From positions 1 through 55,212 of the forward strand of contig JAPLDS010000060.1 of assembly GCA_026391295.1 (NCBI GenBank): 55,212 nt of DNA, given 5' to 3'. A program made the position numbers and the translations under genes. The notes beneath the pieces are model-generated. The model saw only the letters and a program-made list of their open reading frames with translations, was not told where the DNA came from and searched no databases. The stretch comes from Bacteroidia bacterium. GTDB lineage: Bacteria; Bacteroidota; Bacteroidia; Bacteroidales; Prolixibacteraceae. Shown piece by piece: positions 1 to 55,212 of this stretch (position 1 is its first letter; each line of letters opens with the position of its first letter).

Positions 1-124
1 CTATTGGGATAATGGAATTTGTAGTGATATCACCCGATCCGATATCTTCTCGAAGTGCATAATCGATGATCGGTTTTATGAGCGCAAAATCGATCTCTTT
101 AGTTGGCAGTTCTGACGGCTTCAT
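1..124 (-). CDS. nadC: Nicotinate-nucleotide pyrophosphorylase (quinolinate phosphoribosyltransferase), N-terminal part
   Basis: This is the first 41 codons of a minus-strand gene that runs off the left edge of the window. The enzyme converts quinolinate and PRPP to nicotinate mononucleotide, the step that follows the NadA/NadB reactions in NAD synthesis. The translation holds the family's N-terminal signature (I-x-x-x-L-x-EDIGSGDITT). The chosen start, ATG at 122-124, lies inside the last codons of nadB, so the two genes overlap by 26 bases in different frames, as expected of translationally coupled operon partners. No other start is visible before the nadB frame closes. The family is clear from the motif and the neighbour; the exact start is inferred. 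Confidence 0.85.
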   Translation of the reverse strand, partial: MKPSELPTKEIDFALIKPIIDYALREDIGSGDITTNSIIPI

Positions 125-1676
125 AATGGATCTTTTTACCTTTTTCCTGTAAAATATGATGCAGCTGTTCTTTAATTTCAACTGGATAGTCTGTCCGAAC
201 ATGTCCTCCTCTGCTCTCTTTTCTTTCGATAGCTGATAAGGTGATGGTTCTGCAGATATCTGTTAGGTTTATAATCTTATGATAATTATAATCCGAACTA
301 TTTATATTGTATTGAGCTGCAATTTCATCTATTCGAGCTAGCGCTTTTTCGAGGCCTAGCCCATTTCTTACGATTCCAACATGATCGCTCATGATATTAG
401 CAAGCTCATTTTTTATATCCAAGAAAACCTGGTCCGTATTGGCATTTAAATTTATCGTTTTTATCTCAGATTTCAATGGTTTATTTTTATTCAGATGCCT
501 CGCTTTTTCAACGGCTCTTTTCCCATATACCAGGCATTCTAATAACGAATTACTTGCAAGTCTGTTGGCTCCCATTACACCTGTTGCAGCAACTTCTCCA
601 CAGGCAAATAATGAAGGTATACTTGTAGCGCCATAAAGATCGGTACGAATGCCTCCAACCATATAGTGTGCTGCTGGCGCGATCGGTATTAAGTCGGTCA
701 TAAGATCGATGCCAAGCTGTTTGAGGTGCGCTCCAATAGAGCTAAATCTTTCGTTTAAGGTATCATTGTCTAGATGTCTGAGGCTTAGGTTGACATTGGC
801 TCCTGTTTCTTGCATCCTTTTGAATATGGCAGATGCTACAATATCGCGGGGTGCTAATTCTGCTAATGGATGTATTTCAGGCATGAAACGAATCCCATTG
901 ACATCAATTAAATGTGCTCCTTCTCCTCTCACCGCCTCGCTAATTAAATAGGCATCTTCGCCGTTTATGGCAAGTGCGGTAGGGTGGAATTGAATAAATT
1001 CCATATCTGCAAGTTCTGCACCTGCTTGCCATGCTAGAGCAATACCATCGCCTGTTGCTGTATATGGATTTGTTGACCTTGAGTATAGACGTGATAATCC
1101 TCCAGTTGCTAATATGGTACTATTCCCAAGAAATAAAATATTTTCGCCAGTCGTGTAATGCAGTGCTTGTATCCCTTTACAACAGTTGTCTTCAACGATG
1201 ATTTTTAGTGCGGCACAGTATTCGAACGTTGTGATTTCTGACCTTTCTATTACTTTATGAAGCATAAAGCTAGTCATCATTTTACCTGTTGCATCACCCC
1301 CTGCATGTAAGATGCGACGCTGAGAATGACCACCTTCTAATCCTAAGATTAAGGCCCCATCTTCGTCTTTATCGAATTCCATCCCTTGAGCGATCAGTTC
1401 TTTGACGCGCTCAAGACCTTCTTCGACCAGCAGTTTTACTGCATCTTGATCGCAAAGATTTCGTCCAGCAATGAGGGTGTCATTGTAGTGCTCAATTGGG
1501 TGATCTTGCGCTCCAATAGCAGCTGCTATGCCTCCTTGGGCATGATATGAATTACTAATGTCTAACTCCGATTTTGAAATTAGCGCCACAGTGCCATAAT
1601 CTGCTGCATGATAAGCTGCAAGAAGCCCAGCTAAGCCACTGCCGACAACTACAATATCAAATTCGAGGATTTTCAT
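99..1676 (-). CDS. nadB: L-aspartate oxidase
   Basis: FAD-dependent oxidase making iminoaspartate from L-aspartate for quinolinate synthesis; cytoplasmic. The 525-residue length is normal. The N-terminal Rossmann motif GSGLAGL lies at residues 12-18, the conserved SYHAQGGIAA segment at about 43-52, the HAGGDATG flavin loop at 124-131, and the substrate-region motif EFIQFHPTAL in the middle. The C-terminal helical domain typical of the succinate dehydrogenase/fumarate reductase flavoprotein superfamily is present. NadB is separated from fumarate reductase by lacking a frdB-type neighbour and by lying directly upstream of nadC with a 26-base overlap. An anaerobic host would be expected to use fumarate as electron acceptor; that is inference. 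Very secure call. Confidence 0.97.
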   Translation of the reverse strand: MKILEFDIVVVGSGLAGLLAAYHAADYGTVALISKSELDISNSYHAQGGIAAAIGAQDHPIEHYNDTLIAGRNLCDQDAVKLLVEEGLERVKELIAQGMEFDKDEDGALILGLEGGHSQRRILHAGGDATGKMMTSFMLHKVIERSEITTFEYCAALKIIVEDNCCKGIQALHYTTGENILFLGNSTILATGGLSRLYSRSTNPYTATGDGIALAWQAGAELADMEFIQFHPTALAINGEDAYLISEAVRGEGAHLIDVNGIRFMPEIHPLAELAPRDIVASAIFKRMQETGANVNLSLRHLDNDTLNERFSSIGAHLKQLGIDLMTDLIPIAPAAHYMVGGIRTDLYGATSIPSLFACGEVAATGVMGANRLASNSLLECLVYGKRAVEKARHLNKNKPLKSEIKTINLNANTDQVFLDIKNELANIMSDHVGIVRNGLGLEKALARIDEIAAQYNINSSDYNYHKIINLTDICRTITLSAIERKESRGGHVRTDYPVEIKEQLHHILQEKGKKIHYEAVRTAN

Positions 1677-1710
1677 TAAAAAGCTAAGTTTTGTCTAGTT
1701 AAATGAGCCA

Positions 1711-1718
1711 CAAAAGTA
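1711..1718 (-). promoter_or_regulatory. Candidate -7 element of the nadB promoter
   Basis: Read on the minus strand this is TACTTTTG, an exact match to the Bacteroidota -7 consensus TAnnTTTG, about 35 bases before the nadB start. No good TTTG is seen at the -33 position, so the assignment rests on one element and its location. Confidence 0.35.
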
Positions 1719-1855
1719 ACATTTCCACCTTAGAAAATCGCAGAAGTGTATTTTAAATAATTCAATGTTGCCCATAAATAGATTCTGATGCTCAAATGAT
1801 AGAGTAGATCTTTTTCAATTTCAAATGAAATTATAACGCAAATTGGAAAATAAAT

Positions 1856-1863
1856 TACCTTTG
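1856..1863 (+). promoter_or_regulatory. Candidate -7 element for the Met/Gly/Cys-repeat protein gene
   Basis: TACCTTTG matches TAnnTTTG exactly and lies 26 bases before the ATG at 1890. A -33 TTTG at the usual distance is not evident. Confidence 0.4.
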
Positions 1864-1889
1864 AATAGTATAAACTAACTTTTTTTAAG

Positions 1890-2564
1890 ATGAATAATAG
1901 AAAACAATTAGAAAGCGGGATGTGGTCTTATGCCTTTGTGCTGCTTTTTTTTAGTCTTGTTTTTATAAGTTTTGAAGCAAAAACGCAAGTTGTGTTGTCG
2001 GATCCAGGACATGGTCCAAAGACTGTTCGGATGATTAAGATGAAAGTGGATAAAAACGGACAAAGAACTACGATTGATACAACCTTTACTCAGCAAGGGG
2101 CAGTTAAGGGCGATTCATTACCTCGTGTAATTAATGTGAGGGTGTCGAAAAATAAAGGGCATGAAAAGGTAATGATTTTGAAGACCGACGACCAAGATGG
2201 TACATTTTATAATAGGCCATCTGCCAATGAGCCTATTGAAGTGATTATTCAACAGGGTGATTCAGTAGGTGGAAGCGCGATGATTAAAAGAATCGATGTG
2301 CAAAATTATGATTCAAAGCTGATGGGTGGTCGCTGTCCAATGATGAAAGGTCCAATGGGAGGTCGATGCCCGATAATGAATGGTCCAATGGGAGGTGATC
2401 CATTTGCCTTTAATTCTCGTGATAATTCAATTGTTTCCTATAAAAGACGACATAGAGGGAATGGACTTGAGAAGATTACTATTATTCGCAAGAGGCCAAC
2501 TGAAAACAATGAGGAACGTGAAATTAAAGTTGAAACAGAGGTTTCAAAAGAAGTTGTGAAATAA
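1890..2564 (+). CDS. Secreted protein of unknown function with Met/Gly/Cys-rich 11-residue repeats
   Basis: I do not recognise this 224-residue protein. Residues about 14-33 are strongly hydrophobic and followed by KTQV, so export is likely. The mature part is rich in charged and polar residues. Its most notable feature is residues 145-170, where an 11-residue unit with consensus MGGRCPxMxGP occurs twice in tandem and begins a third time (MGGDPF). The units put Met and Cys at fixed spacing, which would suit soft-metal binding (Cu+, Ag+), but this is inference from composition only. The C-terminal 40 residues are highly charged (many Arg/Lys/Glu). The gene stands alone, diverging from nadB, with its own TAnnTTTG candidate promoter and a strong terminator 29 bases after the stop. 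Confidence 0.7.
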   Translation: MNNRKQLESGMWSYAFVLLFFSLVFISFEAKTQVVLSDPGHGPKTVRMIKMKVDKNGQRTTIDTTFTQQGAVKGDSLPRVINVRVSKNKGHEKVMILKTDDQDGTFYNRPSANEPIEVIIQQGDSVGGSAMIKRIDVQNYDSKLMGGRCPMMKGPMGGRCPIMNGPMGGDPFAFNSRDNSIVSYKRRHRGNGLEKITIIRKRPTENNEEREIKVETEVSKEVVK

Positions 2565-2592
2565 GGTTAATCAGAACCAGTTAGGATACAAT

Positions 2593-2622
2593 AAAAAAGG
2601 TGGAATTGCTTCCACCTTTTTT
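2593..2622. terminator. Bidirectional intrinsic terminator
   Basis: Seven-base stem GGTGGAA/TTCCACC with a four-base loop, flanked by A6 on the left and T6 on the right, so the stem extends and gives a U-tract in both directions. It lies between two convergent genes and can serve both. Confidence 0.85.
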
Positions 2623-2640
2623 ATTTTTGTAACATGATAC

Positions 2641-4122
2641 TTAAACTGGCATGTCTGGTAATGACCAAGGTGCACGGTAAGTATGTTTAATTAGTTCTGC
2701 AGCATACGCTTTTGCATTAATAGCATCGGTGTATGTTTTATTAAATGTTGGATGACCATCATGAATCTCAAATTTATCCTCAAGAACAGTTTTAATTGTT
2801 TCTGAATCTTTAAGGTTTGTGAATTGCATGTTTGGACCATCCCAATCTAAGATTTTATCTAATGATTGCAGACGAACAGCTAATACTCCCATCACAACCA
2901 TTTCATTAAATGGTCCTGATTCACTAAAGTCTGAAGCTGTTTTTTGACGAGATTCAGGAGATTCTTTTGCTGCACGAACCCAATCTAATTCGTGTGATAA
3001 AGCAACACGGCGACGGAATTTAGGTGCGTTTGGTGTGCGACCAGATAATAACCATGGTCGAACGCCATAGCAACCGCAGATCAATTTGTCTTTAGTTCCG
3101 TGGAAAATTACACAGCCACCTGCATCGTTAGGGTCTTTGCCGTCTGGCCAGCCCGCTGGAAGCATTGGTTTAATTCCACCATCGTACCATAAAACCTCAA
3201 CTTTAGGAAGTTTGATTTTGAAATCTTTCGGTTTTGGTCTTTCTGGGAAAGTAAGACATACAGATTGTGCAGTAGGTGCACTATCAGTAAGTAATAACGT
3301 AGAATTTCCTTGAGCATGAATAGGATAGCCTAGTCTAAGTCCAGCAAATACTGGGTGCAGAATATGGCAAGCCATATCGCCTAATGCACCTGTACCGAAA
3401 TCCCACCATCCACGCCAGTTCCATGGGTGATAAAGTTCATTGTACATCCGTTTTTTCGCAGGTCCAATGAATAAATCCCAATCAAGAGTTTCAGGAACCC
3501 AAGATCCATTCTTTGGTGTGTTCTGACCTTGTGGCCAAATTGGACGATCGGTAAATGCTTCAACCTTCGTGATCTCTCCAATCTCACCATTAGCAATCCA
3601 CTCACAGGTAAGGTTTACGCCTTCTTGAGACGAACCTTGGTTACCCATTTGTGTTGCAACTTTATGTTTTGCTGCAAGCTTAGTAAGTAATCTTGATTCG
3701 TAAACTGTGTGTGTAAGAGGTTTCTGGCAATATACGTGCTTGCCTAAAGTAATGGCCGTAGCAGATATAATTGCATGCGTATGGTCAGCAGTTGCTACCA
3801 TTACACCGTCAATAGACTTGCCAATCTCGTCGTACATAACTCTCCAGTCCTTGTACTTCTTAGCATTTGGGAATTCTTTGAAGGTTTTTTCAGAATATTT
3901 CCAGTCTACATCGCATAATCCTACAATGTTTTCTGAACTCATGTTTTTAATATTACCATGACCCATTCCGCCAATACCAACTCCTGCGATATTTAATTTA
4001 TCGCTGGGGGCACGGTGTCCAAGACCTGCAATAGTGTTTGAGGGTACTATTGAGATCGCGGCAGCAGCTGCTGCGCCGGTTCCCAAAAATCCTCTTCTTG
4101 AAACTTTGCTGTTTTCTTTCAT
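2641..4122 (-). CDS. Gfo/Idh/MocA family oxidoreductase with twin-arginine signal
   Basis: NAD(P)-dependent sugar or cyclitol dehydrogenase-like protein, 493 residues. The N-terminus carries a Tat signal (SRRGFLG at residues 8-14 followed by an Ala-rich hydrophobic stretch), so it is probably exported folded with its cofactor. The nucleotide-binding loop GVGIGGMGHG is at about 47-56, and the family's KP dipeptide (QKPLTH) at about 133-138. The substrate is unknown. Tat-exported members are common in Bacteroidota and Planctomycetota and are usually tied to carbohydrate use. It appears monocistronic: a terminator lies just after it and 368 bases separate it from the next minus-strand gene. A second, divergent member of the family lies at 36896-38206. 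Confidence 0.9.
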   Translation of the reverse strand: MKENSKVSRRGFLGTGAAAAAAISIVPSNTIAGLGHRAPSDKLNIAGVGIGGMGHGNIKNMSSENIVGLCDVDWKYSEKTFKEFPNAKKYKDWRVMYDEIGKSIDGVMVATADHTHAIISATAITLGKHVYCQKPLTHTVYESRLLTKLAAKHKVATQMGNQGSSQEGVNLTCEWIANGEIGEITKVEAFTDRPIWPQGQNTPKNGSWVPETLDWDLFIGPAKKRMYNELYHPWNWRGWWDFGTGALGDMACHILHPVFAGLRLGYPIHAQGNSTLLLTDSAPTAQSVCLTFPERPKPKDFKIKLPKVEVLWYDGGIKPMLPAGWPDGKDPNDAGGCVIFHGTKDKLICGCYGVRPWLLSGRTPNAPKFRRRVALSHELDWVRAAKESPESRQKTASDFSESGPFNEMVVMGVLAVRLQSLDKILDWDGPNMQFTNLKDSETIKTVLEDKFEIHDGHPTFNKTYTDAINAKAYAAELIKHTYRAPWSLPDMPV

Positions 4123-4490
4123 GATGAAAATAAATCGTATAAAGTTTGATGGTTCGTAATTGATTGCTAAAGATATTGGTTCTTGTTGATAACAACAAAT
4201 TTTGTGTCTTTTTAATCTTTAAGAATTATAATTTATTTCTTTTATTTTCTTATTTAGTTAATCGATTGGAAATAAGATTTTTACAATTTAAATGTCTCTG
4301 TTCAAGAGGTTTTTTAGTTCCTTATCCATTCCTATTTAAAGACTTGAAATTCTTGAAACACTATTTTGACGCGAGTTTTAAGCCTAAATATGTTCTTAGC
4401 TTTCATGCTGAATATAGGATCTTTTAAAATGAAATTAGTTTTTAAAAGGGTTTTGGATTTGGGGTGTTAGGTGAAGCCTAAATGTTATTT
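4123..4490. other. Intergenic AT-rich stretch, no gene seen
   Basis: Upstream of the minus-strand oxidoreductase at 2641-4122 and downstream of the nuclease-fold gene. An open plus-strand frame of 87 codons inside it has low-complexity Phe/Leu/Lys composition and no recognisable features, so I do not call it. A short perfect hairpin, TTGTTG-ATAA-CAACAA at 4183-4198, is the only structure I noticed. Confidence 0.5.
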
Positions 4491-5513
4491 TCACTGCAAT
4501 GTCTTGACTATAATCTTTACTGGTAAATGGTCGCTGGTTCCTCCATGATAAGTAGGTCCCATATAGGTTCGGAAAGGCTTCGACCCCAGATAGGCTTTAT
4601 CTGCCTCTAGTAAGAAATTGAAATTGCAGATTCCTTTTGCACTCGATTGAACCTGAATAGATGGGTCGGAAAGTAGATTTTTACTACATATTATTTGATC
4701 AAATATCTCCCATTGACCACCATTTCGAATGGTTCCATCTGTAGATTTACCCCATAATGTTGAAAGATTGACCAATGAATTTAAATCCTCGTCACCAGGA
4801 TAGGGAATAGCTTTTAATATGGTACTAATACATTTTTCGCTCGGTGCTGCATTGAAATCACCCATAATTACAATGCGCGCATTGGGATCAGACAATTGAA
4901 TTGCGTTGACCTGGCTCCTTAGTATGGTTGCAGCTAACTCTCTTTTGGCTACAGTCTCGGTATACCCTCCACTTCTTGATGGCCAATGATTGACATAAAT
5001 GTGAAATTGCTTGCCTCCAAGCTTAGCTTTTAAATACAGGATATCTCTAGATTGAAATCCGTTTTTCCCAATCTTTGCAACCGGTATAAAATCAAAGTCA
5101 ATCGGTTTTATCAAGTCTTTTCTGTAAAGCAAAGCCACATCGATGCCTCGAGGATCAGGTGAATCTTTATGTATTATGCCATATGTAATCTTACGAAGTG
5201 GCGTTTGAGTGATTAACTGCTCGACTACCCAACGGTTTTCTACCTCTGCCAATCCAATGACACATGGAAACTGACCTTCGCTAGCTGCAATGATCGCTTT
5301 GTAAAGCATTTGTAGTTTCTTGGTAAAGCGTCCTGACGACCAATGTTTGGTCCCTCGAGGTGAAAATTCTTCGTCGGCCGTGAGAGGATCATCCCAAGTG
5401 TCGAAAAGATTTTCGACATTGTAGAAAACTATCGTGTTTGTTTGCTGCGCTTTGGCCGAATGGTACGAAAAGATTAATAAAAATAGTACAAGCCACTTCA
5501 GCGTGATTTGCAT
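4491..5513 (-). CDS. Secreted endonuclease/exonuclease/phosphatase family protein
   Basis: A DNase I-fold hydrolase (nuclease or phosphodiesterase), 340 residues, with a signal peptide at about 1-22 ending in AKAQ. The metal- and phosphate-binding motifs are in order: NVENLFD at 32-38, AEVEN at 89-93 (metal-binding Glu90), NHWPSR at 175-180, GDFN at 218-221 and SDHLPV near the C-terminus. All catalytic motifs are intact. The true substrate (DNA, a phospholipid head group or another phosphodiester) cannot be read from the sequence. It lies 89 bases downstream of the SSS transporter gene on the same strand and may be co-transcribed with the NamZ/symporter pair, although a small hairpin lies in between. 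Confidence 0.88.
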   Translation of the reverse strand: MQITLKWLVLFLLIFSYHSAKAQQTNTIVFYNVENLFDTWDDPLTADEEFSPRGTKHWSSGRFTKKLQMLYKAIIAASEGQFPCVIGLAEVENRWVVEQLITQTPLRKITYGIIHKDSPDPRGIDVALLYRKDLIKPIDFDFIPVAKIGKNGFQSRDILYLKAKLGGKQFHIYVNHWPSRSGGYTETVAKRELAATILRSQVNAIQLSDPNARIVIMGDFNAAPSEKCISTILKAIPYPGDEDLNSLVNLSTLWGKSTDGTIRNGGQWEIFDQIICSKNLLSDPSIQVQSSAKGICNFNFLLEADKAYLGSKPFRTYMGPTYHGGTSDHLPVKIIVKTLQ

Positions 5514-5549
5514 ATGGGATGATAAAAAAGGTTTAAATCATTGATGATG

Positions 5550-5572
5550 CAATGTGAATCTAATCCACATTG
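5550..5572 (-). other. Inverted repeat between symporter and nuclease genes
   Basis: CAATGTG and CACATTG arms separated by nine bases. No convincing U-tract follows, so it may be a weak terminator, a processing site or an operator. Listed because it decides whether the nuclease gene belongs to the upstream operon. Confidence 0.3.
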
Positions 5573-5602
5573 ATTAAAGATACAACTTAATTGAGTGAGA
5601 TG

Positions 5603-7060
5603 TTAAGCTGTTTTAACCAGTGATTTTTTCGTTCGGATCATCCATAGACCTGCAAAAGTTATCGCCCCATTAATGATGATCAGCTCGAAGCCTATTTTAT
5701 AACCATTTAAAAGTTGAACAGAATTGGCATCGATGGCCCAGGCAATAAAAGGGGAGCATACCGCAACATAAGGTACCCATTTGTCTTTGATCTCTCTCTT
5801 GGTCATTAAGCCAAAGGCGAATAAGCCGAGTAAGGGACCATAGGTATATCCTGCAGCTTTAAATACGGCCACCACAACACTCTGGTCATTGATCAATTTG
5901 AAGATCATAATAACGAGAAAGAGTAATAGGGAAAAGGCAATGTGTGTGCGGCGAAGTAACGATTTTCGTTGTTCTTGAGGCCTTTGATTAATAGCTAAAA
6001 AATCGATGCAGAATGCAGTGGTCAAAGAGGTTAGAGCCGAATCTGCACTGGCGTAATTAGCTGCAGTAATCCCAAGTAAAAAGAATATTCCAATCAAGAG
6101 ATTCATGTGATTTAACGCTAACATCGGAAACAAAAAGTCCGATTTCTCTGGCAGCTTAATCCCATTTGTACTGGCAAATAGATAAAGCAATACACCTAAG
6201 AGAAGAAACATTCCTACAACTACAACAAAGATGGCGCTGAAGGTTAACATATTTTTTTGCGACTCCTTCAAACTCTTGCAGGTGAGATTTTTTTGCATCA
6301 TATCCTGATCTAAACCAACCATGACAATGGTTACAAAAATTCCTGAAATAAATTGTTTGAAGAAATATTTACCTGATTTAACATCCCATTCAAAGATTTT
6401 GGAATAGGGATGATCCGTAATTTTTTGTAAAGTCTGGTTAACACTCCAATCAAAGCTTGAGAAGATATAGTAAATCGATAAGACCACTGCTGTTAAAAGA
6501 AAGATAGTCTGAAGAGAATCGGTGTAGATAATAGTCTTTACTCCACCTTTGTAGGTGTAGACCCAGATCAAGAAAATACTAATCAGAACTGTTACTGCAA
6601 AGGGAATGCCTATCGCATCAAAGAGCGCTAATTGCAGAACCTCAGCGACTAAATACATCCGAAAAGCGGCCCCGACGGTTCTGGACAACAGAAAGAAAAA
6701 GGAACCTGACTTATAGGCGTAAACACCGAAACGCTGTTCTAAATAACTATAAATTGAGATCAAGTTAAGTCGATAATAGACAGGTAGTAAAACCAATGCA
6801 ACAATCCAAAATCCCACTAGGTTGCCCATGATAAATTGAAAGTAGGTGCTGGCCGAATTCCCAACTTCACCCGGCACCGAGATAAAGGTAACGCCAGAGA
6901 TTGTCGTTCCAATCATTCCAAAGGCTACAATAAACCAAGGAGATTTCCGGTTAGCCGTGAAGAACGTATCTGTTGTTGCTGACTTGCCTGTTAGATGAGC
7001 AATAAAGATCAGCATTAAAAAATAACAACCTAAGAGTACTGCGACGAGAATTGGATTCAT
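5603..7060 (-). CDS. Sodium:solute symporter (SSS family)
   Basis: Inner-membrane secondary transporter of 485 residues with about 13 hydrophobic segments and the SSS hallmarks: an N-terminal region with GMIGTTISGVTFISVPG, a loop YTYKGGVKTIIYTDSLQ, and a small-residue-rich late helix (AANYASADSALTSL) that in this family contributes to Na+ binding. The substrate cannot be assigned directly. Its start is only five bases from the stop of the NamZ gene upstream, so both are surely one transcript, and uptake of a MurNAc- or muropeptide-type product is the most economical guess. This is inference from context, not from motif. Confidence 0.88.
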   Translation of the reverse strand: MNPILVAVLLGCYFLMLIFIAHLTGKSATTDTFFTANRKSPWFIVAFGMIGTTISGVTFISVPGEVGNSASTYFQFIMGNLVGFWIVALVLLPVYYRLNLISIYSYLEQRFGVYAYKSGSFFFLLSRTVGAAFRMYLVAEVLQLALFDAIGIPFAVTVLISIFLIWVYTYKGGVKTIIYTDSLQTIFLLTAVVLSIYYIFSSFDWSVNQTLQKITDHPYSKIFEWDVKSGKYFFKQFISGIFVTIVMVGLDQDMMQKNLTCKSLKESQKNMLTFSAIFVVVVGMFLLLGVLLYLFASTNGIKLPEKSDFLFPMLALNHMNLLIGIFFLLGITAANYASADSALTSLTTAFCIDFLAINQRPQEQRKSLLRRTHIAFSLLLFLVIMIFKLINDQSVVVAVFKAAGYTYGPLLGLFAFGLMTKREIKDKWVPYVAVCSPFIAWAIDANSVQLLNGYKIGFELIIINGAITFAGLWMIRTKKSLVKTA

Positions 7061-7065
7061 TCGTT

Positions 7066-8271
7066 CTATTTAAAATCAGAATATAGAAGATATTTTTTAC
7101 GTATGGACCGGTAATTAGCTAATTCTACAGCCCAGCTTTTACTTATCTCTGCTTCATCTTTGCCTTCCAGAATTAACTTTAGTACTGTGTCATTGCCCAT
7201 CAGCAGATTAAACCACGACGCCCGAGTCAAAAACTGATCGCTTTTTTTAAACTTATTCAGCCATTGGATAAAAAACGTTAACGTGAATTTTGGAGCAGTG
7301 GCCAATGACCGAAGATCATCACCATAACAGAGCTTATCTTTTTGAAGTGGATTTAAGTCCATCCCTGAGATACTTTTGGGAGTAAAGGTGAATCTTCCAA
7401 AATCAGAATTCGGATATCCAAGAACTTGGAATGGAAACTCAGTCCCTCTTCCTATGCTCACACTGGTGGCTTCGAAAAAGCAAAGCGAGGGGTAGAGCCT
7501 GATCGATTGTTGGTTCGGTAGGTTAGGAGAGGGTTTAATCGGTGGATCAAATAATGTTTTATGCGTATAATTTCCAATTTTTATGATTTCAAGATCAGTC
7601 TGAACACCATTATTTAGCCATCTCTCCCCGTTTATCATTAAAGCTAATTCGCCAATGGTACAGCCATGAACAACGGGTATTGGATCTAATCCGACAAATG
7701 ATTTAAAAGCTGGTTTAAGGACTGGACCAGCGGTATAATCTCCGTTTGGATTTGGTCGGTCAAGGATCACAAGTTTCTTGTGATTCTCTGCACAGGCCTC
7801 CATAACATAATGCAGCGTGCTTATATAGGTGTAAAATCGACAGCCTACATCTTGGATGTCAAACACTATAACGTCAATGTCCTCAAGTTGCTTGGATGTT
7901 GGCTTCTTGTTTTTGCCATATATCGATACAATTGAAACGCCCGTTTTAGTATCCTTTGAGTTGGAAATAGTTTCGCCAGCTCCAGCTTCACCTCTAAATC
8001 CATGCTCAGGGGCAAAAATTGTCTTAACCGACATTTGCTTCCGAATCAAGAAGTCAACTAAATGCTCATTTTCTATGGTGGAAGTCTGATTTACAACTAA
8101 TCCAATCGATTTTCCTTTGAGTAGGTCTAAATATTGCTCCGGCTGACTTGCCCCTGTAATGACAGGTTTTGAGTTTGCCTGAACATTATTGATGACACCG
8201 ATAAAAAGAAATAGGATGACCAGTACCGCCCAAAAGTTAGTTTGTTTATGCCTTTTTTCTTTATTTTCCAA
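7066..8271 (-). CDS. namZ: Exo-beta-N-acetylmuramidase NamZ family (DUF1343, GH171)
   Basis: A 401-residue DUF1343 protein. The characterised Bacillus member removes non-reducing terminal MurNAc from peptidoglycan fragments. A basic N-terminus followed by a hydrophobic segment (about 13-30) predicts an uncleaved anchor or signal peptide, so it acts in the periplasm or at the membrane. Family landmarks visible are GLVVNQTS, FAPEHGFRGEAGAGE, VFDIQDVGCRFYTYISTL, ILDRPNPNG and ATSVSIGRGTEFPFQVLG. It heads the minus-strand operon with the SSS symporter and diverges from the GH3/AmiE-like fusion gene, an arrangement that recalls the NagZ-AmiE-NamZ recycling set of Bacillus subtilis. High confidence for family, moderate for the exact activity. 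Confidence 0.88.
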   Translation of the reverse strand: MENKEKRHKQTNFWAVLVILFLFIGVINNVQANSKPVITGASQPEQYLDLLKGKSIGLVVNQTSTIENEHLVDFLIRKQMSVKTIFAPEHGFRGEAGAGETISNSKDTKTGVSIVSIYGKNKKPTSKQLEDIDVIVFDIQDVGCRFYTYISTLHYVMEACAENHKKLVILDRPNPNGDYTAGPVLKPAFKSFVGLDPIPVVHGCTIGELALMINGERWLNNGVQTDLEIIKIGNYTHKTLFDPPIKPSPNLPNQQSIRLYPSLCFFEATSVSIGRGTEFPFQVLGYPNSDFGRFTFTPKSISGMDLNPLQKDKLCYGDDLRSLATAPKFTLTFFIQWLNKFKKSDQFLTRASWFNLLMGNDTVLKLILEGKDEAEISKSWAVELANYRSIRKKYLLYSDFK

Positions 8272-8351
8272 GGATTTAAATCTAGTAATTGTTGAGACTC
8301 GTTGACTTTTAGTATCGTTTGGTTTTCGTAATTCTTGTTGCGAAAGTTCAC

Positions 8352-8359
8352 CAAAATTA
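8352..8359 (-). promoter_or_regulatory. Candidate -7 element for the namZ-symporter operon
   Basis: Reads TAATTTTG on the minus strand, a TAnnTTTG match about 80 bases before the namZ start. No clear -33 element. Confidence 0.35.
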
Positions 8360-8443
8360 ATCGAATGGTTGAATATTTCTGAAACTACTACCTTCTTTTT
8401 TTTATAAATATCAGAATCGCCTTCTCAGTTCTGTTGTTTTGTC

Positions 8444-8451
8444 TATTTTTG
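8444..8451 (+). promoter_or_regulatory. Candidate -7 element for the GH3/serine hydrolase gene
   Basis: TATTTTTG, a TAnnTTTG match 37 bases before the ATG at 8489. It lies in the 217-base divergent region shared with namZ. Confidence 0.4.
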
Positions 8452-8488
8452 AGCACATTAGTTTTGTAGATCACATCGAGTAAAGAAT

Positions 8489-11470
8489 ATGGTTCGGATA
8501 ATATTAATTCTTTTTATTGCATTTATAGGCTTGCAAAGCAATGCCCAAACAAAATCACGCCCTGCATTTTTGAATTATCAGTCAGATCAGTGGGTCGATT
8601 CGGTATTTAATTCCTTGTCATTAGATCAAAAGATTGGGCAGTTAATTGTTGTGCCAGCATTTTCACAAAAAGGGAGCAAGCATCAAGCGAGGTTGTTGAA
8701 GATGGTTCGCGAAAACAAAGTTGGGGGGATTATATCGATGCAAGGTGGACCTGTGCGGCATGCCAAGATGGTTAATGCTTTGCAAAAAGCCTCTGCAACA
8801 CCTCTCTTAGTCGCTATGGATGCTGAATATGGTCTCTCGATGCGACTGGATAGCTGTTTGAGATATCCGTATGGCTTTACTCTTGGATCAGTAGCGAACG
8901 ATTCTTTGGTTTTTCAAGTTGGATCAGACATTGGAAAACAATGTAAGCGCCTGGGTATTCACATTAATTTTGCTCCTGATGCCGATGTGAATAGTAATCC
9001 ACTTAACCCAGTAATCGGTTTCCGCTCGTATGGTGATAATCCGAATAAAGTTTTTCAAAAAGCTGTCCAATATGGACTTGGGCTGCAGTCGGAACATGTG
9101 TTGGCAACGCTAAAACATTTCCCAGGTCATGGCGATGCTCAAAAAGATTCTCATTTAACGCTTCCTACAATAACCCATTCACGAGCTCAGCTTGATTCTA
9201 TAGAGCTTTATCCCTTTCGCAAAGCGATAGATCAGGGCATTGGCGGCGTTATGACGGGCTTTTTAAATGTCCCTGCACTTGACAGCTCAGGCACTGCAGC
9301 TTCTCTGTCAAAATCTATTGTTCAGAAGATCTTGCTTGATGATTATGGGTTTGAAGGGTTGGTGGTGACCGACGCAATGAACATGGAAGGTGCTGTTGAT
9401 CAAGATGATAAAATTGGTGATTGCAGTGCCGAGATTAAAGCTTTGATGGCTGGAAATGATCTGCTTGAATTTGTTACGAACCCAGGTAGCGTTATTGAAG
9501 CGGTAAAGAAGGCCATTTCAAATGGTGAATTAACACAGGAATCAATTGAGCGTAAATGTCGGAAGATTTTGATGTTAAAACGGTGGGCTGGACTCGATCA
9601 TTTCAAGCCTATTGAGACCGCCAATCTGTATGCCGATCTAAACCAGTCGAGCTATCGTATGACGTTGCGCAATGTGGCTCAGAACTCTTTGACCGTGGTT
9701 CAAAACAGGGGAGATCTTCTTCCATTGCGACATCTCGATTCATTGAATATTGCAACAGTTAGCATCGGTAGCACTGGCATAACTACTTTTCAGCGCTCAG
9801 TTGGCCGATATGCACATACTGTTCATTTTTCGATCGGAAAAGATGCTGATGACGCAACTATAAAGAATTTGATCAATAAGCTGAAGAAATATAACTTAGT
9901 TATAGCGGGAGTAAATAACCTCGGCAATTTCGTCAAGTCGAATTACCGCGTTAGCACGTCTCAACAGAAAATTGTCCGTCAGATTACTGAAGCGACAAGA
10001 GCCATCGTTGTTGTATTGGGAAATCCATATGTTTTAGGCTATTTGGATGGTTTAGATAAAGCCCATGCAGTAGTTGAGGCCTATGAAGAGAGCAATGAGG
10101 CGCAAGATTTAGCTGGGCAGCTTATTTTTGGTGCTTTTGGTGCATCAGGTCAACTGCCTATTCATGTAAATGAGAGCTTCCATTCTGGGAATGGAATAAC
10201 TACCCCATCGTTGAACAGATTTAAATATACCCTTCCTGAGGAGTTAGGAGTCGACTCTGCATTTCTAAAAAAAAAAATCGACTCGTTAGTAAGCATCGGC
10301 ATAAACGCTAGGGCTTTCCCCGGGTGTGCCGTTTTTGTAGCAAAACAGGGAAAAGTAGTTTTGATGGAGGCTTATGGCTACCATACCTACAGCAAAGAAA
10401 AGGCTTTGTGCCTTGATGATCTATTTGATTTTGCTTCTTTGACCAAGGTTTTAGCTCCACTTCCAGTGCTTATGCAGCTGAAAGATCAGGGCAAATTGGA
10501 TGTTAAGGAGAAAATGAGTGCTTATTGGACCGATTGGAAAGGCTCGAATAAGAAAGATGTTGTGTTGGAGGATGTGCTCTCGCATCAAGCTCGGCTGAGG
10601 TCAGGAATTCCTTTTTGGTTAAAAGGTTCTGATGGGAAGGGGAGTTTTAAATCCAATTATTTTTCGAAAGATTCAACATCTCATTTTGGCTTGCGAGTCT
10701 CTAAAGAGTTATATACGATCAATAGTTTTCCCGATACTGTTGCGGCGATGATTCGAAAATCACCTTTGCTGAAGCAGAAGAAGTTTCTCTATTCTGATCT
10801 TGGGTTTATGCTCTTCCCACGCATGATCTCTTCGATGACGCATCAGGACTTTGAGCCCTATCTGAAAGCTAACTTTTACGCGCCATTAGGGGCCAGTTCT
10901 TTAGGATATAGGACCTATATTAATCATGATCTGACTGAGTTAGTCCCTACGGAGAATGACAAGATTTTTCGGCATGAACAGTTACAAGGTTTTGTCCACG
11001 ATGAAGGTGCGGCCATGTTAGGTGGTGTCTCGGGTAATGCTGGATTGTTTGGAACCGTTAATGATGCCGCTAAGGTGATGCAGATGTACCTCAATTATGG
11101 CACGTATGGTGGTGACCGTTATCTCGCTGATGCGACAGTCCGCAATTGGTCGAGTCGTCATTTCGAGAAGTCGAATAATCGCAGAGGGTATGGTTTTGAT
11201 AAGCCCCCTTTACGCAAGCGGCTAAAGAATGGTAAACTTGGTCCGCAGGATGTTTTAGGCACCGATTTAAGTTTTGGACATACTGGGTTTACGGGCACCT
11301 ATGCTTGGGCAGATCCCGCAACTGGGATTTTGGTATTGTTCTTTTCTAATCGCATCTATCCTACTCGCAACAACCATTTAATCAATCGGTTAAATATCAG
11401 GGAGCAAATTCATCAGGAGGCTTGTCGGATTCTTCAATCCGATACTCGCAGGCTGTTATCTAAAAAATGA
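8489..11470 (+). CDS. NagZ-like GH3 beta-N-acetylglucosaminidase fused to an AmiE-like (beta-lactamase-fold) serine hydrolase
   Basis: A 993-residue exported two-enzyme protein (signal peptide about 1-19). The N-terminal GH3 domain has the NagZ motif KHFPGHG at 209-215, the Asp-His dyad of the NagZ acid/base loop at D220/H222, and the nucleophile in VVTDAMNM at D295. A GH3 C-terminal-type domain follows to about residue 570. The C-terminal serine hydrolase has SxxK at S650-K653 (SLTK), a YSD motif at Y768 in the place of YxN, and HTG at 931-933 in the place of KTG. In Bacillus the same two activities are separate proteins, NagZ and AmiE (an N-acetylmuramyl-L-alanine amidase), encoded beside NamZ. 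The fused protein probably releases GlcNAc and trims peptide from muropeptides. An A11 run at about 10267-10277 leaves the frame intact. Confidence 0.92.
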   Translation: MVRIILILFIAFIGLQSNAQTKSRPAFLNYQSDQWVDSVFNSLSLDQKIGQLIVVPAFSQKGSKHQARLLKMVRENKVGGIISMQGGPVRHAKMVNALQKASATPLLVAMDAEYGLSMRLDSCLRYPYGFTLGSVANDSLVFQVGSDIGKQCKRLGIHINFAPDADVNSNPLNPVIGFRSYGDNPNKVFQKAVQYGLGLQSEHVLATLKHFPGHGDAQKDSHLTLPTITHSRAQLDSIELYPFRKAIDQGIGGVMTGFLNVPALDSSGTAASLSKSIVQKILLDDYGFEGLVVTDAMNMEGAVDQDDKIGDCSAEIKALMAGNDLLEFVTNPGSVIEAVKKAISNGELTQESIERKCRKILMLKRWAGLDHFKPIETANLYADLNQSSYRMTLRNVAQNSLTVVQNRGDLLPLRHLDSLNIATVSIGSTGITTFQRSVGRYAHTVHFSIGKDADDATIKNLINKLKKYNLVIAGVNNLGNFVKSNYRVSTSQQKIVRQITEATRAIVVVLGNPYVLGYLDGLDKAHAVVEAYEESNEAQDLAGQLIFGAFGASGQLPIHVNESFHSGNGITTPSLNRFKYTLPEELGVDSAFLKKKIDSLVSIGINARAFPGCAVFVAKQGKVVLMEAYGYHTYSKEKALCLDDLFDFASLTKVLAPLPVLMQLKDQGKLDVKEKMSAYWTDWKGSNKKDVVLEDVLSHQARLRSGIPFWLKGSDGKGSFKSNYFSKDSTSHFGLRVSKELYTINSFPDTVAAMIRKSPLLKQKKFLYSDLGFMLFPRMISSMTHQDFEPYLKANFYAPLGASSLGYRTYINHDLTELVPTENDKIFRHEQLQGFVHDEGAAMLGGVSGNAGLFGTVNDAAKVMQMYLNYGTYGGDRYLADATVRNWSSRHFEKSNNRRGYGFDKPPLRKRLKNGKLGPQDVLGTDLSFGHTGFTGTYAWADPATGILVLFFSNRIYPTRNNHLINRLNIREQIHQEACRILQSDTRRLLSKK

Positions 11471-11567
11471 TCGACAGAACAATTTAGTAACATTGAGTCA
11501 ATTGTGCTAAGTGTTTATTTGATAGCATATTGTCTGATTAGCCCTCGATTTGCAATGTTAAAAATTC

Positions 11568-11575
11568 TAAATTTG
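11568..11575 (+). promoter_or_regulatory. Candidate -7 element for the small DNA-binding protein gene
   Basis: TAAATTTG matches TAnnTTTG, with a TTTG at 11549-11552 but only 15 bases between them. It would give a leader of about 125 bases, so the match may be fortuitous. Confidence 0.25.
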
Positions 11576-11707
11576 GCAGTTTTTCTGAAAAAATAATACT
11601 CTTTTTTGTTTCAAAAGCAGATTTTTCTTATTACATTTCGTGGTGTTTAGATTGTTTTAGGTTTTTAATTCTGATTATTTATTATTAACGCTTTAAAACT
11701 TTTCATT

Positions 11708-11956
11708 ATGACTCAAAAAATCACCTTTAATGAGCTTCGAGATATCAAGGATCATTTGCCTCACGGATCAATGCAAAGGATTGCTCAGGAGCTAGGGATG
11801 GAAGTTGAAACAGTAAGGAATTATTTTGGTGGAACACATTATGATACGGGTACGAGTGTTGGGATGCACATTGAGCAAGGTCCTCAAGGTGGAATTATTT
11901 TACTTGACGACACTGCAATTTTAGATAAGGCCCATGAAATTTTAGAAGGAAAGTAA
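11708..11956 (+). CDS. Small HTH-like DNA-binding protein
   Basis: An 82-residue protein resembling a short conserved Bacteroidota family annotated only as DNA-binding protein. The N-terminal half (about residues 7-42) looks like a helix-turn-helix, with GSMQRIAQELGMEVETVRNYF matching a recognition-helix layout; the C-terminal half is a Gly-rich segment followed by a helix. The N-terminal Met context and a strong terminator 25 bases after the stop mark it as a complete monocistronic gene. It lies between the GH3 fusion and tRNA-Val. Its targets are unknown. Confidence 0.75.
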   Translation: MTQKITFNELRDIKDHLPHGSMQRIAQELGMEVETVRNYFGGTHYDTGTSVGMHIEQGPQGGIILLDDTAILDKAHEILEGK

Positions 11957-11980
11957 TAAATTCTTAAAAATAAGTTTGCT

Positions 11981-12010
11981 AACTGCCTCAGTGATGGGGC
12001 AGTTTTTTTA
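11981..12010 (+). terminator. Intrinsic terminator of the small DNA-binding protein gene
   Basis: Stem AACTGCC/GGCAGTT followed by T7, 25 bases after the stop codon at 11956. Confidence 0.85.
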
Positions 12011-12054
12011 TGTTTGAAATTTTGTAATTGCAAATGGTTTTTTCTCAAAGAATA

Positions 12055-12085
12055 TTTGGTATGAATGAAAAAAGGGCTATCTTTG
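12055..12085 (+). promoter_or_regulatory. Promoter of tRNA-Val (TTTG-N19-TAnnTTTG)
   Basis: TTTG at 12055-12058, exactly 19 bases, then TATCTTTG at 12078-12085. This is a full match to the Bacteroidota housekeeping promoter. Initiation would fall near 12092, about 35 bases before the mature 5' end of the tRNA. Confidence 0.8.
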
Positions 12086-12126
12086 CATCACTTTAAGAGG
12101 AGCCATTAGGTTCTGATTAAGTAAAA

Positions 12127-12201
12127 GGGAGCTTAGCTCAGTTGGTTCAGAGCATCTGCCTTACAAGCAGAGGGTCGATGGTTCGAACCCATCAGTTCCC
12201 A
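12127..12201 (+). tRNA. tRNA-Val (anticodon UAC)
   Basis: A complete cloverleaf can be drawn: acceptor strands 12127-12133 and 12194-12200 (GGGAGCT with AGTTCCC, one G-U pair), D stem GCTC/GAGC, anticodon stem TCTGC/GCAGA around loop CTTACAA with anticodon TAC at 12162-12164, and T stem GATGG/CCATC around TTCGAAC. Discriminator base A at 12201. CCA is not encoded. Promoter upstream and hairpin terminator downstream are both strong. Its 3' half recurs twice downstream in degenerate tRNA-like copies. Confidence 0.97.
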
Positions 12202-12207
12202 CGGAAA

Positions 12208-12242
12208 TAAAAGAGTTGCAACGTAAGTTGTGACTCTTTTTG
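12208..12242 (+). terminator. Intrinsic terminator of tRNA-Val
   Basis: Eleven-base stem (12212-12222 with 12227-12237, two G-U pairs, loop GTAA) followed by a T run. It is duplicated, with one base changed in the loop, at 12427-12461 as part of the 219-base repeat. Confidence 0.85.
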
Positions 12243-12261
12243 CTTTTAAGCAATTTCATAT

Positions 12262-12830
12262 CTCAGATATTTCGGTACGCTGTACCTCTGGCTTAAACCA
12301 CATTGCCTATTCTACAAGTATTGACGGTGCGCTGCACCTAGGTTTCTAATGTACAGCCAAAGTTCCTTGCATCCCGATTTTACATCGGGAGGGTCGATGG
12401 TTCGAACCCATCAGTTCCCACGGAAATAAAAGAGTTGCAACATAAGTTGTGACTCTTTTTGCTTTTAAGCAATTTCATATCTCAGATATTTCGGTACGCT
12501 GTACCTCTGGCTTAAATCTTATTGCCAATTCTACAAGTATTATCGGTGCTCTGCACCTCTAGCTTGCCATGTTTTGGTCCTACAGATATTTCGGTACGCT
12601 GTACCTCTGGCTTTGATCACATTGTTTTTCTACAAGTATTGACGGTGCTCTGCACCTCTAGCTTGCCATGTTTTGGTCCTACAGATATTTCGGTACGCTG
12701 TACCTCTGGCTTAAACCATATTGCCTATTCTACAAGTATTGACGGTGCGCTGCACCTCTAGCTTGCCATGTTTTTGTCCTATAGATATTTCGGTACGCTG
12801 TACCTACAATTATTCCCGGTACGCTGTCCC
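12262..12830. repeat. Array I of about 50-base hairpin monomers, alternating types A and B
   Basis: Type A cores (GGTACGCTGTACC) at 12274, 12493, 12593, 12692 and 12792, with a degraded one at 12818. Type B cores (GGTGCGCTGCACC or GGTGCTCTGCACC) at 12326, 12545, 12644 and 12744. Each B starts 51-52 bases after its A, and successive A cores from 12493 are 99-100 bases apart. A and B flanks are alignable (ACAG/A-rTATT before, CTCTrGCTT after), so both descend from one monomer of about 50 bases. The stem difference between A and B is a compensated A-T to G-C change. Open frames across this array are by-products of the repeats. Confidence 0.9.
12346..12420 (+). pseudogene. Degenerate tRNA-Val copy (pseudo-tRNA 1)
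   Basis: The 3' half (12389-12420) is identical to tRNA-Val from the variable region to the discriminator base. The 5' half is decayed but alignable: GTTCCTTGCATC at 12362-12373 against GTTCAGAGCATC at 12145-12156 of the real tRNA. The anticodon-arm position is taken by a hairpin TCCCGAT-TTTAC-ATCGGGA (12372-12390), two bases longer than in the tRNA. The 5' acceptor strand does not pair with the 3' strand, so a functional tRNA is unlikely. Confidence 0.65.
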
Positions 12831-13012
12831 TTTCGTTTTGATTTTATGGATTAAAATGTAATTTGATTCGCCATTCAATTTTTCTTCGTATTTTTCATCC
12901 TGAAAGTGATTGTTGCTTACATTAGATTTTGTCTGTTAAGGCTTGATTATATGCAATATATACCACTTCTGCTAGTTTCTATTTTAGATTATTAAGTGCA
13001 AAGTAACAAGCT

Positions 13013-13900
13013 ATGAAAAAACAAATTACCCCTGAACAGGATAACAAAAGAGCAAGCAGATTTACCTTCATTGGCTTTCGCATACTTGTGATCGCAATGT
13101 TGTTCATTACAAACATTTTGATAGCCCGGGCAGATGATCGGGATAAAATAGCTCCTGAAGACCGGATTGAAAACTGGAAAGGAAAGACTGTGCTTATTTT
13201 TACTCCACATCCGGATGATGATACCTTTGAATGCGGTGGCATCATGTCAATTTTGACAAAAAATGGAAACAAAGTGGTTTTGGTAATCTACACCAATGAT
13301 AACAAAGGATCACTTGACTTAGACATGACTAGCGAACGTTTGGCGCGGATTCGTCGGGTAGAGGAAGAGGAAGCCTGCAAATCGCTTGGTGTTCTGAAAG
13401 AAAATATTCATTGGCTAGGCTATGGTGATGGTGATCTGGAATATGCCGATCCTCAACGCTTGCGTGGAGAGGCCTCTCGGTTCATTAAAATGTTCAGACC
13501 CGATGCAATCTTCAGTATTGATCCTGGTGAAGACCATGAACGCTGGCACAAAACCGATCACCGCATGGCAGCTTTTATTACTCAGGATGCCTTTATTGCT
13601 TCAGAATGGCATTTGTATTATCCTCAACATTACCTAGACGAAAAGTTGATACCTTTCAGGGTTCCACTAGCCTTTTATTACTACACCATTGCCTCGAATT
13701 ACCAGGTGGATATCACATCGGTAATCGATCAGAAAATAGAAGCTTCGGCAAAACATGTTAGTCAGTTCTCGCCTTCACTTGATAAATATTCTCCTGATAT
13801 GTCCAAAGAAACCTATCAGAAAATCGATTCAGAGTTTAAAAAAATGGATAAAGATGGCGACCGGTATATCGAAAGGTTTCGAAGAATGGTCAATCCATAG
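13013..13900 (+). CDS. PIG-L (LmbE-like) family deacetylase, membrane-anchored or exported
   Basis: Zinc-dependent N-acetyl-sugar deacetylase family, 295 residues. A hydrophobic segment at about 21-40 after a basic N-terminus predicts a signal peptide or anchor. The first zinc motif is PHPDDD at 65-70 (the family usually has PHPDDE, so the last acidic residue is Asp here). The second is HKTDH at 179-183. The family acts on GlcNAc-linked or similar substrates; which one applies here is unknown. It is the only gene between the two hairpin arrays and the two pseudo-tRNA copies, so it looks like cargo of a tRNA-associated element. No integrase or transposase lies with it. The 182 bases upstream (12831-13012) hold nothing else I can name. 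Confidence 0.88.
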   Translation: MKKQITPEQDNKRASRFTFIGFRILVIAMLFITNILIARADDRDKIAPEDRIENWKGKTVLIFTPHPDDDTFECGGIMSILTKNGNKVVLVIYTNDNKGSLDLDMTSERLARIRRVEEEEACKSLGVLKENIHWLGYGDGDLEYADPQRLRGEASRFIKMFRPDAIFSIDPGEDHERWHKTDHRMAAFITQDAFIASEWHLYYPQHYLDEKLIPFRVPLAFYYYTIASNYQVDITSVIDQKIEASAKHVSQFSPSLDKYSPDMSKETYQKIDSEFKKMDKDGDRYIERFRRMVNP

Positions 13901-14010
13901 GAGAGTTTATTCCGAGTATTTTATTGAGTTCGATGTGTTGGGACATCGGATAATCAGTTTTGAATTATGGATCATAATCTATCTTGTCGTTATTTTATAA
14001 GTTAAAAAAG

Positions 14011-14195
14011 TCCTACAGATATTTCGGTACGCTGTACCTCTGGCTTAAACCATATTGCCAATTCTACAAGTATTATCGGTGCTCTGCACCTTTAACTATA
14101 CATTTTTGTCCTACAGATATTTCGGTACGCTGTACCTCTGGCTTAAACCATATTGCCAATTCTACAAGTATTATCGGTGCTCTGCACCTCTATTA
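14011..14195. repeat. Array II of A/B hairpin monomers
   Basis: Two A-B pairs: A at 14026 and 14124, B at 14078 and 14176 (spacings 52, 46 and 52 bases). Orientation is the same as array I. The last B monomer runs into pseudo-tRNA 2 through the same short junction sequence (CTAATGTrCAGC) that links B to pseudo-tRNA 1 in array I. Confidence 0.9.
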
Positions 14196-14270
14196 CTAAT
14201 GTGCAGCAAATGTTCAGAGTATCCCAATGTAAAATCGGGAGGGTCGATGGTTCGAACCCATTAGTTCCCC
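14196..14270 (+). pseudogene. Degenerate tRNA-Val copy (pseudo-tRNA 2)
   Basis: Positions 14239-14269 match the tRNA-Val 3' half with one change in the region before the acceptor (CATTAG for CATCAG) and C in place of the discriminator A. The 5' half is better preserved than in pseudo-tRNA 1: GTTCAGAGTATC at 14212-14223 differs at one base from the real tRNA. The distance from that block to the conserved 3' half is 29 bases in both pseudo-copies and 27 in the real gene, so the two copies share an ancestor that already had the two-base gain. Confidence 0.65.
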
Positions 14271-14282
14271 CAAAAGCATCGA

Positions 14283-14411
14283 TTATTTGTCTGTTGGATT
14301 GATCGCTAATAGGGCCAAGTAGCCATCACAGAGAAAACCTTCATAGCCCCAACACTCGCCGTTCCAGGTCTTCCAGTCTTTGGCCATAAGACCACAGAAT
14401 CCTTGGAAGTC
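14283..14411 (-). pseudogene. Separated C-terminal tail of the six-hairpin-glycosidase-like gene
   Basis: After the TGA at 14412-14414 the same frame stays open for 42 more codons to TAA at 14283-14285. The translation is rich in aromatic and Gly residues (DFQGFCGLMAKDW, TWNGECWGYEGF) and looks like real protein, not noise. It is almost certainly the original C-terminus of the upstream gene, cut off by a single in-frame stop. It ends 13 bases from pseudo-tRNA 2. Confidence 0.75.
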
Positions 14412-16157
14412 TCAATTTTTAACCCCTCGAAGTATTCCATCAGAGACCTGCTCTAACTCCTTGTTCATCCCTGCTTTCTTAAGTGCTTTTAAGGTAAAGT
14501 AACTCCAGTTTAAGGATGCACCACCATTTTCATATCGTTGGAAAGCATCACTACCATCCTCCTTCTCACCTCCACCCCAGCGTGGATCGTGGTGGTAGTA
14601 ATCCTCTCTGCGGATTGAAACCAAATTGCCGGGAACACCCAAGCTGAAATCGGTAAACCTCTCAACTTGCATCTTATTCCAGAATGCCTCCATAATACCC
14701 TTAATCTGGGGTTCAGGAACTAAATTGTAATAAACCGCCATGCTGTTTACATATAAAAACCAATAATCGTGTAGTTTGCCGTCCCTGCTTTTCCACCCAG
14801 CCAAAACGCCTGTTGCTGGATTGTAAAAAGTTTTAAAATATGAATCCTTTAGCTTTTCTGCATAATGGGCATACAATTGCGCATCCTCCTTTTTATTTAG
14901 ACTCTTTGATGTTTGAGACATCTGAACCAGAGCACCGTAAGTGATGGCATTACTAAAGGCGTCTTCATGACCAAATCCGATCGTATCCCACCAGTTTGCT
15001 GGTCGCGTTGTTTGGTCTGGCGCTCCGGAATTTCCCGATCTTTTATCTTCAACTAGTCCATTCTTATCGAGATCTCTTTTCATCTGACTATCCATCCAAC
15101 CTTTAATCACAGGATAGTATTTCTCTCCCCATTTTTTATCGTTTGAACCTTTGATGTAATTGCATGCCGAGATTACCAGCGATGGGTAGGAGTCGAGATA
15201 GGAGTCGTGTTTAGATGTATCTATTTTGGTGATTATTCCAGTTTTTTCCCATTCTGAATCGTACCCTTCAAGACCGTACCCTTTCATCCCATTTAGATAC
15301 CTCTCGATGGACATCCTAAGCAGGTCGAGCGCCGAAAGTGAACCCACGAGTGGTGGTGTTTTCATTGCAAGCATCGAGGAGAGAAAAAGGGTAAAGGCGC
15401 ACGGATCACTGCATGAGTTATTCGCAATAACCTGTAGTCTTGGATTCACTTGGAAAAGATTGAGATAGTTCCGTCTGTACCCCTCATATTTTTCCGCTTT
15501 AACACCAGGGAACTTTGGGTAAATGGAAGTGCAGGTCAGCGTGTATTGGATACTTTTTACGGTCTCATCTGCATTAGGCAAGCTAATGGAAATATAATTG
15601 GTTTTGTTTCTGCGGTTGGCATCATAGTTAATTGCAGTTGGATGATCGGCAACTACCTGAAAGGTTCCCATGTCCGGAAAATGGATGATAGCAGGCAGTT
15701 GGGTTCTGTTTCTCTCAGGCATTAGACCAAGAAGGGTCGCATGGTTTTCACGCTTATCAAAAATAAAGTCAATCGATTTTATCTTATTCTGTGGCAGATA
15801 AGTTGAGGTTATCACGATTTTTTTCTTCTCGAATTTAAAGCTCCATCCCTCGTTATTTGATGATCCTTTGGGATGAATCTTTACTTCTGAGTCAGAGATC
15901 TTCGAAATTTCAAATAGCTCATTTCCTTCGAGTTCTTTCCACTTGATTATATTTTTTGAAAGTATTTTCTTCCCCAACCCATCAACGGAGAAAAATTTTA
16001 TAAATGGAGCCTGCTGAACAAGCTGAATCGAGTAATAATCTGAACGATAGGCAAAACTTTCACTCTTTTCGCCTTTTGAAAGATTTGGAGCTAAAAAGGT
16101 TAGTGTTATTACTAAACCCCAGCTTAGTTTAAATCGTTTTAATATGTTCATAATCAA
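14412..16157 (-). CDS. Six-hairpin-glycosidase-like secreted protein, prematurely stopped
   Basis: A 581-residue protein with an N-terminal signal peptide (about 1-29). The first 230 residues look like a beta-sandwich. The rest is Trp/Tyr-rich and helical, with segments typical of (alpha/alpha)6 glycosidases (trehalase, glucoamylase and MGH1-type): QTTRPANWWDTIGFGHEDAFSNA-like acidic region around 385-405, and GGASLNWSYFTLKALKKAG near the end. I cannot name a substrate. The frame stops at TGA 14412-14414, but 42 more sense codons follow in the same frame. The full-length protein would be about 624 residues, so this copy lacks roughly the last 7 percent unless the stop is read through or is a sequencing error. 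No operon partner. Confidence 0.7.
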   Translation of the reverse strand: MIMNILKRFKLSWGLVITLTFLAPNLSKGEKSESFAYRSDYYSIQLVQQAPFIKFFSVDGLGKKILSKNIIKWKELEGNELFEISKISDSEVKIHPKGSSNNEGWSFKFEKKKIVITSTYLPQNKIKSIDFIFDKRENHATLLGLMPERNRTQLPAIIHFPDMGTFQVVADHPTAINYDANRRNKTNYISISLPNADETVKSIQYTLTCTSIYPKFPGVKAEKYEGYRRNYLNLFQVNPRLQVIANNSCSDPCAFTLFLSSMLAMKTPPLVGSLSALDLLRMSIERYLNGMKGYGLEGYDSEWEKTGIITKIDTSKHDSYLDSYPSLVISACNYIKGSNDKKWGEKYYPVIKGWMDSQMKRDLDKNGLVEDKRSGNSGAPDQTTRPANWWDTIGFGHEDAFSNAITYGALVQMSQTSKSLNKKEDAQLYAHYAEKLKDSYFKTFYNPATGVLAGWKSRDGKLHDYWFLYVNSMAVYYNLVPEPQIKGIMEAFWNKMQVERFTDFSLGVPGNLVSIRREDYYHHDPRWGGGEKEDGSDAFQRYENGGASLNWSYFTLKALKKAGMNKELEQVSDGILRGVKN

Positions 16158-16513
16158 TTGAATTTAGGTTCTCTTTGAATAGAGCCAGCTATACAGAAAA
16201 CAGTGTTCTGAAACTCTATTCTGGATGAAGTTTGAAAAGTACGGAAAATATAGAACTTGTTTACTGGGCTCAAGCTAAATTAGTTGAAATATTAATCTCT
16301 TTCAATACCATAAATTTTCTTTCATCTTGGCATCTAATGCAAATTAGTTCTTTTGAAGCCTCTCCGTGATCTCTAATCATTTAATTTAATTGGAATCCTT
16401 GCTTGGATTTCGTAACTTTAAGAGTATTGAGATGCCATATTCAAGCTCGCTTGTGAAGAATTCAGATTTCATTACCTATAGTTCTTCAATGAAGCTTTAA
16501 TTTCATTATAGCT
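16158..16513. other. Divergent intergenic region
   Basis: Lies between the minus-strand glycosidase-like gene and the plus-strand histidine kinase and must hold both promoters. I found no TAnnTTTG match. A short inverted repeat AATGAA/TTCATT (16488-16493, 16502-16507) lies just before the kinase ATG. Nothing else stands out. Confidence 0.4.
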
Positions 16514-18571
16514 ATGAAAGATCAAGATAAGTCTAAATTAGAGTTGATTGATGAATTAAAGGAGTACAAACAAAATTTTGACTCGTTAACGATTAAATTA
16601 GATACCAATATTTCAAGTTTAAAGGAATCAAAACAGAAACTTGTTGAGGCGACTAATCAATTGGCATTTCAATTTGAAGAGAGATTGCAGAGAGCCGCTG
16701 AGCTGATTGATGCCAATATAGAATTAGCGTATCAAAATCAAGAGAAGGCTAACCGAGCAGCTGAATTGATTGATGCCAATATTGAACTAGCTTTTCAAAA
16801 CCAAGAGAAAGAGAAACGAGTAGAAGAATTATTAGTTGCTAATAGAGCTATCGATATGTTAATAGGTGAAAGCAAGAAAACAGCGTTTGAGTTATTTCAG
16901 CGGTCACAAGAATCGCACGCGATGATGGATAATAATCCAGATATTATTGGACGATTTGATGAGAAATTCAGATATCTCTATATCAACCGCCCAATCGATA
17001 CTGGAATAGGTAGTTTGCCATCACAGATTATTGGTAAGACGATCGATGAACGTGGATTTTCCAAAGAACTTACTAAGAAATATAAAAATGCTCACCGCTA
17101 TGTCTTTGCCGCGGGCAAAGAGAAAATCATCGAGGTTTCATTACCGATAAATGGGGCTTTGCATTATTTCGAGAGCCGCTGGGCACCTGAATTTTCTTCG
17201 GATGGGAAAGTGGCAACAGCTCTATGCATCTCTCGTGATATAACAATTCGCAAACAAGCTGAAAATAAATTGATATATCACAACCAAGAACTAATCATTC
17301 AGAATAAAGAAAAGGAAAAGCGCGCGAAAGAATTAGTTAAAGCGAATAGGAAACTTTTAGTTGCAGAAAAGAAGGTGCGAAATTTTCTCAGTACTCTGGA
17401 GCAGAAAGTCGAAACCAGAACTGCACAATTAGTGATTGCGAAACAACGGGCAGAGCAGAGTGATCGTTTAAAAACAGCATTTCTTGCGAATATGAGTCAC
17501 GAAATAAGAACTCCGATGAATGGAATTCTGGGGTTTGCAGAACTCCTTAAAGAACCGAATCTGTCAGGCGTTGAACAGCAAGAATTTATTGAAATAATTG
17601 AAAAGAGTGGATTGCGAATGCTCAATATTATCAATAATATCATCGATATTTCAAAGATTGAATCTGGTTTAATCAAAATTAATCGGGCTGACTTTAATCT
17701 GAATGAAATCATCGATTATCTCCTTGCATTTTTCAAACCAGAATTGGAAAGCAAAAATCTAAAGATCTTATTTAGTAAGCCTTCCAACTTTGAAGAGTTG
17801 CGAATTAGCACCGATAAGGAAAAACTTCTTGCAGTACTTAGTAATCTAATTAAGAATGCAATTAAATATACCGATTCAGGTACTATTGCATTGGGTTATC
17901 AGCATAAACCAGGATTTCTTGAATTCTTTGTGAAGGATTCAGGTATAGGAATCTCTAAAAATAGACAAAAAGCCATTTTTGAACGTTTTATTCAAGCTGA
18001 TATTGAAGATATACATGCCTATCAAGGTGCAGGTTTAGGTCTCGCAATTTCAAAGTCTTATGTCGAATTAATGAAGGGTGAAATATGGGTTGACAGTGAA
18101 CCTGGGAAAGGATCGATATTTTATTTCACAATGCCCTACACGTCGATCGTTGATGCAGCAGTTGTAAAGAAAAATAAGATTTCAAATGTTCGGAGTCAAG
18201 AAAGAAAATTAAAAATCTTAATCGTTGAAGACGATGAAATATCAGAGCTCTATCTTGCACGAATTGTAAGCAAAATAGGCAGCCGTATTTTGGTTGCAAT
18301 TAATGGGTTTGAAGCGGTGCGTATATGTCGTGAGAACCTAGATCTCGACTTGATTTTGATGGATATTGGATTGCCTGATCTAGATGGTTACGAGGTAATA
18401 AAACAAATTCGGCACTTTAATAAGGAAGTGGTGATTATTACGCAAACAGGTTATTCATTCAAGACTGATCGCGAAAAGGCAATGAACAATGGATGCAATG
18501 CCTATATTTCAAAACCAATTGACAAGGCTGAACTTCTTACTTTAATCAATACCCATTGCTTTAAATCTTGA
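16514..18571 (+). CDS. Hybrid histidine kinase with repeated signalling helix, PAS, HisKA, HATPase and receiver domains
   Basis: A 685-residue cytosolic two-component hybrid. Residues 1-120 are coiled coil and contain a near-perfect repeat (RAAELIDANIELA plus QNQEK, twice), followed by a third weaker unit. A PAS fold follows at about 140-250 (NNPDIIGRFDEKFRYLYIN, ending in the SRDITIRKQAE linker). A second coiled-coil stretch with the same type of repeat (NQELIIQNKEKEKRAKEL) leads to HisKA with phosphoacceptor H329 (MSHEIRTPMNG). HATPase motifs are NLIKNAIKYT, DSGIGIS and GAGLGLAISK. The receiver has the acidic pair in VEDDE and phosphoacceptor D617 (LMDIGLPD). No membrane segments and no DNA-binding output, so a separate response regulator elsewhere is expected. 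Signal unknown. No operon partner. Confidence 0.93.
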   Translation: MKDQDKSKLELIDELKEYKQNFDSLTIKLDTNISSLKESKQKLVEATNQLAFQFEERLQRAAELIDANIELAYQNQEKANRAAELIDANIELAFQNQEKEKRVEELLVANRAIDMLIGESKKTAFELFQRSQESHAMMDNNPDIIGRFDEKFRYLYINRPIDTGIGSLPSQIIGKTIDERGFSKELTKKYKNAHRYVFAAGKEKIIEVSLPINGALHYFESRWAPEFSSDGKVATALCISRDITIRKQAENKLIYHNQELIIQNKEKEKRAKELVKANRKLLVAEKKVRNFLSTLEQKVETRTAQLVIAKQRAEQSDRLKTAFLANMSHEIRTPMNGILGFAELLKEPNLSGVEQQEFIEIIEKSGLRMLNIINNIIDISKIESGLIKINRADFNLNEIIDYLLAFFKPELESKNLKILFSKPSNFEELRISTDKEKLLAVLSNLIKNAIKYTDSGTIALGYQHKPGFLEFFVKDSGIGISKNRQKAIFERFIQADIEDIHAYQGAGLGLAISKSYVELMKGEIWVDSEPGKGSIFYFTMPYTSIVDAAVVKKNKISNVRSQERKLKILIVEDDEISELYLARIVSKIGSRILVAINGFEAVRICRENLDLDLILMDIGLPDLDGYEVIKQIRHFNKEVVIITQTGYSFKTDREKAMNNGCNAYISKPIDKAELLTLINTHCFKS

Positions 18572-18590
18572 CTAATCGAATTTGAGTAAC

Positions 18591-18716
18591 CTACTCTTTC
18601 TCAAACATCAGCTTTCCTACGCCGCAGATCGGACAGAGCCAATCGTCGGGCAAGTCAATAAATAGGTTGCCAGGCTGGAGTACTGATTTTGACCCATTCA
18701 TATGGTCATCTTTTTC
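18591..18716 (-). pseudogene. Duplicated 3' fragment of the flavin reductase-rubredoxin gene
   Basis: Aligns at an offset of 3270 bases to the 3' end of the gene at 21861-22565. The minus-strand translation ends in the identical rubredoxin tail ([16 protein letters not shown], then MFEKE and a stop). Roughly the last 25 codons are intact, the next 20 are diverged, and the frame closes at TAA 18735-18737. No N-terminal part exists. It contains only the second Cys pair of the rubredoxin, so it cannot bind iron alone. The intact gene is on the far side of the DUF1800/DUF1501 pair. Confidence 0.85.
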
Positions 18717-18785
18717 TAGGTTGAATAGTGAAACTTAATTATGTTATTTTGTTCGCCCCTCAATTAGGGGTGGCATGCCCTATTA

Positions 18786-18814
18786 TTGTTGTTGTGATAT
18801 TTATATTATGTTTG
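18786..18814 (+). promoter_or_regulatory. Candidate promoter of the DUF1800/DUF1501 pair
   Basis: TTG at 18786-18788, 18 bases, then TATGTTTG at 18807-18814 (TAnnTTTG). Initiation near 18821 fits the ATG at 18857 better than the TTG at 18827. Confidence 0.5.
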
Positions 18815-18856
18815 TTTTGCAATTAGTTGTTAATCATCCATGAATATTATATTAAA

Positions 18857-20223
18857 ATGGGTTTGTCAGGTAGTTCTTACTCTATCCAGCCAATTTCTGG
18901 AAATCTAAATTTCAGTCAGGCTCGCCATCTATTGGATCGTTCTCTTTTTGGAGCGTCGAAGGGGGAGATTGATAATTTAGTTGGTAAAAATATCTTTTTT
19001 GCAATAAGTGTTTTGATGCAGACTCCTAAATCAGTATCAATTCCTATTTCCATTGATGCTAAAGATTTAGATGTTACTCTAGGTGCAACCTGGATAAATA
19101 CACCCTATAATGGCACCTATAATACCTACCGACTTCGAAGTCTTTATTCGTGGTGGATTGGTAATATGGTTCAGCAAAATACCTCCCTGATTGAAAAGAT
19201 GGTCCTTTTTTGGCATAACCATTTCGTTACAGAAATGGCGACTGTTGTAAATGCATCTTTTTTATACAACTATGTGCAGGTATTGCGAAATTCGGCTTTA
19301 GGTAATATAAAGCAGTTAATTTCTGAAATAACGATTTGCCCTGCAATGTTGGTCTACCTAAATGGAGAATCCAATAAAGCAACGGCTCCGAATGAAAATT
19401 ACGGCCGTGAATTATTTGAATTATTTGCAATTGGTAAGGGCCCTTTGATTTCATCTGGGAATTATACGAATTATACAGAGGGTGATATTCGTGAGGCCGC
19501 AAAAGTTTTAACTGGATGGAGAATTGATCGAACGTTAAATAAGTCCTACTTCGACACAACAGGACACGATAAGTCTACCAAGATATTTTCTGACGCCTTT
19601 ATGAAGGCTACTATTGTGAATAAAGAAGCTAGTGAATACAAGGATTTGGTGCTTTAATAAAAAATCCAATTGATTTTGCTGTGGGCATTTTTCGTAAAAG
19701 CGAAATTAATCTGTCGACTAACCTTCTCAATAATTATGAAATTTGGAGTTCGACGTATTATGCTTGTCAAGCCATGGAAATGACTCTTGGTGATCCGCCA
19801 GATGTTGCTGGATGGCCAGAGTATTATAAAGAACCGTCTTATTCAGAGCTTTGGATAAATGCTTCCACCATCCCACAACGAACTGTTTTTTCAGATACTT
19901 TATGTTTAACGGGAATTACTAAAGGTGGTTTCAAATATTTTGTTGATCCTTTTGTTTTAACTTCAAAAATAAATGATCCATCTAAGGCGGATAACTTGTT
20001 AAATGGGTTGGCGTTAATTTTACTTCCAGTTCCACTTTCTCCCTTGCAGCTTATCCAATTGAAAGAGGTTTTGATACCAGGATTGCCTGATTCTACTTGG
20101 GCTTTTGAGTGGCTTAAATACATAGGTGCACCAAGCGATGCTGTACAGAAGGGATTGGTTGGTAAGAAGTTGCAAGCTGTAATTGCTCAAATAATGAGAT
20201 TGCCAGAATTTTACCTGTCTTAA
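18857..20223 (+). pseudogene. DUF1800 family protein, broken by an internal deletion and frameshift
   Basis: Frame 1 (ATG 18857 to TAA 19655-19657) carries the N-terminal DUF1800 hallmarks: WHNHFVTE, GRELFELFAIGKG, NYTEGDIREAAKVLTGW. Frame 2 takes over at about 19648 (GALIKNPIDFAVG) and runs to TAA at 20221-20223 with the family's late motifs (GDPPDVAGWPEY). Together they make about 455 residues, but the segment between EYKDLV and the IKNP motif, where the family normally has a stretch with an ARFICRKLYR-type helix, is missing: about 70-80 residues by memory of the family. So the lesion is a deletion plus a frameshift, not a single slipped base. No signal peptide. The DUF1501 partner 18 bases downstream is intact. 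Confidence 0.8.
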
Positions 20224-20241
20224 ATTGGTTCAAAGTTTATT

Positions 20242-21798
20242 ATGGAAAGACGTAAATTTTTAAAATATACCTCGGCGACCTTAGCCGCTCCATTTTTCTT
20301 CCAAGGTCAATGGATGAATGTTTTGGCTCAAGGTTCAACTTCGGATATTCTTAACACCTATAATCCAGATCGAAAATTAGTTCTTATTCAACTTAATGGG
20401 GGTAATGATGGATTAAATATGGTCATTCCAATTTCTCAATACGATAACTTAATAAAGGCACGAAGTAATATTTTAGTCCCTGAGGCACAAATTCTTAAAT
20501 TAACTGATGAGACTGGATTTCATCCTTCAATGCCAGAATTGACCAATCTTTACAAAGATGGACTTGTTAAAATTATCCAAGGTGTTGGGTATCCCAATCC
20601 CAATCTTTCTCATTTTAGGTCCAAAGATATTCTGATGTCAGCCTCTGACTCTAACATTATTGTCAATTCGGGCTGGATGGGTAGACTGTTCAGTGAAAAG
20701 TTTCCAAATTATCCAGATGGGTACCCAAATTCAGCTCAGCCGCATCCAATTGCCTTAACAATTGGGTCTACGAGCTCTGCCATCTGTCAAGGTGAATTAG
20801 CAAATTATAGTTCTGTATTAACAAGTTTATCTGCTTCATATAGCAATTCAGCTGGTAATGTAAGTTATCCTGAAACTCCTTTTGGTAAGGAGTTAAAATA
20901 TTTATCTGGGATGATGGAGCAGACAGAAAGTTATCTTTCTGTTGTGAAATCGGCAGCAGCAAAGGCGAAAAATCTTTCAACCCGTTACCCTTCACCTGGT
21001 CAAAATACATTAGCCGACCAATTAAAGATTGTTGCAAATTTAATTGCAGGAGGACTCCAGACACAGATTTATGTTGTTAATCTTGGCGGATGGGATACTC
21101 ATTCCTTGCAAGTAAGTAGTTTGTCTGAAAAATCAAAAGGGGCTCATCCATTATTAATAAGCAAGCTTTCTGTGGCTATTGACGCTTTTGAAAATGATTT
21201 ACAATTGATGAAAAAGTCCGAGGATGTAATCGGTTTTGTTTATACTGAATTTGGTAGGCGGATAAAATCTAATGATAGTCTTGGAACAGATCATGGAACA
21301 ACGTGGCCTGCCATAGTTTTTGGATCTAAAATTAATCCAGGAATTATTGGCAAAAATGCAGTTATTCCGCCGGTGGTTGGAAAGTCTGATAACTTAGAAC
21401 TGCAAACTGATTTTAGAAGTATTTATGCGTCTATTTACAAACAATGGTTTAATATCAATGATCAGACTATCGAAGGATTATTAGGTAAATTATTTCCTGA
21501 AGTAGCTCTAATCGCAAATAATGCAGTTAGCATCGAGAATCCACCTGTTAATTCATTGCGAATTTGGCCAAATCCGGTAGATGATAACGCATCTGTATCT
21601 TTTACTGCTAATGGGTCGTTGATGCAAATTCGAATTTTTTCTATTGCAGGTCAGCAAATGGAGAGTTATTCTCCTCAAAATTATGCAGAAGGATATATGC
21701 AGCTTACATTAGAACTTGGTCATCTTCCGACTGGAGTTTATTTGCTCGTTCTAACAAAGAGCGGTTCAAGTGAATCGATTAAATTTATAGTCAGATAA
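20242..21798 (+). CDS. DUF1501 family protein with T9SS type A C-terminal sorting domain
   Basis: A 518-residue exported protein of the alkaline-phosphatase-like DUF1501 family. The N-terminus has a Tat-like RRKFLKY motif (3-9) and hydrophobic stretch. Core motifs include LIQLNGGNDGLNMVIP, DTHSLQ after GGW, and TEFGRRIKSN with TDHGTTWP. The last 80 residues form a T9SS sorting domain (IWPNPVDDNASVSF, then LPTGVYLLVL and a final KFIVR), so after crossing the inner membrane it should be exported across the outer membrane by T9SS and anchored. DUF1501 genes are nearly always paired with DUF1800, as here; the function of the pair is not established. The broken DUF1800 gene makes it doubtful that the pair still works. 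Confidence 0.92.
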   Translation: MERRKFLKYTSATLAAPFFFQGQWMNVLAQGSTSDILNTYNPDRKLVLIQLNGGNDGLNMVIPISQYDNLIKARSNILVPEAQILKLTDETGFHPSMPELTNLYKDGLVKIIQGVGYPNPNLSHFRSKDILMSASDSNIIVNSGWMGRLFSEKFPNYPDGYPNSAQPHPIALTIGSTSSAICQGELANYSSVLTSLSASYSNSAGNVSYPETPFGKELKYLSGMMEQTESYLSVVKSAAAKAKNLSTRYPSPGQNTLADQLKIVANLIAGGLQTQIYVVNLGGWDTHSLQVSSLSEKSKGAHPLLISKLSVAIDAFENDLQLMKKSEDVIGFVYTEFGRRIKSNDSLGTDHGTTWPAIVFGSKINPGIIGKNAVIPPVVGKSDNLELQTDFRSIYASIYKQWFNINDQTIEGLLGKLFPEVALIANNAVSIENPPVNSLRIWPNPVDDNASVSFTANGSLMQIRIFSIAGQQMESYSPQNYAEGYMQLTLELGHLPTGVYLLVLTKSGSSESIKFIVR

Positions 21799-21860
21799 CT
21801 CGTTAATTTTGAGTATTATTTCCAAGTTGGATATTCTCTGCGCCTTGTTTTAATTGGTTT

Positions 21861-22565
21861 TTACTCTTTCTCAAACATCAGCTTTCCAACTCCGCAGATC
21901 GGACAGAGCCAATCGTCGGGCAAGTCAATAAATAGGGTACCTGGCTGGATTCCTGATATGGGGTCACCTTTCTCTTCTTCATATTCGTAATGACACAATT
22001 GGCATTGCCAGACTTCTAAGGATTTTTTCTGGTCTGCAAACAGCGTTTCGACATTGGCTTTCTCAATATAGGTGGGTGCATTTTTAGGTGAATACCCTTT
22101 TAATACTTCACGGTAGTAGGTGTAAGTTAGTGATTTCATTTTCTCATCAATCGAACCATTGTCAACCACTTCGCCAATAAAGATGACGTGAGTTCCAACT
22201 TCATAAGAGCTGGTAACCTTGCATTCGAACCAAGCTACCGAAGAGTCGGTAATAATTGGAACACCAGTTTTCCCTTTGAAATAATTAACTCCAGCAAACT
22301 TATCAAAATCGCGACCACTTTTATATCCAAAATTGGCAACAAGTGAGGTGGTGGCTTTGTCGCTTAAGATCGAGAACCCAAATACGCCACTCTCTTTGAT
22401 TAAGCCAGTGGTGTAATTTTCTTTGCTACAGCTAATGGCAAACTGAGGTGGATTTGCTGTAACTTGAAATAGGGTGTTGGCAACATAGCCCCCTTTTTTA
22501 TTTCCGGCTTGGGTAGTAACCAAATATAGACCGTAGCTGATTTTAAAATACGATTCGGGATTCAT
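21861..22565 (-). CDS. Flavin reductase-rubredoxin fusion (high-molecular-weight rubredoxin type)
   Basis: A 234-residue cytoplasmic redox protein. Residues 1-160 form the FMN-binding split-barrel flavin reductase domain (conserved [26 protein letters not shown] region). Residues about 180-234 form a rubredoxin with Cys pairs WQCQLC and LCPICG. In acetogens and other anaerobes the homologous Hrb passes electrons from NAD(P)H to flavodiiron proteins or rubrerythrins for O2 and peroxide defence; the same role here is inference. The gene is complete and single; its 3' end is duplicated at 18591-18716. Confidence 0.92.
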
Positions 22566-22774
22566 TTTCTTGTGCTTAATGAGTGATTCGGTAAAATTAT
22601 TTAAATTAGCTGAATAGATCTAATAAAATAGGTGGTTATTTTTTAATTGACATTGTTCAGCTCTCAGATAAGCTGTAATTCTTTCTAAACATCAATTTTC
22701 ACAGATCGATTTTGTGGTTCGGTAACTAGGTTGTCTAAATCTTTAAATCAACCTCTTAACTATTTGTTAACGTG

Positions 22775-23833
22775 ATGCCTTATGTCTTAAAACGCGCGCT
22801 GTTCCAACTTTTTGTATGTGTCTCTTGCTTGGCTTGCACAAAGTCATTCAAGGTGGTACCTCCTGCGCCATTGCCATCTCCTTTTGTTGTCAAAGGAGCT
22901 GATATAGGTTGGCTGCCTCAGATGGAAGGTTCTGGTTTTAAATTCTACAATGACCTCGGGGTAGAACCCGATTGTTTTCAGCTTCTAAAAGCAAATGGTA
23001 TTAATACTGTGCGTTTGCGAACCTGGGTCAATCCTTCAAATGATAAGATTAATGGTCATTGTAGCAAGCAGGAGACCGTTGATTTGGCTGTTCGGGCAAA
23101 TCGGTATGGGATGAAAGTGATGATCGATTTCCATTACAGCGATTCCTGGGCTGATCCTGGTCAACAACGGAAGCCAGCGGCTTGGGTAGGGCACGACTTC
23201 TCCACTCTTTTGAAAGATGTTTACGATTATACGGCTGAAGTTATCTTATTGTTGAAAACCAATGGAGTTACTCCAGATTGGGTTCAGATCGGGAATGAAA
23301 TTTCTAGTGGAATGCTCTTTCCAGATGGAAGTATAAACAATTGGAGCCAACTGATTCAATTGACGAATAAAGGATATGAGGCTGTAAAGGTTATTAGTCC
23401 TAAGACTAAAGTTGTGCTCCATATCGATCAGGGAAATAATAACACCCGTTGTCGATGGTGGTTCGATAATGCACAGACAAATGGAGCGAAATATGATGTG
23501 ATTGGATTGTCATATTACCCCTATTGGCTTGCTGGAAGTCCTGATTATACGCTTTCTATTGAAGATTTTGGGAATAATCTGCTAGATCTAGTCTCTCGAT
23601 ATAGTAAAGAGGTAATGGTTGTTGAAGTTGGTGGCGAGTCTGCTAAGCCTCAAAATACCTACGATATGCTAGTGGCAGTGCAGAAAAAGGTTTTGGCTGT
23701 TCCGCAAAACAAAGGACTTGGCGTAATCTACTGGGAACCTGAAGGGGCTCGATCTTGGAGTGGCTATGCCTTAAGCGCTTGGGGTGATGATGGGAAGTCA
23801 ACCTTAGCCTTAAAAGCTTTTCTAGTTAAATAA
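22775..23833 (+). CDS. GH53 arabinogalactan endo-beta-1,4-galactanase, lipoprotein
   Basis: Hydrolyses beta-1,4-galactan of type I arabinogalactan/pectin side chains. The 352-residue protein starts best at ATG 22775 (a GTG codon sits directly before it). The N-terminus has a lipoprotein signal with SCLAC (Cys near residue 21), so it should be attached to a membrane, probably the outer membrane. GH53 motifs are KGADIGWLPQMEG, TVRLRTWVNP, FHYSDSWADPGQQ, the acid/base Glu in QIGNEISSG (E175) and the nucleophile Glu in VVEVGGES (E284). The YWEPEGARSW segment near the C-terminus is also typical. It stands alone here, without its own SusCD pair. Confidence 0.93.
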   Translation: MPYVLKRALFQLFVCVSCLACTKSFKVVPPAPLPSPFVVKGADIGWLPQMEGSGFKFYNDLGVEPDCFQLLKANGINTVRLRTWVNPSNDKINGHCSKQETVDLAVRANRYGMKVMIDFHYSDSWADPGQQRKPAAWVGHDFSTLLKDVYDYTAEVILLLKTNGVTPDWVQIGNEISSGMLFPDGSINNWSQLIQLTNKGYEAVKVISPKTKVVLHIDQGNNNTRCRWWFDNAQTNGAKYDVIGLSYYPYWLAGSPDYTLSIEDFGNNLLDLVSRYSKEVMVVEVGGESAKPQNTYDMLVAVQKKVLAVPQNKGLGVIYWEPEGARSWSGYALSAWGDDGKSTLALKAFLVK

Positions 23834-23854
23834 TCGCATTTATTGGTCTGCACA

Positions 23855-23885
23855 ACTAACTATAGATAAGTTAGTCCAATTTTTT
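23855..23885 (+). terminator. Possible terminator of the GH53 gene
   Basis: Stem ACTAACT/AGTTAGT (23855-23861, 23869-23875) with a T7 run close after it. It overlaps the 3' end of the convergent antitoxin gene. Moderate support only. Confidence 0.4.
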
Positions 23886-24168
23886 TATTGAGCCCCTTTT
23901 CAAAGATTCGAATGAGTGTGGATAATTGAATATTGCCTTTGGCATTTTCAATTTTAGAGATATGGCTTTTCTTTGTGCCAGCTTTGATGGCCAATTCTTC
24001 TTGTGTCAGATTCGCATTTTTTCGAGCTTCCTTAAGCATCTCACTGACAATGAACATTTGAGCACCTGTCTCGTAACTATTTCGCGTTTCTGTACCTATC
24101 TTGCCATGCTCTAAATCGATGAGCTCATCAAGTGTGGTAATCTTGTTATAGTCTGTTATGGTTTTCAT
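23860..24168 (-). CDS. XRE-family HTH protein, HigA-type antitoxin
   Basis: A 102-residue protein. Residues 1-40 form a leading segment with an ALID-like antitoxin N-terminus (LDELIDLEHGKIGTE). Residues about 42-100 form an XRE helix-turn-helix (LKEARKNANLTQEELAIKAGTKK, SHISKIENAKGNIQ). The layout matches antitoxins paired with HigB/RelE-like toxins, where the toxin gene precedes the antitoxin. Here the preceding frame, ending two bases from its start, retains only the last 26 codons of such a toxin. It may survive as an orphan repressor. Confidence 0.85.
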   Translation of the reverse strand: MKTITDYNKITTLDELIDLEHGKIGTETRNSYETGAQMFIVSEMLKEARKNANLTQEELAIKAGTKKSHISKIENAKGNIQLSTLIRIFEKGLNKKIGLTYL

Positions 24169-24170
24169 AG

Positions 24171-24251
24171 TTATAATTTAAAATACTCATTTTTTAGCTT
24201 CATTGCTTTTTCGATCTCACTCTTTGGTGTCTTTTGAGATTGTTTTCGGAA
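24171..24251 (-). pseudogene. Remnant of a HigB/RelE-like toxin (C-terminus only)
   Basis: Directly upstream of the antitoxin, 26 codons ending in TAA at 24171-24173 read FRKQSQKTPKSEIEKA, then MKLKNEYFKL. This matches the C-terminal end common to the phage-derived Gp49/HigB toxin family (a K-x-x-QKTPKSEIE-type tail). The frame is closed at its left by TAA at 24252-24254, and the following 55 bases have no toxin-like frame, so the gene has lost its N-terminal three quarters. Confidence 0.7.
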
Positions 24252-24307
24252 TTACAGATTTTTTTTTTGAAACAAATAACTAAGACTTAATTTTGGGGTG
24301 GTGTTTG

Positions 24308-24703
24308 TCAATCTAATTTTTTCAGCTCTTCACTATAGTCGTATTGAAGATCTTCGTGGAGGGTATTTATTGATTTTCTTATCCGTTCAAGTTGCCGAAT
24401 AAGGATGTTTTTTATGGCAAGATTATAGCGGAATGGGGCCTCTTTTTTAAATTTCAAACAAAAATAGAGCAGTAGCTCCACTTCGGTGCGCTTTTGTCCT
24501 GAATAGCGAATATTTTGATTGGTAAACACTAAGATTTTACGAATCCCTTTCTTCGCCTGATAGGGAGTGTTTTTATTTAATTCATTAAAACGCTCATCGA
24601 TCTCAGATTTGATCCGTTTGATACGCAGACAAAGGTCAGGAAGATCGGCTGATGGCACATTAATTATGGCGCGCCGTATCTCGGGTAGTGAAGCTTTAGT
24701 CAT
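24308..24703 (-). CDS. Conserved hypothetical protein
   Basis: A 131-residue basic, helical protein with no signal peptide, membrane segment or Cys. The opening (TKASLPEIRRAIINVPSADLP) weakly recalls the DUF6155 group of small Bacteroidota proteins, but I am not sure. Its start overlaps the stop of the DUF3820 gene by four bases (ATGA), so the two are translationally coupled. Function unknown. Confidence 0.65.
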   Translation of the reverse strand: MTKASLPEIRRAIINVPSADLPDLCLRIKRIKSEIDERFNELNKNTPYQAKKGIRKILVFTNQNIRYSGQKRTEVELLLYFCLKFKKEAPFRYNLAIKNILIRQLERIRKSINTLHEDLQYDYSEELKKLD

Positions 24704-24930
24704 CGTTTGTAACGGGGCTTTCTAAGTGGATCGAGCAGATGCTCAAGTCCGTTAAGCTTAATCTCATAAATCGTCTGAAGCAGTATTCCTAATTTCCCCT
24801 CTGGGAATCCTTGTTGCTCGAACCACTCAAGGTACGAAACAGGGAGATCACAGATGGTGGTCCCTTTGTATTTGCCAAATGGCATAGGCATCTGTGTGAC
24901 TAATAATAACAGGTTTGGATCAGCTGGCAT
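24700..24930 (-). CDS. DUF3820 family protein
   Basis: A 76-residue cytosolic protein with the DUF3820 signature MPFGKYKGTTICDLPVSYL followed by a Trp-Phe motif (EWFEQQGFP). The family is widespread and small, and its role is not established. It starts 14 bases after the end of the Cu/Zn efflux gene and overlaps the next gene by four bases, so it is in that operon. Confidence 0.8.
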   Translation of the reverse strand: MPADPNLLLLVTQMPMPFGKYKGTTICDLPVSYLEWFEQQGFPEGKLGILLQTIYEIKLNGLEHLLDPLRKPRYKR

Positions 24931-24944
24931 CGGGTATCTAAATC

Positions 24945-26216
24945 TTACATCTTATAGACTTCACCTTTGTAGATGTAGCCTCCTTGTTCAACCATTAACT
25001 TAACTTTTGCGCCATCAAATCCAGCTCCTGAAACGCTAACCATGCCGGTCGCTAAATCAGCAATTGCATCCTCAACGCCTTCGACTCTCTTGATGTCATT
25101 CTCAACATGCGCCTTGCACTTATTGCAAGTCATCCCTTCGACTAAAAATGTTTTGACAGCCATCTTACTTGTATTTAATATTCTGTTTTTTTCAGCTTTT
25201 GCTGCTAGCCATTTTAAACGAACTCCATTTAGCAACAAAAGTGCCAACAAGATGGATGCCCCAAGATATAGATAGCTATTCCCCATATCCATTTTACCCA
25301 TCTGATCATGATTCATATATCCAGTAAACCATGTTTCGGGTAAGAAACTATCGATAAAAACACCCGCAATCAAAGCTCCACCGATAATGGTAAGCAGGTA
25401 GGCAAGCATCGCACTTTTACCCAGCGATTTCGATAAAACTGAGATAGTAGATACATTGGTGGCTGGTCCTGCCATTAGAAATACGAGGGCCGCGCCAGGA
25501 GATAACCCTTTCATCATTAATACTGCTGCAATAGGAACTGAGCCTGTTGCACAAACGTATAACGGAATCGACACTGCTAAAACTAACAGCATATTCAGCC
25601 ATTTATAGGCGATATAGGTCGTGAAGAAATTCTCTGGTATGATATAGCTCAGAAGTGCAGCTACGGCTAATCCAATAATCAACCATTTAGAGATATCCTG
25701 AAGGAAATCAATAAACCCATAACGCAGTAACTCTTTGATCTTGCCCAAGAAATTTTTAGGTAGCTCATCACTTTCAAGAGTTAACTTAGCTTCACTTTTA
25801 TTTTTTTGAAATAAGTTGGTAACTGATCCTCCCAATACTCCAGTTATAAAAGCTACGATAGGACGAATAACTGCCAAAGGCCATCCTAACATCGAGTAGG
25901 TTACCATAATAGAGTCGATACCTGTTTGGGGTGTTGAGATTAAGAATGAGACTGTGGCTCCTTTAGATGCACCATTTTTCATAAATGAGAGTCCTGCCGG
26001 GATTACGCCACAGGAACAAAGTGGCAGCGGAACACCTAAAAGGGATGCGTTTACGGTTGATTTAAGGTCATTTCCACCCATGAACTTAGCGATACGCTCC
26101 TTCCGGATAAAAACATGCAAAAAGCCTGCAAAAAAGAAACCTATCAATAGGTAGAGGGCCATCTCATTGAAAAGTTCCCAGAACGTCTTAAAATATCCAA
26201 TGATTAGTTGTTCCAT
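24945..26216 (-). CDS. SO_0444 family Cu/Zn efflux permease with C-terminal HMA domain
   Basis: An inner-membrane permease of the DUF318 type, about 423 residues from the preferred start, with roughly ten membrane segments. The hallmark PLPLCSCGVIPAG lies near residue 60, and a second small-residue-rich core (GSVPIAAVLMMKGLSPG) in the second half. The last 70 residues are a heavy-metal-associated domain with the metal-binding motif GMTCNKC. Starting at ATG 26214-26216 (MEQLIIGYF) is better than the longer open frame to 26273, because a TAnnTTTG promoter element lies inside that extension. Probably exports Cu+ or Zn2+ from the cytoplasm; the HMA domain would deliver or sense metal. Confidence 0.88.
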   Translation of the reverse strand: MEQLIIGYFKTFWELFNEMALYLLIGFFFAGFLHVFIRKERIAKFMGGNDLKSTVNASLLGVPLPLCSCGVIPAGLSFMKNGASKGATVSFLISTPQTGIDSIMVTYSMLGWPLAVIRPIVAFITGVLGGSVTNLFQKNKSEAKLTLESDELPKNFLGKIKELLRYGFIDFLQDISKWLIIGLAVAALLSYIIPENFFTTYIAYKWLNMLLVLAVSIPLYVCATGSVPIAAVLMMKGLSPGAALVFLMAGPATNVSTISVLSKSLGKSAMLAYLLTIIGGALIAGVFIDSFLPETWFTGYMNHDQMGKMDMGNSYLYLGASILLALLLLNGVRLKWLAAKAEKNRILNTSKMAVKTFLVEGMTCNKCKAHVENDIKRVEGVEDAIADLATGMVSVSGAGFDGAKVKLMVEQGGYIYKGEVYKM

Positions 26217-26240
26217 TTGTGTAGTTCTGAAATATAGTAC

Positions 26241-26273
26241 CAAAGATAATCTATTCCAGTCTTTAAAAATCAA
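26241..26273 (-). promoter_or_regulatory. Promoter of the Cu/Zn efflux operon
   Basis: On the minus strand, TTG at 26273-26271, 22 bases, then TATCTTTG at 26248-26241. Initiation would fall near 26234, about 18 bases before the ATG at 26216, which supports the shorter start. Confidence 0.55.
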
Positions 26274-26285
26274 TCACCCCAACTT

Positions 26286-27044
26286 TTATTGTGCTAAGAA
26301 AATGTACGTGATGGTCCCTTTTTGGCGCTCAGGAGCTTTTGGGTCTTCGTTGAAAATGGTCTTTTCAGCAGCCTGTTTAGCATAAGCCAAGATCATTAAA
26401 TCAGTAATTTTAGGATTTGGACGATGCTCGGCTTTTATGACCACTCCGTCTCGACCAACGACAATGTCAACAATAACTTCGCCTCCACCTTCAGCCAAAT
26501 AGACTGGTATTGGTAAATAGGCATGGAATCTATTCTCAAGCGAGTAGTGGATATTTGATTTCCCCTTGAAATTCGATTGTTTCACCTCTTCACGAGTCTT
26601 GCCCACCGCATTATCGGCAGGCATATGGATATCTCCGATTTCAGGAATTTTCTTGGCTAGTGTTTTGTTAACCTCCCCAACAAGTTTCTTGGCTGCAGCA
26701 ATCTCATCTTGATACGCTTTGTCGAAAAAAGGATCTCTCGACGAGGTTGAGGATTTACTATCCCCTTTAGCCGCATCGTTAACGGCCCTATTTGAGGCAT
26801 TCTGAGAAGATCCAGCCTTTTTTTGCTGAACAGGTTCTAGCTCTTTATCCTTTTTCTTCTCCGGTTCTGGTGGTGGAATAAAAGGCGCTAATTCTTTAAT
26901 TTCCAGAGATAAGATTTCAACTTTAGCTTGGTTCTTGGTGTTGAGATGGGAGAGTATAAGAGCAATTAATATCAGGATGTGAAAGATCAACGTGGCCATG
27001 ACCCCGTAGATATTTTTTTGATATATCGATTTTATTTTTCCCAT
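26286..27044 (-). CDS. TonB-like energy transducer protein
   Basis: A 252-residue protein with a short cytoplasmic N-terminus, one membrane helix (about 14-34), a Pro/Glu/Lys-rich linker (FIPPPEPEKKKDKELEP) and a C-terminal domain resembling the TonB fold (GGGEVIVDIVVGRDGVVIKAEHRP, ending in GTITYIFLAQ). TonB proteins pass proton-motive energy to outer-membrane transporters such as SusC. No ExbB/ExbD genes lie beside it, so it may share a complex encoded elsewhere. It diverges from topB. Confidence 0.75.
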   Translation of the reverse strand: MGKIKSIYQKNIYGVMATLIFHILILIALILSHLNTKNQAKVEILSLEIKELAPFIPPPEPEKKKDKELEPVQQKKAGSSQNASNRAVNDAAKGDSKSSTSSRDPFFDKAYQDEIAAAKKLVGEVNKTLAKKIPEIGDIHMPADNAVGKTREEVKQSNFKGKSNIHYSLENRFHAYLPIPVYLAEGGGEVIVDIVVGRDGVVIKAEHRPNPKITDLMILAYAKQAAEKTIFNEDPKAPERQKGTITYIFLAQ

Positions 27045-27076
27045 TTTCTGCGGGTAAAAATAAGCATTTTAGTTGG

Positions 27077-27111
27077 CTGGTTTAAGCTCTTTGAAGATAA
27101 TCTTTAACCAG
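27077..27111. promoter_or_regulatory. Inverted repeat immediately before topB
   Basis: CTGGTTTAAG at 27077-27086 and CTTTAACCAG at 27102-27111 pair with one mismatch across a 15-base loop. The ATG at 27115 follows directly. It could be an operator or a leader hairpin that affects translation. Confidence 0.4.
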
Positions 27112-27114
27112 CGT

Positions 27115-29541
27115 ATGCTTATGAAGCGAAAGTCAACTACCTTTGAACTTCTAACTAAAAATGATCTAGTGAGAGTTTGTATTGCAGAAAAACCAAGTGT
27201 TGCCAAGGAAATAGCTTCTATCTTAGGAGCTAGTACTCGCATGGATGGTTATTACGAAGGTAATGGCTATCAGATTACTTGGACTTTTGGTCATTTATGC
27301 ACTTTGAAAGAACCTCACGATTATTCCGATCGATGGAAGTCATGGGATATGCGCGCCTTGCCCATGTTGCCTGACAAATTTGGCATTAAACTGATCAACG
27401 ATAATGGGGTAAAGAAGCAGTTTGGCATCATCGAAAAGCTTGTGAATAGTGCCGATGAGGTTATAAACTGCGGTGATGCTGGCCAAGAGGGCGAATTGAT
27501 TCAACGTTGGGTCTTAGCGAAAGCGGGAAATACGAAACCCCTTAAACGACTTTGGATTTCGTCGCTGACAGAAGAGGCTATCAAAGAGGGTTTTGACCAT
27601 CTGCGTGATGGTCATGATTTTGATAACCTTTATGCCGCTGGTAGCGCACGAGCGATTGGCGATTGGTTATTGGGGATGAATGCGACTCGCTTATATACGC
27701 TGAAATATGGTCAAAACAAACAAGTGTTGTCCATTGGAAGGGTGCAGACCCCAACCTTGTCATTGATCGTTACTCGACAACTCGAGATTGATAACTTCAA
27801 GTCGGAACCCTATTGGGAACTGAAAACAAATTATAGAGACGTGATTTTTTCGGCCACATCTGGTCGATTTGCTTCCGCTGAAGAGGGTGCTGTTAGGCTG
27901 GCAGATATTGTTGATCATGAGTTTTTTGTGATGTCGTATGATCGTAAAACGGGCAGTGAAGCTCCATTGCGACTATTTGATTTGACTTCATTGCAAGTTG
28001 ATGGGAATCGTAAATATGGCTTTACAGCTGATGAGACTTTGAAATTAATCCAAAGCCTGTACGAGAAGAAACTCACGACCTATCCTCGCGTTGACACCAC
28101 CTATTTGTCTGAAGATCTATTTGATAAGGTTCCTGGTATATTGGCTAAGCTAACTCCTTACCAGGATTTAGTAGCTCCACTTCTTGCCAAGAAGATCACG
28201 AAGTCATCGAAAGTTTTTGACGACAAAAAGATAACCGATCACCATGCCATTATCCCAACCGGAATTCTATCAAATAGCTTAACACCGGATGAGCGTAAGG
28301 TTTATGATATGGTGGCTCGACGATTTATTAATGTCTTTTATCCCGATTGTAAAGTCTCGAACGTCACAGTTGTTGGAGAGGTTAATAATGTTGAATTTAA
28401 GGTTACTGGAAAGCAGATTTTGGAGCCAGGATGGCGGGTTGTTTATCAAGGCGATTCGAGTAAACCATCTGCCGACGAAAATATATTGCCTTTATTTGAA
28501 AAAGGTGAACACGGCCCGCATCAGCCTGAATTAGGCGAAAAGATGACGCAACCGCCAAAACATTATTCTGAAGCTACGCTATTGCGGGCTATGGAGACAG
28601 CAGGAAAAAATATCGACGATGATGAGCTTCGCGATCTGATGAAGCAAAATGGGATCGGACGACCTTCAACGCGGGCTAACATCATAGAGACCCTATTTCG
28701 TCGCAAATATATTGCACGCGACAAGAAAAGAATTATTGCCAATCCTACCGGTATTGAGCTTATTCAAGTTATTGAAAATGAGTTATTAAAATCGGCTGAA
28801 TTGACTGGGCTATGGGAGAAGAAACTCCGTATGATCGAGGAGGGCAAATACGAAATCGCATCTTTTATGGCTGAATTAAAAGAGATGGTTTCTGAGATTG
28901 TACTTCAAGTTAAACAGTCGACTGGTAAAGTTATTACCATGGCTCCGGAAGAGGTAAAGGTAGAGGTTGAAAAGAAATCTCAACAACCAAAGGCAACGAA
29001 GGAGCCAGAGCCGAAACAAAAATTAACTTGTCCGAAGTGCAAGAGTGGTGAAGTTGTTAAAGGTAAGACGGTTTGGGGTTGTTCTGCATATAAAGAGGGG
29101 TGTGCGTTTCGAATTCCATTCGTATTTAATGGTCATAAACTCACGGAACGGTCCATACGAATGATTTGTCAAAAGGGTAGGAGCGGTGAAGTAAAGTGCT
29201 TGAATGAAGATAAAAAAGAAGTTTTAGGGTCAGTTTGTTTAAATAGTGATTTTACGTTGAGGTTTGAGTCTGCAGCTCCGGTTGAATTAGTTTGTCCGAG
29301 ATGTCAAATTGGGAAGATCATCAAGGGGAATTCAGCATGGGGATGTTCCGAATTTAGAAATGGGTGCACCATGCGTATTCCTTTTGTTTTTGGAGCAAAG
29401 AATTTATCAGATGCGCAACTTGAACAGTTAGTTTTGAAAGGTAAGACCAGTAAAATAAGTGGTTTTATGACTGCGGAGGGTTCGAAACTTGATGGTCGCT
29501 TATTTTTGAATCAAATTTTTAATCTGGAACTTGAAAAGTAG
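27115..29541 (+). CDS. topB: DNA topoisomerase III
   Basis: A type IA topoisomerase that decatenates and relaxes negatively supercoiled DNA. It has about 808 residues from ATG 27115; ATG 27121 is an equally good start and the longer frame needs TTG at 27073. The Toprim domain opens with VCIAEKPSVAKEIA and holds the acidic triad region (NCGDAGQEGELI). The active-site Tyr is in the TTYPRVDTTYL segment. The QNGIGRPSTRANIIETL motif is present. After the core there are two copies of a zinc-ribbon-like module (CPKC ... WGCSAYKEGCAFRIPFVF and CPRC ... WGCSEFRNGCTMRIPFVF). It lies upstream of folE on the same strand but with its own promoter in between. Confidence 0.96.
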   Translation: MLMKRKSTTFELLTKNDLVRVCIAEKPSVAKEIASILGASTRMDGYYEGNGYQITWTFGHLCTLKEPHDYSDRWKSWDMRALPMLPDKFGIKLINDNGVKKQFGIIEKLVNSADEVINCGDAGQEGELIQRWVLAKAGNTKPLKRLWISSLTEEAIKEGFDHLRDGHDFDNLYAAGSARAIGDWLLGMNATRLYTLKYGQNKQVLSIGRVQTPTLSLIVTRQLEIDNFKSEPYWELKTNYRDVIFSATSGRFASAEEGAVRLADIVDHEFFVMSYDRKTGSEAPLRLFDLTSLQVDGNRKYGFTADETLKLIQSLYEKKLTTYPRVDTTYLSEDLFDKVPGILAKLTPYQDLVAPLLAKKITKSSKVFDDKKITDHHAIIPTGILSNSLTPDERKVYDMVARRFINVFYPDCKVSNVTVVGEVNNVEFKVTGKQILEPGWRVVYQGDSSKPSADENILPLFEKGEHGPHQPELGEKMTQPPKHYSEATLLRAMETAGKNIDDDELRDLMKQNGIGRPSTRANIIETLFRRKYIARDKKRIIANPTGIELIQVIENELLKSAELTGLWEKKLRMIEEGKYEIASFMAELKEMVSEIVLQVKQSTGKVITMAPEEVKVEVEKKSQQPKATKEPEPKQKLTCPKCKSGEVVKGKTVWGCSAYKEGCAFRIPFVFNGHKLTERSIRMICQKGRSGEVKCLNEDKKEVLGSVCLNSDFTLRFESAAPVELVCPRCQIGKIIKGNSAWGCSEFRNGCTMRIPFVFGAKNLSDAQLEQLVLKGKTSKISGFMTAEGSKLDGRLFLNQIFNLELEK

Positions 29542-29557
29542 ATTTTTAAAACGACTA

Positions 29558-29565
29558 TATTTTTG
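29558..29565 (+). promoter_or_regulatory. Candidate -7 element for folE
   Basis: TATTTTTG (TAnnTTTG), 54 bases before the folE ATG. A TTG at 29531-29533 is 24 bases away, a little too far for a good -33 element. Confidence 0.35.
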
Positions 29566-29619
29566 TTGAACATTTGACCTGATGATGTGTTATGTTTATA
29601 ATTCGTAAAGATTAAAAAT

Positions 29620-30246
29620 ATGAAATTTTCATTGCACCAAGAAGATAATGTAGGTTATAGTAAAGTAGAACTATACAATGAGGCTAATGTATTAAAGATT
29701 GCAGACCATTATCGCGAGATTTTAAAGTTGCTAGGTGAGGATACTGAGCGTGAGGGTATTCTTCAATCGCCCGTCCGTATTGCCAAATCGATGCAGTTTT
29801 TGACTCAAGGATACAATATGGATCCTGATGAGATTCTTAAATCTGCCCTTTTTAAAGAAGATTATCGTCAGATGGTTATCGTTAAAGATATTGAGATCTA
29901 TTCTCTATGTGAGCATCATATGCTTCCGTTTGTTGGAAAAGCTTACGTGGCCTATATTCCCAATGGTTACATTACTGGCTTAAGCAAGATTGCTCGCGTT
30001 GTGGAGGCGTTTTCGCGACGATTGCAAGTGCAAGAGCGTCTAACTACCCAGATTAAAGATTGCATCCAGAATGCCCTTAATCCGTTAGGTGTGGCTGTTG
30101 TTATTGAGGCAAAGCATATGTGTATGAGTATGCGTGGTGTTGAGAAACAGAATTCGGTTACCACGACCTCTGATTTTACTGGAGCATTTCAGAAAGAGGC
30201 TACTCGTCAAGAGTTCATTAAATTGATTAGTTCTAATTTGTCATAG
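29620..30246 (+). CDS. folE: GTP cyclohydrolase I
   Basis: Converts GTP to 7,8-dihydroneopterin triphosphate, the first step of folate synthesis (or, through QueD, of queuosine). 208 residues, normal length for FolE type I. The zinc site CEHHMLPF is intact, with the third ligand in the [13 protein letters not shown] segment. The substrate region SPVRIAKSM and the [21 protein letters not shown] helix are also present. Single gene, with promoter-like sequence on both sides. Confidence 0.97.
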
Positions 30247-30338
30247 GAATAATCTGGCATTTAGGGTGTTAGATTTTATTTCTGTGCGCATGGCATGGTA
30301 ATGTGTCATGTCGTGGTTCATTCCCTTTTAGATTTTTG

Positions 30339-30346
30339 TAATTTTG
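30339..30346 (+). promoter_or_regulatory. Candidate -7 element for fabD
   Basis: TAATTTTG (TAnnTTTG), 25 bases before the fabD ATG. No clear -33 partner. Confidence 0.35.
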
Positions 30347-30371
30347 TGGTCTAATCTAAGAACTCAAAATT

Positions 30372-31262
30372 ATGAAGGCATATGTTTTTCCCGGTCAGGG
30401 TGCACAGTTTGTCGGTATGGGTAAAGATCTATACGACAACTCTTCTGTGGCAAGGGATCTCTTTGAAAAAGCAAATACTATTTTAGGTTTTCGCATTACC
30501 GATCTGATGTTTGAAGGTACTGACGAAGATTTACGTCAAACCAATGTTACCCAGCCTGCTATCTTTCTTCATTCGGTTCTGTTGGCTAAGTCTTTAGGCG
30601 ATAGTTTTAAGCCTGATATGGTAGCTGGTCATTCCCTTGGTGAGTTTTCGGCTCTTGTGGCCTCAGGAGCTCTATCTTTTGAGGATGGACTGCTATTAGT
30701 GTCTAAGCGAGCTGTCGCGATGCAGAAGGCATGTGAACTTCAGGAATCAACGATGGCTGCTATTGTTGGCTTGGAGGATGAGGTTGTTGAACAAGTCTGT
30801 AGTTCAATCGATGAGGTGGTGGTTCCCGCGAACTACAACTGTCCTGGACAGCTTGTTATTTCGGGATCACTAAAAGGTATTGATTTGGCTTGTGAGAAGC
30901 TAACGGAGGCTGGTGCGAAACGTGCTATAAAGTTAAGCGTTGGGGGAGCTTTTCATTCACCGTTGATGGAGCCAGCAAGGGCAGAGTTAGCAGAAGCGAT
31001 TCATGGCACAACTTTCAGTGCACCTGTTTGTCCAATCTACCAAAATGTTACTGCAAGTGCAGTCATTGATCCAATTCAAATTAAAGAGAATTTAATTGCT
31101 CAGCTAACTGCTCCAGTACGTTGGACTAAGACTGTTGTGGCGATGCTCGCTGATGGTTGTGATTCGTTTACAGAGGTTGGTCCAGGGCAAGTGCTTCAAG
31201 GTTTAGTTAAGAAGGTTGATCGTTCGGTTGAGACATTTGGTGTTAACACCTATCAAGGATAA
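30372..31262 (+). CDS. fabD: Malonyl-CoA:ACP transacylase
   Basis: Moves malonyl groups to acyl carrier protein for fatty acid synthesis. 296 residues. The GQGAQ motif is at 8-12, the nucleophile S88 sits in GHSLGEFSAL, the Arg of the SKRAVAMQKA helix binds the malonyl carboxylate, and catalytic H195 is in GGAFHSPLMEP. No other fab genes are near; the gene is monocistronic, with an excellent terminator after it. Confidence 0.97.
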   Translation: MKAYVFPGQGAQFVGMGKDLYDNSSVARDLFEKANTILGFRITDLMFEGTDEDLRQTNVTQPAIFLHSVLLAKSLGDSFKPDMVAGHSLGEFSALVASGALSFEDGLLLVSKRAVAMQKACELQESTMAAIVGLEDEVVEQVCSSIDEVVVPANYNCPGQLVISGSLKGIDLACEKLTEAGAKRAIKLSVGGAFHSPLMEPARAELAEAIHGTTFSAPVCPIYQNVTASAVIDPIQIKENLIAQLTAPVRWTKTVVAMLADGCDSFTEVGPGQVLQGLVKKVDRSVETFGVNTYQG

Positions 31263-31316
31263 AAATCAGCATACTTCAAGCTTTTCATTTATTAGATTTA
31301 TCTTGTCGTGTAAGGG

Positions 31317-31359
31317 ATAAAAAAAAGAGAGCAGGTCATTTGACCTGCTCTCTTTTTTT
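31317..31359. terminator. Strong bidirectional terminator between fabD and the SusCD genes
   Basis: Near-perfect palindrome: 31321-31338 pairs with 31341-31358, with A6 on one side and T7 on the other. It serves the convergent fabD and SusD genes. Confidence 0.92.
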
Positions 31360-31374
31360 GTTTATGTTAATTGA

Positions 31375-33003
31375 CTATTTAAGTAGCCACATAATTGAGT
31401 ATTCAGTATCTCCACCTAGTTTAGCAATTGCTGCTTGGTAGTTATCTGCATTGTTTGCCATTTCTGTTTCAGGATATCTAAAACGTAATGGGAAGTTATG
31501 AAGACCATTTGCTAGTTCTCCATTTCTTTCGAATGCAGGAAGTCTAGTTCTTCTGTGATCAGCATAACCTTCTACGGCAACCATGAAGTGACCCAGCCAT
31601 TTTTGAAGAGCAATTTTAGCTAATTGTTGGTTGGTAGTTCCAGCTGTTGGGAAAGCGGCTCTCGCATTCGTAAAGTAGTTACTTGCAAGAGTTACACCCC
31701 ATCTTGAATTTGCTAAGGTAACACCAGCATTGTAGTATCCAGCTGCACCTGCTGCAGGAATATATCCTTTAACTGCTGCTTCTGCAAGTAAGAACTGAAC
31801 CTCGTCAGCTTGCATCACCGTTGCTTTCAGCAAGGAGTGTGAAGCCTGATTCAACAACTTAGAGAATTTAGAGACTTTGTAGTTGTAAATCGTTGTTGGG
31901 AAATCCCAGCTTCCGTTAGCAACCAATACATTCTCATACATTCCTGCAGTATAACCTGAATAAAGGGTTAATGAATCTACAATAAATGGAGCCGATGATT
32001 TTATTGCAGGTTTAGACCTGTCAATATATTCGTAGGTTGAAGAATATGTAAAGCCATTTGGATCAGTCGTATTTACCACTGTGTTGTTGTTCGCAGATAC
32101 ATTGGTCCAAGGTTTTTCAATTGGAGCAACCCATACTGCTAGACGACCATCGTTAAGCGCTTTCAAACTATCAACCAATGTTTTACTTGGGCGGAAGATT
32201 TGGAAGTTATCGCTATAACCATCTAAAGACATTGGCCAGTTGTAACTACGATCCCCAGTAAGATATGGAATTGCAGCATTGTCAGCATTTGAGCTTAAAA
32301 GTGGTAAGGCAGAAACTGCAGCAATTGAAGCGGCAGCACCAGGAAGATTTTTACTAGCTCTCATCAACAAACGAAGTTGTAATGAGTTCGCAAGTTTAAT
32401 CCACTTTGATTTGCTACCTGCATACTGAATGTCAGATGCTGCGTCGATAGTTTCTGTGCCTGCAGCAATTAATGCGGCAGCATTCTGTAAGTCTTTAATT
32501 AGAGCAGGATAGATCGTACTCTGATCATCAAACTTAGGGAATAGAATTCCATCTTGACCACGAAGACCTTCGGTGTAGTAGATGTCACCATATAAGTCAG
32601 TCGCCGTAGACCAAAGAATTGCTTTGTAGATTAAGAAGATACCTTCGTAGCTTTTCAAACCTAATTTGTGCACTTGGTCAATAGCCGCTTGAGTTAATTT
32701 AATAGGAGCTGTAATCCCATAAAGATCACTCTTTGGTTTGGTAAAACTCTTGTAGATGTTATCATCAGAACTTCTGTTGCCTTGCATGTATTGAACAGCG
32801 CAAGCAAGCGTTCTTGATCCTGCTCCACCTTCAGATTGGTAGGCAAATGAAGTCTGTTGAATGATAGATGACAACAATAGACTTGGTGTTGCAGACTCTA
32901 CTGCATTACGCTTTTCTAAGATGTCAGATTGTCTTAGAAACTGTTTCTCACAGCTTGTTAGAACAAGTAGCGTAAGGATTAATATTGATATCTGTTTTTT
33001 CAT
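31375..33003 (-). CDS. SusD/RagB-family outer-membrane lipoprotein
   Basis: Surface glycan- or nutrient-binding partner of the SusC protein encoded upstream. About 542 residues from ATG 33001-33003. This start gives a textbook lipoprotein signal (MKKQISILILTLLVLTSC, Cys18). The open frame extends seven codons further to 33024, where it would overlap the SusC stop, but that start adds nothing useful. It looks like the SusD-like_2 subgroup (repeated helical pairs, ALLKATVMQADEVQFLLAEAAVKG near the C-terminus). The substrate is not predictable. Confidence 0.92.
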   Translation of the reverse strand: MKKQISILILTLLVLTSCEKQFLRQSDILEKRNAVESATPSLLLSSIIQQTSFAYQSEGGAGSRTLACAVQYMQGNRSSDDNIYKSFTKPKSDLYGITAPIKLTQAAIDQVHKLGLKSYEGIFLIYKAILWSTATDLYGDIYYTEGLRGQDGILFPKFDDQSTIYPALIKDLQNAAALIAAGTETIDAASDIQYAGSKSKWIKLANSLQLRLLMRASKNLPGAAASIAAVSALPLLSSNADNAAIPYLTGDRSYNWPMSLDGYSDNFQIFRPSKTLVDSLKALNDGRLAVWVAPIEKPWTNVSANNNTVVNTTDPNGFTYSSTYEYIDRSKPAIKSSAPFIVDSLTLYSGYTAGMYENVLVANGSWDFPTTIYNYKVSKFSKLLNQASHSLLKATVMQADEVQFLLAEAAVKGYIPAAGAAGYYNAGVTLANSRWGVTLASNYFTNARAAFPTAGTTNQQLAKIALQKWLGHFMVAVEGYADHRRTRLPAFERNGELANGLHNFPLRFRYPETEMANNADNYQAAIAKLGGDTEYSIMWLLK

Positions 33004-33023
33004 AATTGCAATTAATTTAAGCA

Positions 33024-36000
33024 TTAAAAATCAAACGATACTTTGAAACCATAAGATGCAATCGAAGGCAAAGCCTTTCCTACGATTCCCTGATTTACGC
33101 CGATACCCTCGAAAGCTGATTCTGGATCAACATATTTGTCGGCAGCATTCCATTGGAAGATATTTCTTGCGACAAATCCTACCACTACATTTTCAACTTT
33201 AAGTTTAGATGTAATACTTGCAGGCAAAGTATAGTCGATTGTAAGCTCTTTTACTTTGAAGTTAGTCGCATCACGAATCAATGATTCTGGGAAATTCCAA
33301 TATTGTCCACCTAAGATAAGACCTGGTAAAGCATAGAATGTTTGAAGTGGATCTGCACCATTGACGATATAATCTGAATCTTTTGATGGATCACCACCTG
33401 GTTTTAACCATACACCTTTCATATAACAGGCATCATTGATTGGAACTGGTGTACCATACGTTGCGTAAGTAGAAACTAAAGATTTCATTGCAGCATAAGG
33501 CATCTTAGATGCATCTGGCCAAGCAAAACCTCCTGTTGCTCCATCACGTCCACCTGCAGTCCATTTGTTTGGTCCATTAACCGCATCTCCAATAGTCATC
33601 AGCGAGTGTCCGTTTGTTACGGCACGACGCTCAATGTTTGATACATATTGGCCGCCCATACGAAGACTTCCTACGATACCTAATCTCCAATTCTTGTATT
33701 TAAGAGAAGTGTGAGATCCTAAAATAAAGTCTGGGTTATAGTTGCCAATTCTTTGACGATCTTTTTCAGCATTTGAGTTTTTCCACTCGCCATTGTCATC
33801 AAGAACAAACATGCCAGCGTATGCGCTAGTCGATGGCATTCTTACAAATACTTTTTCAGCCCACATGGTTCCAACCTTTTCGCCAACGGCTAATTTAAGG
33901 TTTACGTTTGGACCAGCACCATAATATGTATAGCCATTTGGTACATAAGAGGCAGAAAGTGAAGTAACTTTAGATTCTACTTTGTTGAAGTTAAATCCAA
34001 ATTCCCAGTTCCAGTCTTTTGAACGAACAGGAACAAAGTTTAAAGAAAACTCATAACCTTTTGCTTCAACTGTTCCAACGTTTGTTAACATACCACCGTA
34101 ACCAACTCCTGGTGAGGTAGGGATTGCTCCTTGTTGATTTTCGTGCTTTTTACTGTATACTGTAACCTCCGCTGATACACGACGATCAAATAAAGCGATA
34201 TCAAATCCACCTTCGATTGATGTGGTAACTTCGGCTTTGATTTTTGGATCTACAAGAGAACCGCCAATATTTAAGATTTTTACACTGCCGTAGTCAATTG
34301 GACTAAATCCAAAAGTGTTGTTACTTCTAGGGCTTCCAATACCGTGACCAACCTGTGCAATACCACCTCTTAATTTAAGTAGGTTAATTACTGAAGGAAG
34401 GGTAAATGTAGTTGAAGGGATCCAGCTTAGAGATGCAGAAGGGTAGAAGTGATGATTTTTATCTTCTTCTAAGATTCCACTCATGTCATAACGACCAGAA
34501 AGATCCATGTATACTTGACTTGCATAACCAACTTGTCCAGTTACATATCCACTTTGTGATTTTCCGATACCCCAGCCGCTGCTAGAAGTCATAGTTCCTG
34601 CAACTGCATTACCTAATGAATAATCATTGGTACGAACTAGTCTTTCTGCATTTGCATAGTAGCTGTAAGATTGACCATAAGCGTAGTTGTAACCAGCTGT
34701 TGCATTAGTTGAAATTTTACCGAAATCTTTATTCCAAACTAACATCAAGTCATTTTGAACATTTAAGCCAGTGCCATTTGTTACGGTATATTTTCCATCA
34801 CGTTTTGCGCTGTCTTCAAAATCTTTTGCTCTCTTGTATTCGTAATTGTCACCATTGTAATCAATACCTGTGCGGGCAGTAATTTTCAATGACTTGTTAA
34901 TTTCGTAATCTAATTGAGCTTTACCAAAGAAATTGTCTTTGCGATATGTGTTTAATTCTGAATAAGCATACATGTATGGGTTGTCCAACATAGGCGTTCC
35001 ATCACCTTTATAGTAAGGAGCATTTTGTTTTTGACCCTCATATCCTGTTTTCCATACATTCTTCATTTCATGAATTGGCTGCAATGATGCAAGGAAATCC
35101 ATGGTTAACTCTTCAATTACATCACTGTTAGAGGATGTTTTGTTCGGAGTAAACTGACCCATGTAGTTTGAGTTAACAGAAAGCTTTAATTTAGGCGAGA
35201 TATTGTACTCAGCACTTAAATTGGCATTCATACGATCTGTTTGGTTGTTCGGCATAACACCAATATTTGACATTTTACCTAACGAGAAACGGAACGCTCC
35301 ATCTTTATAATTTCCTGATACACTAACGTTGTAGTTTTTTGTTGCACCCATCTGCATAAATTGCTGCAAACGATTTTCTTGCGTTGCCGCAAAAAGTTTT
35401 GTCTCTACACGTTGTGTTACCGTATTGTATTGATCAATCGTTGAGGTTGTGAAGTCTGCAAATTTTGCACCCCAGTCGTAACCGGCTGCATAGATCGAAG
35501 ATGCACGAATACCATCACCATATAACTTCTGTGTTTCAAAGAAGTTAAAAGGTCTATCCCATACCATCGAAGAATTAACAGAAACGCCAATACCTTTTTT
35601 ACCACCCTTACCAGATTTGGTGGTAATCATGATAACTCCATTACCTGCAGCAGAACCATATAGTGCACCTGCACTAGCTCCCTTAAGGATAGAGATACTT
35701 GCAATATCTTCTGGATTTAATTGTGATAATAAGTTACCAAAGTCAGCACCATTTCTATTGTCAACAGATGTCGTTCCAATTGGAATTCCATCAATAACGT
35801 AGAGTGGTTGAGCTGATAAGGTGGATGATGAAAGGTTTAAGCTAGTTGCTCCACGAATTGTTACGAAAACAGAACCAGCTGGATCTGAGCTCGATTGTGT
35901 GAAGTTGACCCCACTTACACGACCGTCTAATGATTTTAACACGTTAGAGCCTGCGCCTCGCGCTAATTCTTCTGATTTGACCTCAGAAACGGAGTATGCC

Positions 36001-36359
36001 AACGACTTCTTCTCTCTAGAGATACCAAGTGCCGTTACTACCACTTCATTAACGCCAATCACCTTAGACGAAAGTGCGATATCAAGCTTGCGCTGACTAC
36101 CTACTAATACCTCTTTAGCTTCTAATCCTACGAAAGAAAAGACCAAAGTGGCTTTGTTCTCGGCAGAAAGCGAGAATTTTCCATCAATATCGGTTACTGT
36201 TCCATTGGTAGTCCCTTTAACGACTACACTGACTCCGGGCAAGAATTGACCGGTATCATCCTTGACACTTCCCGTTACAACATTTTGCGCAAAAAGATTG
36301 TGCGTTAACACAACTAAGAAGCACAGTAACATTGCTTTAAGCAATTTCCTTTTCATCAT
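33024..36359 (-). CDS. SusC/RagA-family TonB-dependent outer-membrane transporter
   Basis: A 1111-residue transporter. It begins with a signal peptide (about 1-25, ending LFAQ), then a carboxypeptidase-regulatory-like beta-sandwich (about 28-105: VTGSVKDDTGQFLPGVSVVVKGT, GTVTDIDGKFSL). A plug domain follows, with the SusC signature LKSLDGRVSGVNFTQSSSDP and LYVIDGIPIGT, ISILKGASAGALYGSAAGNG. The 22-strand barrel fills the rest and ends in aromatic SFDF as outer-membrane proteins do. It is the first gene of a two-gene operon with SusD. No sensor (SusR, anti-sigma, HTCS) lies beside it, so regulation is unknown. No glycoside hydrolase is in the operon, so the cargo could be peptide or small glycan. 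Confidence 0.96.
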   Translation of the reverse strand: MMKRKLLKAMLLCFLVVLTHNLFAQNVVTGSVKDDTGQFLPGVSVVVKGTTNGTVTDIDGKFSLSAENKATLVFSFVGLEAKEVLVGSQRKLDIALSSKVIGVNEVVVTALGISREKKSLAYSVSEVKSEELARGAGSNVLKSLDGRVSGVNFTQSSSDPAGSVFVTIRGATSLNLSSSTLSAQPLYVIDGIPIGTTSVDNRNGADFGNLLSQLNPEDIASISILKGASAGALYGSAAGNGVIMITTKSGKGGKKGIGVSVNSSMVWDRPFNFFETQKLYGDGIRASSIYAAGYDWGAKFADFTTSTIDQYNTVTQRVETKLFAATQENRLQQFMQMGATKNYNVSVSGNYKDGAFRFSLGKMSNIGVMPNNQTDRMNANLSAEYNISPKLKLSVNSNYMGQFTPNKTSSNSDVIEELTMDFLASLQPIHEMKNVWKTGYEGQKQNAPYYKGDGTPMLDNPYMYAYSELNTYRKDNFFGKAQLDYEINKSLKITARTGIDYNGDNYEYKRAKDFEDSAKRDGKYTVTNGTGLNVQNDLMLVWNKDFGKISTNATAGYNYAYGQSYSYYANAERLVRTNDYSLGNAVAGTMTSSSGWGIGKSQSGYVTGQVGYASQVYMDLSGRYDMSGILEEDKNHHFYPSASLSWIPSTTFTLPSVINLLKLRGGIAQVGHGIGSPRSNNTFGFSPIDYGSVKILNIGGSLVDPKIKAEVTTSIEGGFDIALFDRRVSAEVTVYSKKHENQQGAIPTSPGVGYGGMLTNVGTVEAKGYEFSLNFVPVRSKDWNWEFGFNFNKVESKVTSLSASYVPNGYTYYGAGPNVNLKLAVGEKVGTMWAEKVFVRMPSTSAYAGMFVLDDNGEWKNSNAEKDRQRIGNYNPDFILGSHTSLKYKNWRLGIVGSLRMGGQYVSNIERRAVTNGHSLMTIGDAVNGPNKWTAGGRDGATGGFAWPDASKMPYAAMKSLVSTYATYGTPVPINDACYMKGVWLKPGGDPSKDSDYIVNGADPLQTFYALPGLILGGQYWNFPESLIRDATNFKVKELTIDYTLPASITSKLKVENVVVGFVARNIFQWNAADKYVDPESAFEGIGVNQGIVGKALPSIASYGFKVSFDF

Positions 36360-36895
36360 AAATAAATTTTGTTAGTTGTAATAATTGCTAATACTTAAAA
36401 TAAAAGAGTTTCAATTGTAATTCTATTTATTTGAGAATTGAGTATTTGCTTTAACCGAAATATCCTATTCTTTCCTAATTGAATTAATAATTGGCAATAT
36501 TAGTTAAAAAACATTAAAATACACTCCTCCTGGGTAATATTTTATTTTTTTTTTTCGCCTAGCCAAATTCGCTGTTAATTCTTGAGTTTTATGATAATTT
36601 TAATCCTGTTTTAGAAGATTTTAATTGTTAAATTTCCATTTTTTAAATGTTAAAAAGTGCATCAAATGAAATTGCATCGACCAACTAATTTCTATTAGTT
36701 GATCGTCGTTTCTAATTTAAGGTAAAACGCAATTAGAATTAACAATTAAAAGTTTAGCGATAATTTGACTTCAATATTTGAGAATTAATTTAAAATTATT
36801 TTGCCCTTCTCGTAAAACTATGATAGATCGGAGATTTTATTTCCTAAAATTGCATCCTTAAATCAAGCTAAACTGATTATTAAATTTCAAAACGT
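36360..36895. other. Long AT-rich divergent region upstream of SusC and the second oxidoreductase
   Basis: 536 bases without a credible gene. It must carry both promoters, but I found no exact TAnnTTTG match on either strand, which may mean that an alternative sigma factor or an activator is used. One strong inverted repeat is listed separately. Confidence 0.5.
36678..36705. promoter_or_regulatory. Inverted repeat in the SusC upstream region
   Basis: CGACCAACTAAT and ATTAGTTGATCG form a 12-base stem with one mismatch and a TTCT loop. It lies about 320 bases from susC and 190 bases from the oxidoreductase start. It has no U-tract, so an operator or leader structure is more likely than a terminator. 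Confidence 0.45.
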
Positions 36896-38206
36896 ATGGA
36901 AGAGTTAAAAAAAGGTTGGTCGAGAAGGCATTTCTTGGGTGCGTCAGCTACAGGCCTTGTAGGTATTGCCGTGATGCCAGCATTTGCAGGAGGCCAGGCA
37001 GATCATGATTTGAAAATTGGCTTTATTGGATTAGGCCGACAAGGGATGTTTTTACTCGATGGTTTCTTACAGATTCCAGGAGTTCAGGCTGTTGCCGCTT
37101 GTGATGTTTATGGTATTAAACGAAAACGTTTTAAACAACGAGTTAGCGCCTTTTATACTAAGGCTGGTAAATCTGTCGATGTTGAGACGTATGAAAAATA
37201 TGGCGATTTATTAAGTCGTGAAGATATTAAGGCTGTTGTTATTGCCGTTCCAGATCATTCCCATGCTTACATTGCTATTGCAGCTTTAAAAGCGGGTAAG
37301 GACGTCTATCTAGAGAAACCAATGACCTTTACTATAAAAGAGGGACAGGAGTTGAAGAAAGCCGTGCGCGAGAATGGGCGCATCTTTGGATTGGGAAGCC
37401 AACAACGTTCGGACCCAAATTTCCAATATGCTGTTAATCTGGTGCAGACTGGTGCTATTGGTAAGATTTCAAAAGTTAATGCCTATGTGGGAGCCCCTCC
37501 AAAACCGTATGATCTTCCTGAAGAAACAATTCCTGCTGATTTAAATTGGGATTTGTGGTTAGGTCCACTTCCGACTCCAATTCATTACAATTCAGAACTT
37601 GACCCAATTATCTCCTTAGATCCTGAAGTTAAAGAGAAAACTTGGGGCGGATGGCGCTGGTATAAAGAGATGGGCGGCGGTTTCACCACCGACTGGGGTG
37701 CTCATATGTTCGATATTGCTCAATGGGGTTTAGGTATGGACCGCAATGGACCAGTTGAAATATCTCCCATCGGCGATGGCACTGAATATATCTCATATAC
37801 TTATGCAAATGGAATCGTTATGACATCAGAGCCTTTTGATGAGAAGAAAACTAAAGGTGTTAAATTCTACGGCGAGAAGGGTTGGATCGAAGTATCACGC
37901 GGCTATTTCAATGCTTCTGATCCTAAGTTGATCCCAACAGCTAAAACGAAGTCTGATGGCCCTTATGAAACAAAAATTCCTCATCAGGTTAATTTTGTGG
38001 AAGCGGTACGCAATCATAAAGATCCTGCTGTTACAGTAGAAATAGGACATAGCAGTGCGACGGTTTGTAATTTAGGTAACATAGCTTGTGATTTAAAGAG
38101 GACGATTAAATGGAATCCTCAAACAGAGACTTTTATCGATGATAAAGATGGTGCTGCTGCTAAGAAACTTCATTATGAGTATCGCGCCGGGTGGAAACTC
38201 GTGTAA
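36896..38206 (+). CDS. Gfo/Idh/MocA family oxidoreductase with twin-arginine signal
   Basis: A 436-residue NAD(P)-dependent oxidoreductase. Tat motif SRRHFLG at 9-15, then a hydrophobic stretch ending AFAGG. Nucleotide loop IGFIGLGRQG at 41-50 and EKP at 140-142. The C-terminal domain has GAHMFDIAQWGLG, with the His often used in catalysis or metal contact in this family. It is divergent from SusCD, and its C-terminal domain clearly differs from that of the 2641-4122 protein, so they are not recent duplicates. Substrate unknown; periplasmic. Confidence 0.9.
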   Translation: MEELKKGWSRRHFLGASATGLVGIAVMPAFAGGQADHDLKIGFIGLGRQGMFLLDGFLQIPGVQAVAACDVYGIKRKRFKQRVSAFYTKAGKSVDVETYEKYGDLLSREDIKAVVIAVPDHSHAYIAIAALKAGKDVYLEKPMTFTIKEGQELKKAVRENGRIFGLGSQQRSDPNFQYAVNLVQTGAIGKISKVNAYVGAPPKPYDLPEETIPADLNWDLWLGPLPTPIHYNSELDPIISLDPEVKEKTWGGWRWYKEMGGGFTTDWGAHMFDIAQWGLGMDRNGPVEISPIGDGTEYISYTYANGIVMTSEPFDEKKTKGVKFYGEKGWIEVSRGYFNASDPKLIPTAKTKSDGPYETKIPHQVNFVEAVRNHKDPAVTVEIGHSSATVCNLGNIACDLKRTIKWNPQTETFIDDKDGAAAKKLHYEYRAGWKLV

Positions 38207-38224
38207 TTAACTTTCAATTATAAA

Positions 38225-38262
38225 ATAAATAAGGTGCTTCAGAATTGAGGCACCTTATTTTA
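38225..38262. terminator. Bidirectional terminator
   Basis: AAATAAGGTGC pairs with GCACCTTATTT around a short loop, with A- and T-rich flanks. Lies between the convergent oxidoreductase gene and pheS. Confidence 0.8.
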
Positions 38263-38329
38263 TGGGTTGATGGATTCTTATAAATTTAAATTAATCTCAA
38301 AAAGATCAACGTGAGAATTTCTGAAATGT

Positions 38330-39349
38330 TTAGTTTGCCGATTCAAATTGTTGCAAGAAGCGAACGTCGTTTTCGAAATAAAGGCGTAAGTCATTGATGC
38401 CAAATTTAAGCATCGCAATACGCTCCAGCCCCATGCCAAAAGCATAGCCTGTATATTTTTTCGAATCGATACCTGAAGCCTCAAGGACATTAGGATCTAC
38501 CATTCCGCATCCCATGATCTCTAACCAACCTGTATATTTGCAGACATTGCATCCTTTGCCGCTGCAGATAGAGCACGATACATCAACCTCCGCAGATGGC
38601 TCTGTAAAGGGGAAATAAGATGGGCGCATCCGAATCTCTGCACTTTCACCAAATAACTCCTTGGCATAGTATAGTAGAGTTTGCTTTAAGTCAGCAAAGG
38701 AGACGTTCTCGTCGATATATAATCCTTCAACTTGATGAAACATGCAATGAGCACGGTATGAAATGGCTTCGTTTCTGAAAACCCGACCTGGAGTAATAGT
38801 CCGAATAGGTGGTTTCATCGTCTCCATATCATGCACTTGAACCGAGGAGGTATGGGTGCGTAATAAGATATCTGGATTTCGCTGGATGAAAAAAGTATCT
38901 TGCATATCGCGAGCAGGATGCTCTTCTGGGAAGTTCAACGCGCTAAATACGTGCCAATCGTCTTCGATCTCTGGACCTTCTGATACCACAAAACCTAATT
39001 TTTTGAAGATGTCAAGGATTTCATTTTTGATGATTGAGATTGGATGACGGGTGCCTAACTTCATTGATTCGCCAGGCAATGTTAAGTCTAAACCAGAAAC
39101 TGATTGCTCATTGTCTTGAAGTCCATCTCTCAAAAGGTTGAACTTCTCAAGCGCAAACTCTTTCAAGGTATTTACAGCTTGTCCAACTTCCTTTTTTTGT
39201 TCAGGCGAAACATTCCTAAACTCTTCAAAAAGCTTCGCAATTTCACCTTTCTTGCTAAGGTATTTAATCCGTAGTTCTTCAATCTCAGCAGCTGAACTTG
39301 CAATAACTTTATCAATTTCTTGCTGTAAATCTTGGATGCGCGTTAACAT
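38330..39349 (-). CDS. pheS: Phenylalanyl-tRNA synthetase alpha subunit
   Basis: Catalytic subunit that charges tRNA-Phe. 339 residues, standard. The N-terminal coiled-coil tRNA-binding arm (about 1-85) is followed by class II motifs: motif 2 in GRVFRNEAISYRAHCMFHQVEG and motif 3 in FGMGLERIAMLKFG. The region with HPARDMQDTFF and the zinc-like Cys cluster CSICSGKGCNVC is typical of this family in Bacteroidota. The beta subunit gene (pheT) is not adjacent. Confidence 0.97.
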   Translation of the reverse strand: MLTRIQDLQQEIDKVIASSAAEIEELRIKYLSKKGEIAKLFEEFRNVSPEQKKEVGQAVNTLKEFALEKFNLLRDGLQDNEQSVSGLDLTLPGESMKLGTRHPISIIKNEILDIFKKLGFVVSEGPEIEDDWHVFSALNFPEEHPARDMQDTFFIQRNPDILLRTHTSSVQVHDMETMKPPIRTITPGRVFRNEAISYRAHCMFHQVEGLYIDENVSFADLKQTLLYYAKELFGESAEIRMRPSYFPFTEPSAEVDVSCSICSGKGCNVCKYTGWLEIMGCGMVDPNVLEASGIDSKKYTGYAFGMGLERIAMLKFGINDLRLYFENDVRFLQQFESAN

Positions 39350-39408
39350 TGCAATCGTTATTTTGTGAAGTGTAAAATTACAAAAAATATGTTTGACTCA
39401 AATTGATC

Positions 39409-41472
39409 TTATTTTAACCCACTCCGTTCTAAAAGTGCATCTATCCCAGGTTCTTGACCTCTAAAGGCTTTGTAAAGCGCCATCGGATGTTCTGTACCCC
39501 CTTTTTCTAATATATTTTCGCGGAATGAGTTGGCCGTTTTTTTGTCAAAAATCCCGTTTGTTTTGAAGAGTGAAAAAGCATCTGCGTCCAGGACTTCAGC
39601 CCATTTATAGCCATAGTACCCAGATGAATAACCACCGCCAAAAATATGAGAGAATGCGGTACTTAAGCAACTCCCTTCCACCGGAGCGAAAAGCTCAGTA
39701 GGAGCAATGGCTGCTTGTTCAAAAGGAACAATTTCACCAGTCATAGGCTCTGTAATCGAATGCCAAGCCATATCATTTAATCCAAAGCTCAGTTGTCTTT
39801 CACATGCATACCCAGCTTGGAAATTTTCAGCTTTAATAAGCTTCTCTACTAACTCGGAAGGTATCTGTTCGCCTGTCTTGTAGTGAAAAGCAAACAGGTC
39901 GAGCCACTCTTTTTGTGTGGCCCAGTTTTCCATGATCTGTGAAGGTAGCTCGACAAAATCACGGTAAACATTGGTTCCAGAATGGCTCGCGTAGGTTGTA
40001 TTGGCAAGCATGCCATGAAGTGCGTGTCCGAATTCATGCAGCAATGTAGTGACCTCATTAAAGGTTAGCAGCGATGGCTTTGTGGCGGTAGGCTTTGTGA
40101 AATTGCAGACAATTGTAATGATTGGCCTGATAACCTTACCCTTCACATGGCTAGCTGGTCGAAGATCGTTCATCCACGCTCCGCCGCTCTTTCCTTCTCG
40201 CGGAAAGAAATCAAGATACAAGACAGAAATAAAAGAGCCATCTTGATCAAATACTTCATAGCCAGTTGCATCAGAGTGATATACAGGAATCTGTTGATTT
40301 TCTTTAAAGGTAAGACCATAAAGTCGTGAAGAGAGATCAAAAACTCCATCTCTAACTTTTTCAAGTTGGAAATAGGGTTTTACTTGTTGTTCATCAAAAC
40401 CATAACTTTGGTTTTTTAATTTCTCTGAATAATAGCTCCAGTCCCAACGTTGAAGAGGTTCGTTCATCCCCTGAGTTTTTGCAAATTCTACTACTTCAGC
40501 AAATTCCTTTTGAGCTGCTGGTCTTGAAGCAGTATGCAACTCTTGCAAAAAGCTATTTACTTTTGTTGGGTTTTCTGCCATTTGTTCTGCTAATACATAT
40601 TCGGCATGTGTCTTAAAGCCTAATAGGTTTGCTTTTTCAAGCTTAAGATTTACAATCTTACGGATGATCTCCTCGTTGTTGTTTTCATTTTTCTGGTAAC
40701 CTCTTGAGGTGTAAGCGCGATAAAGTTTTTCTCGAAGTGTTCTCGAATCGGCATATTTCATAAAACCAACAAAACTTGGGCCTTGAAGGGAGAATAGCCA
40801 CCCTTTCTTTTTCTTCGATTTGGCTGTTTGTGCAGCTGCCTCAAGCTCCGATTCTGGTAATCCGGTTAACTCTTTTGGATCAGTAAGTAGCAGTTCGTAG
40901 CCATTTGTCTCCGCTAAGATATGCTCTCCGAATTGAAGCGAAAGTTGTGCCAGTTCAGTTGTTATCTCCGCATAACGTATTTTTGCTTCTCCTTCTAAAT
41001 TAGCTCCACTTCTTACAAATCCAAGGTATTTCTTCTCTAAAAGATGGAGGTCTTCAGCATTAAGTTTTAGGTTCTCTTTATCCTTGTATATCTCTTTAAC
41101 TTTTGCAAATAGCTCCTCGTTTAGCGAGATGTAATTTGAAAATTCAGAAAGCTTTGGCGAAATCTCACGTGTTATGGCTTGAATGGTATCGTCCGTTTCA
41201 GCGTGGTTTAAATTAAAGAGAACACTCGTTGCTTTTTCCAGTTTCTCTCCACATACTTCAAGCGCGACAATTACATTTTCAAAAGTTGGGGTGTCTTGAC
41301 TTTTGATTATGTGATCTACTTCGGCCCTTGTTTCTTGCAATGCAAGTTCTATCGCAGGTATGAAATGTTCGTGTTTGATTAAATTAAATGGGGGTGTCTG
41401 ATGAGGAGTTGCCCATTCTGCCAATAGTGGATTGTTTTCTAATTGGGAATTTTGTGTCGCTGCTTTCTTCAT
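39409..41472 (-). CDS. M3-family metallopeptidase (peptidyl-dipeptidase Dcp / oligopeptidase A type)
   Basis: Cytosolic zinc peptidase that degrades short peptides. 687 residues. The thermolysin-like motif HEFGH is at H479-E480-F-G-H483 (LLHEFGHALHGML), with the third zinc ligand Glu in the conserved helix about 25 residues later (VELPSQIMENW). The DFFPREGKSGGAW segment is also diagnostic. Length and the absence of a signal peptide suit Dcp. The choice between Dcp and OpdA is left open. Confidence 0.92.
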   Translation of the reverse strand: MKKAATQNSQLENNPLLAEWATPHQTPPFNLIKHEHFIPAIELALQETRAEVDHIIKSQDTPTFENVIVALEVCGEKLEKATSVLFNLNHAETDDTIQAITREISPKLSEFSNYISLNEELFAKVKEIYKDKENLKLNAEDLHLLEKKYLGFVRSGANLEGEAKIRYAEITTELAQLSLQFGEHILAETNGYELLLTDPKELTGLPESELEAAAQTAKSKKKKGWLFSLQGPSFVGFMKYADSRTLREKLYRAYTSRGYQKNENNNEEIIRKIVNLKLEKANLLGFKTHAEYVLAEQMAENPTKVNSFLQELHTASRPAAQKEFAEVVEFAKTQGMNEPLQRWDWSYYSEKLKNQSYGFDEQQVKPYFQLEKVRDGVFDLSSRLYGLTFKENQQIPVYHSDATGYEVFDQDGSFISVLYLDFFPREGKSGGAWMNDLRPASHVKGKVIRPIITIVCNFTKPTATKPSLLTFNEVTTLLHEFGHALHGMLANTTYASHSGTNVYRDFVELPSQIMENWATQKEWLDLFAFHYKTGEQIPSELVEKLIKAENFQAGYACERQLSFGLNDMAWHSITEPMTGEIVPFEQAAIAPTELFAPVEGSCLSTAFSHIFGGGYSSGYYGYKWAEVLDADAFSLFKTNGIFDKKTANSFRENILEKGGTEHPMALYKAFRGQEPGIDALLERSGLK

Positions 41473-41556
41473 TGAGTAAAAACTACTTTAATATTGGATT
41501 GCTCTGGGATCTAAGTTAACCTAGTCTTGGTTTAGAGTGATTTTGTACGATAAAAA

Positions 41557-41599
41557 AATACCACCATCTAGTCTTCTAATCGGAATAGATGGTGGTATT
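41557..41599 (-). terminator. Terminator of glyS
   Basis: AATACCACCATCTA pairs perfectly with TAGATGGTGGTATT, and a T-run follows on the minus strand. Lies 18 bases after the glyS stop. Confidence 0.88.
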
Positions 41600-41616
41600 C
41601 GTAGACTATAAAATAA

Positions 41617-43173
41617 TTAATCTTTTAATTGTTTGAAAAGCGTTCTAAATCCTACTTGAGCAGAGATAAGTTCTCGTAGTTGACTAATCTGAACACGCTC
41701 TTGAAGCATTGAGTCACGGTAACGAATTGTTACGGTATTGTCAGTTGCAGTATCATGATCTACGGTTACGCAGAATGGTGTGCCGATCGCATCTTGACGT
41801 CTGTAGCGTTTGCCAATAGAGTCTTTCTCGTCGTACTGACAATTAAAATCGAATTTTAATTCTTCAATGATCTCACGTGCTTTCTCTGGTAAGCCATCTT
41901 TCTTTATCAAAGGCATAACAGCTAATTTTACTGGAGCCAATGGTGCTGGAAGTCGCAATACAACGCGAGTTTCTTTTTGACCGTTGTTATCCTCTACGGT
42001 ATCTTCGTGATATGATGCTGCCATGATTTGCAGGAACATCCGATCGACACCGATAGAAGTTTCTACCACATAAGGGACATATGATTCATTTAGTTCTGGA
42101 TCGAAATATTGAATTTTCTTCCCAGAGAATTTTTGATGTTGAGATAGATCATAATCGGTACGTGAATGGATTCCTTCGACTTCTTTAAAGCCAAAAGGAA
42201 ACTTAAACTCGATGTCTACTGCCGCATTGGCGTAGTGAGCTAGTTTTTCGTGTAAATGGAATTTGTAGTTTTCGTTTCCGAAGCCTAGTGCTTGGTGCCA
42301 TTTAATACGCAGTTGTTTCCATTTTTCGAACCACTCTAATTCAGTTCCAGGACGTACAAAGAATTGTAATTCCATCTGTTCAAACTCACGCATTCTAAAT
42401 ATAAACTGTCTTGCAACAATTTCATTTCTAAATGCTTTCCCGATTTGTGCAATGCCAAATGGAATTTTCATCCGACCTGATTTTTGCACATTCATGTAGT
42501 TGACGAAGATTCCTTGAGCAGTCTCAGGGCGCAGGTAAACTTTTAAAGAGCCATCGGCTGTTGAACCCATCTCTGTAGAGAACATCAGGTTGAATTGGCG
42601 TACTTCGGTCCAGTTGCGTGTGCCCGATATTGGACATACGATCTCTTGGTCTTCAATGATTTGTTTTAGCTCAACGAGATCTGCATTGTTAAGAGCTTCT
42701 GCGAATCTGTTGTGCAGTTCATCCCATTTTATTTGGTATTCTAATACACGACCATTGGTGGCTCTAAACTGTGCTTCATCGAACATCTCTCCAAATCGAG
42801 CACTTGCCTTTTCAACTTCTTTGTCGATTTTTCCTTCGATTTTAGCTAGCTGCTCTTCGATTAGTACATCGGCACGGTATCTTTTTTTAGAATCTTTGTT
42901 ATCAATCAGGGGGTCGTTAAATGCATCTACGTGACCTGATGCTTTCCATATTGTTGGATGCATAAAGATTGCTGAGTCAATGCCAACGATGTTTTCATGC
43001 AACAAAACCATAGAGTCCCACCAGTATTTTTTGATGTTATTCTTGAGTTCAACGCCATATTGACCATAATCGTAAACGGCGCTTAAGCCATCGTATATTT
43101 CACTTGAAGGGAATACGTAACCATATTCTTTGCAGTGTGCAATCAGTTTTTTGAATAAATCTTCTTGAGCCAT
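41617..43173 (-). CDS. glyS: Glycyl-tRNA synthetase (alpha2 type)
   Basis: Class II synthetase of the eukaryote-like dimeric type, 518 residues. N-terminal motif 1 region ends at about 100; the PETAQGIFVNYMNVQKSGRMK segment and motif 2 (GKAFRNEIVARQFIFRMREFEQME) are followed by the substrate region HSRTDYDLSQHQKFSGK. The C-terminal anticodon domain carries APVKLAVMPLI. Motif 3 is in VVETSIGVDRMFLQIM. A perfect small inverted repeat (GACGTT-GG-AACGTC) lies just upstream, of unknown meaning. Confidence 0.97.
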   Translation of the reverse strand: MAQEDLFKKLIAHCKEYGYVFPSSEIYDGLSAVYDYGQYGVELKNNIKKYWWDSMVLLHENIVGIDSAIFMHPTIWKASGHVDAFNDPLIDNKDSKKRYRADVLIEEQLAKIEGKIDKEVEKASARFGEMFDEAQFRATNGRVLEYQIKWDELHNRFAEALNNADLVELKQIIEDQEIVCPISGTRNWTEVRQFNLMFSTEMGSTADGSLKVYLRPETAQGIFVNYMNVQKSGRMKIPFGIAQIGKAFRNEIVARQFIFRMREFEQMELQFFVRPGTELEWFEKWKQLRIKWHQALGFGNENYKFHLHEKLAHYANAAVDIEFKFPFGFKEVEGIHSRTDYDLSQHQKFSGKKIQYFDPELNESYVPYVVETSIGVDRMFLQIMAASYHEDTVEDNNGQKETRVVLRLPAPLAPVKLAVMPLIKKDGLPEKAREIIEELKFDFNCQYDEKDSIGKRYRRQDAIGTPFCVTVDHDTATDNTVTIRYRDSMLQERVQISQLRELISAQVGFRTLFKQLKD

Positions 43174-43235
43174 ATTTTGTTATGTAAGACGTTGGAACGT
43201 CACGTTAAGTTTGCTAATTTAATCTCTTTTGAGCT

Positions 43236-43523
43236 TTATTTTTTATCGTCAATCTCTTCAAATTCAATGTAATCTCCCTCTTTGCGCCCAAACTGTTTTT
43301 GGCGTCGATTTGAATATTCAATCGTCATGTCCCCTTTTCGAACTTTACGCTCTTGTTCCGCTGCAGCTTTATTTTGCATGTCTTGGTAGATTTTGTTCGC
43401 TGCATTGTCAACGACTCTTGGTGCTATAAAGCGCATGAAAAATTTAAATCCGTAGTAAAGCACAAATAGAATCACCAACAGATCGAAAAACGAAACGATA
43501 TTGACCAGGATAAAAAGTATCAT
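43236..43523 (-). CDS. DUF4834 family membrane protein
   Basis: A 95-residue Bacteroidota-specific protein with one N-terminal membrane segment (about 1-30) and a charged cytoplasmic tail ending in an acidic EFEEIDDKK. I start it at ATG 43521-43523 (MILFILV) rather than at 43550, because a TAnnTTTG promoter element overlaps the longer start. Function unknown. It shares strand with glyS and the U32 peptidase gene, with its own promoter. Confidence 0.75.
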   Translation of the reverse strand: MILFILVNIVSFFDLLVILFVLYYGFKFFMRFIAPRVVDNAANKIYQDMQNKAAAEQERKVRKGDMTIEYSNRRQKQFGRKEGDYIEFEEIDDKK

Positions 43524-43547
43524 TGTTGTTGATTTTAATAATCCGTG

Positions 43548-43555
43548 CAAAATTA
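43548..43555 (-). promoter_or_regulatory. -7 element of the DUF4834 gene
   Basis: TAATTTTG on the minus strand. Initiation would fall near 43541, downstream of the longer ATG at 43550, so it decides the start codon in favour of 43523. Confidence 0.45.
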
Positions 43556-43637
43556 GGAAAATTTCCTTGGATTTGTTAACCGGGATTTTGCAATAACGTG
43601 ATTGGTCTGCAGTACTATGTAACCCATTCGGAACACT

Positions 43638-44894
43638 TTATTGTGCGATAACTTCAGATGCATCGACTAAGCGGTATATTTTATCTGCTCTTCTGAGTTT
43701 TACCTCCGTTGGAATTGAGCAGAGATCACCTTTTATGGCCTCTGAGACAGGTAGTAGAGAGACTCTGATTTCTGAAGGTTGAAACTCTACTACGCCTGTG
43801 TTTGGTCCATTTACAACTAGATCCTCACCGAGTTTTAATCCTCCAGTTTCAAGCTTGATCTCAGCGACCATTAGATTTGAAAAATAATTAGTGACCTTGC
43901 CAAGATAAATCTTCTTCTTCGTAGCTAACGATCCATAATTACTGCTCCACGACCCAATTTGTTGTCCGAGGTAGTACCCATCCCAGAATCCTCTATTGAA
44001 AACGGTGGCTAATTGATTATTCCAATTTTCGATTTTTTCTTCATTGAAAGTCCCTTCGCAATAAGCTTTAACGGCTTGCTTGTAACAGGAGACAACAGTT
44101 TTGACATATTCCGGACTGCGAGCTCGCCCTTCGATCTTTAAAATCGAAACGCCTGAGTCTAATATTTTATTTAGAAAATGGATGGTTTTCAGATCTTTCG
44201 GTGACATGATATACTCATTGTCAACTTCTAATTCACGACCCGTTTCCTTGTCGGTTACGATATAGGCTCTGCGACAAGCTTGCATACACGACCCTCTGTT
44301 GGCTGACGAGTCTGTCTCGTGTAAGGAGAGGTAGCATTTGCCTGATGTGGCCATGCATAAGGCGCCATGGACAAACATCTCAATTCGAATAAGCTTTCCG
44401 GAAGGTCCGCAAAGATTATTTTCTGAGATTTTCTGTGCTATAACTTTTACGCGATCAAGGGTCATCTCACGTGCCAAGACCATCACGTCGGCAAACTGGG
44501 CGTAAAATTTTACCGCTTCATAATTGGTGATATTTACTTGTGTGGAGATATGAACGGCAAGACCTAAGGCGCTGCATTGTTGCACTACCGACATGTCGGC
44601 TGCAATAACCGCAGTTATTTCTGCTTCTTTTGCTGCTTGTAAAACCTGCAACAGCGTAGTTGATTCTTCGTCAAAGATCTCAATGTTTACGGTAAGATAG
44701 GTTTTTACATTGGCTTGCTTAGCCCTCGTGGCAATCTCTTTTAAGTCTTCTAGGGTAAAGTTATTAGACGATCGAGCCCTCATGTTTAATTGCTCTACAC
44801 CAAAATAGACAGCATTGGCTCCTTCTTGGATGGCGGCCATTAAAGATTCATAAGAACCGGCAGGAGCCATTATCTCAATCTCTTCTCTATTCAT
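43638..44894 (-). CDS. U32 family peptidase (collagenase-like / RNA-hydroxylation-type)
   Basis: A 418-residue protein of the U32 family. Diagnostic parts are the opening EIMAPAGSYESLMAAIQEGANAVYFG, the Cys-containing FVHGALCMATSGKCYLS and the NRGSCMQACRR motif, which in related proteins bind an iron-sulfur cluster. EGRARSPEYVKTVVSCYKQAV is also conserved. Members include the tRNA-uridine hydroxylation proteins (TrhP/YegQ) and a collagenase-like branch; I cannot separate them by eye. Cytoplasmic. Strong own promoter. Confidence 0.9.
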   Translation of the reverse strand: MNREEIEIMAPAGSYESLMAAIQEGANAVYFGVEQLNMRARSSNNFTLEDLKEIATRAKQANVKTYLTVNIEIFDEESTTLLQVLQAAKEAEITAVIAADMSVVQQCSALGLAVHISTQVNITNYEAVKFYAQFADVMVLAREMTLDRVKVIAQKISENNLCGPSGKLIRIEMFVHGALCMATSGKCYLSLHETDSSANRGSCMQACRRAYIVTDKETGRELEVDNEYIMSPKDLKTIHFLNKILDSGVSILKIEGRARSPEYVKTVVSCYKQAVKAYCEGTFNEEKIENWNNQLATVFNRGFWDGYYLGQQIGSWSSNYGSLATKKKIYLGKVTNYFSNLMVAEIKLETGGLKLGEDLVVNGPNTGVVEFQPSEIRVSLLPVSEAIKGDLCSIPTEVKLRRADKIYRLVDASEVIAQ

Positions 44895-44912
44895 TGTTTT
44901 TCAGTTGTGCTA

Positions 44913-44944
44913 CAAAGGTATAATTAAGGAGACTTCTTACAACA
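44913..44944 (-). promoter_or_regulatory. Promoter of the U32 peptidase gene
   Basis: On the minus strand, TTG at 44944-44942, 21 bases, then TACCTTTG at 44920-44913. About 19 bases before the ATG at 44894. Confidence 0.55.
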
Positions 44945-44959
44945 ATCTAAATAGATTAT

Positions 44960-44967
44960 GTATATTT
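44960..44967 (+). promoter_or_regulatory. -7 element of the GH32 gene
   Basis: TATATTTG (TAnnTTTG), 45 bases before the ATG at 45012. The -33 region is not obvious; it overlaps the divergent U32 promoter. Confidence 0.4.
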
Positions 44968-45011
44968 GGCACTACCTGTGAATAGGTCTATTCACTCGAC
45001 TAAATAAAGCT

Positions 45012-46460
45012 ATGAAATACCTGATTTTTTCTCTTTTACTACTTGTATTATCGTTAAAAGGATATTCAAAAAAGAACGATCATAAATATTACGACGAGAA
45101 ATATCGTCCGCAATATCATTTTACCCCTGAGAAAAATTGGATGAACGATCCGAACGGATTAGTCTATTATGCTGGAGAGTATCATCTGTTTTATCAATAC
45201 AATCCACTCGGCAAAGAGTGGGGATTTATGCATTGGGGGCACGCGGTAAGCAAAGATTTAATTCATTGGACACATCTGCCGATAGCGATTGATCCGGATG
45301 ATAATTCGAAAGATAAGAGCCATGCGACAGCTTGGTCTGGTTCAGCTATCGTTGACGAGAACAATGTCGCCGGCCTTCAACAGAGAAAAAAAAAAACACT
45401 TTTGATTTTTTACACCAGTTGGGAGTGCGGACAGCGTCTGGCCTATAGTAACGACAAAGGTCGTACCTGGCACAAGTATGCCAACAATCCAATTATCCCA
45501 GTTGCAAAAGATGATGCTCGTGATCCGAAAGTTTTTTATCATCGTCCATCTCGAAATTATGTGATGGTGCTATATCGCAAGCCTGACAATGTGGAGACGC
45601 TTAAGGGAACATCTTTTTATACTTCAAAAGATTTAATTCATTGGGAGTTGCAGAGTCACTTAGTGGGTTTTTATGAGTGCCCTGATCTAATTCAGCTACC
45701 CCTTGAAGGCAGTAAAGATATACAGAAATGGGTCCTTTTAAATGGAAATGGGGACTATAAAGTAGGTGAATTTGATGGTAAGTCATTTACTCCAGAGACT
45801 GCAGCAAAAGTTCTTGATCATGGGAAGAATTTTTACGCAACACAAACTTGGTCGAATCATCCACAAGGGAAGGTCGTGCAGTTAGCGTGGATGCGCGGAG
45901 GCGAATATCCAGATATGCCATTTAATGGGCAGATGACTTTCCCCTGCGAACTTTCACTCCGAACAACGAGTACTGGTCTTACCCTTTGTAAGAATCCCAT
46001 TGACGCAATAGCCTCCTTGCATCTGCGGGATAAGGAATTGATTAAAAAGAATAAAAATATTATCCCAGGCATTAAAGGAAATATACTGAGCGGCATTTCT
46101 GGTGATGCACTGCATGTAAAGGGTAAGTTTGATCCTAAGACATCTGACGGATTTGGTTTTATAGTTCGCAATGGTAAAAAGGAAATTGGAACTGAGATCC
46201 GTTATGATTCCAACAAGAAATTATTAGAATGCCTCGGTGGCAAGGCACTTGTTGGAACAAAAGACGGGTTTATTCAGTTTGAGATTTTGATTGATCGTGC
46301 ATCAATAGAGCTATTTATCAATAATGGAGAGGTTGTTTTTAGCAGTTGTTTCAACCCTGCTGAGAACGATGATGACTTGACATTTTGGACTCAAGGTGGA
46401 GAGGTTTTGGTCGATCAAATAGAGGCATATGTGTTAAAATCAGCTTGGGGCGATAAGTAG
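45012..46460 (+). CDS. GH32 fructan hydrolase (levanase/invertase type), secreted
   Basis: A 482-residue beta-fructosidase. Signal peptide about 1-19, no lipobox. The catalytic nucleophile is D46 in WMNDPNG, the transition-state stabiliser D171 in ARDPKVF, and the acid/base E222 in YECPDL. The C-terminal beta-sandwich domain (about 345-480: DGFIQFEILIDRASIELFINNG) is complete. The substrate may be levan, inulin or sucrose; no SusCD or fructokinase lies beside it. An A10 run at about 45386-45395 leaves the frame intact. It is the only sugar-fructan gene here. Confidence 0.94.
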   Translation: MKYLIFSLLLLVLSLKGYSKKNDHKYYDEKYRPQYHFTPEKNWMNDPNGLVYYAGEYHLFYQYNPLGKEWGFMHWGHAVSKDLIHWTHLPIAIDPDDNSKDKSHATAWSGSAIVDENNVAGLQQRKKKTLLIFYTSWECGQRLAYSNDKGRTWHKYANNPIIPVAKDDARDPKVFYHRPSRNYVMVLYRKPDNVETLKGTSFYTSKDLIHWELQSHLVGFYECPDLIQLPLEGSKDIQKWVLLNGNGDYKVGEFDGKSFTPETAAKVLDHGKNFYATQTWSNHPQGKVVQLAWMRGGEYPDMPFNGQMTFPCELSLRTTSTGLTLCKNPIDAIASLHLRDKELIKKNKNIIPGIKGNILSGISGDALHVKGKFDPKTSDGFGFIVRNGKKEIGTEIRYDSNKKLLECLGGKALVGTKDGFIQFEILIDRASIELFINNGEVVFSSCFNPAENDDDLTFWTQGGEVLVDQIEAYVLKSAWGDK

Positions 46461-46591
46461 GGTTTGCATTGAATTGTGAATTTTTAGCTCTTTTTTGTTT
46501 TAATTCATTAATAGTTAGGCTCTTGTTTTTCAGTTTGTAAAGATCGGTTTGTTTTGATGCCAGCGGCTTATTCCACTTTAACTTAAATCCC

Positions 46592-46599
46592 TACCTTTG
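46592..46599 (+). promoter_or_regulatory. -7 element of dxs
   Basis: TACCTTTG (TAnnTTTG), 32 bases before the ATG at 46631. The -33 region is weak. Confidence 0.45.
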
Positions 46600-46630
46600 C
46601 ACTTCAAAGTTTTGTAACTTTTATTGTTGT

Positions 46631-48547
46631 ATGGCTGATTCTAAAGATAATTTACTTGAACAAATCGAATTCCCAGACGATCTAAGAAAGCTTAAGGAAA
46701 ATAAGCTTTCTAGGGTTTGCGAAGAGTTGCGGGAGTTTATTATCCAAGAAGCAGCTACAAATCCGGGTCATCTGGGCGCCAATCTTGGTGTTGTTGATTT
46801 GACTGTTGCATTACATTATGTATACAATACGCCCTATGATCAGTTGATATGGGATGTTGGTCATCAAGCTTATGGACATAAGATATTAACTGGCCGACGA
46901 AAAGTTTTTGCAACAAATCGATTATATAAAGGGATAAGTGGCTTTCCAAAAATGGCGGAAAGCGAATACGACGCATTCGGGGTTGGTCACTCTTCAACAT
47001 CAATCTCTGCTGCCTTAGGTCTTGCTATTGCCTCTGAACTAAAAGGGGAGAAGGATCGGAAGGTTGTGGCCGTTATTGGTGATGGCTCTATGACTGGAGG
47101 GATGGCTTTTGAAGGTCTAAATAATGCTGGGGCCTCAAAAGCTGATGTGTTGGTGATTTTGAATTATAACAACATGTCGATTGATCCGAATGTAGGTGGT
47201 CTAAGCAAGTATTTTATTCATATGCAGGCCTCTCCAACCTACAATAGTTTGAAAACAAAGGTCTGGACAGCTCTTGGTGTGGTTCCTCAGATTGGATCAT
47301 GGGCTCGAAAAATGTTGCAAAAACAGCAACAGCTTTTAAAGTCGGTGGTGTTTCGCAAGAGTAATCTTTTTGAGTCATTTGGATTTCGATATTTCGGTCC
47401 AGTAGATGGCCATGATGTGATTGGTTTGGTGCGTATACTTCATGATCTAAAATCTATCCCTGGTCCTAAAATATTGCATGTAATAACCAAAAAAGGGAAA
47501 GGCTTTGCACCAGCAGAAAAAGATGCCACCAAATGGCATGCTGCACCGGGTAAGTTTAATACGGTAACGGGTGAGGTTCTAACTACCGTCACCGATGTCC
47601 CAGAATCTCCAAAATATCAATATGTCTTCGGTAAGTCAATTATCGAACTGGCTAATATAAATGAGAAAATAGTTGGTATAACACCGGCTATGCCATCTGG
47701 ATGCTCGCTTAATATGATGATGAATGTACTGCCGCATCGAACATTTGATGTTGGAATTGCAGAGCCTCATGCGGTGACTTTTGCCGCTGGATTAGCTGCC
47801 GGAGGTATGATGCCGTTTGTGAATATCTACTCCTCATTTATGCAGCGTTCATACGATCAGATTATTCATGACGTGGCATTACAGAAATTGAATGTGGTCT
47901 TTTGTATGGATCGCGCTGGCTTGGTAGGTGCTGATGGTGCAACGCATCATGGTATATTCGATCTTGCCTTTATGCGTAATATCCCCAATATGACCGTCTC
48001 GGCTCCAATGGATCAAGTTGAATTGCGTAACATGATGTATACCGCTCAGTTGCCGAATAAGGGGCCGTTTAGTATTCGCTATCCCCGCGGAAATGGACCG
48101 CTTATAGATTGGGAACAGCCCTTTGAAGAGTTGCCAATCGGTCAAGGACGTCAGATCAGTGATGGCAAGGATATTGCAATTTTGACAATCGGGCATGCCG
48201 GAAATTTTGCTGTTCAGGCAGTAGAGCTTCTTAAGACAAAGGGTGTGACTTGTGCTCATTATGATATGCGTTTTGTCGTTCCACTTGATCAGTCCATTTT
48301 AAAAGAGGTGGCAGCTCGCTTTAAGACAATAATTACGGTGGAAGATGGCATTGTTGATGGTGGGTTCGGTAGCGCTATTGCTGAATATTTTGCCACTTCC
48401 GACAAGCAAATAAATATTGTTAGACTCGGTGTGCCAATGCGATTTGTTGAGCATGGGTCTCAGAATGAGCTTTATACAGAGTGCGGATTCGATGCCGCAG
48501 GTATTGTAAGAACGGTAGATAGCCTTCTTGGAAATTCTTCTAAGTAG
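46631..48547 (+). CDS. dxs: 1-deoxy-D-xylulose-5-phosphate synthase
   Basis: First enzyme of the MEP isoprenoid pathway: pyruvate plus glyceraldehyde 3-phosphate to DXP, using thiamine diphosphate. 638 residues. Conserved parts are NPGHLGANLGVVDLTVALH, the HQAYGHKILTGR segment, the ThDP/Mg motif GDGSMTGGMAFEGLNNAG with the NYNNMSIDPNVG loop, and the transketolase middle domain MDRAGLVGADGATHHGIFDLAF with the catalytic His. The C-terminal domain has FGSAIAEYF. The nearby polyprenyl synthase uses the downstream products, although it is a separate transcript. Confidence 0.97.
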   Translation: MADSKDNLLEQIEFPDDLRKLKENKLSRVCEELREFIIQEAATNPGHLGANLGVVDLTVALHYVYNTPYDQLIWDVGHQAYGHKILTGRRKVFATNRLYKGISGFPKMAESEYDAFGVGHSSTSISAALGLAIASELKGEKDRKVVAVIGDGSMTGGMAFEGLNNAGASKADVLVILNYNNMSIDPNVGGLSKYFIHMQASPTYNSLKTKVWTALGVVPQIGSWARKMLQKQQQLLKSVVFRKSNLFESFGFRYFGPVDGHDVIGLVRILHDLKSIPGPKILHVITKKGKGFAPAEKDATKWHAAPGKFNTVTGEVLTTVTDVPESPKYQYVFGKSIIELANINEKIVGITPAMPSGCSLNMMMNVLPHRTFDVGIAEPHAVTFAAGLAAGGMMPFVNIYSSFMQRSYDQIIHDVALQKLNVVFCMDRAGLVGADGATHHGIFDLAFMRNIPNMTVSAPMDQVELRNMMYTAQLPNKGPFSIRYPRGNGPLIDWEQPFEELPIGQGRQISDGKDIAILTIGHAGNFAVQAVELLKTKGVTCAHYDMRFVVPLDQSILKEVAARFKTIITVEDGIVDGGFGSAIAEYFATSDKQINIVRLGVPMRFVEHGSQNELYTECGFDAAGIVRTVDSLLGNSSK

Positions 48548-48697
48548 CTTATGATTTTGTTAAATCGAGCTCGGAGATATTACCAAGTTGAGTTTTTCTT
48601 ATCTAAAATCCTGTCAGCTGTTTGTTCCTGTCGAAATACACTTCGTTCAATCCTTTTTTTACATCAGATTGATTTTAAAATAGATCTAAAAAAAGTG

Positions 48698-48728
48698 TTG
48701 GGTTATATTGGAAATTTTTATATTTTTG
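48698..48728 (+). promoter_or_regulatory. Promoter of the DUF177-rpmF operon
   Basis: TTG at 48698-48700, 20 bases, TATTTTTG at 48721-48728. Initiation near 48735, 19 bases before the ATG at 48754. This also argues that the open frame at 48551-48757 is not a gene. Confidence 0.65.
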
Positions 48729-48753
48729 CGTCTCTTTTAAAGAGTGGAGCGAA

Positions 48754-49293
48754 ATGAATTATCTTTCACAGTATTCAATACCGTTTTCAGGTCTTAAAGA
48801 AGGGGCTCATCTATTTGATTTTTCTGTAGATGACCGCTTTTTCGCTGAATTCGAAGAGAGTGAGATTAAGAAAGGCAGTTTATTAATCCAGGTTAAACTG
48901 GAAAAACGGTCTACCTATTTAAGATTAACGTTTGGGATTAAAGGTGAGGTTGAATTAATTTGCGACCGTTGTCTAGATCCTTACTCGCAGTCGATTAAGA
49001 GTTCTTATCCAATGTTAGTTAAGTTTAGTGAAACAGAAACTGACGATGGAGACGAAGTGATTTACCTTCATCCAGGAGCGCATGAAGTATTGGTCGCAAC
49101 GTTGATTTATGAGTTTATTGTTTTAAGTATCCCAATCAGGCATTTACATCCTGACGTTAAAAAGGGAAATTCTCTTTGTAATGTTGAGATGCTTAATAAG
49201 TTAAATGAATATAAATCAGCTGATTTGGCAGAAGATTCGCCAATCGACCCAAGATGGAACGATTTGAAAAAAATTATTGATAAACAAAGTTAA
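48754..49293 (+). CDS. DUF177 (YceD) family protein
   Basis: A 179-residue protein, the conserved companion of ribosomal protein L32. It has a Cys pair in LICDRCLDPY and an acidic C-terminal half ending in DPRWNDLKKII, both typical. The role is proposed in 23S rRNA metabolism for E. coli YceD and plant homologues, but is not settled for this group. Eleven bases separate it from rpmF. Confidence 0.92.
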   Translation: MNYLSQYSIPFSGLKEGAHLFDFSVDDRFFAEFEESEIKKGSLLIQVKLEKRSTYLRLTFGIKGEVELICDRCLDPYSQSIKSSYPMLVKFSETETDDGDEVIYLHPGAHEVLVATLIYEFIVLSIPIRHLHPDVKKGNSLCNVEMLNKLNEYKSADLAEDSPIDPRWNDLKKIIDKQS

Positions 49294-49304
49294 GATTATT
49301 TAAA

Positions 49305-49490
49305 ATGGCACATCCTAAGCACAGAATTTCGAAGTCGAGAAGAGATAAACGTAGAACGCATTACAAGGCGGTAATTGCGACATTAGCAACTTGCTCAAAC
49401 TGTGGTTCTACAGTGAAATTTCATACCGTATGTCAAGATTGCGGATATTATAGAGGTAAACTTGCTATCGAAAAGATTGCATCTATTTAA
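49305..49490 (+). CDS. rpmF: 50S ribosomal protein L32
   Basis: A 61-residue ribosomal protein of the large subunit. The N-terminus MAHPKHRISKSRRDKRRTH is nearly invariant in the family, and the zinc-ribbon Cys residues remain (CSNCG and CQDCGYY). Downstream genes plsX and fabH, which usually follow in Bacteria, are absent; a bactofilin gene follows instead. Confidence 0.97.
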   Translation: MAHPKHRISKSRRDKRRTHYKAVIATLATCSNCGSTVKFHTVCQDCGYYRGKLAIEKIASI

Positions 49491-49614
49491 TTTCAAGCTT
49501 ATTTAGGTCTTTTAGTTTTTTCTATTTAGGAATTAAATGACTTATTTTCGTTTTGATATTACGTATTGCTCTGTTTTTTGATTGTTTTTAGTCCTAATTT
49601 TAAAGTATTGACAA

Positions 49615-50010
49615 ATGGCAAAGCCAACATTTGATGAAGTTAAAACATTGAACTCTATAGCTCAAGACACTAAGATAACCGGTGATATTGAGTCTGATGG
49701 TGATATTCGTATCGACGGAGTTTTAAATGGCAATTTAATCTGTCAAGGTCGTGTTATTGTTGGGCCAGAGGCTCGTATTAAAGGGGGAATCCGTTCTAAT
49801 ACAGCTGAAATATCTGGCACTGTTGATGGCAAAGTTACGGTGGAAGATTTATTGACTTTAAAGGCCTCTGCAACCATTAATGGAGATCTTAATATGGGTC
49901 GATTCTCGGTTGAGCCAGGTGCTCGTTTTACCGGAAACTGCAAGATGAATGCTGTTGATAAATCAATTATTGATGTTGAATTTACCGGTTTGAAAAAAGA
50001 GGTTAGTTAA
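49615..50010 (+). CDS. Bactofilin (polymer-forming cytoskeletal protein)
   Basis: A 131-residue DUF583 protein. The body is a right-handed beta-helix of short Gly/Val/Ile repeats (NSIAQDTKITGDIESDGDIRIDG and onward, through SATINGDLNMGRFSVEPGARFTG). Bactofilins self-assemble without nucleotide and often act in cell shape or stalk formation. The N- and C-terminal tails are short and polar. A hairpin follows the stop. Confidence 0.93.
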   Translation: MAKPTFDEVKTLNSIAQDTKITGDIESDGDIRIDGVLNGNLICQGRVIVGPEARIKGGIRSNTAEISGTVDGKVTVEDLLTLKASATINGDLNMGRFSVEPGARFTGNCKMNAVDKSIIDVEFTGLKKEVS

Positions 50011-50027
50011 ATAATACTACAATTCTA

Positions 50028-50070
50028 CAAGAAGAGCCGGCAGGAAAAAGTATCCTTCCGGCTCTTCTTG
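50028..50070 (+). terminator. Hairpin after the bactofilin gene
   Basis: CAAGAAGAGCCGG pairs perfectly over 13 bases with CCGGCTCTTCTTG across an interior that can add further pairs. No long U-tract follows, so termination may be partial. Confidence 0.65.
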
Positions 50071-50103
50071 CGATTAGAGGAATAACTATTGGGTTTTTAC
50101 ACC

Positions 50104-50111
50104 TATCTTTG
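50104..50111 (+). promoter_or_regulatory. -7 element of the polyprenyl synthase gene
   Basis: TATCTTTG (TAnnTTTG), 60 bases before the ATG at 50171. No good -33 partner. Confidence 0.4.
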
Positions 50112-50170
50112 AATTATAGAGTTGAGTTTATTGAGTAATGAAAGTCTAAGTATAATTTATATTTCGTGCA

Positions 50171-51154
50171 ATGAATAACTTAAACAGTCATGTTGTTGGT
50201 TTTGAAAATGCTTTTCGTGTTGAGATAGAGAAGATCAAGCAAACTAAACCTGTTCAGCTATACGAACCAATAGCTTATTCTTTATCCATTGGGGGTAAAA
50301 GATTAAGGCCTGCATTGATGTTGCATGCAGCTTCATTATTTGCTTATCCTTCTAGTGAAGCTCTTCCTGCTGCTATGGCAATTGAGATCTTTCATAATTT
50401 CACCTTGTTGCACGACGATATCATGGATAAGGCTGATGTTCGTAGAGGCCTGCCTACCGTTCATAAGAAATACAGTGAGAATACGGCGATATTAAGCGGC
50501 GATGCCATGTCAATACTCGCTTTTAAATATCTTGCTCAAGGAAAAATCGAGGCTCTTCCAGAGGTTCTTAACTTGTTTTCAGATACAGCCCTCGAGGTTT
50601 GTGATGGACAACAAATGGACATGGATTTTGAATCTTCATCTACGGTTACCATTGAAGAATACTTGGAGATGATTCGTTTGAAAACAGCCGTGCTCATAGC
50701 TAGTAGTCTTAAGATTGGCGCACTCGTCTCTAATGCTCCTCTTTCAGATGCTAATCTACTTTATGAATATGGGATCAATGTTGGTCTAGCTTTTCAGCTG
50801 CAAGATGATTGGTTGGATGTTTTTGGAGATCCAGCTATATTCGGTAAGAAATCAGGTGGTGATATCTGTGCCAATAAAAAAACCTATTTGCTGTTGAGGG
50901 CTATCGAAAAGGCCGATCAATCCTCATTGAATATTTTAAATGAATGGATACAGAAAAAGGACTTTGATGAAAATGAGAAAATTGCTGCTATAAAGGGTGT
51001 TTATGAGCAGACTGAAGTTAGTGCAGAGACGCATCAACTTATGGTAACCTACCAAAATAAAGCCTTAGCTGCACTTGATAAGTTGGCTGTTTCTGATGAC
51101 CAGAAAAAGATCCTGCAAGCCTTTGCGCTAGAAGCAACAGAGCGGATGAAATAA
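50171..51154 (+). CDS. Trans-polyprenyl diphosphate synthase
   Basis: Head-to-tail prenyl transferase of 327 residues, building farnesyl/geranylgeranyl or longer isoprenoids for quinones and lipid carriers. The first Asp-rich motif is in LLHDDIMDKADVRRG and the second in QLQDDWLDVFGD. The GGKRLRP and GDAMSILAF motifs are present. Chain length cannot be read confidently by eye; residues before the first motif (EIFHNFTLLH) look like the medium-chain type. Substrates come from the MEP pathway begun by the dxs product. Confidence 0.92.
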   Translation: MNNLNSHVVGFENAFRVEIEKIKQTKPVQLYEPIAYSLSIGGKRLRPALMLHAASLFAYPSSEALPAAMAIEIFHNFTLLHDDIMDKADVRRGLPTVHKKYSENTAILSGDAMSILAFKYLAQGKIEALPEVLNLFSDTALEVCDGQQMDMDFESSSTVTIEEYLEMIRLKTAVLIASSLKIGALVSNAPLSDANLLYEYGINVGLAFQLQDDWLDVFGDPAIFGKKSGGDICANKKTYLLLRAIEKADQSSLNILNEWIQKKDFDENEKIAAIKGVYEQTEVSAETHQLMVTYQNKALAALDKLAVSDDQKKILQAFALEATERMK

Positions 51155-51157
51155 GCC

Positions 51158-51165
51158 TATCTTTG
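51158..51165 (+). promoter_or_regulatory. -7 element of metF
   Basis: TATCTTTG (TAnnTTTG), 41 bases before the ATG at 51206, directly after the polyprenyl synthase stop. Confidence 0.4.
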
Positions 51166-51205
51166 CGAATGAAATTTTAAAAGTTCAAATTCTTGAAAGT
51201 TAAGT

Positions 51206-52159
51206 ATGAAAGTTATTGATATTATTCAGCAAGCACCTAAAACGGTTTTTTCATTTGAATTACTTCCTCCGCTGAAGGGGCAAATGGCTGATAAGTTATA
51301 TCGGACCATCGATGAATTAATAGAATTTAATCCTAAGTATATAAATATTACAACCCATCGTGATGAAGTTGAATTTCGCGAGCTTCCGAATGGGATGATG
51401 GAGAAGAAAACCGTGCGAAAACGTCCTGGTACTGTCGCAATTGCTGCAGCTATTCAGCACTCCTATAAAATACCGGTGATCCCTCATGTTGTTTGTGGTG
51501 GATTTACAAAAGAGGAGACCGAGAATATGCTCCTTGACTTAAATTTCTTAGGCATCAAAAATGTCTTAGCCTTACGTGGTGATGGACTAAAGTCGCAAAG
51601 TACATTTGTTCCAGAACCAGATGGTCACTCGCATGCTAATGAACTTGTTAAACAGATTGTAAACTTAAAACGGGGCGAATATCTTGATCCAGAGATCAAG
51701 AATACGGCAGCCTTGGATTTTTGTATTGGCGTTGCAGGGTATCCAGAGAAACATTTTGAGGCTTCAAACCTAGATATCGACCTATTGCATTTGAAGGCGA
51801 AAGTTGATGCTGGAGCAGACTATATCGTGACTCAAATGTTTTTTGATAATCAGAAATATTATGATTTTGTTGATCGCTGTCGTGCCATTGGCATCACCGT
51901 TCCGATTATCCCAGGGATTAAACCGTTGGCATTAATTAATCAAGTAACAGTATTGCCTAAATTATTTAGCATCGATATTCCGGAGGCTTTTGCTAAAGAG
52001 GTACGTAAATGCAAATCAAACGATGATGCTCGTGAAGTTGGTACCGCATGGGCAATTGAGCAATCGCGTGATCTTATCGCCCATAACGTCCCATGTCTCC
52101 ATATTTATACCTATGGTCTATCTGACAATACCAGACAGATAGCTAAAGCGGTGATGTAA
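51206..52159 (+). CDS. metF: Methylenetetrahydrofolate reductase
   Basis: Reduces 5,10-methylene-THF to 5-methyl-THF for methionine synthesis. 317 residues, usual for Bacteroidota. Conserved parts are VFSFELLPP, NITTHRDEVEFR, HVVCGGFTKEE, LALRGDGLKS, FCIGVAGYPEKHFEA and DYIVTQMFFDNQKYY, which line the FAD barrel. The C-terminal VPCLHIYTYG segment is also conserved. The leader is only about 50 bases, so a riboswitch does not fit. Followed after 24 bases by the DUF2027-Smr gene. Confidence 0.96.
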   Translation: MKVIDIIQQAPKTVFSFELLPPLKGQMADKLYRTIDELIEFNPKYINITTHRDEVEFRELPNGMMEKKTVRKRPGTVAIAAAIQHSYKIPVIPHVVCGGFTKEETENMLLDLNFLGIKNVLALRGDGLKSQSTFVPEPDGHSHANELVKQIVNLKRGEYLDPEIKNTAALDFCIGVAGYPEKHFEASNLDIDLLHLKAKVDAGADYIVTQMFFDNQKYYDFVDRCRAIGITVPIIPGIKPLALINQVTVLPKLFSIDIPEAFAKEVRKCKSNDDAREVGTAWAIEQSRDLIAHNVPCLHIYTYGLSDNTRQIAKAVM

Positions 52160-52183
52160 TCGTTCTTAATCTTTAAAACAAAA

Positions 52184-52997
52184 ATGGCACTAAGAATTGG
52201 CGATAAAGTTAGGTTTCTAAATGAAGTTGGTGGTGGTCGTATCACCTCGGTCGTCAATGATCAGATGGTTAATGTTGAAACGGAAGATGGCTTCGAAGTT
52301 CCAACCTTCATTCATAATCTTATCGTGGTTAATGTGCCCGACCAGTACGAAAGTGGGAAAGCCCGCAATGCCATAGCTCCTGAAACTACTAAAGCCGCCG
52401 AGCCAAAGCGAATCTCTATGCCTGAAGAGCCTTGGTTTACTGATAAAAATCAGGTTGTGGGCAAAGATAATGCAGAGCTATTCTTTGCTTTGGTGCCTGA
52501 AAATTCAGCAAATCCGCCAACAGGTAATATTGCTATGCAAGCAGAATTCTTTCACGACTAGTCGGTTTTTTAAGGTTCCAGTGATGCTAGTTCCTCTTGC
52601 GGATAATCCACTTAAAGCTGAATTAGAGAAGCTCTCAAATCATGATTTTAGTCAGGCCATTGCAGCTAAAGAGTCTGAAAAGAAAGAGGTTGTAATCGGT
52701 TTGCCTAACCTTGATTTAGTGGAGATTGATCTTCATATCGCTGAACTTTTGGATGATATTTCCAATATGACGAATGCAGAAATGCTATCAGTTCAGATGG
52801 ATAAGTTTAAGATGGAACTCGAAAATGCTATAAAAACTGGGGTGAAGAGAATCGTATTTATCCATGGGGTAGGAAATGGAACACTAAAGAGTGAGGTGAG
52901 GCGGGAGCTAGATCGGAATTATGCTAAATATCCGATGCAAGATGCCTCTTTTCGCGAATATGGCTTTGGCGCTACGATGGTTATTTTAAAAAAATAG
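52184..52997 (+). pseudogene. DUF2027-Smr domain protein, broken by an internal deletion and frameshift
   Basis: Frame 1 (52184 to TAG 52559-52561) has the DUF2027 start (MALRIGDKVRFLNEVGGGRI), then a linker and the ELFFALVPEN segment. Frame 2 becomes homologous at about 52542 (QNSFTTSRFF, then VPVMLVPLADNPL) and continues to TAG/TAA at 52995-52997 with the Smr nuclease-like domain, including VEIDLHIAELLDD and IVFIHGVGNGTL. In this family a middle beta-domain separates ALVPEN from SFxxxxFF; here about 80-100 residues are missing by memory of the family, and the frames do not match. Both ends look otherwise intact, so the change is probably recent, or an assembly error. A short independent Smr protein from the ATG at 52455 cannot be excluded. 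Confidence 0.75.
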
Positions 52998-53013
52998 ACT
53001 CTTAAAATCGGAT

Positions 53014-53367
53014 TTAGCCTCCAGCTTTTTTGGCCTTGTAGCCACTCTTGGTTAGTAAGTCTAAGATTTTGTCTCTAAAATCACCTTGGATTAAAATCTC
53101 TCCATCCTTTACAGTCCCACCAACACCACATTTTGTTTTTAATTGTCTGCCCAACTCCTTCAGGTCATCCTCTGATCCAACAAAACCTTCAACTAAAGTT
53201 ACTTTCTTCCCTCCTCGTTGCTTCTTGTCAAGCAATACCTTTAGATTTTGTTTCTGAGGTGGTAGCGTTTCAGCCCCTTCTTGCTCGGAATCATATTTAT
53301 ATTCAAAATTAGTAGCTGTTGAATAAACAACTCCTTCTCTAGATTTTCTATTGTCTTGGTTTGCCAT
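53014..53367 (-). CDS. SUI1/YciH-family translation initiation factor-like protein
   Basis: A 117-residue protein. The C-terminal 75 residues form the SUI1 (eIF1) fold with [10 protein letters not shown] and [25 protein letters not shown], the diagnostic signature. The N-terminal 40 residues are a polar, variable extension. In E. coli YciH is dispensable and affects start-site stringency under stress; the role here is unknown. It faces the DUF2027-Smr gene tail to tail. Confidence 0.93.
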
Positions 53368-53694
53368 ATCTAATTTTCAGACAGTTAATAGTCCACTACA
53401 AGTTTCAGAAATTAGGAATATTCCAACTCATTGTCGTCACCTTTTCTTTCAATTCTAAAATTTAAAAGTAGCTATTTTTTTCAATTTTACGGCTTCGTTA
53501 AACCCTCCATTTCCCATAACTTATAATGGTTCTATTTTAGCATCAGGACGTTTTTTGATCCATAAATTTTCGCAATTTTGTCCTGTCATTTAATCCAAAA
53601 TTAATGACATAACTGACTTTTGTCATAGTTTTTAGATGCATTTGTTTCTTCTCTAACGGTGCAGTTGTTCAAGTAGTATGCTAACTATTAATTT
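53368..53694. other. Divergent intergenic region upstream of nfnA
   Basis: 327 bases, AT-rich, no gene seen. Around 53584-53626 there are three related hexamers (TGTCAT at 53584, ATGACA at 53604, TGTCAT at 53621), which form two inverted pairs and could be operator half-sites. No exact TAnnTTTG promoter was found. Confidence 0.45.
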
Positions 53695-54519
53695 ATGAAT
53701 AAGATACTCGAGAAGACCTATTTTTCAGATAAAGTTGTTCAGCTTTTAATCGATAATCCTCTTATTGCGAAGGCGCGCAAACCAGGAAATTTTGTAATCC
53801 TGCGTATTGGTAACGATGGAGAACGCTTTCCATTGACTATTGCTGGTGCAGATCCAGTTCGAGGTACGATCACTCTGGTGGTTCAGATCATGGGTGTTAG
53901 CTCCTCGAAACTGGTAGCGCTGGAGGTAGGTGATTCAATTACTGACCTGGTTGGACCTCTTGGTAAACCAACGCATATTGCTCAAGTTGGAACAATCTTA
54001 GCTGCTGGTGGTGGTGTAGGAGTGGCTCCTTTATTGCCGATTGTTGAGGCATTTAAGAAAGCAGGTAATCGCGTTCTTACTGTGATCGCAGCTCGTTCTA
54101 AAGAACTGATTATTCTAGAAGATGAACTGCGGAAATGGTCGGATGAACTTATTGTAATGACGGATGATGGTTCCTATGGTGTACAAGGTCTTGTGACTGC
54201 AGGAATGGAGAAGTTTATTCAACAAGAACAGATTGATGAGTGCATTGTGATTGGCCCTGCTATCATGATGAAGTTTGCGTCGCTATTGACTAAAAAGTAT
54301 ACTATACCTACGCAAGCAAGCCTTAACTCGATTATGGTTGATGGCACCGGAATGTGCGGTGCCTGTCGGGTTTCGGTAGGGGGCAAGACGAAATTTACCT
54401 GTGTGGATGGCCCTGAGTTTGATGCTCACCTGGTAGATTTCGATGAGATGCTCATGCGTTTAGGGGGCTATCTGAATGAAGAAAAGATGGCTGTCCAGAC
54501 TTATTCCAATTCACTTTAA
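53695..54519 (+). CDS. nfnA: NfnA-type FAD/NAD-binding subunit (sulfide/dihydroorotate dehydrogenase-like)
   Basis: A 274-residue flavoprotein of the ferredoxin-NADP reductase superfamily. The FAD site is in RFPLTIAGAD, the nucleotide-binding loop in AAGGGVGVAPLLP, and a [2Fe-2S] cluster is bound by C-x-x-x-x-C-x-x-C type Cys residues in GTGMCGACRV and TCVDGPEFDAH. It is followed after 12 bases by the large subunit gene, so the pair is likely the NADH-dependent reduced ferredoxin:NADP+ oxidoreductase (NfnAB), which bifurcates electrons in anaerobes. The pair is sometimes annotated as glutamate synthase subunits; the missing glutamine-amidotransferase partner favours Nfn. Confidence 0.9.
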   Translation: MNKILEKTYFSDKVVQLLIDNPLIAKARKPGNFVILRIGNDGERFPLTIAGADPVRGTITLVVQIMGVSSSKLVALEVGDSITDLVGPLGKPTHIAQVGTILAAGGGVGVAPLLPIVEAFKKAGNRVLTVIAARSKELIILEDELRKWSDELIVMTDDGSYGVQGLVTAGMEKFIQQEQIDECIVIGPAIMMKFASLLTKKYTIPTQASLNSIMVDGTGMCGACRVSVGGKTKFTCVDGPEFDAHLVDFDEMLMRLGGYLNEEKMAVQTYSNSL

Positions 54520-54531
54520 TTTGATTGCTTC

Positions 54532-55212
54532 ATGTCATTAAGTCCAGAATATCTAAAGGAAGAGCGAGCTCAGATTTGGAGGACGGAGCTGCGTGCTAAA
54601 CTGAAAACAAAGGATCGGATTGTAATACCCCGGGTTCATATGCCTGAGCTGGCTGCTGAGATTCGAGTTATGCATCAGGACCGAGAGGTTAATATGGGTT
54701 TAACCTATGAACAAGCTATTGTTGAATCCTCGCGATGTATGGATTGTGTCAATCCAACTTGTATCGAAGGGTGTCCAGTAAATATCAATATTCCTAAGTT
54801 TATAAAGTTTATTGAACAAGGAGAGGTGCTTAAGGCCGCATCTACACTGAAAGAGACGAATGCCTTGCCGGCAGTGTGCGGACGTGTTTGCCCTCAGGAA
54901 AAACAATGTGAGTCACGCTGCTTTTATGTCGATAAACTGGATAAACCTTCCATTGCTATTGGTCATCTCGAACGGTTTGCAGCCGACTTTGAGAGATCAT
55001 CAGGCGTATTTAATATTCCAAAAGTTGCTAAGCCTAATGGTATCAAAATAGCAACTGTTGGATCGGGTCCAGCTTCTCTTGCATTTGCTGGCGATATGGT
55101 TAAATATGGTTACGATGTAACAGTCTTTGAGGCATTGCATGAGATTGGTGGGGTACTTAAATATGGTATTCCTGAATTTCGACTTCCTAATTCTATCGTC
55201 GATTTTGAATTG
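54532..55212 (+). CDS. nfnB: NfnB-type large subunit (NADPH-dependent glutamate synthase-like), N-terminal part
   Basis: The first 227 codons of a gene that runs off the right edge. Start ATG 54532. The N-terminal domain binds two [4Fe-4S] clusters: Cys 69, 72, 77 and 81 (CMDCVNPTCIEGCP), and Cys 116, 120, 126 and 130 (CGRVCPQEKQCESRC). An FAD/NAD(P) Rossmann loop follows (TVGSGPASLAFAGD, about 176-189) and then the GGVLKYGIPEFRLP motif. This is the small-chain glutamate synthase fold that serves as NfnB or SudA/GltD-type protein. Coupled with nfnA by 12 bases. Confidence 0.92.
   Translation, partial: MSLSPEYLKEERAQIWRTELRAKLKTKDRIVIPRVHMPELAAEIRVMHQDREVNMGLTYEQAIVESSRCMDCVNPTCIEGCPVNINIPKFIKFIEQGEVLKAASTLKETNALPAVCGRVCPQEKQCESRCFYVDKLDKPSIAIGHLERFAADFERSSGVFNIPKVAKPNGIKIATVGSGPASLAFAGDMVKYGYDVTVFEALHEIGGVLKYGIPEFRLPNSIVDFEL

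Follow-up and report, generated by a model that had tools for sequence, protein, structure and literature searches.

Altered tRNA-Val copies as probable scars of small GIY-YIG nuclease units occupying tRNA genes in Bacteroidota

Downstream of an intact tRNA-Val gene, the 55,212-nt stretch of Bacteroidota DNA analysed here (the window) carries two altered copies of that gene, which are probably scars left by small, free-standing elements that encode a GIY-YIG nuclease and reside in tRNA genes. In relatives, such a tRNA copy starts directly 3′ of the stop codon of a GIY-YIG ORF of ∼80 aa, itself located just 3′ of an intact tRNA. This unit anatomy recurs beside many tRNA types across Bacteroidota.

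ARAGORN found a single tRNA in the window, the intact and functional tRNA-Val(UAC) (anticodon tac) at 12127..12202, upstream of the scars (Rfam tRNA 71.4 bits; forward strand, as for all features below unless stated). Its sequence is identical in most relatives of the genus, and it was the only tRNA recognised by Rfam within 11900-14500. The gene is followed by a terminator (12203..12245), an inverted repeat and T run identified by eye, which is repeated 3′ of the first copy. The two displaced remnants, at 12350..12421 and 14200..14271, were located with a covariance model, R1, made from 24 tRNA copies of relatives (73.5 bits, E 4.9e-17, and 61.0 bits, E 7.7e-14, respectively); R1 scored 68.4 bits with the real tRNA-Val, and its sole further match in the window had an E of 2.2. 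The 3′ half of remnant 1 (12389-12459) reproduces the tRNA and its terminator with 99% identity over 71 nt, and that of remnant 2 matches with 97% over 31 nt. In both copies the faithful part stops at the anticodon arm, whose place is taken by another hairpin of greater length: CCCGAT-TTTAC-ATCGGG in remnant 1 (12373-12389, by pattern match) and, with an altered loop, CCCAAT-GTAAA-ATCGGG in remnant 2 (14223-14239, from the sequence). These results uphold the initial annotation, which described an intact tRNA-Val(UAC) together with two degenerate copies keeping the 3′ half and a two-base gain in the anticodon arm common to both, the model spanning 72 nt in each copy versus 70 nt in the real tRNA-Val. 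We also judge right its proposal that both copies have a common ancestor and are the ends of units arriving at the tRNA. The locus is anchored upstream by a GH3/beta-lactamase gene that is syntenic in relatives (8489..11470, Pfam) and by an 82-aa ORF shown to be conserved by comparison with relatives (11708..11956), and downstream by a glycosidase-like gene (14412..16157, reverse strand, Pfam) that occupies this position in the window's genome (G000) and in the relatives G006, G016 and G004.

Where units are arranged in tandem, each measures ∼315-470 bp and consists of the tRNA 3′ part with its terminator, a single-domain GIY-YIG ORF and then a tRNA remnant, the ORF ends running into tRNA D-arm sequence. 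The remnant is devoid of the 5′ acceptor strand and has one arm swapped for a GC-rich hairpin of CCCGA/TCGGG type; 3′ of this hairpin it closely matches the end of the tRNA and is followed by the host flank. Considering ORFs with enough upstream DNA, a same-strand tRNA was present at most 500 nt upstream of 78/100 GIY-YIG ORFs from the named loci and 34/41 from a phylum sample (71/100 and 34/41 after removing doubtful or hairpin-bearing calls; 55/68 and 25/27 when counted by locus), compared with 13/220 control ORFs; no upstream tRNA was detected for 22/100 and 7/41 ORFs, respectively. A copy of the tRNA 3′ half lay downstream of 63/83 ORFs of the named loci and 28/41 of the phylum sample (48/60 and 22/26 by locus), compared with 25/7259 and 26/2211 control windows. 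Among 20 loci of a more divergent sample, 14 had the upstream tRNA and 6 had none detected, while a clear 3′-half copy was present at 8 and absent at 12. A profile specific for the nuclease identified it in 249 of 395 sampled genomes of the phylum. The genome-by-genome searches were centred on Bacteroidota; a peptide-pattern scan covered all bacteria and archaea, reaching close relatives only, and the relatives it contributed are the best 80 of 211.

The hairpin is the signature of these copies. From 124 ORFs with an upstream tRNA, 91 reached a 3′-half score of at least 34; restricting these to tRNAs of 72-78 nt left 90 copies for comparison, which represent 70 loci and are not fully independent of one another. 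A CCCG...CGGG hairpin, mostly replacing the anticodon arm, was present in 78/90 copies (61/70 loci) and absent in 12/90, as against 3/90 functional tRNAs. The tip of its stem covaries through all four Watson-Crick pairs, and the GIY-YIG-linked hairpin copies span Val, Arg, Asp, Ala, Pro and Glu tRNAs. The anticodon triplet is kept in the loop of 19/78 hairpins versus 8.7 expected from shuffles, in loops that are short and in related copies that are non-independent. Across the 90 copies, identity to the tRNA was 0.79 in the D arm (shuffled baseline 0.59), 0.45 in the 5′ acceptor strand (shuffled 0.55) and 0.62 in the anticodon arm (shuffled 0.61), the latter at chance level because this arm is usually a different hairpin. 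The "decayed 5′ half" attributed to the window copies thus holds only in part: in these copies of relatives the 5′ acceptor strand can no longer be recognised, but the D arm still can.

At the locus of the window, scars bearing the same hairpin enclose a GIY-YIG ORF in the sister genome G006, and G001 and G002 show the order tRNA, GIY-YIG ORF, scar at the tRNA-Val locus. In the window's genome only two GIY-YIG matches were found, both in ORFs longer than 440 aa, and the nuclease-specific profile gave no match; there is no free-standing GIY-YIG gene in this genome. The window locus is probably a relic that has lost the nuclease ORF and retained the scars. In another genus, a single orthologous tRNA-Val locus compared in 11 genomes displays empty, occupied, tandem and relic states. 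It is empty in G125 and G126, where the tRNA directly joins the flank that in G124, G127, G094 and G100 is found after the last scar; the ORF is present in these four genomes, in G096 and in G117 (at a contig edge); G121 and G122 have a scar without ORF, and the state of G098 is ambiguous. Tandem units number three in G124, G127 (one ORF broken), G094 and G428, and five at 315 nt in G457. Arrays of remnants lacking any ORF also exist, at L115 and L116 among the 63 of 80 named loci examined. Empty and occupied alleles, tandem expansion and relics are all represented by these genomes, and presence or absence at a single locus alone cannot separate gain from loss. The suggestion that the locus grows by unit addition agrees with the tandem units of other genomes and with the states of the orthologous locus.

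The nuclease consists essentially of the GIY-YIG domain alone. Eight aligned proteins of 81-85 aa (alignment A1) share invariant Y5, Y16, R27 and E63, which we take to be the GIY-YIG catalytic residues; three members matched PF01541 with E 1e-12 to 9e-18, the predicted fold had a pLDDT of 89, and an NCBIfam scan returned only TIGR01453, in 5/8 proteins (best E 1.3e-4). Among the hallmarks of a free-standing homing endonuclease, the catalytic domain with its conserved Y, Y, R and E, a position adjoining the presumed target in most cases and, among the 11 genomes, allelic presence and absence at that target were all found. No further DNA-binding region was found outside the catalytic domain, so that our claim is that the protein works like a homing endonuclease, not that it is a member of the Seg family. 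The gene is under purifying selection (dN/dS 0.04-0.11 in 7/12 pairs, those with unsaturated dS). In a tree of 142 of 159 ORFs (those of at least 65 aa; 81 columns kept; 25/131 inner branches starred), tRNA type changed at least 20 times over 115 labelled rows (minimum possible 11; mean after shuffling 46.5) and family label 22 times over 77 rows (shuffled mean 45.5). We read the tree as showing nucleases grouped by target with some changes of target, and assert no individual transfer.

Purifying selection, the covarying secondary structure of the hairpin and the placement of the unit close behind a tRNA gene would also suit a toxin-antitoxin-like or regulatory module, in which RNA is the substrate of the GIY-YIG protein, and the hairpinned tRNA mimic, transcribed from the tRNA promoter, serves as its decoy or antidote. 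We consider this unlikely. Comparison of sequence and of fold gave UPF0213, SLX1, UvrC and I-TevI as solved relatives, the last three of them DNA nucleases; 1zg2 is the closest (profile E 4.8e-06) and also the best fold match (Foldseek E 1.4e-03), followed by SLX1. Besides, the empty, tandem and relic states are better explained by a selfish element, and the tiny GIY-YIG tRNA units are probably selfish DNA.

The preferential conservation of the 3′ half led the initial annotation to read the copies as attachment sites of tyrosine integrases, and they could accordingly be attR remnants of islands whose integrase has been lost. Indeed, tRNA-Val serves as an integrase site in other members of the genus: in G007, where a Phage_integrase gene adjoins a 48-nt tRNA repeat 11.8 kb away, and probably in G008, where the end of the contig truncates an integrase gene at the same tRNA-Val, and in G014, with an integrase fragment directly 3′ of it; the window's genome also contains four matches to PF00589 (Phage_integrase), all on other contigs. 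However, the absence of an integrase from the locus, which had been noted from the start, holds for PF00589 along the whole contig of the window. No integrase gene lies within the element in this genome, and the terminal repeat of the window copies is not a plain tRNA 3′ segment: both carry the CCC..GGG hairpin, as do most GIY-YIG-linked copies, whereas the G007 integrase repeat has a normal anticodon arm without hairpin and reaches just 36.6 bits with the scar model. Moreover, of the genomes that have a whole unit at this locus, the nearest has a GIY-YIG gene there and no integrase. The copies go with the GIY-YIG nuclease gene, not with an integrase, and we reject the attR reading of the window copies as quite improbable.

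Tandem arrays of intact tRNA-Val genes occur in the family (three genes in G023, ten in G028), in line with a history in which tRNA genes were simply duplicated in tandem and then decayed, with the GIY-YIG ORFs as passengers. Independent decay, however, would not equip tRNA copies of six types (Val, Arg, Asp, Ala, Pro and Glu) with one and the same hairpin, nor set the stop codon of a conserved nuclease at the edge of the copy, nor yield strongly purifying selection, which makes this explanation very improbable.

Hairpin arrays, already described in the initial annotation, are borne out at 12264-12847 and 14010-14191 as a second repeat layer. They comprise a REP-like pair of hairpins, A and B, between tRNA and scar (12264..12341), in the position that the GIY-YIG ORF has in G001 and G002; an array of alternating A and B hairpins (12483..12847), homologues of which flank a RAYT; and a second REP-like A/B array (14010..14191). 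Locus L183 of G014 has window-type hairpins at 1406, 1461 and 1980, around a Y1_Tnp ORF (RAYT) at 1489-1965; exact A/B cores occurred at this one of the eight RAYT loci examined, and L182 has related cores. The window's genome has four Y1_Tnp matches, and the exact A core is confined in it to the tRNA-Val locus, where it occurs seven times. Searched against plasmids and phages, the DNA of 12240-12830 had no match. The A/B arrays are RAYT-type REP-like repeats, independent of the tRNA copies. That REP/RAYT activity made these copies, as the A/B hairpins flanking them and the same cores flanking the RAYT of G014 might suggest, is extremely improbable and we reject it, since the A/B core is unlike the CCCGA hairpin and the window's cores were present at 1/110 GIY-YIG loci, namely L096 from G006 itself; scars thus form in their absence.

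The PIG-L deacetylase gene between the two scars, cargo or bystander, is confirmed at 13013..13900 (PF02585, E 1e-27), and genes 97-98% identical to it occur in G006 (98%), G016 and G004 (97%). In G004 it lies on another contig, near a lone CCCGACGCGTCGGG palindrome, and its surroundings (9.7 kb) contain no A/B repeat, tRNA or tRNA copy; the scar interval at the tRNA locus of G004 holds ParDE in its place. The initial annotation had named a PIG-L gene present where the arrays are absent as evidence against its own model, and this is partly what G004 shows. PIG-L is therefore no integral part of the element, and we reject it as the defining cargo.

Taken together, these observations make homing into tRNA genes, with the tRNA restored in the process, the mechanism that we propose. 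The nuclease would cut an unoccupied tRNA gene and the break would be repaired from an occupied copy. The unit would supply its own tRNA 3′ end, leaving the upstream tRNA whole and the host's old 3′ end as the remnant. Repair of breaks between direct repeats could then generate tandem arrays or delete the ORF. At the window locus, the nuclease would have disappeared, leaving scars that REP repeats and the PIG-L gene then colonised. Against homing, an occupied allele has an upstream tRNA that seems no less cleavable than that of an empty allele, which leaves the resistance of the donor unaccounted for, and homing alone does not account for a single hairpin sequence across tRNA types. Tentatively, and with somewhat less than even likelihood, the units may form a phylum-wide, apparently undescribed class of minimal mobile element, with one gene, for a structure-specific GIY-YIG nuclease, that uses tRNA genes as safe harbours and repairs the tRNA on insertion. 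The terminal CCCGA/TCGGG hairpin replacing a tRNA arm would be the recognition structure of the nuclease, and the element would move between isotypes and expand in tandem, its scar intervals hosting ParDE, HipA-like and PIG-L genes. If homing is true, very small autonomous mobile elements parasitise the tRNA genes of a major bacterial phylum. In that case they would account for a class of tRNA-like fragments in Bacteroidota genomes, and for the stray genes of the GIY-YIG family found there, and would offer a system in which to test how tRNA genes are amplified, where tRNA fragments originate and how an element can enter an essential RNA gene without cost.

Several known systems share part of this anatomy. 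As in tyrosine-integrase islands, the far boundary is a duplicated tRNA 3′ end with the intact tRNA upstream, but the unit measures 0.3-0.5 kb, has no integrase and has a hairpin in place of an arm. In fungal mitochondria, intronless mobile endonuclease ORFs carry a copy of the 3′ end of the host gene; there too the element supplies the 3′ part of its host and displaces the old one, although those hosts are protein-coding and organellar. UPF0213-type stand-alone GIY-YIG proteins and SLX1 are the closest solved relatives of the nuclease, yet their names in the match tables carry no link to tRNA genes, and SLX1 is titled a structure-specific nuclease. The REP/BIME repeats of RAYT transposases (PMC2817692, PMC3686654) resemble the A/B hairpins of the window, whose cores are those flanking the RAYT in G014, but at this locus they form a layer of repeats independent of the tRNA copies. 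In the literature covered, which left most subscription journals and all preprints outside its scope and included PMC1564403, PMC2988022 and PMC13096335, there was no account of chromosomal GIY-YIG units with tRNA remnants. The nearest published system is SegB of phages T4 and T6, a GIY-YIG homing endonuclease that is free-standing and encoded in the tRNA region; amplification of a tRNA segment in T6 was attributed to recombination of sequence 5′ in tRNA-Tyr with sequence 3′ in segB (PMC13096335, PMC2988022). Both have a GIY-YIG nuclease gene among tRNA genes, and the tandem units, with ORF ends running into D-arm sequence, recall the T6 recombination. Unlike the phage protein, the units are chromosomal in bacteria, encode only ∼80 aa and leave a hairpinned tRNA remnant with the upstream tRNA whole; in tblastn searches, one 81-aa nuclease had no match in plasmids or in 50,697 phage records, and an IMG/VR scan for the nuclease gave one contig. 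They also differ from phage and intron GIY-YIG homing enzymes in having no separate DNA-binding domain. If homing is true, the units would be the chromosomal counterpart of phage SegB.

The only tRNA called in the window, which spans positions 1-55,212 of contig 50 (67,885 bases) in a draft genome of 2.93 Mb, was the tRNA-Val(UAC) gene at 12127-12202. Behind it we found two altered copies that keep its 3′ half, at 12350-12421 and 14200-14271, and, among the tRNA and the copies, arrays of two alternating hairpins, A (core GGTACGCTGTACC) and B (core GGTGCTCTGCACC), together with a PIG-L gene, as the initial annotation had described. The 3′ half of the tRNA and its terminator were 99% identical to copy 1 over 71 nt, and the tRNA was 97% identical to copy 2 over the 31 nt in common. 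The anticodon arm of copy 1 is a perfect hairpin, CCCGAT-TTTAC-ATCGGG; that of copy 2 reads CCCAAT-GTAAA-ATCGGG, with a loop that appears reversed relative to copy 1. Under a covariance model of such copies, copy 1 scored 73.5 bits, more than the functional tRNA itself (68.4 bits), and copy 2 scored 61.0 bits. The initial annotation had proposed attachment sites of tyrosine integrases while seeing no integrase at the locus, and this absence was borne out: Phage_integrase had no match on the window's contig and four elsewhere in the genome. Further along the window, a DUF1800 gene beside a DUF1501 gene is seemingly split in two consecutive ORFs (18827-20223), perhaps by a frameshift, and a hybrid histidine kinase ORF contains two tandem copies of a 63-nt repeat (16704-16830).

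The tRNA-Val locus was compared in 16 genomes of the window's genus (the window plus loci L044-L060). The upstream side, comprising a GH3/beta-lactamase gene, an 82-aa ORF and the tRNA, had an identical layout in 12 of the 16, and the downstream side was variable. Copies fitting the model occurred in at least six genomes (G000, that of the window, G001, G002, G004, G006 and G016), a lower bound because several contigs stop shortly after the tRNA; a seventh, G007, carries a tRNA 3′ repeat, but of the integrase type. In G006, the tRNA is followed by a copy, a GIY-YIG nuclease ORF, two copies, A/B repeats, a PIG-L gene 98% identical to that of the window, A/B repeats and a further copy. G001 has, in this order, the tRNA, a GIY-YIG ORF, a copy, a HipA gene broken into three with an HTH gene, and another copy. 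The series in G002 runs from the tRNA through a GIY-YIG ORF and a copy to a second GIY-YIG ORF, of which only the start precedes the contig end. In G004, ParD/ParE occupy the interval before the last copy, and the PIG-L gene, with 97% identity to that of the window, is on a different contig, with no copies or A/B repeats within the 9.7 kb examined. Within the window's own genome, GIY-YIG matches were restricted to two, inside ORFs of 443 and 453 aa, and the specific GIY-YIG profile gave none, which is why the window is best read as a relic that has lost the nuclease and kept the scars. Tyrosine-integrase genes or fragments adjoin the same tRNA-Val in three relatives (L052:4941-16789 in G007, L056:9816-10757 in G008 and L055:2247-2495 in G014), with a 48-nt tRNA repeat beside the integrase of G007, 11.8 kb off the tRNA.

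The association of the nuclease with tRNA genes extends well beyond this genus. Of 140 genomes in the family, 41 had the pattern of hairpin plus T-arm motif, some of them as single matches without a tRNA in the 3 kb examined, and none had the reversed pattern. A1, a profile built from eight GIY-YIG proteins, detected relatives in 249 of the 395 genomes sampled from the phylum, and scanning 84,980 species genomes with a peptide pattern yielded 211 relatives; the best 80 of these, all Bacteroidota by record title save one bin labelled Actinomyces, were used as loci and held 114 GIY-YIG ORFs. A same-strand tRNA lay within 500 nt upstream of 78 of the 100 ORFs with at least 500 nt of upstream sequence, and of 34 of 41 ORFs in 30 loci of the phylum sample, compared with 13 of 220 control ORFs (≥200 aa) from the same loci. 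Likewise, 63 of 83 and 28 of 41 ORFs, respectively, were followed by a copy of the last 36 nt of the tRNA, with a score attained by 25 of 7259 and 26 of 2211 control windows. ARAGORN at times calls a remnant a tRNA; after dropping doubtful and hairpin-containing calls, an upstream tRNA remained for 71 of the 100 ORFs and for 34 of the 41. Counted by locus, the tRNA was there in 55 of 68 and in 25 of 27, and the copy in 48 of 60 and in 22 of 26. Twenty further loci, weaker matches from lower in the list of the A1 phylum search, showed an upstream tRNA in 14 cases and a clear copy in just eight; their tRNAs include Asn, Met, Gly, Phe, Ser, Pro, Asp and Val. In the six lacking an upstream tRNA (L290, L295, L298, L300, L303 and L304), visual inspection of the 100 nt after the ORF showed either the 3′ end of a tRNA or a seemingly whole one.

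We analysed the anatomy of the copy in 90 units, drawn from 70 loci, that had a tRNA of proper size (72-78 nt) and an unambiguous copy. The 3′ acceptor strand, T arm and variable loop matched the upstream tRNA at an identity of 0.94-0.97; as the selection required this 3′ part, only the remaining regions are informative. Of these, the anticodon arm gave 0.62 against 0.61 for shuffled sequence, the D arm 0.79 against 0.59, and the 5′ acceptor strand 0.45 against 0.55. A CCCG...CGGG hairpin was found in 78 of 90 copies and the longer CCCGA...TCGGG in 71, against three of the 90 functional tRNAs in either case. Measured from the 3′ end, the 78 hairpins lie at the anticodon arm (60), at the T arm (7), as in tRNA-Asp units, or elsewhere (11). 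Among 24 aligned copies, hairpin cells paired in 98.3% of cases compared with 83.3% in shuffles. The five outer pairs were invariant, which proves nothing because these copies were chosen for having the hairpin; the tip uses all four Watson-Crick pairs and does show covariation, and covariation in the T stem comes from the tRNAs themselves. Bases of the tRNA often double as the stop codon of the nuclease, such as the TAG in TAGCTCAG (positions 8-10) or the one in the D loop, and TAG ended 63 of 113 and 27 of 45 GIY-YIG ORFs versus 40 of 179 complete control ORFs.

Other remnants were also observed. Upstream of tRNA-Ala(GGC), decayed tRNA-Ala copies (L092:1450-1540 in the window's genome; L095:1440-1820 in G006, several in tandem) have both D arm and anticodon arm swapped for CCCGA-type hairpins. 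Five tRNA-like remnants with 77-nt spacing (L115:1760-2132) and eight with 74-nt spacing (L116:2280-2850) stand in tandem with no room for a nuclease ORF between them. Another type of hairpin, approximately AGAGCYTGTSCCGA...TCGGSATTCGAA, was seen by eye at the same T-arm point in Pro, Val and Arg remnants (L119, L122, L171 and L205).

The genus of G124 has a conserved flank downstream of the unit, and we read 11 genomes with good flank matches (L257-L267). The site is empty in G125 and G126, where the second tRNA-Val passes via its terminator straight into the flank. Three units are present in G124, G094 and G127 (one ORF broken in the last), two GIY-YIG ORFs in G100, one ORF with four copies in G096 and one ORF at the contig edge in G117; G121 and G122 have a copy and no nuclease, and G098 no tRNA, in the DNA examined. 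The last scar aligns unbroken with the empty-site tRNA over T arm, acceptor end, terminator and flank, and differs in the anticodon arm. The unit sits inside a tRNA gene, with an intact tRNA kept upstream and the original 3′ end kept downstream, and the allele occurs with the unit, without it, in tandem and in decay. Tandems reach five 315-nt units behind tRNA-Asp (G457) and three 358-nt units behind tRNA-Arg (G428). Intact tRNA-Val genes also stand in tandem, ten at ~99-nt spacing in G028 (L062:6163-7131) and three in G023 (L061), and may be products of a similar amplification.

The nuclease is a single GIY-YIG domain (PF01541) with an AlphaFold prediction of pLDDT 89. Its nearest PDB neighbours by fold and sequence were UPF0213 proteins and SLX1, followed by UvrC and the I-TevI catalytic domain, with modest scores; no Foldseek match against PDB reached an E value of 0.001. 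In seven of 12 pairwise comparisons with unsaturated dS, dN/dS was 0.04-0.11, a rough guide given that dS exceeded 1 in all seven usable pairs, and these ratios point clearly to purifying selection. We propose that the nuclease would break an unoccupied tRNA gene, that repair from an occupied copy would insert the unit, and that recombination between the tRNA-3′-end repeats could then expand or delete it. As a guess, a structure-specific enzyme, SLX1-related in fold, that recognises the hairpin would explain one hairpin across many tRNA types.

The A/B hairpins of the window are distinct from the copies: REP/BIME-like repeats settled among scars. The same cores flank both sides of a RAYT-type Y1 transposase in G014 and are dispersed as A+B pairs in G013, the exact A core occurs in the window's genome only at this locus (seven times), and only one of 110 GIY-YIG loci, that of G006, carries the A/B cores.

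A full-text literature search returned no bacterial chromosomal element with this tRNA-nuclease-remnant anatomy, and the passages of a 2006 survey of the GIY-YIG superfamily (PMC1564403) retrieved with our search terms do not treat such units. The same search turned up phage SegB and fungal mitochondrial GIY-YIG elements. We place the unit with the free-standing GIY-YIG homing genes, of which it resembles a variant, and there is a real possibility that it merits a class of its own.
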